Shown here one piece after another: positions 1-32,116 of a stretch of DNA of 32,116 bases (the stretch's first letter is position 1; each line of letters starts with the position of its first letter). The stretch covers positions 1-32,116 of the forward strand of contig JAGUZU010000132.1 of NCBI GenBank assembly GCA_020060625.1, in the 5' to 3' direction. Both the position numbers and the translations under genes were made by a program. Origin of the DNA: Anaerolineales bacterium (GTDB lineage Bacteria; Chloroflexota; Anaerolineae; Anaerolineales; Villigracilaceae). The notes beneath the pieces were generated by a model. That model made no database searches. It worked only from the letters and a program-made list of their open reading frames with translations, and was not told the origin of the DNA.

Positions 1-45
1 AGCGTTCTCTTCCTGGATTGCGTTTAGTTCAATATCTTCGAACAT
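1..45 (-). CDS. Possible start of a gene running off the left edge
   Basis: Reading leftwards from an ATG at 45-43 there are 15 open codons (MFEDIELNAIQEENA) before the window ends. The residues are plausible for a soluble protein, but no convincing Shine-Dalgarno sequence precedes the ATG and the stretch is too short for identification. The terminator at 144-184 closes the gene to its right, so a new minus-strand unit starting here would make sense. No function can be given. Confidence 0.3.
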   Translation of the reverse strand, partial: MFEDIELNAIQEENA

Positions 46-143
46 GCTGGCGTGAGTTTACCCGTTTATCTTTGTTCCGGGGAGGACTCAATCTTTCCCC
101 GCTCATCCCACGAGTTATTGAGATGATACTCCCAATTGGTCTT

Positions 144-184
144 AAAAACGAACTCACCCACGAAACCTTAATTTCGGGGTGAGT
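144..184 (-). terminator. Rho-independent terminator of the ABC export operon
   Basis: Arms 152-165 and 172-184 pair over 13 bp (8 bp plus 5 bp) with one bulged base at 160 and a 6-nt loop. Read on the minus strand the hairpin is followed by a run of five T (plus-strand A at 144-148). It lies just beyond the permease stop codon. The plus strand also has a T-run at 188-192, so it could act in both directions. Confidence 0.75.
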
Positions 185-194
185 CATGTTTTTA

Positions 195-2588
195 TTATTC
201 GTACGCCAGCGTATCGCGCACTGTCAACCTCGATGCTCTTCGCGCAGGCAGGGCGCTTGCGAGCGTTCCCAGAACGATGGTGAAGATCAGCCAGGCGATG
301 ATGCCCGTCACGCCGTACACGGCGGGCATGGGCGCGGTTAGGATCGCCATGCCCACACCGAAGCATAAAATGTTCGTGATGGGAATCGAGATGAAGATGC
401 TGACCGCCCAACTCAGGATTCCGATCACCATGCCTTCGGTGACGACGATGGCTTGAATGTCGCCGTTGCTCGCGCCGATGGCGCGCATCACGCCGATCTC
501 GCGCGTGCGTTCCAGCACGTTGATGCTCATCGTGCCCATCAATCCCAGCCCGCCGACGATGGCGATCAGCGTTGCCATTACCAGCATGAAATAGACGAGG
601 ATGTCGGTCTGCGCCTTTTGATCGCGGATGAAGTCCGCGCCGAGCTGCGTGGAGCGGATGTTGATTCCGCGCGCCTCGAACGCCGCCTGAACCTGGTCGT
701 TGACCCGGCGCTGAGTCTCCGGGTCGTGCTGAGACGTGATGATGCGCAGGGAATACGCCATTTCCGGCTCGCCGACCAGCACGCTCAAATATTCATAGTT
801 GACGTATAACAGCGGCGGGCTGACGTTGCCCGTGATGCTGTAAATGCCCACGATGTGCCAGTCGGTTTCCTTGCCGTTCGCTTCGATGGTGATCCAGTCT
901 CCCACTTGTAAATCCGGGAAGATTTGCAGGAGGTGGTTGCCGATCACGATGGCGTTTTCATCGCCGGGCATCAACCAGCGCCCCGACGTGATGATGGGGT
1001 CTATCAGTTTCGAGGCGGCGGGAGGCGCGACGAACAGGATTTGCGTGCCTGTCTCGCTGCCGTCCATTTTGAGCGTGCCGGTGTATTCCAGCCAGCCTTC
1101 CGCGCCTTCCACGCCTTCGATGATTTCCGCGATGCCCGCGACCTTATCCAGGCGATAACCTCGGTCAAAGGCGATGTTGATGTCGGCAAGGAAGTATCCC
1201 TGAATATCTTCGATGACTTGATCGAAGGATGCCCACAAGTTGTAAACGGCGATGAAGACCGCGCCGCCCAGCACGAGCGTAAAAAGTGTCAGTCCCAGCC
1301 GCGCCTTGCGGCGGAATGTGTTTCTCAGGGAAATGCGGATCGGGCGCGGGATAAAGAGAGCGCTTTGCCGCACCGACTCGTCCTTTGGCTTTGCGTTCCC
1401 GCCCAAGCCGTAGTCGTTCAACGCCTCGCGGACGGTAATCTTCACACTGTTGTAGATCGGCAGGAGGGACGCCAATATCGGCACGACCAGCGCCACGAAC
1501 ACCTGTTGAATGTACGTCGAGGAATATCCGCGATACGGCACGGGGTAAAAGTTCAGCCACTGTGCCATTCCGCCGCCGATGTTCTCCGCGACCGCATTCG
1601 CAAGCGGGACTGCGATTAACAGCGCGCCGATCCCGAAACCGATGATCAGCACGAGGTACATGCCGAAGATCTGCATGGTTCCGCCGCCTGTGGCTTTCAT
1701 GATTCCGATCTGGCGTGTGTGCTGTGTCATCAAGGCGGTGATGGTGTTGACGATCAAAAATCCGCTCAACAAAACCGTGAGATACCCCAGCACGCCCAGC
1801 ACGAAGAACACGCCCTGTGTGATGCTGTATGCGAAGTGATGCCCCGGTTGGTACACGTTTACGAAATACACCGTCGCGCCAGCTCGTTCCATGCGATTCG
1901 CCACCGACTGCGCAACCGAAGTCACATGCTCCTGGTCGGTCTGCTTCTCGGAAACGCTGATCGCGAGCATGTCATAACTGGACGCATCGCCTCCCAGCCA
2001 TTCCAGCGTGTCGGGAGTCACGTACGCATTGACTTGCTGTGCAAGGTTATAGGGGAACCCTGTTACCGCGTGCATGTAACCGGCGAATTTGAGTTCGCGC
2101 CGTTTGCCGTTCCCAAGTTCCACCAGAATGATGTCGCCGGGCTGGTATCCAAGCGACATGGCGCTGGCGTCTATGATCGTTTCCTTGTTCCCGTAATGTG
2201 GAATGCTGATTTCGCCCGCGGCTGGTTTGAGAAAGTTCAACGTTAATTCGGCGGGGTCTTCCAGCGCGGTAAAGTTGATGTTCACATACGTCCCGTCCGG
2301 GCGCAGGATGCGCGCGCTTGTGGAGGAAAACCCTTCCACGGTGTCCACGCCCGGCACTTCGCGCGCCTGCTTCACCATGTCGTCGTTCAATGGCGCGGCG
2401 TACACTTCCGCTTCGGATGGATTCGCGGAAAGATAATCGCTGTCCATGCTTTCATTCATGTACAAGCCCAGGTTGCTGTTGAAACCCACCGCAAGCGCTC
2501 CAACGGCAATCGTGACGATGGTCAGGAGCGTCCGCCCGCGACTGCTCCAAAAATCTGCCCAGACCTTTTTCCAGCGGCTGGTCACCAT
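195..2588 (-). CDS. ABC transporter permease with two FtsX domains (MacB/LolE-like)
   Basis: This 797-residue protein is the membrane part of a type VII-like (MacB/LolCDE/FtsX family) ABC transporter. A first membrane helix lies at about residues 20-42, followed by an extracytoplasmic MacB-type domain and a first FtsX block near 265-395 ([19 protein letters not shown]). A second half repeats this plan: a helix near 430-455, a second extracytoplasmic domain and a second FtsX block near 670-790 ([18 protein letters not shown]). Such permeases use mechanotransmission to move lipoproteins, lipids or peptides rather than classical import. The ATG is preceded by a GGAGGGGAG motif and overlaps the ATPase stop codon by 7 bp, indicating translational coupling. 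Substrate unknown. In a presumably monoderm organism it could extract lipids or lipoproteins from the membrane, or export a compound. Confidence 0.9.
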
Positions 2589-3727
2589 GACGCGACTCCC
2601 CTCCAGGATAGATTCTCACCCTGATGCCTGTCCGCCATCTGACGCAGCGCCTCACGCGTGACCTCGGACTGGTCCAGCAATTCGGACAGTTGCTCATACC
2701 CGATGGCGATCACCTCCACCGGTCCCGCTTCCGAGGCGCGGACAGAGGCGCGGTGTTTCATCTCGTGGAAAAACTCCATTTCGCCGAACACCTTTCCGGG
2801 TCCGAGTTGAACCGCAATCACGTCGGATTGATTCGCCCGCGGCAGGATGACCTCCACCGTCCCTTTGGAGACGATGTAAAACGTATCCGCATTCGTGCCT
2901 TCTGCAAGGATCATCGCGCCCGCATCATGGGACTGGATTCGCGCCAACTTTGTCGCCTGTAACAACTGGCTCGGTGTAAGCGTGGGAATCGCCTTTGCCA
3001 CATACTCGTTGACGATCTCGCCGTCCGCGATCAAGGCGGTGCGGTGCGTGCGTTTCGCCAGCGCGCTGTCATGCGTAACGATGATGATGGTCTTGCCTTT
3101 TGCCACGAGGTCGTTGAACAAGGCAAAGACCGACTCGGCTGTTTTGGAATCAAGGTTGCCTGTCGGCTCGTCAGCAATGACAACGGGCGGGTCGTTGGCG
3201 AGTGCGCGCGCAATGGCAACGCGCTGCTGCTGTCCGCCGGAAAGCGCGGTGGGAAGTTTGTGCGCATGATCCGCCAACTCCACGAGCTCCAGCAATTCCA
3301 TGGCGCGTTTGCGGCGTTCGGAAAGCGTGTACATGCGGCAGAAATCCATCGGCAGCATGATGTTCTCGAGAACAGAGATCATCGGCAGGAGTTGGAAGAA
3401 CTGGAACACGATGCCGAGATTCTTTCCGCGCCAGCGCGCCATGCGGTTTTCGTTCAAGCCATGCACGCCCGTCCCATTGACCCATACTTCGCCGTCCGAA
3501 GGGCGGTCTATGCCGGTGATCATGTTCAGCAGGGTGGTCTTGCCGCTTCCGGATTTTCCAATGATGCTGACGAACTCACCCGCTTCTATTTGCAGCCCCA
3601 CTTCCTTGAGTGCATGGTAATCACCGACTGCCGTTTTGTAGAATTTATTGACGTTCTGCAGGTCGATAATGGGGCGGTTTTCGACGGCGTTTTCACCCGC
3701 TTTGGGTTTGAAAAATGATATAGCCAT
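2582..3727 (-). CDS. ABC transporter ATPase (MacB/LolD type) with C-terminal cyclic-nucleotide-binding domain
   Basis: The first about 235 residues are a complete LolD/MacB-type ATPase: Walker A GKSGSGKT near residue 57, signature LSGGQ near 162, Walker B VVIADEP near 182 and the H-loop histidine near 219. The last about 130 residues (from about 245) form a cNMP/CRP-type effector domain with a phosphate-binding-cassette-like segment (FGEMEF...HRASV) keeping the usual Glu and Arg. LolD-type ATPases are normally about 230 residues, so the second domain is an added sensory or localising module. I chose the ATG at 3727 because GGAAGAG lies 6 nt upstream. A TTG at 3742 would add five residues and places the Shine-Dalgarno inside the gene. 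It works with the overlapping permease gene and the upstream fusion protein. Whether the domain still binds a nucleotide cannot be told. Confidence 0.9.
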
Positions 3728-3741
3728 AAGTTTCTCTTCCA

Positions 3742-3772
3742 AACCCTAAAGGTTTTCGAGACCTTTAGGGTT
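3742..3772. repeat. Perfect 12-bp inverted repeat between fusion-protein and ATPase genes
   Basis: Arms AACCCTAAAGGT (3742-3753) and ACCTTTAGGGTT (3761-3772) are perfectly complementary around a 7-nt loop. It fills the 53-bp spacer between two genes of one operon and ends directly before the ATPase Shine-Dalgarno. No T-run follows on the minus strand, so it is not a good terminator. It could be a dispersed REP-like palindrome, a stabiliser of the upstream mRNA segment, or a translational modulator. Confidence 0.7.
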
Positions 3773-3780
3773 CTGATGCA

Positions 3781-4902
3781 TTACTCGAATGTAACCACAG
3801 CGGTCATTCCCCAGCGCATGACGGGGTCCTTGTCCGTGAGCAGGATGGTGATTTCGTACACGATATCGCCCTGGTTTTCGGAATAACTGTGGCTGATGGA
3901 AAGCACATTGCCTTTGAACTCCATGCCGGGCAGGGCGTCCAGCTTGACAGTGACTGGCTGCCCTTCTTCGATGTTGACCACGTCAATCTCGGTCAGGTCT
4001 GTGGTTTTTACCAGCCAGGTGGATGTATCGGCAATCGTCACAACCGGCGAGCCGGAAGAGACGAATTCGCCGATCTTGAGATCAAGGTTGGTAATTACCC
4101 CGGCGTGGGGCGCGCGCAGTTCGGCATTGGCAAGGATGGCGCGTAACGCCGCAGTATCAGGTGAGAAACCCGTATCTTGCAGGGCATCATAATCCGCCTG
4201 CGCATTGACCAGACGTACCCGCGCATTCTGATAATTACTTTCCAATTCCAGCCAGCGGATGGCGATGCGATAGAGTTCCCAGGCTTCATCCAGCGCCTTC
4301 TTTTTTGCGCGGGCATCTTTGTTTATGGGGCGGGTGTAATTTTTATTGGTTGCCTGGCTTTCTTCGTAGCGATCCAATTCTTCCTGCGTCATCTCGGAAA
4401 AATCCGGCTTGGGTTCCTCGTATTTGAGAAATTTTGCGTCGAGGTGTTTGTACGGCTCGAATTCCTCCCGGGCGATGTTCAACTTTTCGAGCGAGGCGGC
4501 AATGGCTTCGGTGGGAGACACATCCTTCCAACGCGGCGGGACATCGAAATCATCCAGCCGGCTTTGGGCGTCACGATATTCTTTATACGCATCCGTGAGC
4601 TCTTTTTCGGCTTTGGCTTGCGCATCTTCGAGCGATTGCGCGTTTTCCGACCGTACGACCGCGATCACGCCGCCTGCGGCAATCTTATCGCCTTCCTCTA
4701 CGGTAAGATCGCTGACTAGCCCGCTGGCGTTCAGGGAAATTTCGGTGTAGGTAATGGGTTCCAATTTCCCCTCGGCGATGATGCTGTCATCCGCCACAAC
4801 GGTGGGGATGGGCGTGGACTCCGCGGCGGCGGTTGTCGCCGAGCCGCAGGCGGCGATCAGCAGGGAAATTCCAATGAAAATAACAAAGGGTACTCGTTTC
4901 AT
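3781..4902 (-). CDS. HlyD/RND-type membrane-fusion lipoprotein of the ABC exporter
   Basis: This 373-residue protein begins with a signal peptide and lipobox (LIAAC, Cys19), so it is probably a lipoprotein anchored on the outer face of the cytoplasmic membrane. Two half biotinyl-lipoyl motifs (about residues 58-83 and 262-292, the second containing RAPHAGVITNLDLKIG) flank a long charged helical hairpin (about 88-260). A beta-barrel section follows with the family-typical MxxxGxVxxI-like segment near 325. This is the periplasmic adaptor plan seen beside MacB permeases. It is the first gene of the minus-strand unit, preceded by AAGGA 9 nt before the ATG. The 3' neighbours supply ATPase and permease. 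The helical hairpin is long and rich in Glu, Lys and Tyr. No TolC-like partner gene is in the window. Confidence 0.88.
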   Translation of the reverse strand: MKRVPFVIFIGISLLIAACGSATTAAAESTPIPTVVADDSIIAEGKLEPITYTEISLNASGLVSDLTVEEGDKIAAGGVIAVVRSENAQSLEDAQAKAEKELTDAYKEYRDAQSRLDDFDVPPRWKDVSPTEAIAASLEKLNIAREEFEPYKHLDAKFLKYEEPKPDFSEMTQEELDRYEESQATNKNYTRPINKDARAKKKALDEAWELYRIAIRWLELESNYQNARVRLVNAQADYDALQDTGFSPDTAALRAILANAELRAPHAGVITNLDLKIGEFVSSGSPVVTIADTSTWLVKTTDLTEIDVVNIEEGQPVTVKLDALPGMEFKGNVLSISHSYSENQGDIVYEITILLTDKDPVMRWGMTAVVTFE

Positions 4903-5041
4903 TTTAAGTTTTCCTTATTGTGGTGATATCCGCTCATGGGCGGGTTCAGTCTACCTACGCAAAAAATCATGCCCGGTTGCAGGGCGGACGAAATCGTTTC
5001 CCGCCTCTTTTTGGGCGGCAGTGTTGGATGAGGCATGCGGG

Positions 5042-6595
5042 CTACAAGCGCTGCCCCGCGGTCATGACGCGGTTTCGCCCGGATTTCTTGGCGTGATACA
5101 GCGTGACATCAGCGGAGATAATGGTTTCGTCGAGGGTTTTCCCGTGCTGGGGAAACGCAGCCACCCCAGCCGTGAATGTGACGCGCAGGTTCGCATCCTG
5201 ATGCGTAATGACGGTCTTTTCGAGTTCCACGCGCCACTCTTCCACGCGGTAATATGCGTTTTCCAGGCTTGTGTTATAGAGGATGGCTAGGAATTCATCC
5301 CCTCCATACCGGCAGACCGTGTCGTCGAGGCGGGTGAGTTCCCGTAATTTCCCGCTGAGAATAGTCAGAACTTTATCTCCCACATTATATCCGTATGTAT
5401 CGTTGATCTGTTTTAAGTTATCCATGTCCAGGATGGCAATACTGACAGGATACCCCGCGCGCAGGGCGCGGGCCTGCTCTTTCTTGAGCGCGTCCTCCAG
5501 ATAGCGCCGGTTATACAGCCCGGTCAGCGGATCGTGAAATGCCTGTTCGCGCAGGATGGCTTGCAATACGTTGATTTCCTCCAGTTGCAGGCGTAATTTT
5601 TCATTGACGCGATGAAGCTCGTCTTCCGCAATCTTGCGCTTCGTCACATCGCGGTTGCTGCCGCGCACACCCATAAAAATACCGTTCTCGTCGAACACGG
5701 GCTGGCAGACCTGGTTGATCCAGCATTCCCTTCCGTCGGCGCATAGGATGCGGATCTCGATCTCTCCATGCTTTCTTTCCCCCAGCATCCTGCGTTGATA
5801 TTCCTTGAATTTTCCCCGGTCGTCGGGGTGAATGATGTTTATGAAAAGATCGGTGTCGCTGATGAATTCGACATCATCGTATCCCGAAATACGCTTGCAA
5901 GACGGCGATAGATAGATATAGCGGTTGTTTGGCGCCTGCCAGAACTCCCATTCGAAAGTATTGTCGGCGACAACGCGATAGAACATCTCGCTTTCGCGGA
6001 TTTGCGCTTCGATCCATTTGTGCTCCGTTATGTTGCGGATGGTTGCGATGATCGTGGCGGGGAACCCGTTGCCCTCGTTCGAGGCGGACGCCCTGATCTC
6101 CGCGTGAAAATGCGCCCCGTCTTTTCTCACGATGGTTAACTGGACCTCCTTTATTGCGCCTCCTTCCCGTATCCGCTGGAGATATTCACTTAATCTTTTA
6201 TGTTCCGCCTCCGGCGCAAGATCAAGGATGCTGCGATGGCTCAGTTCATCCACAGTTTCGTACCCAAGCATCGTCGCGCCCTGCCAGTTGCAAAACAGGA
6301 TTCTTCCACTGAAATCCATGATTGTGAGCGCATCCGGCAGGGATTCGAGGATCGTTTTGCGTTCGAACTCATCCGCAGGCTGTATAGTTTCTCCCCTCAT
6401 TTTTTTCTGTTCCTTGCACAACGCCCCGATTGCCAGCAAGATTACCCCCGCGCCCAATATACCAACCGTCAGGGATAACAAGCCCTCGAATGTCCAGGCG
6501 TCGCTCCCGCTTAGACGCAATCTTAAAACCGCCAATAACCACACAGCAATGATTATTGGAATAAGAAGACGCAAAATGCGGGGGCGTGCAGTCAA
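5042..6595 (-). CDS. Membrane-anchored PAS-PAS diguanylate cyclase (GGDEF)
   Basis: The protein has two N-terminal membrane helices (about residues 7-25 and 38-60), two PAS domains (about 75-195 and 200-320, each followed by the PAC-like N(I/R)(D/I)(V/T)T(E/K) ending), a short coiled linker and a C-terminal GGDEF domain from about 350. The active-site GGDEF motif is intact and an RxxD inhibitory site (RLDD) lies exactly five residues before it, so it should make cyclic di-GMP from two GTP and be feedback inhibited. The start is uncertain. The open frame reaches a GTG at 6622, but a TATAAT lies just inside that start, and GGAGG (6609-6605) is well spaced for the TTG at 6595, which I chose. A gap of 139 bp separates it from the downstream exporter operon. 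Confidence 0.85.
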   Translation of the reverse strand: MTARPRILRLLIPIIIAVWLLAVLRLRLSGSDAWTFEGLLSLTVGILGAGVILLAIGALCKEQKKMRGETIQPADEFERKTILESLPDALTIMDFSGRILFCNWQGATMLGYETVDELSHRSILDLAPEAEHKRLSEYLQRIREGGAIKEVQLTIVRKDGAHFHAEIRASASNEGNGFPATIIATIRNITEHKWIEAQIRESEMFYRVVADNTFEWEFWQAPNNRYIYLSPSCKRISGYDDVEFISDTDLFINIIHPDDRGKFKEYQRRMLGERKHGEIEIRILCADGRECWINQVCQPVFDENGIFMGVRGSNRDVTKRKIAEDELHRVNEKLRLQLEEINVLQAILREQAFHDPLTGLYNRRYLEDALKKEQARALRAGYPVSIAILDMDNLKQINDTYGYNVGDKVLTILSGKLRELTRLDDTVCRYGGDEFLAILYNTSLENAYYRVEEWRVELEKTVITHQDANLRVTFTAGVAAFPQHGKTLDETIISADVTLYHAKKSGRNRVMTAGQRL

Positions 6596-6613
6596 CTTTT
6601 CCAACCTCCAATT

Positions 6614-6619
6614 ATTATA
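6614..6619 (-). promoter_or_regulatory. Consensus -10 box upstream of the diguanylate cyclase
   Basis: TATAAT on the minus strand at 6619-6614 in the 58-bp divergent spacer. No good -35 hexamer is seen 16-18 bp upstream. Transcription would begin near 6607, inside or just before the candidate Shine-Dalgarno, so the leader would be very short. The assignment rests on one hexamer. Confidence 0.45.
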
Positions 6620-6668
6620 CACTCGCCTGATTGTTCCTGCCTGCTCTTGCGCTTGAAATCACATGCGC

Positions 6669-6674
6669 TACAAT
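6669..6674 (+). promoter_or_regulatory. -10 box directly before the AlkZ-like gene (probable leaderless start)
   Basis: TACAAT ends 6 nt before the ATG at 6681 and a TTGCGC lies 16 bp upstream (6647-6652). Transcription would begin at or next to the A of the ATG. No Shine-Dalgarno is present. Both facts suit a leaderless mRNA. Confidence 0.5.
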
Positions 6675-6680
6675 TAAACC

Positions 6681-7526
6681 ATGCTTGACTTGAAAAAACT
6701 AAAAACGCTTCGCGCGCGGACCTTCAACCTGCCCCCGCAAAAGAGACTTTCATCTCCCGCCCAGGCATTGACTTTCGTCAACCAGCGCGGCTTCGTGTAT
6801 TTCTGGACCATCAAAGGCGTGGATCTGCCTTCGCTGTGGACGGCAGTCGCCGGAGAACGTCCCGTCGCCGACAAACACGACGACCCTGGTCACATCACCT
6901 GGGGCTGGAAGGATGATGCGCTCGACAAACGAATCTGGTATTACGGCAAGATATTGCGCGGCAAGGCGACGATGATTTCGCTGGAGATCGCTCCCTATTT
7001 CTACGCGCTCTCCGAAAACTACGGCGACCCCGAAGAGGATTACCTGATCGCCTACCGCGAAGGGCGTTTGACCCAGCCCGCGAAACAGGTCTATGAGGCG
7101 CTGCTCGATAAAGGCGCGATGCACACCATTGACCTGCGTCGTGAGGCGAAGCTCGCAAACGCAAAAGATTCGGAATTCAACAAAGCGTTGGAATATCTGC
7201 AGCGGGATTTTAAAATCCTGCCCGTAGGCGTGGCGCAGGCGGGCGCATGGAAATATTCGCACATCTACGAAATTACAACCCGGCATTTTTCCGATTTATC
7301 AGAACAGGCTCGAAAAATTTCCGAATCGCAGGCGCGCGCGAAGATTTTGGAACTTTACTTCAACATGGTCGGCGCGGCGCAGATGCGCGATGTCAATAAA
7401 TTGCTTGGGTGGGGGAATGAGATCGTGAAGAGGGGTATCGGTAAATTGGTTGATGATGGGAATTTAGTGACGACCGAACACCCCAAATTTGCGGGGGAGT
7501 GGCTGGCAGTCAAGGAAGTGGCGTAA
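6681..7526 (+). CDS. AlkZ/YcaQ-related winged-helix protein
   Basis: This soluble 281-residue protein resembles, as far as I can judge by eye, the winged-helix superfamily of the DNA glycosylases YcaQ and AlkZ (HTH_42). An N-terminal segment VNQRGFVYFW is followed by a Trp-rich stretch (ITWGWKDD...RIWYYGK), the ISLEIAPYFYALSENYGD region, and C-terminal winged-helix-like segments such as TIDLRREA and MRDVNKLLGWGN. It is shorter than the usual 370-400 residues, and I cannot identify the catalytic QxQ motif of YcaQ, so base-excision activity should not be assumed. The ATG at 6681 lacks a Shine-Dalgarno and sits behind a -10 box. It is divergent from the cyclase gene, and the following metallophosphoesterase has its own promoter. 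An alternative is a non-enzymatic DNA-binding protein. Confidence 0.65.
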   Translation: MLDLKKLKTLRARTFNLPPQKRLSSPAQALTFVNQRGFVYFWTIKGVDLPSLWTAVAGERPVADKHDDPGHITWGWKDDALDKRIWYYGKILRGKATMISLEIAPYFYALSENYGDPEEDYLIAYREGRLTQPAKQVYEALLDKGAMHTIDLRREAKLANAKDSEFNKALEYLQRDFKILPVGVAQAGAWKYSHIYEITTRHFSDLSEQARKISESQARAKILELYFNMVGAAQMRDVNKLLGWGNEIVKRGIGKLVDDGNLVTTEHPKFAGEWLAVKEVA

Positions 7527-7557
7527 GTTTGTATTCCATTTTTTATCGTCGAAACGG

Positions 7558-7585
7558 TTGCATTCCCAGTTTCGATGAGTATAAT
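7558..7585 (+). promoter_or_regulatory. Promoter of the metallophosphoesterase gene
   Basis: TATAAT at 7580-7585 with TTGCAT (7558-7563) 16 bp upstream predicts transcription from about 7592. The -10 box lies inside the longest open frame starting at 7575, which argues that translation begins further down at 7644. Confidence 0.5.
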
Positions 7586-7643
7586 TAAACCCAAAATACC
7601 CGCACCACTCAGCAAGCCCAAAATTCAGCCGAAGGATTTGCGT

Positions 7644-8585
7644 GTGACTACAATTTTCTTTGCAACAGACATTCACGGGTCGGATATTTGCTGGAGCAAG
7701 TTTTTGAATGCGGGGAAATTCTACGGCGCGGATCAATTGATCCTCGGCGGAGATATGACGGGGAAGGCAGTTGTGCCGTTCATTCATCAGGGTGGGGAAA
7801 AATACCGGGTCACTTTGCTGGAACAGGTGTTTGACATTGCGACTGAAGACGAATTGACGGACATGAAAAAGCGCGTCCGCAGCCGCGGTTATTATCCATA
7901 TCTGACCAACCCCGATGAGATTGCCGAATTGGAAAAAGACCAGGAGCGCGTTGCCAAAATATTCCTTCAGGAAGTCCTCAAAGTTGTCCAGCAGTGGATG
8001 GAACTGGCGGATAAGAAATTGGACGGCACAGGCATGAAGGTATATTGCTGTCCGGGGAATGATGACATGGATGAGGTGGATGAAATCATCCGCGCGAGCA
8101 AGTGTGTGGTGTTGGCGGAAGGAAAGGTTATACCTTTGAACAGCAATCACGAGATGATCGCTTCGGGTTGGTCTAACCGCACGCCCTGGGATACGCATCG
8201 GGAAGAGGACGAGGATCAGCTCAAAGTCCGGTATGAGGCGATGATCTCCCAACTCGATGACCCGCAGAATGCCGTCTTCAACATCCACGTCCCTCCGTAT
8301 AAGTCCAATCTCGATGAAGCCCCAGAGTTGGATGAAAACCTGCGCCCAAAGATGGCGGGACAGGCGTTGAAGCCGGTCGGCTCGACGGCTCTGCGCGAAG
8401 TGATCGAGAAAACCCAGCCCTTGCTTGGCTTGCATGGGCATATCCATGAGGGGCGCGGCGTTTCGCGGATCGGCAGGACGCTTTGCATTAATCCCGGCTC
8501 GATGTATGAACAGGGGACTTTGCTTGGAACAATCGTAAGGCTTGGAAAGAAGAGGGTGGAAGATTACGTTTTGACGACAGGTTAA
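7644..8585 (+). CDS. Calcineurin-like metallophosphoesterase
   Basis: This 313-residue protein carries the two-metal phosphoesterase motifs in order: DIH near the start, GGDM, PGNDD in place of GNH(E/D), HVPP, and GHIHEG near the end. The substrate may be a phosphodiester or phosphomonoester; nothing points to a particular one. The frame is open from an ATG at 7575, but I start at GTG 7644. GAAGGA lies 7 nt before it, a consensus -10 box sits inside the upstream extension, and the family fold begins at once (TTIFFATDIHGSD). The 23 residues before it are rich in Lys and Pro with no family counterpart. It lies between the AlkZ-like gene and an amino-acid permease, with a palindrome after its stop codon. 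Confidence 0.85.
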   Translation: MTTIFFATDIHGSDICWSKFLNAGKFYGADQLILGGDMTGKAVVPFIHQGGEKYRVTLLEQVFDIATEDELTDMKKRVRSRGYYPYLTNPDEIAELEKDQERVAKIFLQEVLKVVQQWMELADKKLDGTGMKVYCCPGNDDMDEVDEIIRASKCVVLAEGKVIPLNSNHEMIASGWSNRTPWDTHREEDEDQLKVRYEAMISQLDDPQNAVFNIHVPPYKSNLDEAPELDENLRPKMAGQALKPVGSTALREVIEKTQPLLGLHGHIHEGRGVSRIGRTLCINPGSMYEQGTLLGTIVRLGKKRVEDYVLTTG

Positions 8586-8588
8586 TTT

Positions 8589-8637
8589 CCCTCACCCCAA
8601 CCACTCTCCCATTGGGAGTGGGGCAAGGGGTGAGGGG
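8589..8637. repeat. GC-rich nested palindrome, REP-like
   Basis: Outer arms CCCTCACCCC (8589-8598) and GGGGTGAGGG (8627-8636) are perfectly complementary. An inner CTCCC-ATT-GGGAG hairpin occupies the middle. No T-run follows. It fills most of the spacer between the phosphoesterase and permease genes. Its form resembles short dispersed palindromes of many bacterial genomes, but copy number cannot be judged from one window. Confidence 0.6.
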
Positions 8638-8663
8638 TTAAAACACCAAAAGAGGAGAATGTA

Positions 8664-10286
8664 ATGAGTAACTTGTTTGTCCGTAAAGCGACCGGCTTGG
8701 TGCGTTCGTGGTCGGTCATGGACGCGTTCATCTACGCGCTGTTTTCCATCAACCTGATCACCCTCGGTTTGTACAGTTTCAGCCAGATGTACTACTTCGA
8801 GGGCGGCATGGTCAATGCGCTGATTATCAGCGCAATTTTCATTTTCTTTGAAGTGGTGGTGTATGCCGCATTGATTGCCGTCATGCCCCGTTCGGGCGGT
8901 GATTACGTCTGGCAGAGCCGAATTCTTGGGGGCGCTGTTGGCTTCATCCTTGCGGTCACTGGCTGGTGGTTTATTTTGTGGCTGTGGGTGCCGTTGTACG
9001 GCGACATGTTCCGCCACATCGTGATCGTTCCACTGCTGGGCGTGTTCGGGGTGAGAGACGCTGCGCTCTGGTTTGCGGGCACATCCAACGGCGCATTCAC
9101 CGCTTCGATCATTACGCTTGCCATCGTCAGTCTTTTCATCATGCTTGGCATGAAGACCTACGCCCGCATTCAGAAATTTTCCTTCTACGGCGGGATGCTG
9201 GGATTGCTTATCGTCATCGGACTGCTTTTGGGCGGCTCGCCCGAAGCCTTCAAAGCGGGCTTGGAAGCCAATGCAAACTCGATGTTCGGCGTGAGCGGCG
9301 TGTACGACTCAACTGTCGCCTTGGGGACCGAGGCGGGAGCAGTCACGCCGTTTGCGGGCGGTTCGTTGGCGCTGGTCTTCCTCGTCATTCCGTACATGGT
9401 TTTCTTCAACTTGTGGCCCAATTGGGGCGCGACGTTGTATGGTGAAGTGCGCGGCGCGACCGATTTCAAGCGCAACATGGCGGGTATGGGCTGGGCGCTT
9501 GGCATTACCACCCTGCTCGGAATCCTCCTGCTCTTCGCCATCCGCAAGACGATTGGATGGGACTTTTACGTGCAGGCTGGCGCGGCATGGTGGAATTACG
9601 CCTGGGGTTACACGGAAACCGCTCCCGCGCTTCCGGTCTGGCCCTATCCTGCCTTGCTTGCCGCATTCCTTTCCACTAATAAGTTTGTACAATTCCTCGT
9701 TGTGGCGTTGATGAGCCTCTGGTGGTTCGGCTGGAGCGGAACGGTCTTCCTGTCTTCCACGCGCGTTATCTTTGCCGCCGCGTTCGACCGCCTGCTTCCT
9801 GAATCGGTTGCCAAATTGGACGAGCGCACGGGTACGCCGGTCAATGCGCTGCTGCTGATGATCGTCCCGTCGGTGGTGGTGGCATATCTCTTCAATTACA
9901 ACATTGCCAACTTCCAAACGCTGACGCTTTGCTCCACCCTCGTCATTGCCGTGACCTTCCTCGGCACGACGATTGCGGCAATCATCCTCCCATACACGAA
10001 GCCCGACTTGTACAAGTCTTCGCCCATTTCCAAATACAACGTGCTTGGCATTCCGTTGATAACGGTGGCGGGCGTCATCTTTGGCGGCTTCCTCGTCTAC
10101 CTGCTGTATCAATGGATCTTCGATCCGAATGGTCTGTACGGCATCGGCATCAGTAACACCAGTTCCGTGTATTTCATGTTGGGTAACTACGTGCTTGCTG
10201 CGATCATATACTTCGGTTTCAAGTCCTATCGCAAGAGCAAGGGTATCGACCTGGGCAAGGTGCAGGCTGAGATCCCGGTGGAATAA
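8664..10286 (+). CDS. APC-superfamily amino-acid permease
   Basis: This integral membrane protein of 540 residues has about 12-14 hydrophobic helices and the APC-type N-terminus: KATGLVRSWSVMDAFIYALFSIN for helix 1, then the conserved AVMPRSGGDYVWQSRIL region (the usual P-R-(S/A)-G-G-x-Y motif) at about residues 73-90. It should carry an amino acid or related amine by proton or sodium symport or exchange; the substrate cannot be inferred. The middle is longer than a 12-helix APC transporter, with two extra aromatic-rich loops (about 295-335). AGAGGAG lies 7 nt before the ATG. It follows the phosphoesterase across an 80-bp spacer holding a palindrome, so co-transcription is possible but not shown. 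A hairpin follows the gene. Confidence 0.88.
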   Translation: MSNLFVRKATGLVRSWSVMDAFIYALFSINLITLGLYSFSQMYYFEGGMVNALIISAIFIFFEVVVYAALIAVMPRSGGDYVWQSRILGGAVGFILAVTGWWFILWLWVPLYGDMFRHIVIVPLLGVFGVRDAALWFAGTSNGAFTASIITLAIVSLFIMLGMKTYARIQKFSFYGGMLGLLIVIGLLLGGSPEAFKAGLEANANSMFGVSGVYDSTVALGTEAGAVTPFAGGSLALVFLVIPYMVFFNLWPNWGATLYGEVRGATDFKRNMAGMGWALGITTLLGILLLFAIRKTIGWDFYVQAGAAWWNYAWGYTETAPALPVWPYPALLAAFLSTNKFVQFLVVALMSLWWFGWSGTVFLSSTRVIFAAAFDRLLPESVAKLDERTGTPVNALLLMIVPSVVVAYLFNYNIANFQTLTLCSTLVIAVTFLGTTIAAIILPYTKPDLYKSSPISKYNVLGIPLITVAGVIFGGFLVYLLYQWIFDPNGLYGIGISNTSSVYFMLGNYVLAAIIYFGFKSYRKSKGIDLGKVQAEIPVE

Positions 10287-10296
10287 AATACAAGAA

Positions 10297-10335
10297 AGAC
10301 CTGGCAGCCACGCCCTCGGCGCGACTGCCAGGTCT
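10297..10335 (+). terminator. Strong hairpin after the permease gene (terminator or palindromic repeat)
   Basis: Arms AGACCTGGCAG (10297-10307) and CTGCCAGGTCT (10325-10335) pair perfectly over 11 bp. A second small stem CGCC-CTC-GGCG lies in the loop. It is 10 nt beyond the permease stop. The expected T-run is missing (ATTATCAGG follows), so it may be a dispersed repeat or mRNA 3'-end stabiliser rather than a true intrinsic terminator. Confidence 0.5.
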
Positions 10336-10351
10336 ATTATCAGGTGAATGG

Positions 10352-11107
10352 ATGGCGCTTACTTCGCAGGAAATATTGACGGAAATGTATCGGCTGATCG
10401 AAGCGGGGAACGAAAAGAATATTCAAGTTCGCGCCATTGGCGGATTGGCGGTGCAGGCGCATAACAGGAAAAAACACCCCTTGTTCACGCGCGAATTCGC
10501 CGACCTGGATTTTGTCGTTGCAAAAAAGCAGAGGCGCGAGTTCGAAGCCTTCATGCCCGAAGCGGGGTATGCCCCCGACAAACAATTCAACGTCCTGAAC
10601 GGCGCGATGCGCCAGATCTACTTCCATGAAAAGACGGATATGAAGGTGGATATCTTCGTCGGCGATTTTGAAATGTGCCACAGAATTCCCCTCGAAGACC
10701 GCCTTACCGCCGACCCGGTCACAATTCCGCTTGCGGAGCTTTTCCTTTCCAAGGCGCAGATCGTCGAACTCAACCGCAAAGACCTGCTTGATATTACGTC
10801 CATTTTGTTGAATAATGAAACCGGCGATGACGACGTTGAAAAGATAAACCTGCAAATCCTTGCGCGGTTGTGCAGCCAGGATTGGGGTTTGTATAAAACC
10901 GCATCTATCAACCTGGAGCGCGTGGCAAAGTTTGCGGCGGAGCCGGACCTTCCGCTCTCGCAAGAAGAACGCAATGTCATCATTGCCCGCGTCCGCGCAA
11001 TTCAACGAACGTTTGAAGAAATGTCCAAGCCAATCGCATGGCAATTGCGCGACCGCGTCGGCACGCGCGTAAAGTGGTACATTGAAGTGGAAGAAGTGGA
11101 CAGATGA
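10352..11107 (+). CDS. Nucleotidyltransferase-fold protein
   Basis: This 251-residue protein has the minimal nucleotidyltransferase signature. It shows GG (residues 30-31, AIGGLAVQA), the metal-binding DLD (51-53, FADLDFVV) and a third acidic position in MKVDIF (Asp100), followed by a helical part with KAQIVELNRKDLLDI (134-148) as in AbiEii/DUF6036-type proteins. It could transfer a nucleotide to a protein, RNA or small molecule. AGGTGA precedes the ATG by 5 nt. The gene ends in ATGA, overlapping the start of a 57-residue membrane protein that in turn overlaps the next gene, so the three are likely translated together. No recognisable antitoxin is adjacent, so a toxin role is not supported. 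Confidence 0.75.
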   Translation: MALTSQEILTEMYRLIEAGNEKNIQVRAIGGLAVQAHNRKKHPLFTREFADLDFVVAKKQRREFEAFMPEAGYAPDKQFNVLNGAMRQIYFHEKTDMKVDIFVGDFEMCHRIPLEDRLTADPVTIPLAELFLSKAQIVELNRKDLLDITSILLNNETGDDDVEKINLQILARLCSQDWGLYKTASINLERVAKFAAEPDLPLSQEERNVIIARVRAIQRTFEEMSKPIAWQLRDRVGTRVKWYIEVEEVDR

Positions 11108-11277
11108 AAAAACTTCGTATTGCCCTCGCAATTATTATTCTCGCTGTTTCGATTTCCCTTTTGCTTTGGGGATACGCCCCCAATCCGCGTGAAGCCATCG
11201 AGCGGACGATTCCGCCCGCCGAGATGCAACTGCCGACCCCTTCCTCGCTTCACCCTGACCTCGAGCCTGCCGCATGA
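11104..11277 (+). CDS. Small single-pass membrane protein (57 aa), coupled to both neighbours
   Basis: This ORF encodes 57 residues: MKKLR, one hydrophobic segment (about residues 6-24, IALAIIILAVSISLLLWGY) and a Pro/Glu-rich tail ending in LEPAA. Its ATG overlaps the stop of the nucleotidyltransferase-like gene as ATGA (11104-11107). Its TGA overlaps the start of the next gene, again as ATGA (11274-11277). This double stop-start overlap and the clean Lys-Lys-plus-helix start make a real gene likely although it is short. It may be a signal-anchored peptide or an uncleaved membrane anchor. I do not recognise a family. The tail resembles the Pro-rich stalk of the following protein, so the two may face the same side of the membrane. 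Confidence 0.7.
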   Translation: MKKLRIALAIIILAVSISLLLWGYAPNPREAIERTIPPAEMQLPTPSSLHPDLEPAA

Positions 11278-12119
11278 CCACCAAACCTTTTTCTCTCCGA
11301 TACTTTTTCCTGCCGGCGTTTCTGCTGATTCTTGCGCTCGCTGTATATGCCTGTGGAGCCGCCATGCCCGCCACGGAAGAACCATCCGCGCCGGAAGAAC
11401 CCGCCGCGACTGAAATGCCCGCAGAAGAGGAGCCAGCAAGCGAACCTGACCCCGGCGATGACTCTCCAACAACATTCCCAACTCAAATGGCAGTCTCTCC
11501 AACCCAATCAGCAGCGACGCCGCAGCCCTTGCCGACGGAAATCCCCGTTCAACCTGCGATTCTTGAAACCCGCCGCCTGACGCTGGAATATCCGCCGAGG
11601 ATGAAGGCTGGCGTGGAAAGCGACGTCATCCGCCTGACGCTTGAGGTGGATGACTTGGGCAACATCACTCCAACCGCGCAATTTGAAAACAATGCGGTGA
11701 CGGGTGAAGTCGTCGAAATCCCGGATTTATATGAAACGCACATCATCACTGCCGAGGCGCGGTTGGATATGGCGGGGATGACCGTTGTGCCGCCCGGCGT
11801 TACCTATCAACCGATGAAGCGCGGGGAATCCGTCACCTTTTATTGGAGTATCCGCCCCCAGGAGACGGGCAGGTATCGCGGTACGGTCTGGCTTCATCTG
11901 GGGTTTGTGGACCGTGTCAGCGGGGAGGAAAGCCGAATGGCAGTATCAGCCCAAATCGTCGAGATCGAGGCGGTGGATCTTTTCGGGTTCTCGGTCAGTT
12001 TTGTGCGGACATCCGGCGTGGTCGGATCGGCGCTGGGGTTTATCATCGGATTGCCTTTTTTCGACGATATTCTCAAGTTTTTGTTCAGGAGAAGGAGGAA
12101 ACGGAAGGCGTCAAGGTAA
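11274..12119 (+). CDS. Surface-anchored protein with Pro/Glu-rich stalk and C-terminal membrane helix
   Basis: This protein of 281 residues has no family I recognise. Visible parts are an N-terminal signal or anchor (about residues 10-27) ending in VYACG, which could be an atypical lipobox. A low-complexity stalk rich in Pro, Glu, Ala and Thr follows (28-95). A probable beta-sandwich domain (about 97-232) includes RLTLEYPPRMKAG and YWSIRPQETGRYRGTVWLHLGF, typical of immunoglobulin-like folds. A C-terminal hydrophobic segment (about 240-262) precedes a strongly basic tail, RRRRKRKASR. The basic tail should stay in the cytoplasm, leaving the stalk and beta domain outside. It is coupled by ATGA to the 57-residue gene. 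A role in envelope sensing or assembly is only inference. Confidence 0.7.
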   Translation: MTTKPFSLRYFFLPAFLLILALAVYACGAAMPATEEPSAPEEPAATEMPAEEEPASEPDPGDDSPTTFPTQMAVSPTQSAATPQPLPTEIPVQPAILETRRLTLEYPPRMKAGVESDVIRLTLEVDDLGNITPTAQFENNAVTGEVVEIPDLYETHIITAEARLDMAGMTVVPPGVTYQPMKRGESVTFYWSIRPQETGRYRGTVWLHLGFVDRVSGEESRMAVSAQIVEIEAVDLFGFSVSFVRTSGVVGSALGFIIGLPFFDDILKFLFRRRRKRKASR

Positions 12120-12184
12120 CGCGAAAATATGACGAAAATCACCCAAAAAATTGACATGCTTTACGGGGGAGAGATTGTTCTTTA

Positions 12185-12193
12185 TGGTACAAT
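12185..12193 (+). promoter_or_regulatory. Extended -10 promoter of nuoA
   Basis: TGGTACAAT matches an extended -10 (TGnTATAAT with one change). It predicts a start near 12200 and a leader of about 36 nt carrying GGAG (12224-12227) 8 nt before the nuoA ATG. A consensus TTGACA exists at 12151-12156, but its spacing fits no good -10 hexamer. Confidence 0.5.
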
Positions 12194-12205
12194 TTTGGCA
12201 ATTGT
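12189..12205. promoter_or_regulatory. Inverted repeat over the nuoA -10 and start site
   Basis: ACAATT (12189-12194) and AATTGT (12200-12205) form a perfect 6+6 inverted repeat with a 5-bp spacer. It overlaps the -10 box and the expected transcription start. This is where a repressor would bind, but the half-sites match no regulator I can name, including the Rex consensus. Confidence 0.35.
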
Positions 12206-12235
12206 TGTAATAAATTTCACGACGGAGTTCCTTAA

Positions 12236-12589
12236 ATGAATGAGTGGCTGTATGTAGCGTTGTTTATTGTTGTCGGTTTGATCATACCCATAGGCGCGAT
12301 TGCGGCAGGCTTTATTTTTGGACCCAAGAAGCCAAATCCCATTAAAGAAACTACATACGAATGCGGCATTGAAACGGTGGGGGATACGTGGGTGCAGTTC
12401 AAGGCGCAGTATTATATTTTCGCGTTGGTTTTCCTCGTTTTCGATGTGGAGGCGGTCTTCCTGTTCCCGTGGGCGGTCAAGATCGGTCAGTTGGGATTGT
12501 ATGCCGTGGTGGAAGGCATCATTTTCATCACCATCCTTATCGTCGGTTTGATGTACGCCTGGCGCAAGGGGATGTTGGAATGGGCGTAG
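12236..12589 (+). CDS. nuoA: NADH-quinone oxidoreductase subunit A
   Basis: NuoA is a three-helix subunit of complex I lying near the quinone channel and the joint with the hydrophilic arm. The 117-residue length is normal. The conserved first loop is present (KPNPIKETTYECGIETVGD, with the Cys of the switch loop) and so is the helix-2 motif FDVEAVFLFPWA. Helices lie at about 5-27, 57-80 and 86-108. GGAG lies 8 nt before the ATG. It is the first gene of the complex I block, but nuoB, nuoC and nuoD, which usually follow, are absent. A strong hairpin with a short T-rich tail stands between nuoA and nuoH. Confidence 0.96.
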   Translation: MNEWLYVALFIVVGLIIPIGAIAAGFIFGPKKPNPIKETTYECGIETVGDTWVQFKAQYYIFALVFLVFDVEAVFLFPWAVKIGQLGLYAVVEGIIFITILIVGLMYAWRKGMLEWA

Positions 12590-12605
12590 TTTCCCTGTAA
12601 ACAGG

Positions 12606-12645
12606 AGAGAAGGCTGATCGGATTTTCCTTTCAGCCTTCTCTTTG
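12606..12645 (+). terminator. Intrinsic terminator or attenuator between nuoA and nuoH
   Basis: Arms 12606-12617 (AGAGAAGGCTGA) and 12631-12642 pair perfectly over 12 bp around a 13-nt loop and are followed by TTGTGT. It lies 17 nt after the nuoA stop. Full termination would leave nuoH without an obvious promoter, so partial readthrough is likely and would make nuoA mRNA more abundant than the rest. Confidence 0.6.
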
Positions 12646-12714
12646 TGTAATGCCATATCGTCTGGATTGCGGGTGTTTCTTCCGCAGATTCCAGGCAAGG
12701 TTTAGGAGCGATTT

Positions 12715-13911
12715 ATGAATTTTTGGAATGACCCCTTAAAGATCGCCGCGGACTGGATGGAAGGTATTTTTGTCGGCTGGGGCATGGACGCCGTCCTCGC
12801 CCATGTGCTGGTGGCTTTCCTCGGCGTGTTCCTGCTCATCGCCATTTTGATGGTGGTGGACATTTTCCTCGTCTGGGTCGAGCGCAAAGTAGTGGCGCGT
12901 TTTCAAGACCGCCTTGGTCCGAATCGCCTGGGTCCGTTCGGGTTGATCCAGCCGTTCGCCGACATTATCAAGCTCATCATCAAGGAGGATACGACTCCCG
13001 GCGGCGCGGACAAGGTTGTTTACAACCTTGCCCCCATCCTCTCGATGATGTCCGTGTTGATTCTGTGGGCGGTGGTGCCGATTGCGCCTGTCATGCTTGG
13101 CGTGGATTTGAACGTGGGCGTGCTGTTCCTGATCGCCGCAGGAGCGATTGGCACGCTCTCCATTATTATGGCGGGCTGGTCGTCGAACAATAAGTTTGCA
13201 TTGATTGGCGGTTTCCGCCAGGTGGCGGTGATGGTGGCGTTCGAAGTGCCAATGCTTACCATGCTGTTGGTGCCGACTATTTTTGCAAGTTCGATGAACA
13301 TGAACGATATTATCCAGGGACAGGGGAATCTCTGGTATTTCGCGCTTTCGCCGCTTGGCGCATTGATCTTCCTGGTTGCTGCCATTGCGGAATTGGGACG
13401 CGCCCCCTTCGACCTTGCGGAAGGCGAGTCGGAACTGGTTTCCGGGTTCAACATCGAATATTCGGGCATGAAGTTCGGCATGTTCTACGCGGGCGAGCTT
13501 CTCCATGCGATGACCTTCGGCGGGATCTGGGCGATCCTGTTTTTTGGCGGCTATCGTTTCTTCGGCTTGGAGCAGGTCAGTCCCTTCCTGGCGATTCCGA
13601 TCTTCCTCTTCAAGGCGTTGATCGGCTACTGGATCATCATGTGGGTGAGGTACACCATGATGCGCATCCGCATCGACCAGATGCTGGTATTCAACTGGGT
13701 TTTCCTGACTCCGTTGTCCTTCGTTCTGCTGATGGTCACTGCCTTGATGAATGCGCTTTTGAAGGACGCTTCGCTTTGGATCTATGGACTGGGCATGTTC
13801 CTCTCGAATGTAGTGGTCGGGTGGATCGCGCTGGAGATCGCGCGTTCGGTCAGCCGCAAACAGCGCGAGAGTGTGGAAGGTCCGAAGAATCTGGCGGAGG
13901 CTCCGCACTGA
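12715..13911 (+). CDS. nuoH: NADH-quinone oxidoreductase subunit H
   Basis: NuoH forms much of the quinone-binding chamber and the first part of the proton path of complex I. Diagnostic segments are present: ERKVVARFQDRLGPNRLGPFGLIQPFADIIKLIIKED (split here by position, about residues 56-92), SSNNKFALIGGFR (about 156-168) and AELGRAPFDLAEGESELVSGFN (about 222-243), with the Glu-rich loop that faces the quinone. At 398 residues it is longer than the E. coli protein (about 325), with an extended N-terminus (about 30 residues) and a charged C-terminal tail. TTAGGAG precedes the ATG by 7 nt. It leads a tightly packed run nuoH-J-K-L-M-M-N, but nuoI, which normally follows nuoH, is missing. Confidence 0.96.
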   Translation: MNFWNDPLKIAADWMEGIFVGWGMDAVLAHVLVAFLGVFLLIAILMVVDIFLVWVERKVVARFQDRLGPNRLGPFGLIQPFADIIKLIIKEDTTPGGADKVVYNLAPILSMMSVLILWAVVPIAPVMLGVDLNVGVLFLIAAGAIGTLSIIMAGWSSNNKFALIGGFRQVAVMVAFEVPMLTMLLVPTIFASSMNMNDIIQGQGNLWYFALSPLGALIFLVAAIAELGRAPFDLAEGESELVSGFNIEYSGMKFGMFYAGELLHAMTFGGIWAILFFGGYRFFGLEQVSPFLAIPIFLFKALIGYWIIMWVRYTMMRIRIDQMLVFNWVFLTPLSFVLLMVTALMNALLKDASLWIYGLGMFLSNVVVGWIALEIARSVSRKQRESVEGPKNLAEAPH

Positions 13912-13926
13912 TCGGGAGGTACAAAT

Positions 13927-14436
13927 ATGACTGGTGAACAAATTATTTTCCTCATTACCGCCGGATTTACGCTCGGCTCCGGTTTCATGGTGGTGACGAC
14001 GCGCAACCTTGTCCACGCGGCGTTGTGGCTGGTGTCCACGCTGTTTGGCGTGGCGGTATTGTATGCGCTGATGAACGCGAACTTTATTGCCGTGGTGCAG
14101 GTCGTTGTGTATATCGGCGCAATTGCGATCCTTTTCATCTTTGCAGTGATGCTCACCCGCAAGGACTTGCGCGAGAATACCCCCCAAATCAACAAAAACT
14201 GGTGGGCAGGCGCGCTTTTGGCGGCGCTGGTCTTTGCCGGGCTGGTGTTCCTGCTTCAGGGTTGGAGCGGCTTCTCGAAGACAGGATCAGCCCTCCCGTC
14301 CGATTTTGATGCGGTTGGAATGTTGGGCGAGGCGCTGGTTTCGCCGAATGCCTATGTCCTGCCGTTTGAAGTGGCGTCCGTCCTCTTGCTGGCGGCGCTG
14401 GTGGGCGCGGTGTACGTCGCGTTCAACAAGAAATAG
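13927..14436 (+). CDS. nuoJ: NADH-quinone oxidoreductase subunit J
   Basis: NuoJ (169 residues) is a five-helix membrane subunit whose third helix carries the pi-bulge that switches during turnover. The conserved helix 2-3 region is visible (RNLVHAALWLVSTLFGVAVLYALMNANFIAVVQVVVYIGAIAILFIFAVML, within about residues 24-77), with Tyr in VVYIGA. TGGT-rich spacing of 15 nt separates it from nuoH, and GGGAGG lies about 6 nt before the ATG. It is followed by nuoK after 13 nt, the usual order. No abnormality is seen. Confidence 0.95.
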   Translation: MTGEQIIFLITAGFTLGSGFMVVTTRNLVHAALWLVSTLFGVAVLYALMNANFIAVVQVVVYIGAIAILFIFAVMLTRKDLRENTPQINKNWWAGALLAALVFAGLVFLLQGWSGFSKTGSALPSDFDAVGMLGEALVSPNAYVLPFEVASVLLLAALVGAVYVAFNKK

Positions 14437-14449
14437 GAGGCGCGCAGAT

Positions 14450-14758
14450 ATGGTTCCTCTTTCCTGGTATCTCATCCTTGCGGCGGCGTTATTTAGCGTC
14501 GGCTTGTTCGGCGCGCTGGTCCGCAGGAATGCGGTTGCAATTTTGCTGGGCGTTGAGTTGATGCTCAATGCCGTGAATATCAACCTGGTTGCCTTCTGGC
14601 GCTACGGCGATGTGACGACGATGACGGGGCAGGTCTTTGCCATCATCGTCTTTGCGGTCGCCGCAGCGGAGGTTGCCGTGGGTCTGGCTTTGGTCATCTC
14701 CGTGTACCGCCGCCGCAATACGGTGGTCGCCGATGAACTCGATATGATGAAGTGGTAG
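14450..14758 (+). CDS. nuoK: NADH-quinone oxidoreductase subunit K
   Basis: NuoK (102 residues) is a three-helix proton-channel subunit related to Mrp antiporter subunit C. Both key glutamates are present: Glu36 in GVELMLNAVN and the helix-3 Glu in AAAEVAVGLAL (Glu74). The start at 14450 is chosen because TAGGAGG ends 9 nt upstream and because MVPLSWYLILAAALFSVGLFG is the normal N-terminus. The frame stays open upstream, but that stretch is the nuoJ gene read out of frame. The stop is 6 nt before the nuoL start, indicating coupled translation in the order J-K-L. Confidence 0.96.
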   Translation: MVPLSWYLILAAALFSVGLFGALVRRNAVAILLGVELMLNAVNINLVAFWRYGDVTTMTGQVFAIIVFAVAAAEVAVGLALVISVYRRRNTVVADELDMMKW

Positions 14759-14764
14759 GGAATT

Positions 14765-16909
14765 ATGACGACTGAATTACTGATCTGGCTAATCCCCCTT
14801 CCGCCTGTACTGGCTTTTTTCCTGATCGTGCTGTTCACGAACAAGAACAAGGCGCTCAGCCATACGGTGGGCGTGGGCGCGGCATTCCTCTCGTGGCTCG
14901 CCGCGATGATCGTCTTTTTCCGCGCGCTCGGCGTGGAACACCTTGGCGAGCATCCGTTTGAGTCCGCGATCAACTGGCTGCCGACGGGCAATACCTGGCT
15001 GAAGATCGGCGTGCTGGTCGATCCGATTGGAGCGGCGGTGCTGTTTTTCGTCGCATGGACGATTTTTATGATCTTCCTGTACAGCGTGGGCTATCAAAAC
15101 TATGGTCAACCCGAAGGCGACCATGACCGCGCGGGTTTGCCGCCGCACGGTGCAACCGTTCATGGACACACCGTCCCGTCGGTTGAGCCGATGTACTCGC
15201 GCTTCTTTGCCTTCCTCGGCTTGTTCGCCTTCGGCATGTACGTGCTGGTACTCTCGGACAACCTGCTGACCATGTTCGTCGGTTGGGAGATCATGGGCTT
15301 GTGTTCCTACCTGTTGATTGGCTTTTGGTACGGAAAGCCCTCGGCGCGCAACGCCGCCGTCAAAGCCTTCATGACCACCCGCGTCGGCGACGTGTTCATG
15401 CTGTTGGGTATTGCTTTCCTCTACAGCGTGACGGGGACGCTCTCCTTCCGCGAGATTTTCACCGAGACGATTTTGCACACTCTCGCCTCCGTTCCAACGG
15501 GCGTGTTTGGTCTGTCTGCCGCAGGCTTGATCGCCGTCCTGCTCTTTGTCGGCACTATCGGCAAATCCGCGCAGTGGCCCCTGCACGTCTGGTTGCCCGA
15601 CGCGATGGAAGGTCCGACCCCCGTCAGCGCGATGATCCATGCGGCGACGATGGTGTCCGCGGGCGTGTATGCGGTCATCCGCATGTTCCCGCTGCTCACG
15701 GCTGGATACGAAGGTCACGGCTTGACGCCCGAAATGACGGTGGTCGCCTTCATCGGCACGTTTACCGCCATCTTCGCCGCGACGATTGCCGTCGCCCAAA
15801 ACGACATCAAGCGCGTGCTGGCGTACTCGACCATCTCCCAACTCGGCTTCATGATCGCCGCGCTTGGCATCGGCGCGTACGTTGCTGCCGCGTTCCACCT
15901 GATTACGCACGCTTTCTTCAAAGCGCTGCTCTTCCTCGGCTCCGGATCGGTCATTCACGGCATGGAGCATGGCGTCCTGCACACGGGTAATCATGATGTT
16001 GACCCGCAGGATATGTTCAATATGGGCGGGCTTCGCAAGAAGATGCCCATCACGTTCTGGACTTTTCTCATCGGCGGTTTTGCCCTCTCCGGCTTCCCAT
16101 TGGTGACGGCTGGCTTCTGGTCAAAGGATGAAATTCTCGCGGATGCGTGGGCGCACGGACATACGGCGGTCTTCATCACTCTGGCAGTTGCCGCCTTCCT
16201 GACCGCCTTCTATACCATGCGCCAAGTCACGCTGACATTCCTCGGCGAACCCCGCACGAAAGAAGCGGAACACGCCCAGGAGACTCCCTGGACGATGACC
16301 GTCCCGCTGATGGTTCTGGCGTTCTTCGCTGTGACGTATGGCTGGGTTGGCATTCCCGAACATTTCCCCGGCATTGGCGGACTCGTCCCCAACTGGTTCC
16401 ATGATTTCGTCGGTCACACGCTGGCGGAAGTCCCCGCCGCGCCTGAGTTCAGTTGGGTCCCCTTGCTGACCTCGCTCGTCGTTGCGCTTGGCGGATTGAC
16501 GGCTGGCTATTTTGCCTATCGCAATGTCAAAGCGCCTGCGGAAGACAAACTGCAAATCCCCATCCTCAAGAATAAGTGGTACTTCGACGAACTTTATGAT
16601 TTTCTTTTCGTCAAACCCGCCGCATGGTTCTCTGAGGTCTTCGTCTCAAAATGGATGGATCAAGGCTTGATTGACGGCATCCTCCACTTGTTTGGACCAA
16701 CCACAGGCGGAATCGGAGGCGCGATTCGCAACTACTTCGATGTGCCTGTCATCAATCGCTTCTTCGGCGATGGTTCCGCCAACGCCACCTGGTGGGTCGG
16801 CAAGAATCTCCGCCCCATCCAGACGGGGCGCATCCAGCAGTACCTCATCCTTTCGCTGTTCGTCCTGATCGTTGTGGGCGGACTGCTCTATTTCTTCTTA
16901 CTGGCATAG
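14765..16909 (+). CDS. nuoL: NADH-quinone oxidoreductase subunit L (extended)
   Basis: NuoL is the distal antiporter-like proton pump of complex I, with a long C-terminal amphipathic helix lying along the arm. Core residues are present: Glu175 (FVGWEIMGL), Lys267 (GTIGKSAQ), His292 in helix 8 and Lys454 (GFWSKDEI). At 714 residues it exceeds the E. coli protein (613). Two regions look inserted. One is a His-rich loop at about 114-140, between helices 3 and 4. The other is about 28 extra residues at about 645-675 in the lateral helix region, between GLIDG and IQTGRIQQY. The second matches what I recall for complexes with an additional NuoM-like subunit, and here two nuoM genes follow. TAGGGA precedes the ATG. 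Confidence 0.95.
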   Translation: MTTELLIWLIPLPPVLAFFLIVLFTNKNKALSHTVGVGAAFLSWLAAMIVFFRALGVEHLGEHPFESAINWLPTGNTWLKIGVLVDPIGAAVLFFVAWTIFMIFLYSVGYQNYGQPEGDHDRAGLPPHGATVHGHTVPSVEPMYSRFFAFLGLFAFGMYVLVLSDNLLTMFVGWEIMGLCSYLLIGFWYGKPSARNAAVKAFMTTRVGDVFMLLGIAFLYSVTGTLSFREIFTETILHTLASVPTGVFGLSAAGLIAVLLFVGTIGKSAQWPLHVWLPDAMEGPTPVSAMIHAATMVSAGVYAVIRMFPLLTAGYEGHGLTPEMTVVAFIGTFTAIFAATIAVAQNDIKRVLAYSTISQLGFMIAALGIGAYVAAAFHLITHAFFKALLFLGSGSVIHGMEHGVLHTGNHDVDPQDMFNMGGLRKKMPITFWTFLIGGFALSGFPLVTAGFWSKDEILADAWAHGHTAVFITLAVAAFLTAFYTMRQVTLTFLGEPRTKEAEHAQETPWTMTVPLMVLAFFAVTYGWVGIPEHFPGIGGLVPNWFHDFVGHTLAEVPAAPEFSWVPLLTSLVVALGGLTAGYFAYRNVKAPAEDKLQIPILKNKWYFDELYDFLFVKPAAWFSEVFVSKWMDQGLIDGILHLFGPTTGGIGGAIRNYFDVPVINRFFGDGSANATWWVGKNLRPIQTGRIQQYLILSLFVLIVVGGLLYFFLLA

Positions 16910-16918
16910 GAGCAAACG

Positions 16919-18442
16919 ATGGAATTTCTCAATACTCATCTCCTTAGCCTGATCCTGTTCCTGCCGACCATTGCGGCATTGATCATGCTCTTCCTGCCGG
17001 GCGGCGAGACGAAACTCCTGCGCTGGTTCGCATTTGCCGCCAGCCTGATTCCCTTCGTCCTCACGCTCGTGGCGTGGACAAACTTCGATCCGAACGCGGC
17101 GGGCTTCCAATTCGAGGAAAAATACGTCTGGTACGAAGCCATCAACTCATCCTTCCATGTTGGCGTGGATGGGATTTCACTTTCGATGGTTTTACTTACC
17201 ACCCTGCTGACGCCTCTTGCGATTTTGGCATCCTTCAGTATCACCGACCGCGTCAAGCCGTACATGATGCTGTTCCTGTTTCTCGAAACAGGCATGCTCG
17301 GCGTCTTCATGTCGCTCGACCTGCTGATTTTCTTCGTGTTTTGGGAAGTCGGTCTCGTCCCGATGTATTTCCTCATCAATCAGTGGGGCAGCGCCAATCG
17401 GGATTACGCTTCGCTCAAGTTCATGATCTACACCATGGGCGGGTCGCTCGGTCTGCTGCTGGCTGTGCAGATGCTCGGCGTTCTCTTCGGGACCTATGAC
17501 CTGCTTGCCCTTTATGAGCGTTGGAATTCGCTGACAGCGGATTCCGTTCTCCTCGGCATGTCGGTTCATACTGTGAAGACGATTGCTTTCTGGGCGTTTG
17601 TGATCGCGTTCGCGGTCAAAGTTCCGTTGTGGCCCTTTCACACCTGGCTGCCTGATGCGCATACCGAAGCGCCCACGGCTGGCTCGATGATCCTGGCAGG
17701 CGTCCTCTTGAAACTCGGCGCGTACGGTTTTATCCGCCTTGTGCTTCCGCTCTATCCGCTCGAAGCGAAGATATTCGCAGGCGCGCTGGCGTTCCTCGCG
17801 GTTGCCGCGATCGTCTTCGGCGCGTTCGGCTCCTTCGGTCAAACGGACTTCAAGCGGCTGGTCGCGTACTCGTCTGTGAACCACATGGGCTTTGTCGTTC
17901 TCGGCATCGCCGCTGCAGGACTTGCTGCCGGAACAGAAGATGCCCACATCGCCATGAGCGGCGCGGTCTTGCAGATGTTCAATCACGGTTTGTCGGCGGC
18001 GGGAATGTTCTTCCTCGTCGGCGTCATCTACGAACGCACGCATACCCGCAACCTGAACGACTTCGGCGGCTTGTTCCCGCTCGTGCCAATTTATGGCGGC
18101 ATCATGATCTTCACGAGCATGGCGTCGCTGGGGCTGCCCGGGCTCAATGGCTTTGTCTCCGAATTTATGGTGGTGCGAGGCGCGTACCCCGTGCTGACGA
18201 TCTACACTGTCATTGCCATGCTTGGTCTGCTGTTCACGGGCGCATACATCCTCAAGGGAATCAAAAGCGTTCTGCACGGACCCATGAACGAACACTGGGC
18301 GCGCGGCGAACACAAACTTACCGAGATCAACACGCGCGAACTTTTCGTCATTGTTCCGCTCATGGGACTGATGCTCGTCATCGGCATCTGGCCCGCGTGG
18401 ATTTTGGAAATCATCAACAAAGCCGTTACGGCTCTGTTCTAA
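16919..18442 (+). CDS. nuoM: NADH-quinone oxidoreductase subunit M, canonical copy
   Basis: NuoM is the middle antiporter-like proton pump. The 507-residue protein has all the ionisable residues expected for pumping: Glu143 in WEVGLVPMYF (helix 5), Lys234 in FAVKVPLWPFHTWLPDAH (helix 7), Lys265 in GVLLKLGAYG (helix 8) and Glu415 in GFVSEFM (helix 12). TAGGAGC precedes the ATG and the gene lies 9 nt after nuoL. It is followed 7 nt later by a second, divergent NuoM, so the arm probably has an extra antiporter-like module. The helix-breaking motif PDAHTEAPT is normal. Confidence 0.95.
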   Translation: MEFLNTHLLSLILFLPTIAALIMLFLPGGETKLLRWFAFAASLIPFVLTLVAWTNFDPNAAGFQFEEKYVWYEAINSSFHVGVDGISLSMVLLTTLLTPLAILASFSITDRVKPYMMLFLFLETGMLGVFMSLDLLIFFVFWEVGLVPMYFLINQWGSANRDYASLKFMIYTMGGSLGLLLAVQMLGVLFGTYDLLALYERWNSLTADSVLLGMSVHTVKTIAFWAFVIAFAVKVPLWPFHTWLPDAHTEAPTAGSMILAGVLLKLGAYGFIRLVLPLYPLEAKIFAGALAFLAVAAIVFGAFGSFGQTDFKRLVAYSSVNHMGFVVLGIAAAGLAAGTEDAHIAMSGAVLQMFNHGLSAAGMFFLVGVIYERTHTRNLNDFGGLFPLVPIYGGIMIFTSMASLGLPGLNGFVSEFMVVRGAYPVLTIYTVIAMLGLLFTGAYILKGIKSVLHGPMNEHWARGEHKLTEINTRELFVIVPLMGLMLVIGIWPAWILEIINKAVTALF

Positions 18443-18449
18443 GAGGTGG

Positions 18450-19967
18450 ATGATGAATTTTCCCATCCTAAGTATTATCACGTTCCTTCCCTTTGTCGCG
18501 GGGGCCATCATCCTGCTGATGCCTGCGGAACGGAAGAATGAAACCCGCGCCGTTGCGCTTGCCGCGGCGACGCTCGACCTTCTGCTTTCCGGCTGGGTCT
18601 ATCTTCAATATCTCACACAAGGGTTGGCTGGCTACCAGTTCCTCGAACAATATAACTGGCTGCCCCAGCTTGGCATCACCCTCTCCTTCGGCGTGGACGG
18701 CATGAGCGCCCCGCTCGTCCTGCTGACGGGCATTGTCATGTTCACAGGTGTGCTTATCTCCTGGGGTGACGACGACAAGCACGTCATGGCGGGTATTCAG
18801 GACCGTCCGCGCGAATTCTTCGCCTTCCTGTTTTTGCTGGCGGGCGGCGTGTTCGGCGTTTTTGTCTCGCTCGACCTGTTCATGCTGTTCTTCTTCTATG
18901 AGATCGCCGTCTTCCCGATGTACCTGCTCATCGCTATTTGGGGCTGGGTGAAGACCCGCGAATACGCGGCGATGAAACTGACCCTGTACCTGTTTATCGG
19001 TTCGGTGGTTGCCCTTGTTGGCGCTCTCGCCATGTACTGGACGCAATACCAAAACACAGGCGTACTTTCCTTCGACATGCTTCGATTGGAAAACGCAGGT
19101 TTCTCTGTGGCTTTCCAAAATATTTGGTTTCTGCCGGTCTTCCTTGGCTTTGCAGTGCTGGGCGGCATCTGGCCCTTCCATAATTGGTCGCCGGATGGTC
19201 ACGTTGCCGCGCCGACAGCCGTTTCCATGTTCCATGCGGGCGTGCTGATGAAACTCGGCGCGTTCGCTGCCTTGCGGGTGGGCGTGATGCTCCTGCCTGA
19301 AGGCGCAAAGACCTGGTCTCCGCTCATCATGGGCTTTGCGGCAATTGCGGTGGTGTACGGCGCGTACATTGCCTTTGTCCAGACCGACCTGAAATACATG
19401 ATCGGTTTCTCGTCCGTGTCGCACATGGGGCTGGTGATGCTCGGCATCTCCACTCTCAACCAGACCGGTCTGACCGGCGCCGGCGTACAAATGTTCTCGC
19501 ACGGCGTGATGACGGCTCTCTTCTTTGCCGTCACCGGCATGATCTATGACCGCGCTCATACCCGCATGATTCCCGAACTTGGCGGCATGGCAAAGATTAT
19601 GCCCTTTGCCGCCATTGGCTTCATCATCGGCGGTCTGGTTTCGATGGGCATGCCCCTTTTCTCCGGCTTTGTCGCGGAATTCCCGATCTTCATGGGGGTC
19701 TGGCGTGAGCAGTGGTTGGTGGCGGTTATCGCCAGCATTTCCATCGTCATTACCGCGGCGTACATCATGATGAATATCCGTAAAGTCTTTTTCTCCCCAA
19801 TGCCTGAAAATCTCGAAGGTCACGTCGGTGATATCACCGTGTTGGACAAGGTCGCCATCGTCACGCTCTGTCTGTTTATGATCGGCATCGGTTGGTTCCC
19901 CGCCTTGATGGTGCCGATGGTCGAGACAGGCGTTGAAAATATCATGCGCTTGTTGGGAGGTGCATAA
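18450..19967 (+). CDS. nuoM: Second NADH-quinone oxidoreductase subunit M (NuoM2), lacking the TM7 lysine
   Basis: This 505-residue protein is a clear NuoM homologue but not a recent duplicate of its neighbour. It keeps Glu151 (FFFYEIAVFPMYL), the helix-8 Lys268 (GVLMKLGAF) and helix-12 Glu410 (GFVAEF). At the helix-7 position, where the first copy has VKVPLWPFH, it reads VLGGIWPFH, so the lysine central to the proton path is Leu237 and no other Lys lies in residues 201-267. It also has SPDGH in place of LPDAH and a His (262) in helix 8, as in NuoL. It may be an altered pump, a structural spacer or a subunit for another use. GAGGTGG lies before ATG-ATG; the second ATG is possible. Its stop overlaps the nuoN start (TAATG). 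Confidence 0.93.
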   Translation: MMNFPILSIITFLPFVAGAIILLMPAERKNETRAVALAAATLDLLLSGWVYLQYLTQGLAGYQFLEQYNWLPQLGITLSFGVDGMSAPLVLLTGIVMFTGVLISWGDDDKHVMAGIQDRPREFFAFLFLLAGGVFGVFVSLDLFMLFFFYEIAVFPMYLLIAIWGWVKTREYAAMKLTLYLFIGSVVALVGALAMYWTQYQNTGVLSFDMLRLENAGFSVAFQNIWFLPVFLGFAVLGGIWPFHNWSPDGHVAAPTAVSMFHAGVLMKLGAFAALRVGVMLLPEGAKTWSPLIMGFAAIAVVYGAYIAFVQTDLKYMIGFSSVSHMGLVMLGISTLNQTGLTGAGVQMFSHGVMTALFFAVTGMIYDRAHTRMIPELGGMAKIMPFAAIGFIIGGLVSMGMPLFSGFVAEFPIFMGVWREQWLVAVIASISIVITAAYIMMNIRKVFFSPMPENLEGHVGDITVLDKVAIVTLCLFMIGIGWFPALMVPMVETGVENIMRLLGGA

Positions 19968-21418
19968 TGTATACACCCCAAACCTTCGCCTCCATTCTTC
20001 CCGAAATCCTGATTCTAACCATCGGAATCCTGATTCTCATCTTTGAGCCGTTCTGGAAGGAAGAAAAACGCCGAAATGCGGGCTGGCTTACAGCGGGTGG
20101 TCTTTTCATTGCGATGACCGTCAGCCTGCTCTTTGCCCGTCCGGGCGAGCCGACCAGCATGTTGGGCGGCATGATTCGCTTCGACTGGCTGGGCTTCTTC
20201 TTCAAGATGCTGTTTATGTTTGCGGGGGCGGCGACAGCGCTCCTTTTGATGGACCATGAACGAGCGGGGAAACGAGGCGAAGCCTATCTCCTGCTCCTCG
20301 CTTCGCTTCTCGGCATGAACCTGATGGCTGTTTCGTCCAATCTCGTCATGCTCTACCTTGCGATTGAAACCGCGTCCATCCCGCTGTACATCCTTGCCGG
20401 CTTCCTGCTTGACGACGAACGCTCGACGGAAGCGGGTTTCAAGTACCTGTTGTTTGGCGCAGTATCCTCGACCATTATGTTGTACGGCTTCAGTCTGCTC
20501 TTTGGTTTTTCAGGCACCACCGACCTGCACGAAATCGCGGCGATGTTTACAACCGGCAGCATCTCTCCTGTGGTCGGTTTTGGCGTATTAATTCTTTTGA
20601 TGGTGGGACTTGGCTTCAAGGTTTCCATTGTGCCGTTCCACTTCTGGGCGCCTGATGTGTATCAGGGCGCGCCCACGCCTGTGGCGGGATTCCTTTCCAC
20701 CGCTTCGAAAGCCGCCGGGTTTGCTGTTGTGGTGCGCCTGTTCTTTGCCGCCCTCCCCGATTTCGCTCCCACATGGACACTGGTGTTTGCGGCGCTGTCG
20801 GCGATCACCATGACGGTGGGGAACCTGCTGGCGCTTCCGCAAACCAACATCAAACGACTGCTGGCGTATTCCTCGATCTCCCATGCAGGTTATGCCTTGA
20901 TCGGTGTGGTGGCGTTCAGTCAACTTGGCGCGGCGAGCGTGGTCTTTTACCTTGCGGCATACATCTTCACGAACCTGCTCGCCTTCGGTATCGTGATGGC
21001 GTTCAGCCGCATCACGGGGCTGGAAGAGATCACGGACTATGCGGGTTTGAGCCGCCGAAACCCGTTTATGGCGTTGATGATGCTTGCCGCCTTCCTGTCG
21101 CTGGCGGGGATGCCGCCGTTTGGCGGTTTTGTGGCGAAGATCTTTGTCTTTGCGGCGGGCGTGCAGGCGAATTACATCTGGCTGGTCGTTGTAGGCATCA
21201 TCAACTCGATCATCGGCGTGTATTATTACCTCAATGCGATGAAATATGTGTATCTTTACCGAATGCCGAATGAAGACGAAGAACAACACCCCGTCCCGTT
21301 GACCCGTCCATACGCGCTGGCGCTTGTCGTGTTGGTGATTGGTGTGATTCTGGTCGGCACGATCTTCGCTCCCTGGTTCGGTTGGTCCGATTCTGGCGCG
21401 CTCATTCTCTTCAATTGA
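19967..21418 (+). CDS. nuoN: NADH-quinone oxidoreductase subunit N
   Basis: NuoN (483 residues) is the antiporter-like subunit closest to the hydrophilic arm side. The expected residues are seen: Glu in YLAIETASIPLYIL (helix 5), Lys in GLGFKVSIVPFHFWAPDVYQGAPTP (helix 7), Lys in STASKAAGF (helix 8) and Lys in GGFVAKIFVF (helix 12). It starts within the NuoM2 stop codon (TAATG, one shared base) with GGGAGG 7 nt upstream. It is the last complex I gene here. Its stop codon is overlapped by the -35 element of the promoter for the ATP synthase genes, so the two operons directly adjoin. Confidence 0.96.
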   Translation: MYTPQTFASILPEILILTIGILILIFEPFWKEEKRRNAGWLTAGGLFIAMTVSLLFARPGEPTSMLGGMIRFDWLGFFFKMLFMFAGAATALLLMDHERAGKRGEAYLLLLASLLGMNLMAVSSNLVMLYLAIETASIPLYILAGFLLDDERSTEAGFKYLLFGAVSSTIMLYGFSLLFGFSGTTDLHEIAAMFTTGSISPVVGFGVLILLMVGLGFKVSIVPFHFWAPDVYQGAPTPVAGFLSTASKAAGFAVVVRLFFAALPDFAPTWTLVFAALSAITMTVGNLLALPQTNIKRLLAYSSISHAGYALIGVVAFSQLGAASVVFYLAAYIFTNLLAFGIVMAFSRITGLEEITDYAGLSRRNPFMALMMLAAFLSLAGMPPFGGFVAKIFVFAAGVQANYIWLVVVGIINSIIGVYYYLNAMKYVYLYRMPNEDEEQHPVPLTRPYALALVVLVIGVILVGTIFAPWFGWSDSGALILFN

Positions 21419-21442
21419 CGCTGATTTTTCTTGTGATATAAT
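21415..21442 (+). promoter_or_regulatory. Near-consensus promoter of the Fo operon, overlapping the nuoN stop
   Basis: TTGACG (21415-21420), 16 bp, then TATAAT (21437-21442) preceded by TGA, making an extended -10. It is the strongest promoter sequence in the window. The predicted start (about 21449) is only about 3 nt before the first ATG (21452), which has no Shine-Dalgarno, so this mRNA would be leaderless or nearly so. Confidence 0.75.
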
Positions 21443-21451
21443 GCTCAACCA

Positions 21452-21751
21452 ATGAACCGCCAGGATGAAAAACAAAAGAAGGAAAAATCGCAGAGCGCGT
21501 TGAATTTGGCGCTGGCGGCTGTCGCCGGACAGGTTGGTTTCGTCACTCTGGGCATTATTGCAGTTGCCCTGATTGGCGGGCTGGCTTTGGATAACCAATT
21601 CGGAACCAAGCCGATGTTCACCATCCTGTTGATGATCGCGAGCGTGCCGGTGACGGTCGTTCTTATGTTTCGTATCGTGCGCGCCGCCACCAGCCAGATC
21701 AAACCGTCTGTAAATTCAGAGACTACTACGGAGGAAAACAATCGTGAGTGA
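21452..21751 (+). CDS. AtpZ/AtpI-family protein, first gene of the Fo operon
   Basis: This 99-residue protein has a charged N-terminus (about 1-14, rich in Lys, Gln and Glu) and two hydrophobic segments (about 24-48 and 55-74). In the second half of the first helix it reads GGLALDNQFGTKP, matching the family pattern G-x-x-L-D-x-x-x-x-(T/S) of AtpZ/AtpI proteins, which assist c-ring assembly or Mg transport at the head of ATP synthase operons. It begins about 3 nt after the predicted transcription start with no Shine-Dalgarno. Its end overlaps the GTG start of atpB by 8 bp, so atpB translation may depend on it. The C-terminal tail is hydrophilic and acidic. Confidence 0.8.
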   Translation: MNRQDEKQKKEKSQSALNLALAAVAGQVGFVTLGIIAVALIGGLALDNQFGTKPMFTILLMIASVPVTVVLMFRIVRAATSQIKPSVNSETTTEENNRE

Positions 21752-22790
21752 AAATGTTCAAGGCGGATGGCGTTTCGGCACTGCCCGTTGGATTGTGCTT
21801 GCCGCCATAATTTTGGGCTTGTTTCTTTTTACCGGCTTTTTTGGCGTCGGTCTGGGAATCAAGCCGATTATGCCGGAAGTATTTCTACCCGGCGAAAAAC
21901 TGAGCGAGGAACCGCTCTTCATCATCCCTTTTGTGGGTCCGTTTTACTATACCAACACCATGACTGGTCTGCTTTTGGCTGACCTTGTCGTCCTTTTGAT
22001 CGCTTTCGGCGTTTCGCGCGCGGTCAAAAGCGGGAAAATGGCGCTTTCCGGCATGTCCGGCGCTGTGGAAGCCCTGCTTGAAGCCTTGTACGGCATTACC
22101 GAAGGGACGGCGGGGAAATGGACAAAACCCATTTTTTCCTGGTTCGCCGCCATCACCCTGCTCGTGCTGGCGTCCAACTGGCTTGGGTTGATTCCCGGCG
22201 CGGAGACAATCGGTCTTATCCATGAAGGACATGGCGATTATGCGGTAAAAGACCTCTTTTCGATTGGATCGCTGAAGGTGCAGACGATCTGGGATGAAAC
22301 AGACGCTGCGCACGAAGGCGAAGTGGCCGCGGAAGGCGAGCATCATGGCGCGGCTGTAATTCCCTTCCATCGTCCGGTTTCCACCGACCTGAATTTCACG
22401 TTTGCTCTTGCGATTGTCGCAGTGGTCATGATCCAGGTCTTTGGCTTTCGCTCGCAGGGTATGGCGTACCTGACGAAATTCTGGAATACCAAGACCTTGT
22501 TCAGCAAGCCGATTTTCGGCGTGATCGACTTTGGCGTAGGCTTGTTGGAGTTGGTCTCCGAATTCTCGAAGATACTTTCCTTTGCCTTCCGTCTATTTGG
22601 TAATATGTTTGCGGGCGCGGTGCTTTTGTTCGTGATCGGGTCGCTTGTTCCTGTTTTTGCCCAGTCCATGTTCTACCTGCTTGAGTTCTTTGTCGGGCTT
22701 ATCCAGGCGGTTGTGTTCGGTATGCTTACCATGGTGTTCATGTCCCAGGCTACACAGGGACACGGTGAACAGCACGATGAGGCGCATTAA
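21744..22790 (+). CDS. atpB: ATP synthase Fo subunit a
   Basis: Subunit a provides the two half-channels and the essential arginine for proton movement past the c-ring. The catalytic helix reads SFAFRLFGNMFAGAVLL with Arg283, and the last helix (about 310-335) carries QAVVFGMLTMVFMSQA. At 348 residues it is longer than the E. coli protein (271). The extra length is mainly a hydrophilic loop at about 155-212 rich in His, Glu and Asp, after the NWLGLIPG helix end. The start is GTG at 21744, with GGAGG about 9 nt upstream, inside the end of the preceding gene. The C-terminal tail (HGEQHDEAH) is also His/acid rich. Confidence 0.95.
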   Translation: MSENVQGGWRFGTARWIVLAAIILGLFLFTGFFGVGLGIKPIMPEVFLPGEKLSEEPLFIIPFVGPFYYTNTMTGLLLADLVVLLIAFGVSRAVKSGKMALSGMSGAVEALLEALYGITEGTAGKWTKPIFSWFAAITLLVLASNWLGLIPGAETIGLIHEGHGDYAVKDLFSIGSLKVQTIWDETDAAHEGEVAAEGEHHGAAVIPFHRPVSTDLNFTFALAIVAVVMIQVFGFRSQGMAYLTKFWNTKTLFSKPIFGVIDFGVGLLELVSEFSKILSFAFRLFGNMFAGAVLLFVIGSLVPVFAQSMFYLLEFFVGLIQAVVFGMLTMVFMSQATQGHGEQHDEAH

Positions 22791-22800
22791 TAATAATATT

Positions 22801-22822
22801 CGGGCAGGATGAACATCGCCCG
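22801..22822 (+). promoter_or_regulatory. Hairpin in the atpB-atpE spacer
   Basis: CGGGC (22801-22805) and GCCCG (22818-22822) can pair, with a short GAT/ATC stem inside. It lies 10 nt after the atpB stop and well before the strong ACGGAGGA Shine-Dalgarno of atpE. Such hairpins often mark mRNA processing that raises c-subunit output; the stem is short, so this is tentative. Confidence 0.35.
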
Positions 22823-22869
22823 GTTATTTCTTAAACTTTTGAATTCTACTTACGGAGGATTTTTCTAAA

Positions 22870-23097
22870 ATGGAAGCAGCAGCTGCAAAATTGATTGGCG
22901 CGGGTCTGGCAATGATCGGAGCGATTGGCGCGGGCGCCGGTATTGGCATCGTGACCGGTGGCGCCGTCCAGGCTATGGCGCGTAACCCCGAAATGACCGG
23001 TACGATCCAGACAAATATGATTCTCGGAATCGCGTTCGCGGAAGCCGTCGCGATCTACTGTCTGGTGGTCTCCCTGCTTATTTTGTTCGTATTCTAG
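22870..23097 (+). CDS. atpE: ATP synthase Fo subunit c
   Basis: This 75-residue helical hairpin forms the rotor ring. It has the Gly-rich helix 1 (GAIGAGAGIGIVTGGAVQ), the polar loop ARNPEM (Arg38, Asn39, Pro40) contacting gamma and epsilon, and the ion-binding Glu58 in GIAFAEAVAIYCLVV. Residue 59 is Ala, where sodium-type rings have Ser or Thr, so a proton ring is more likely. It is preceded by a long spacer (79 bp) and a full ACGGAGGA motif 10 nt before the ATG, suiting the high output needed for a multi-copy subunit. The next gene starts 12 nt after its stop. Confidence 0.97.
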   Translation: MEAAAAKLIGAGLAMIGAIGAGAGIGIVTGGAVQAMARNPEMTGTIQTNMILGIAFAEAVAIYCLVVSLLILFVF

Positions 23098-23109
23098 TCG
23101 GAGGCTCCC

Positions 23110-23829
23110 TTGGAAGCATTAGGTCTCAACCTCCCGTTTTTACTTGTCCAGATCGTCAACCTGATCATCGTATATACGGTGGTCGCAAAATGGATTGTCG
23201 GTCCCATCGTCGGCTTGCTTGAAAAACGCCGCGAAAAGATCGCACAAGGCATGGAAGACGCCCGCGTTGCGGCGGAAGCCCGCGCCAACGCCGAGAAGGA
23301 AGCCGCCAGGATCATTGCCGATGCCCAGGCGGAAGCCAGTAAAGTTGTCCGCGAGGCTACAGAGCGCGCCGAATCCGCCGGCAAGGATGTGAAAGCCGCC
23401 GCTGATGCAGAAGCCGCAAAAGCCCGCGACGCTGCGCTTGCCGAGGCAGAACTTGAACGCAACCGAATCCTCGGCGACCTGCGCGGACAGGTTGCCGCTC
23501 TTGCGATGGCTGCCGCCAACAAACTGGTCGGCGAGGCGCTCGATGAGAAGAAACAGCGCGCTTTGATCGATGAGTTCTTCTCCGGCGTGAAGGCTGGCAA
23601 GGTGATCGTCGTTGACGGCGATTTCAAGGGCGATGCCGCCGAAGTGACCAGCGCGCTCCCGCTTACCAGCGAAGAGCAGGAAGCCGTGAAAAAGACCGTC
23701 TCTGCGAAGGACTTTTCCTTCAAGGTGAATCCCTCCATTCTTGGCGGCTTGGTCATCAAAGTCGGCGACAAGGTGCTAGATGGTTCCGTTGCCGGAAAAC
23801 TCGAAGGTTTGCGCCAGACACTGAAATAA
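23110..23829 (+). CDS. atpF: ATP synthase b subunit fused to the delta C-terminal domain
   Basis: The 239-residue protein starts as a normal b subunit: a membrane helix at about 9-28, then a long charged coiled coil (about 38-158) with the late b motif LAMAAANKLVGEALDEKKQR. From about 165 it continues as the C-terminal part of delta/OSCP: VTSALPLTSEEQ and then ILGGLVIKVGDKVLDGSVAGKLEGL in two adjoining parts (209-233), matching the E. coli AtpH end (GDMVIDGSVRGRLERL). The six-helix N-terminal delta domain that binds alpha is absent. The start is TTG at 23110 with CGGAGG 6 nt upstream. It is the last gene of this operon; a strong terminator follows, and no alpha, gamma, beta or epsilon gene is present. 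Confidence 0.9.
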   Translation: MEALGLNLPFLLVQIVNLIIVYTVVAKWIVGPIVGLLEKRREKIAQGMEDARVAAEARANAEKEAARIIADAQAEASKVVREATERAESAGKDVKAAADAEAAKARDAALAEAELERNRILGDLRGQVAALAMAAANKLVGEALDEKKQRALIDEFFSGVKAGKVIVVDGDFKGDAAEVTSALPLTSEEQEAVKKTVSAKDFSFKVNPSILGGLVIKVGDKVLDGSVAGKLEGLRQTLK

Positions 23830-23845
23830 CACCCATGAATTGATG

Positions 23846-23885
23846 AAAAGGGTTTTGGTAAAATTGCCAAAGCCCTTTTTGTTTT
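23846..23885 (+). terminator. Rho-independent terminator of the Fo operon
   Basis: Arms 23846-23858 and 23867-23879 pair over 13 bp with a single T-G wobble around an 8-nt loop and are followed by TTTTTGTTTT. It stands 16 nt after the b-delta stop and shows that the operon really ends without F1 genes. Confidence 0.9.
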
Positions 23886-23915
23886 AATCCTTCGCGAGGA
23901 GACAGCCCGATCACA

Positions 23916-25487
23916 ATGCTATTAAAGAATTTATTCATTGACTTTCCGCTCCCGACTCCCTCCGTCATCCCTGATGTGGATATTGCGGGGATTGCGATTG
24001 ACAGCCGCGCTGTAAAGCCCGGCGATTTATTCGTTGCCATGCGCGGCGGACTTGCCGATGGGCATGATTTCATTCAAAAGGCAATTGACAACGGCGCGTC
24101 CGCCATTGCGGGGGACAGGGACTTGGCCGGATTCTCCGTCCCATATATTCGACTCGAAAATTCGCGTCACGCCCTGACCTGGCTGGCTGCCGCGTTTTAC
24201 AACTGGCCTGCCCGGCGTCTGACAGTGATTGGCGTAACCGGCACGGATGGCAAAACCACAACGAGCAACCTGATCTATAGGATTCTTATCGCGGCAGGAA
24301 TCAAGGCAGGGATGATTTCGACGGTCAACGCAGTAATTGGCGATGAAGTGTTGGATACGGGCTTTCACGTCACCACGCCGGATGCGCATGATGTCCAGCG
24401 TTATCTCGCCAAAATGCTTGAGGCGGGACTGACACACGTTGTGCTGGAGACCACGTCGCACGGCTGGTCGCAGCGCCGCGTGGATGCCTGCGAATTCGAC
24501 ATCGGGGTGGTTACAAATATCACGCATGAACACATGGATGAACACGGCGGTTATGAAAACTATCGCGCGGCGAAGGCGAGGCTGTTTACCAGCCTGGAAT
24601 GGACGCGGGAGAAATCGCAGGGGAATCCGCGTTTGGGCGTCATCAACCGCGACGATGTGAAGTCGTTCGCTTTCCTGAACGATCATGTCAAAGTAAACAG
24701 GATCAACTATGGGCTGGGGGAGGAGGCGGATATTCGCGCGGTGGAAACCCAGTATGATCCGTCGGGAATTCGCTTTGTGGCGGAGTCCAAGGACTTTCGC
24801 GTAGCCACTTCAAGTAAATTAGTAGGGGCTTACAACGTCTCAAATTGTCTCGCGGCGCTGACGGCAGCCGTGTATGGACTGGGTATCGAGCCGCGAATTG
24901 CCGCGCAGGGCATTGCCGCGCTGGAGGGCATTCCCGGGCGCATGGAGCGGATTGAGATGGGACAGAACTTTACTGCCATTGTGGATTTCGCGCACACACC
25001 GAATGCCTTGAAGGTGGCGCTTGAGGCAGGCAGGACGATGACGAAGGGGCGGGTGATCTCGGTGTTTGGGTCGGCGGGACTGCGGGACAAGGAGAAGCGG
25101 CGCATGATGGCGGAGACGTCGGCGGAACTGGCTGACCTGACAGTGCTGACCGCCGAAGACCCGCGCACGGAGTCGCTGGATGGGATTTTGGAGGAAATGG
25201 CGGCAGGCGCGAGGTCCAAAGGCGGACGCGAAGGAGAAACCTTCTGGCGCGTGGCGGACCGCGGCGAAGCGATCAAGTTTGCCCTGCGGCTGGCGCTACC
25301 GGGTGACATGGTTTTATCCTGCGGGAAGGGACACGAGCAGTCCATGTGTTTTGGAAAGACCGAATATTTATGGGATGACCGCGCGGCGATGAGGGCGGCG
25401 TTGGCGGAATTTTTGGGCGTGGATGGACCTGCAATGCCGTATCTGCCGTCGCAGGATAAAGAGGAAGAAGAATGGTTAAAGGAATGA
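23916..25487 (+). CDS. murE: UDP-N-acetylmuramyl-tripeptide synthetase (MurE-like)
   Basis: MurE adds the third amino acid to UDP-MurNAc-L-Ala-D-Glu in the cytoplasm. The 523-residue protein has the Mur ligase plan: an N-terminal UDP-binding domain with DSRAVKPGDLFVA (29-41), the P-loop GVTGTDGKTTT (106-116), TTPDAHDV, ETTSHGWSQRRVD (178-190, usually E-x-SSH), NITHEHMDEHG (201-211, usually DHLDYHG), the carbamylated-Lys region RAAKARLF (Lys220), and VDFAHTPNAL and KGHE in the C-terminal part. The substrate-selecting motif is EDPR (414-417), where DAP enzymes have DNPR, so the third residue (DAP, Orn or Lys) is uncertain. It stands alone, apart from other mur genes. A GAGGAG lies rather far (about 13 nt) before the ATG. 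Confidence 0.87.
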   Translation: MLLKNLFIDFPLPTPSVIPDVDIAGIAIDSRAVKPGDLFVAMRGGLADGHDFIQKAIDNGASAIAGDRDLAGFSVPYIRLENSRHALTWLAAAFYNWPARRLTVIGVTGTDGKTTTSNLIYRILIAAGIKAGMISTVNAVIGDEVLDTGFHVTTPDAHDVQRYLAKMLEAGLTHVVLETTSHGWSQRRVDACEFDIGVVTNITHEHMDEHGGYENYRAAKARLFTSLEWTREKSQGNPRLGVINRDDVKSFAFLNDHVKVNRINYGLGEEADIRAVETQYDPSGIRFVAESKDFRVATSSKLVGAYNVSNCLAALTAAVYGLGIEPRIAAQGIAALEGIPGRMERIEMGQNFTAIVDFAHTPNALKVALEAGRTMTKGRVISVFGSAGLRDKEKRRMMAETSAELADLTVLTAEDPRTESLDGILEEMAAGARSKGGREGETFWRVADRGEAIKFALRLALPGDMVLSCGKGHEQSMCFGKTEYLWDDRAAMRAALAEFLGVDGPAMPYLPSQDKEEEEWLKE

Positions 25488-26077
25488 CTGACTGGGTTCA
25501 ACCTGTTACTTTGCAGGGAAAATATGTCCGTTTGGAGCCGTTGAGCGAGGCGCATATCCCCGGCTTGACGGAGATCGGCGCGGGGCGTGACTTCTGGAAT
25601 TTCATGTTGTACGGCGATATCAAATCCGAAGCCGATATGCGGAGTTGGGTATTGGATATTATGGAACGCGGCAAAAAGGGAACCGACCTGCCGTTTGCCG
25701 TTATCCATCTTGAGTCGGGGCGGGCGGCGGGCGCGACCCGTTACCTGAACATCATGCCCAAAGACCGCGGCTTGGAGATCGGCGGGACCTGGTACGGACT
25801 GGACTTCCAACGCACGGCGGTCAATACCGAGTGCAAATATCTGCTGTTGAAACATGCCTTTGAAAATTTGAAGTGCATCCGCGTGCAATTGAAAACAGAT
25901 TCGCTCAATGAGCGCTCACAGAGAGCCATCGAACGAATCGGCGCGAAGAAGGAAGGCGTGCTTCGCAATCACATGATCCTGCCCGACGGGCGATACCGCG
26001 ACTCGGTCTTTTACTCCATTTTGGATAAGGAATGGGCGGACGTTGAAAAGAGGTTGGAAGAAATGCTGGCGCGGTAA
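25472..26077 (+). CDS. GNAT-family N-acetyltransferase (RimJ/RimL type)
   Basis: This 201-residue protein fits the Acetyltransf_3 pattern of RimJ/RimL-like enzymes, which acetylate N-termini or amino groups using acetyl-CoA. It opens with LQGKYVRLEPLSEAHIPGL, has the beta-4 region GLEIGGTWYGLDFQRTAVNTECKYLLLKHAF, and ends with the NERSQRAIERIGAKKEGVLRNHMILPDGRYRD segment typical of this group. The usual acetyl-CoA loop Q/RxxGxG/A is weak (FQRTAVNTE). It starts at 25472 inside murE, overlapping it by 16 nt, with GAGG 7 nt before the ATG. An ATGA at 25484 is an alternative coupled start. Its target is unknown. Co-transcription with murE is likely. Confidence 0.85.
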   Translation: MVKGMTDWVQPVTLQGKYVRLEPLSEAHIPGLTEIGAGRDFWNFMLYGDIKSEADMRSWVLDIMERGKKGTDLPFAVIHLESGRAAGATRYLNIMPKDRGLEIGGTWYGLDFQRTAVNTECKYLLLKHAFENLKCIRVQLKTDSLNERSQRAIERIGAKKEGVLRNHMILPDGRYRDSVFYSILDKEWADVEKRLEEMLAR

Positions 26078-26100
26078 CGAACCAGGCGGGCGCTTTGTTT

Positions 26101-26152
26101 TAACAGCAGATGGACGCCGACTGATCGGCGTTCATCTGCTGTTATTTTGTTC
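26101..26152 (+). terminator. Long-stem terminator between convergent murE-GNAT and MFS genes
   Basis: Arms 26101-26120 and 26125-26144 pair over 20 bp with one G-T wobble around a CTGA loop, followed on the plus strand by TTTTGTT. On the minus strand the hairpin is followed by A-rich sequence, so it is a good terminator mainly for the plus strand. It lies just beyond the MFS gene end. Confidence 0.85.
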
Positions 26153-26154
26153 GA

Positions 26155-27414
26155 TCAGGTTTGAGGTCGGGCGCGAAGCGCGGCGCGGGCTTGGGAAATG
26201 TTATGGAGGACGATCAAGCCGAGGGCGCTGGTCAAGCCGATGAGCAGACCTCCGATCCAGATGGCTCTCGGAGAGATGTTGTCGTTCAGGAATCCGCCAA
26301 TGAGCGGGGAAAGCGTGCGGGCGAGACCCCAGCCGAACCAGTAAATGCTCATGTAACGCCCGCGGAGTCTGGCGGGGGCAATGTCCGCCACGTATTTGCT
26401 GGCGGTTGGAACGATGGTGAGTTCTCCAAAGGTGATGATGACCATGCTGAGCCAGAAGCCCCAAAAGCCCGTCATCAGCGCCACGCTGCCCACGCCGAGC
26501 GCGTAGATCAGCATTCCGGTGGCGGTGACGGGGAGCGTTTTGTGTTTCCGCGTGACTTGCGTGACCGAGTATTGAATGAAGACGCACATGACCGCGTTGG
26601 TGGTGGGTATCCAGCCATAGAGCGCCTCGGATAAGCCAAAGTTTGTCTTTGCATAAACGGGCATCAAAATCCACAACATGGTGGGCGCGATGAGACCGAT
26701 TGCCATCAACAGGACGAATGCCATATATGCTTTATCCTTGAAGATGCGCAGATACCCATCCTGACCGGATTCCGCCTCATGACTCGCCCGCGCCTGTTCC
26801 GCATCCTGCGCTTGATTCTCCCTTTGAGCGTTGTGGAGCGTTTCACGCGCAAGAAACAGCATGAGAAGCCCGTGCAGGATGAAGCCAGCCGCGGCGCCGT
26901 AGAACGCGAGGTTGTACGAGGTCGCCGCGAGAAAACCGCCGACGGCAGGTCCCAACCCGAAGGCGGCGTTGTGCGCGATGCGGTTGATGGCATAGGCGTC
27001 GGTGCGTTGGTGACTGGGGATGATGTCCGCCAGCATGGCATCCGCGCCGACCTGATACAGCGGGTTGCTCAAGCCGACGAGAATCATCAACAGCATGAAC
27101 TGCGGGTACGTTTCGGCTCGCATGAGAAAGAAATAGGCGGCTCCATTCGCCATGAGGCTGAAGACCATGACGGCTTTGCGCCCGATCCGATCTGTGAGCG
27201 CGCCTGCCAGAAAGGATGCGAAAAGTCCTGTGCCGGCGTTGATGGAAATAAGCGCGGCGACGACGCTGAGCGGCATATCCAGCTTTCCGCTGACGTAGAT
27301 GAGCAGGAAGGGCCAGATCATGCTTCCGCCCGCCGTGCTGATGACGATTCCCGCGATCATCAGCCAATACTGGCTGGGGTACTGGCGATAGAGAAGTTTT
27401 AGTTTTGCGATCAT
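26155..27414 (-). CDS. Major facilitator superfamily transporter (MDR type)
   Basis: This 12-helix transporter of 419 residues has the MFS motif A in the helix 2-3 loop (AGALTDRIGRKAVMVFS) and a second loop copy in the other half (VTQVTRKHKTLP). The central loop (about 195-225) is hydrophilic and rich in Glu, Gln and Ala. Drug or metabolite export by proton antiport is the common role; nothing points to a substrate. The frame is open to 27480, but I start at ATG 27414 because MIAKLKLLYRQYPSQYW leads into helix 1, and the upstream stretch covers the terminator of prfC. No Shine-Dalgarno is seen at 27414, and the region just upstream is A/T rich, so a short leader is possible. Confidence 0.87.
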   Translation of the reverse strand: MIAKLKLLYRQYPSQYWLMIAGIVISTAGGSMIWPFLLIYVSGKLDMPLSVVAALISINAGTGLFASFLAGALTDRIGRKAVMVFSLMANGAAYFFLMRAETYPQFMLLMILVGLSNPLYQVGADAMLADIIPSHQRTDAYAINRIAHNAAFGLGPAVGGFLAATSYNLAFYGAAAGFILHGLLMLFLARETLHNAQRENQAQDAEQARASHEAESGQDGYLRIFKDKAYMAFVLLMAIGLIAPTMLWILMPVYAKTNFGLSEALYGWIPTTNAVMCVFIQYSVTQVTRKHKTLPVTATGMLIYALGVGSVALMTGFWGFWLSMVIITFGELTIVPTASKYVADIAPARLRGRYMSIYWFGWGLARTLSPLIGGFLNDNISPRAIWIGGLLIGLTSALGLIVLHNISQARAALRARPQT

Positions 27415-27434
27415 AGGAAATGTGAGTTTAACAT

Positions 27435-27463
27435 AAAAAGCGAACGGGAAAATCCCCGTCCGC
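27435..27463 (-). terminator. Rho-independent terminator of prfC
   Basis: On the minus strand 27463-27455 pairs with 27448-27440 over 9 bp (one G-T wobble) with a 6-nt loop, followed by TTTTT (plus-strand A at 27435-27439). It lies 33 nt after the prfC stop and before the MFS start. Confidence 0.75.
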
Positions 27464-27495
27464 CCAGGGCGTGCTTGCAAAGGTTACCGGATAAA

Positions 27496-29103
27496 TTAGA
27501 TTTCCGACAACTCCATGAATTTTAGATTGGGGTTTTTCTCCGAGTAATATTTGAGCAAGAAGGGCGTTTGAAAGAGTATTGTCCACGCGTTGCGGGAGTC
27601 TTTGGCGAGGATGGCGTCGCCGCGATTGGCAAGAGATTCGATGTCCTTGTCTTCGCCTTGGATCCAGCGCAGGAGGGTGTGAGGGAGATGTTCCAGTTCG
27701 GTCTTGACATTGTATTCCGATTCGAGGCGCGCCTGCGCCACATCGAATTGCAATTGACCGACGACAGCGAGGATCGGTTCGCGCTTGAAGGCATTGACAT
27801 TGTACAGGATTTGCACCGCGCCTTCGCTTTCGAGCTGCTGCAGTCCCTTGGTGAATTGTTTTTGCTTGCTCACGTCGAGATTTCTCAGCAGGGCAAAATG
27901 CTCGGGTTGGAATCCGGGTATCGGCGCGAATTGAAGCGGTTTTCCCGAGCAGAGCGTGTCGCCGATGGCGAAAATCCCGTTGTTGGGAAGTCCCAGCACG
28001 TCGCCGGGGAAGGCTTCGTCAATGATCTCGCGCTCGTTTGCAAAGGCTTTGTAGGGACGCATCAACTTGAGCGTCTTGCCGCTTTGCGTGTGGAGCAGGT
28101 CCATGCCGCGCTCGAATTTGCCGGAGCAGACGCGCAAGAAGGCGACACTGTCGCGGTGTTTCGGGTTCATATTTGCTTGAATTTTGAAGATGAACCCGGA
28201 AAATTCCTCATCGTCGGGCATGACCGCTCCCGCGTCGCTGAGATAGGGCTGGGGCGGCGGGGCGAATTGGATGAAGGCGTCCAAAAACATGCGGACGCCA
28301 AAGTTCGTCAACGCGCTGCCGAAGAAGACCGGCGTTTGTTTTTCTTTGAGCACGGCTTCGTGGTCGAAGGTTCCACCTGCTTCATCCAGCAGTTCGACAC
28401 TTTCTTTCAGGTGTTGATACTTTTCTTCGCTGAGAATACCCTGCTTGACCAAATCTTCCAAACGGACGAAAACTTCCGGCGCGATGCGCTCGTTGCGTTC
28501 CGCGCGTTCGAAGAGATACACGCCATTTTTGGCGCGGTCGTACACACCCATGAATTGCGGACCGTCGCCGAGGGACCAGTTCATTGGGATAGGTTCCATA
28601 CCCAGCGCCTCTCGGATCTCGTCCAGCAAGTCGAGTGGGTCGCGGGCGGGGCGATCCATTTTATTGATGAAGGTAAAGATCGGAATGCCGCGCTTTCGGC
28701 AGACTTCGAAAAGTTTCAAGGTCTGCGGCTCGATACCCTTTGCCGCATCTATGACCATGACCGCGCTGTCCACAGCCGAGAGGGTGCGGTAGGTGTCTTC
28801 GGAGAAATCCTGATGTCCGGGTGTGTCGAGCAGATTGATGATATGCCCGCGATACGGAAATTGCAGGACTGTGGAGGTGATGGAAATGCCGCGCTCGCGT
28901 TCCATTTCCATCCAGTCGGAGGTGGTGGCGCGTTGATTTCTCCGCGCGCGGACGTTTCCCGCCAGTTCGATGGCGTTGCCGTAGAGAAGCAGTTTTTCAG
29001 TCAGTGTGGTTTTCCCGGCGTCTGGGTGTGAGATGACTGCAAACGTCCGGCGCGCGGCGATGGCTGTTTTTGTGGATTGGGTTTCAGCAATTATGTCGTT
29101 CAT
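27496..29103 (-). CDS. prfC: Peptide chain release factor 3
   Basis: RF3 is the GTPase that recycles RF1 and RF2 from terminated ribosomes. The 535-residue length is normal (E. coli 529). The GTPase motifs are G1 SHPDAGKTT (25-33), G2 around RGISITST, G3 DTPGHQDF (93-100) and G4 NKMD (147-150), followed by the RF3-specific WSLGDGPQFMGVYDRAKN and, later, SGFIFKIQANMNPKHRDSVAFLRVCSG. These separate it from EF-G and TetM. GGAG lies 5 nt before the ATG, just after the T-run of the pnp terminator, so most transcription must start in or pass through that short spacer. No promoter is obvious. Confidence 0.97.
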   Translation of the reverse strand: MNDIIAETQSTKTAIAARRTFAVISHPDAGKTTLTEKLLLYGNAIELAGNVRARRNQRATTSDWMEMERERGISITSTVLQFPYRGHIINLLDTPGHQDFSEDTYRTLSAVDSAVMVIDAAKGIEPQTLKLFEVCRKRGIPIFTFINKMDRPARDPLDLLDEIREALGMEPIPMNWSLGDGPQFMGVYDRAKNGVYLFERAERNERIAPEVFVRLEDLVKQGILSEEKYQHLKESVELLDEAGGTFDHEAVLKEKQTPVFFGSALTNFGVRMFLDAFIQFAPPPQPYLSDAGAVMPDDEEFSGFIFKIQANMNPKHRDSVAFLRVCSGKFERGMDLLHTQSGKTLKLMRPYKAFANEREIIDEAFPGDVLGLPNNGIFAIGDTLCSGKPLQFAPIPGFQPEHFALLRNLDVSKQKQFTKGLQQLESEGAVQILYNVNAFKREPILAVVGQLQFDVAQARLESEYNVKTELEHLPHTLLRWIQGEDKDIESLANRGDAILAKDSRNAWTILFQTPFLLKYYSEKNPNLKFMELSEI

Positions 29104-29111
29104 GACGCTCC

Positions 29112-29147
29112 AAAAAAACTTCCGAAGCCGTTTTTGACTTCGGAAGT
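29112..29147 (-). terminator. Rho-independent terminator of pnp
   Basis: On the minus strand the 10-bp perfect stem 29147-29138 with 29127-29118 closes a 10-nt loop and runs into seven T (plus-strand A at 29112-29118). The terminator ends 8 nt before the prfC ATG, so readthrough would be the only obvious link between pnp and prfC. Confidence 0.88.
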
Positions 29148-29157
29148 CTGTTTTCGA

Positions 29158-31395
29158 TTATCTGCGGTTGCGGTCACCGCCGCCTCGGCGATCTCCGCCG
29201 CGGCTGTTGCCTCCGCGCGGACCGCCGCGCCCGCCTCCGCCGTTGCGCCCGCCTTTGTCCTTCTCGCGGGCTTCTTCCACAGACCAGCCTTCCAGCACAG
29301 CCTGGCGCGAAAGACGGATCTTGCCTTGCGGGTCAATGTCGGTGACCATCACGGTTAGTTCGTCGCCGATCACGCAAATATCTTCAACCGCGTTGACGCG
29401 CTCGCTGTCCAACTGCGAGATGTGGACGAGTCCGTCCACGCCGGGCAGGATGTTCACGAACGCGCCGAAGGCTTCTATGCGCACGACCTTGCCGGTATAG
29501 ATATTTCCGATCACGACGGATTCGCCCATTGCTTCAATGCGCTCCTGCGCAACCTTCGCGCCCACGCCGTCAACGGATGCGATATACACAGTGCCGTCCT
29601 CTTCGATGTCAATCTTCACGCCGGTTTCGTCCTGCAATGCGCGGATGTTCTTTCCGCCGGGTCCGATCAACGCGCCGATCTTGTCCACCGGAATCTTGAC
29701 GGTGATGATGCGCGGCGCGTGCGGCTTCAATTCCTTGCGCGGCTCGGGCAAAACAGCCAGCATCTTTTCCATGATCGACATTCGCGCAGTGCGCGCCTGT
29801 TCGAGCGCCTCCTTCATCATGTCCGCGCTCAAGCCGCTGATCTTGATGTCCATTTGCAGGGCGGTGATACCTTTTGCGGTGCCAGCCACCTTGAAATCCA
29901 TGTCGCCGAGGTGATCTTCGGTTCCCTGGATGTCTGTGAGAATTTTATAGCGACCATTGTCATCCATGATCAACCCCATCGCCACGCCGGAGACCGGGGC
30001 TTTGATCGGTACGCCGGCGTCCATCAATGCCAGCGTCGAGCCGCAGACTGAACCCATCGAAGTCGAGCCATTGGAGGACAAGGCTTCGGACACGATGCGG
30101 ATCGCGTAGGGGAATGACTCTTCCGCCGGGATGACAGGCTCCAGTGCGCGTTCCGCCAACGCCCCATGCCCGACCTCGCGCCTGCTCTGTCCGCGAAGAG
30201 GTTTGACCTCGCCTGTGGAGAACGGCGGGAAGTTATAGTGGTGCATGTACCGCTTGGTCTTGATCGGGGAGAGGTTGTCCAGTTCCTGCGCCTCGCCCAG
30301 CGTAGCCAGCGTGATAAAGGAGAGAATTTGCGTCTCGCCGCGCGTGAAGAGACCCGTCCCATGCGCGCGGGGCGAAACGCCCACATCGCACCAGATCGGG
30401 CGGATTTCCGTCGGCGCGCGCCCATCAGGGCGTTTGCCCATGTTGAGTATCCGTTCGCGCACCACCGCCTGCTCCGCCAATTCAAATGCCTCGCGGAACT
30501 CGTTGACCGCCATGTAGTCGGCGGAATTTCCGCCTTCCGGCACGGTACAGAATTCCGCTTCGGCTGTTTCCTTGATGGCGCTCATGCCTGAGTAGAATTC
30601 CACTTTGGAGAGCGGTTTGTCCAACAATTCGTTCATCGGTCCGCTGACGCGGTCGAAGACCTTTTTCTTCACGTCGTCGCTTGGCAGGTAAAGTGTCACT
30701 TCGCGTTTGGGCTTGCCGATCTCCGCCGCCATTTGCAGTTGCAGGTCGATCAGCGGCTGAATGGACTGGTGACCCAGGTCCAGCGCCTGCGCCATGATGT
30801 CTTCCGGGATTTCGTTTGCGCCGCATTCGACCATGAGAATTGCGTCTTTGGTGCCGGCAATTCTCAGGTCCAGATCGGAGGCGTCCATTTCTTCGAATGT
30901 CGGGTTGATGACGAACTCGCCGTTCACGCGCCCCACGCGGACAGCGCCAACTGGTCCGCCCCAGGGGATATCCGAGATCATGATGGCAGTGGAGGCGGCG
31001 TTGATGGCGAGGATGTCCAGCGGGTTCACGCCGTCAGACGAGAACGAATACATGATGATCTGCACTTCGTTGCGCATCCCGTCCTGAAAGAGCGGGCGGA
31101 GGGGGCGGTCTGTGAGGCGCGCAGTCAAAATTGATTCGGTCGAGGCGCGTCCTTCTCGTCGAAAGAACGAGCCGGGAATCTTTCCCCCGGCATACAACCG
31201 CTCTTCGTAATCCACGCTGAGCGGGAAGAAATCGATGCCTTCGCGCACGCCGCCCATGGTGGCGGAGGCGAACACGATCGCGTCGTCGATACCCAGTGTG
31301 AGCGCGCCGCCTGCCTGCCCGGCAAGGCGACCCGTTTCGATGGTGACCGTCTTATTACCGACGACGGTCGAATATTTTTTACCTTCGTGATTCAT
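29158..31395 (-). CDS. pnp: Polyribonucleotide nucleotidyltransferase (PNPase)
   Basis: PNPase degrades RNA 3' to 5' by phosphorolysis. The 745-residue protein has two RNase PH domains (about 5-225 and 310-540). The catalytic segment DIQGTEDHLGDMDFKVAGT in the second, with its metal-binding Asp residues, is intact, and TDRPLRPLF lies in the first. A KH domain (about 550-610, with IGALIGPGGKNIRALQ) and an S1 domain (about 615-690, GNIYTGKVVRIEAFGAFVNIL) follow. The C-terminus adds about 35 residues of Gly/Arg-rich sequence with RGG repeats, probably an RNA-binding disordered tail. I start at ATG 31395, with AGGAGA 8 nt upstream and the normal N-terminus (MNHEGKKYSTVVGNKTV). The frame extends to 31518, but that part is the structured leader. 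It lies downstream of rpsO, the classical order. Confidence 0.97.
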   Translation of the reverse strand: MNHEGKKYSTVVGNKTVTIETGRLAGQAGGALTLGIDDAIVFASATMGGVREGIDFFPLSVDYEERLYAGGKIPGSFFRREGRASTESILTARLTDRPLRPLFQDGMRNEVQIIMYSFSSDGVNPLDILAINAASTAIMISDIPWGGPVGAVRVGRVNGEFVINPTFEEMDASDLDLRIAGTKDAILMVECGANEIPEDIMAQALDLGHQSIQPLIDLQLQMAAEIGKPKREVTLYLPSDDVKKKVFDRVSGPMNELLDKPLSKVEFYSGMSAIKETAEAEFCTVPEGGNSADYMAVNEFREAFELAEQAVVRERILNMGKRPDGRAPTEIRPIWCDVGVSPRAHGTGLFTRGETQILSFITLATLGEAQELDNLSPIKTKRYMHHYNFPPFSTGEVKPLRGQSRREVGHGALAERALEPVIPAEESFPYAIRIVSEALSSNGSTSMGSVCGSTLALMDAGVPIKAPVSGVAMGLIMDDNGRYKILTDIQGTEDHLGDMDFKVAGTAKGITALQMDIKISGLSADMMKEALEQARTARMSIMEKMLAVLPEPRKELKPHAPRIITVKIPVDKIGALIGPGGKNIRALQDETGVKIDIEEDGTVYIASVDGVGAKVAQERIEAMGESVVIGNIYTGKVVRIEAFGAFVNILPGVDGLVHISQLDSERVNAVEDICVIGDELTVMVTDIDPQGKIRLSRQAVLEGWSVEEAREKDKGGRNGGGGRGGPRGGNSRGGDRRGGGDRNRR

Positions 31396-31414
31396 TTTTT
31401 TGTCTCCTAAATAT

Positions 31415-31584
31415 GGAGTCAGGGAGATTGCCCTGCTTCGGCAACGGTTCGCCGTTGCGCTCCATTGATTTCCGCCTCGGGTCAGGGACTGAAGAGTGGG
31501 AATGACGCTTCGTGTCATTCGCGCTGTTCAATTCCTGACGGCGGGTTATACAGCGCAGGGACACAGCGCCGCTGTGTCCCTGCG
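31415..31584 (-). promoter_or_regulatory. Highly structured pnp leader (rpsO-pnp spacer)
   Basis: The 203-bp spacer holds four hairpins in a row. From rpsO towards pnp these are: a perfect 14-bp stem (31584-31571 with 31567-31554); a long imperfect 26-bp stem (31539-31514 with 31506-31481, five mismatches or wobbles, 7-nt loop); a 7-bp stem (31458-31452 with 31447-31441) with a 4-nt loop; and a small 5-bp stem near 31415-31430. None has a T-run, so these look like processing or regulatory structures rather than terminators. In E. coli a pnp leader duplex is cut by RNase III and controlled by PNPase; a similar scheme is inferred here. Confidence 0.6.
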
Positions 31585-31598
31585 AGTTGGCATACTAT

Positions 31599-31871
31599 TT
31601 ACTTGCGGCGAAGCTGCAAACGATCTGTGACGGCAAGGTAATTCTGATAGTTCCTCTTGCGCAGATACGTAAGCAATCGGCGTCGCTGACCGACCAGTTT
31701 GAGCAGTCCGCGGCGGCAGGATTGATCGTGCTTGTTGTTTCGCAGATGCTCGGTCAGTTGGGTGATGCGGTTCGTCAGAATGGCGATCTGAACCTCGGGC
31801 GAACCAGTGTCCTTCTCGTGGCGATGGAAATCCTCTATCGCCTTTGCCTTAACCTCTTTTGCGAGCGGCAT
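31599..31871 (-). CDS. rpsO: Ribosomal protein S15
   Basis: S15 (90 residues) binds the 16S rRNA three-way junction in the 30S subunit. The conserved core is present: [23 protein letters not shown] (about 21-43), [26 protein letters not shown] (about 45-70) and the C-terminal RLQLRRK. The frame is open to 31940, but the start at ATG 31871 gives the normal N-terminus and length. GGAG lies about 11 nt upstream, slightly long. Cys52 replaces the usual small residue in the HDxxSRRG loop region (HDQSCRRG). It heads the rpsO-pnp unit. S15 often represses its own mRNA through leader structure; the roughly 90-nt leader here would allow it. Confidence 0.97.
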
Positions 31872-31970
31872 GACGTATGCGTCTCCTTTCTTCTGGACTA
31901 TGCAGGTCTCCATGCCCACAGCCCAAGCCTCAATGCTCAAACCGTCGGACAGGACCAGTCACGGAGGGGG

Positions 31971-31979
31971 ATTATACCA
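31971..31979 (-). promoter_or_regulatory. Extended -10 promoter of rpsO
   Basis: Minus strand TGGTATAAT (31979-31971) is a perfect extended -10. No -35 hexamer is evident, as often with extended -10 promoters. Transcription from about 31964 would give a leader of about 93 nt before the rpsO ATG. Confidence 0.65.
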
Positions 31980-32052
31980 GAAATCACATGAGGCGGCGGG
32001 CGAATAGTATGGGTTCTCTAGGGCAATCGCATCTTGCTGTCTAAACAATCGG

Positions 32053-32116
32053 ATATATGGGCAATTTCCCATCAAACCGATGATTCTGCCCAAATGTGGA
32101 AATCCATATATGGGCA
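32053..32116. repeat. Direct repeat at the right edge
   Basis: ATATATGGGCA occurs at 32053-32063 and again at 32106-32116, 53 bp apart, each preceded by AATC plus one or two bases. The second copy includes the palindrome CCATATATGG. TGGGCA (32058-32063) also pairs with TGCCCA (32087-32092). The array could continue past the edge. The region 31980-32116 shows no gene. Confidence 0.45.

What the first reader, a model, noticed from the sequence alone, without database searches (positions are those of the whole stretch)
14765..19967. Possible enlarged (2M-type) complex I: two NuoM genes with a longer NuoL lateral helix region
Two different NuoM proteins are encoded between nuoL and nuoN. NuoL has about 28 extra residues (about 645-675) in the lateral helix region. 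As I recall, complexes with two NuoM subunits have been described with just such an extension, to span the extra antiporter-like subunit. The two signs support each other and predict a longer arm and perhaps a changed proton-to-electron ratio.
Basis: partly seen in the sequence, partly recalled or inferred. Interest (0 to 1): 0.7.

Follow-up and report, generated by a model that had tools for sequence, protein, structure and literature searches.

The report
Four-pump complex I with odd NuoM2
The window encodes the membrane arm of a known, enlarged form of the respiratory enzyme complex I with an extra pump-like subunit; that extra subunit lacks a lysine thought to matter for pumping and looks borrowed from another complex I, so the assumed gain of one more pumped proton is not safe.

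Summary
In detail: nuoL, nuoM1, nuoM2 and nuoN lie in a row, and NuoL has about 28-30 extra residues in its lateral helix. It is an ordinary member of the published "2M" complex I of Chloroflexota, with nuoB, fused nuoCD and nuoI on another contig. (1) The helix extension is not specific: 67 of 67 two-NuoM loci have it, but so do 30 of 105 single-NuoM loci, including the second, 14-gene complex I of the same genome. It looks like a repeated 26-27-residue helix unit. (2) A higher proton-to-electron ratio is not supported: NuoM2 lacks the TM7 lysine (E. coli NuoM K234) of the Glu-Lys ion pair in 98 of 98 distinct NuoM2, against 99 of 99 NuoM1 that have it. NuoM2 does not group with NuoM1; it belongs to a clade of lysine-less NuoM that includes the only NuoM of 21 single-NuoM complexes. 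2M complexes therefore look like hybrids, probably made at least twice. Whether NuoM2 pumps is open. The paper that named 2M complexes (Chadwick 2018) was not held, so I cannot say whether it reported the missing lysine.

The parts
12236..12589 (+). nuoA
   Evidence: NCBIfam NuoA models, best E 8e-43, under the models' own cut-offs
12715..13911 (+). nuoH
   Evidence: NCBIfam NuoH models, best E 1e-87, under the models' own cut-offs
13927..14436 (+). nuoJ
   Evidence: NCBIfam NuoJ models, best E 3e-33, under the models' own cut-offs
14450..14758 (+). nuoK (102 aa)
   Evidence: NCBIfam NuoK above cut-off, scanned without its first two residues; start read
14765..16909 (+). nuoL with long lateral helix
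   Evidence: NCBIfam NuoL above cut-off; E144, D178, K229, K342, K399, D400 (E. coli numbers) all kept
16577..16819 (+). predicted single lateral helix of NuoL, residues 605-685
   Evidence: AlphaFold2 secondary structure, moderate to low confidence there
16658..16819 (+). two successive D-x-x-hydrophobic-I-(D/N) units of the lateral helix, D632 and D659, 27 residues apart; most short NuoLs have one
   Evidence: motif positions; repeat signal in 43 of 97 long helices but not in the window's own (p 0.16)
16919..18442 (+). nuoM1, ordinary NuoM with TM7 Lys234 (17618-17620)
   Evidence: TIGR01972 527 bits; residues; trees
18450..19967 (+). nuoM2, lysine-less NuoM
   Evidence: TIGR01972 440 bits; in one clade with the other TM7-lysine-less NuoM of the set, 100/100
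19158..19160 (+). codon CTG for Leu237 of NuoM2 at the place of E. coli NuoM K234
19967..21418 (+). nuoN
   Evidence: TIGR01770 above cut-off; E133, K217, K247, K395 kept

Best explanation
The window encodes the membrane arm (A, H, J, K, L, M1, M2, N) of a 2M-type complex I whose connecting genes (nuoB, fused nuoCD, nuoI) lie on another contig. No nuoE, F or G was found in the window or in the 12 kb read around nuoBCDI, so its electron donor is not settled. Shown by sequence: four antiporter-like subunits in one tight gene run; a NuoL lateral helix longer by about one helix unit; a NuoM2 from a separate NuoM lineage without the TM7 lysine. Inferred: the four subunits assemble in one arm in the order L-M1-M2-N, the lengthened helix braces them, and NuoM2 was recruited from a single-NuoM complex I rather than made by duplication of NuoM1. 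Inferred and least certain: because NuoM2 keeps TM5 Glu, TM8 Lys and TM12 Glu but has no Lys partner for the TM5 Glu, it works mainly as an ungated relay that lengthens the arm between NuoN and NuoM1, rather than as a full extra pump.
For: Gene run and family calls. No B, C, D, E, F, G or I frame in the window. nuoB-nuoCD(fused)-nuoI at G000:C21, followed by an ApbC-type Fe-S carrier; the same split and fusion are described for cultured Chloroflexi 2M complexes (PMC7117926 passage). Long helix in 67 of 67 2M loci. TM7 Lys: 0 of 98 NuoM2, 99 of 99 NuoM1; NuoL and NuoN ion-pair and central lysines kept in the 97 of 99 selected loci that were read (two rows left out; two gaps at NuoN K395). 4 of 98 NuoM2 also lack the TM8 lysine. 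Careful tree: the 24 lysine-less NuoM of 55 rows are one side of a branch, 100/100; holding NuoM1 and NuoM2 of Chloroflexota and Acidobacteriota together costs 181 log-likelihood units, p-AU 3e-88. 21 single-NuoM, short-helix loci have only a lysine-less NuoM. E. coli NuoM K234, K265 and E144 are called essential, and HycC has Leu at the K234 place (PMC5061711 passages, citing others).
Against: NuoN K217A, the matching TM7 lysine in NuoN, kept proton pumping (109% in proteoliposomes, 68% in membranes) (PMC13073174 passages), so loss of this lysine need not stop pumping. Lysine-less NuoM is the only NuoM at 21 loci, so it seems to serve in whole complexes. Assembly of NuoM2 into the arm and the order L-M1-M2-N are not tested here. 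Many 2M loci were found by searching with a NuoM2, which could miss 2M clusters with a lysine-bearing NuoM2; the 16 2M loci found through NuoL (15 with a readable NuoM2) show the same loss. The NuoN tree does not follow neatly: Nitrospira 2M NuoN lies near lysine-less Acidobacteriota loci (88) and L078 and L120 do not join the 2M NuoN. The AU test used a group chosen after seeing a tree. The window's own helix repeat is not significant alone (p 0.16). Chadwick 2018 could not be read.
Confidence: 0.6

Rival explanations
1. Full extra pump: NuoM2 translocates a fifth proton per two electrons using TM8 Lys and TM12 Glu, as proposed in the literature for 2M complexes.
For: Published proposal (passages of PMC7117926, PMC6606698 and PMC8004040). 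TM8 Lys kept in 94 of 98 distinct NuoM2; TM12 Glu and TM5 Glu kept in 39 of 39 of the first set. NuoN K217A still pumps (PMC13073174 passages).
Against: TM7 Lys absent in 98 of 98 NuoM2; 4 of 98 also lack TM8 Lys; no conserved M2-specific lysine or arginine replaces it near TM7.
Confidence: 0.3
2. NuoM2 is a plain tandem duplicate of NuoM1 that diverged quickly.
For: The genes are adjacent and both are NuoM by family models.
Against: NuoM2 groups with lysine-less sole NuoMs of other complexes, 100/100; forcing NuoM1 and NuoM2 together is rejected. Long branches could still distort the tree.
Confidence: 0.07
3. The long lateral helix is an older, independent trait that marks nothing about pump number; NuoM2 was added to complexes that already had it.
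For: 30 of 105 single-NuoM loci have it. Two single-NuoM long-helix loci (L078 and L120) lie with the Chloroflexota and Acidobacteriota 2M clade in the NuoL tree and the NuoM1 tree. At least 9 changes between long and short on the quick NuoL tree. G004 and G012 hold only one L, one M and one N plus a distant homologue.
Against: 0 of 67 2M loci have a short helix, so the two traits are linked; L078 and L120 do not join the 2M loci in the NuoN tree; single-NuoM long-helix lineages could instead have lost NuoM2, as G035 appears to have done.
Confidence: 0.5
4. NuoM2 is not part of this complex I but serves elsewhere (for example with the 14-gene complex or alone).
For: The same genome has a second complex I with a long-helix NuoL and one NuoM.
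Against: NuoM2 sits between M1 and N with 7 bases before it and a 1-base overlap after it. The 14-gene type keeps the long helix in G004 and G012, where the NuoM2 search gave nothing better than the ordinary NuoM (E 4e-85 and 1e-85) and PF00361 gave only L, M, N and a distant homologue.
Confidence: 0.05

Closest known systems
2M complex I (Chadwick et al. 2018; seen only through citing papers)
   Same: Second NuoM between NuoM1 and NuoN, lengthened NuoL; in Chloroflexi nuoBCDI apart with fused nuoCD (PMC7117926 passage), as here
   Different: No difference in layout found. Added here: NuoM2 lacks the TM7 lysine and groups with the NuoM of some single-NuoM complexes, and the NuoL extension is not specific; I could not check whether Chadwick 2018 already says any of this
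Five-pump Complex_I_3 of Ca. Manganitrophaceae (PMC9040806 passages)
   Same: Two NuoM and a 26-residue lateral helix insert; four Nitrospirota-group loci here that look like it (L247-L250) also pair an EKKE with an EIKE NuoM
   Different: NuoL replaced by two MrpD-like subunits
HycC of E. coli formate hydrogenlyase (PMC5061711 passages)
   Same: Antiporter-like subunit with Leu at the place of NuoM K234
   Different: Different complex and family; NuoM2 is a NuoM by TIGR01972
Ordinary 14-gene complex I, as in the same genome at contig C4
   Same: Same L-M-N core, and here even the long NuoL helix
   Different: One NuoM, with nuoE, F and G in the operon

Membership tests
2M complex I | Two NuoM genes in the nuo cluster | tested here: met
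2M complex I | Lengthened lateral helix in NuoL | tested here: met
   86 against 53-58 residues between anchors; not specific to 2M
2M complex I (Chloroflexi form) | nuoL-M1-M2-N order, nuoBCDI apart, nuoCD fused | tested here: met
   feature list from a PMC7117926 passage
2M complex I | Four antiporter-like subunits assembled in one arm | not testable with these tools
   no multimer prediction or biochemistry available
2M complex I | More protons per electron pair | not testable with these tools
   weakened by the missing TM7 lysine
Ordinary proton-pumping NuoM (for NuoM2) | TM5 Glu, TM7 Lys, TM8 Lys, TM12 Glu | tested here: not met
   TM7 Lys is Leu237; the other three are kept
Mrp or hydrogenase-4 antiporter subunit (for NuoM2) | Best family model from those families | tested here: not met
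   TIGR01972 440 bits against 158 (Mrp) and 144 (hydrogenase 4)

The most novel reading that the evidence does not exclude
There is a separate family of lysine-less NuoM that cannot gate like other antiporter subunits. It serves alone in single-NuoM complexes and was fitted at least twice, each time as the second of two NuoMs, into lysine-bearing complexes. 2M complexes are then hybrids with a relay or spacer module, not five-proton pumps, and the lateral helix grows in units of about 26 residues that need not match the number of pumps.
Probability: 0.4. Interest if true: 0.75.

Novelty: new member of a known kind. Interest (0 to 1): 0.5.

Why it matters
The 2M complex has been taken as evolution's way to pump one more proton. 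If its extra subunit regularly lacks the ion-pair lysine, those energy budgets need measuring, not assuming. The natural lysine-less NuoMs also give a ready test of how far the Glu-Lys pair is needed for pumping, and the single-NuoM complexes with a long lateral helix test what that helix is for.

Tried and rejected
Rejected: NuoM2 as an Mrp or hydrogenase subunit; NuoM2 as a local duplicate; the long NuoL helix as a specific 2M sign.

Led nowhere: Chadwick 2018 (not held). Quick NuoL trees: one joined E. coli with the cut G025 locus L051; in the other, L247 and L249 stood on very long branches and are probably MrpD-like rather than NuoL, and they were left out of the residue counts. Unlinked NuoM: of the 13 long-helix single-NuoM genomes reached through named loci, 11 have a second NuoM place and 2 have one; I opened the second place in 4 of the 11 (L153-L156) and each had its own NuoL and NuoN. 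The other 7 were not opened, so an unlinked NuoM in those is not excluded. L150 and L151 (genomes of short-helix loci L127 and L123) proved to be further long-helix single-NuoM loci; L152 held no NuoM.

Rows dropped: L104 (NuoL cut off), L062 (copy of L034), L157 (copy of L094), E. coli L066 (table only), L243 (no NuoL), L152; loci with neither a NuoN nor two NuoMs were not counted. L067's NuoM2 was too short for the residue set. L051 (77 residues, cut NuoL) is counted as long; four 2M loci (L247-L250) have another residue at the first anchor. Counts are after removing identical cores and include E. coli NuoM. The sample is not random: 12 of the 30 long single-NuoM loci are of the window's genus, 59 of the 172 loci were picked by hand from the tables from that, and 30 of the NuoM2 loci are the best matches of one Nitrospira query.

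Print: the lysine was looked for (15 listed of 64,117; 12 listed of 13; 2 papers); no listed paper, by title and start of abstract, joins 2M complexes with the missing lysine. In five of the six papers the words lysine and Lys do not occur; the sixth, PMC3150298, was not searched for them.
Full report
WHAT IS THERE. Eight nuo genes, A H J K L M1 M2 N, lie on the + strand from 12236 to 21418. nuoL ends 9 bases before M1, M1 7 bases before M2, and M2 overlaps nuoN by one base. ATP synthase genes follow. No frame like NuoB, C, D, E, F, G or I was found in the window. nuoB, a fused nuoCD (open frame 660 aa) and nuoI sit on contig C21, followed by an ApbC-type Fe-S carrier. A second, complete 14-gene nuo operon with one NuoM lies on contig C4. 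NuoF-like matches in the genome are three, all under the family's cut-off: one in C4 and two on C103 and C46 beside NuoG-like frames. NuoE and NuoG were not searched for in the whole genome. So the electron donor of the window's complex is not settled. The nearest named relative of its NuoL is from an Anaerolineae MAG (L067, 76% identity).

KNOWN OR NEW. I read passages of papers that describe the same thing: PMC7117926 gives nuoLM1M2N with nuoBCDI apart and nuoCD fused for cultured Chloroflexi, citing Chadwick et al. 2018; PMC8004040 and PMC3150298 report a second nuoM in Chloroflexus; PMC6606698 and PMC12342949 in Nitrospira; PMC9040806 in Manganitrophaceae, where it also says that the insert occurs in other NuoLs of the same genomes. 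Chadwick 2018 itself was not held. The window is a new member of that kind.

THE NUOL EXTENSION. I measured residues from NuoL D608 to Y693 (window numbering). The values are bimodal: 53-58, or 77 and 82-87; the window has 86, E. coli 53. Over 172 loci with a readable run from L to N (or L-M-M), 67 of 67 two-NuoM loci are long, and 30 of 105 single-NuoM loci are long too. 107 of the 172 come from the first set (counted), 59 were picked by hand from the tables, and 6. Among the 30 are 12 loci of the window's genus (the C4 type), others of its order, and loci titled or classed as Poribacteria, Zixibacteria, Ignavibacteria, Bacteroidetes, Neomarinimicrobiota and Acidobacteria. G004 and G012 (96 and 97% complete) show PF00361 only in one L, one M, one N and a distant homologue of about 466 aa, yet have the long helix. 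G035 (97% complete) belongs to the 2M lineage by NuoL, NuoM1 and NuoN trees but has no NuoM2 at that place or among its PF00361 hits, and still has the long helix. The fewest changes on the quick NuoL tree are 9 for helix length and 4 for NuoM number. So the extension goes with 2M but does not prove it. For 7 of 13 named long-helix single-NuoM genomes an unlinked second NuoM place exists that I did not open.

WHAT THE EXTENSION IS. With a motif pattern written after seeing the sequences, 43 of 52 short helices show exactly one D-x-x-hydrophobic-hydrophobic-(D/N-like) motif and 45 of 70 long ones show two or more, the second mostly 26-29 residues on; 3 of 52 short ones also show two. A self-comparison against shuffles, free of that pattern, gives p of 0.05 or less in 43 of 97 long helices, mostly at lags 26 and 27, and in 3 of 91 short ones; the window alone gives lag 27 with p 0.16. 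The simplest reading is a repeated helix unit. AlphaFold2 predicts one helix over the whole stretch in the window (605-685) and in a single-NuoM long-helix NuoL (581-655 of L117, low confidence). The overall fold of the window model matches solved NuoL chains.

NUOM2 LACKS THE TM7 LYSINE. Aligned to E. coli NuoM, the window's NuoM2 has Leu where K234 is; E144, K265 and E407 are kept. In the first set, 39 of 39 NuoM2 lack it, and 40 of 40 NuoM1, 46 of 46 short-helix and 29 of 29 long-helix single NuoM have it. After adding more loci and removing identical cores: NuoM1 99 of 99 with K; NuoM2 0 of 98 with K (62 L, 34 I, 1 M, 1 T); single NuoM 93 K and 21 L. Four of the 98 NuoM2 lack the TM8 lysine as well. 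NuoM2 also has Gly for P236 in 36 of 39; no conserved M2-specific lysine or arginine appears near TM7. In the 97 of 99 selected loci read, the ion-pair, central and distal lysines of NuoL and NuoN are kept, apart from two gaps at NuoN K395. Because most later loci were found with a NuoM2 query, a 2M cluster with a lysine-bearing NuoM2 could have been missed; the 16 2M loci found through NuoL include 15 with a readable NuoM2, all without the lysine.

WHERE NUOM2 COMES FROM. 21 single-NuoM loci, 13 from the Chloroflexota search and 8 from the Acidobacteriota search, all with a short helix, have only a lysine-less NuoM. I opened seven of these clusters further: six have A, B, C, D, H, I, J, K, L, M, N without E, F or G inside the cluster, though one of them (L268) has G- and F-like frames about 3 kb beyond nuoA; the seventh (L273) is cut by its contig end and showed D, H and J-N only. 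G674, G820 and G785 have a lysine-bearing single-NuoM complex as well. In the NuoM trees the lysine-less NuoM form one clade: support 100 in the quick tree of 133 rows (51 rows), 100/100 in the careful tree of 55 rows (24 rows). Holding NuoM1 and NuoM2 of Chloroflexota and Acidobacteriota together is rejected (181 log units, p-AU 3e-88; the group was chosen after seeing a tree). NuoL and NuoM1 of Nitrospira 2M lie among ordinary complexes, those of Chloroflexota and Acidobacteriota elsewhere, while both NuoM2 sets are in the lysine-less clade. The careful tree needs two changes for NuoM2 (one change in 2% of bootstraps), which two recruitments would leave, but starred branches alone force only one. 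The NuoN tree is less tidy: NuoN of Chloroflexota and Acidobacteriota 2M form one group with G035 (97), but Nitrospira 2M NuoN lies in an unresolved group with lysine-less Acidobacteriota loci and one Zixibacteria locus (88), and L078 and L120 sit with other long-helix loci.

HOW IT MOST LIKELY WORKS. In current models each antiporter subunit has a Lys-Glu ion pair whose opening passes the signal along the arm (passages of PMC9271201 and PMC13324432). With the TM5 Glu unpaired, NuoM2 could pass charge without gating. PMC5061711 (passages) calls NuoM K234 essential and notes Leu in HycC. Against this, NuoN K217A still pumped (PMC13073174 passages). I therefore hold the structural part (four subunits, one arm, hybrid origin) as likely and the absence of a full fifth proton as only somewhat more likely than not.

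LIMITS. No assembly or stoichiometry was tested. MAG contigs may miss unlinked genes.

Noticed in passing
L147:3825-5225 (G000 contig C40), also L148 and L149: A 466-aa orphan antiporter-like protein (PF00361, 49 bits in G000) without a TM7 lysine by eye; similar weak hits in G004, G011, G012, G035 and G036.
   Followed up: partly
window 21744-23829: ATP synthase a, a c-like small protein (22870-23097, by eye) and a fused b-delta subunit (PF00430 plus PF00213 in 239 aa) directly downstream of nuoN.
   Followed up: no
L247-L250: Nitrospirota-group loci with a 300-440 aa NuoL-like frame before a 660-aa one with an 82-residue helix, then two NuoM and NuoN; they resemble the five-pump Complex_I_3 of Manganitrophaceae, and their second NuoM also lacks the TM7 lysine.
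   Followed up: partly
window 15101-15190 (NuoL about residues 113-142): A second NuoL insert of about 25 residues in a loop, shared by the other Chloroflexota 2M-lineage NuoLs of A1 (L049, L032 and, in part, L026) and predicted with low confidence.
   Followed up: no
L061:3067-4140: An ApbC-type Fe-S carrier gene directly after nuoI of the separate nuoBCDI cluster.
   Followed up: no
L210, L211, L073, L213: NuoM2 proteins lacking the TM8 lysine as well as the TM7 lysine.
   Followed up: partly
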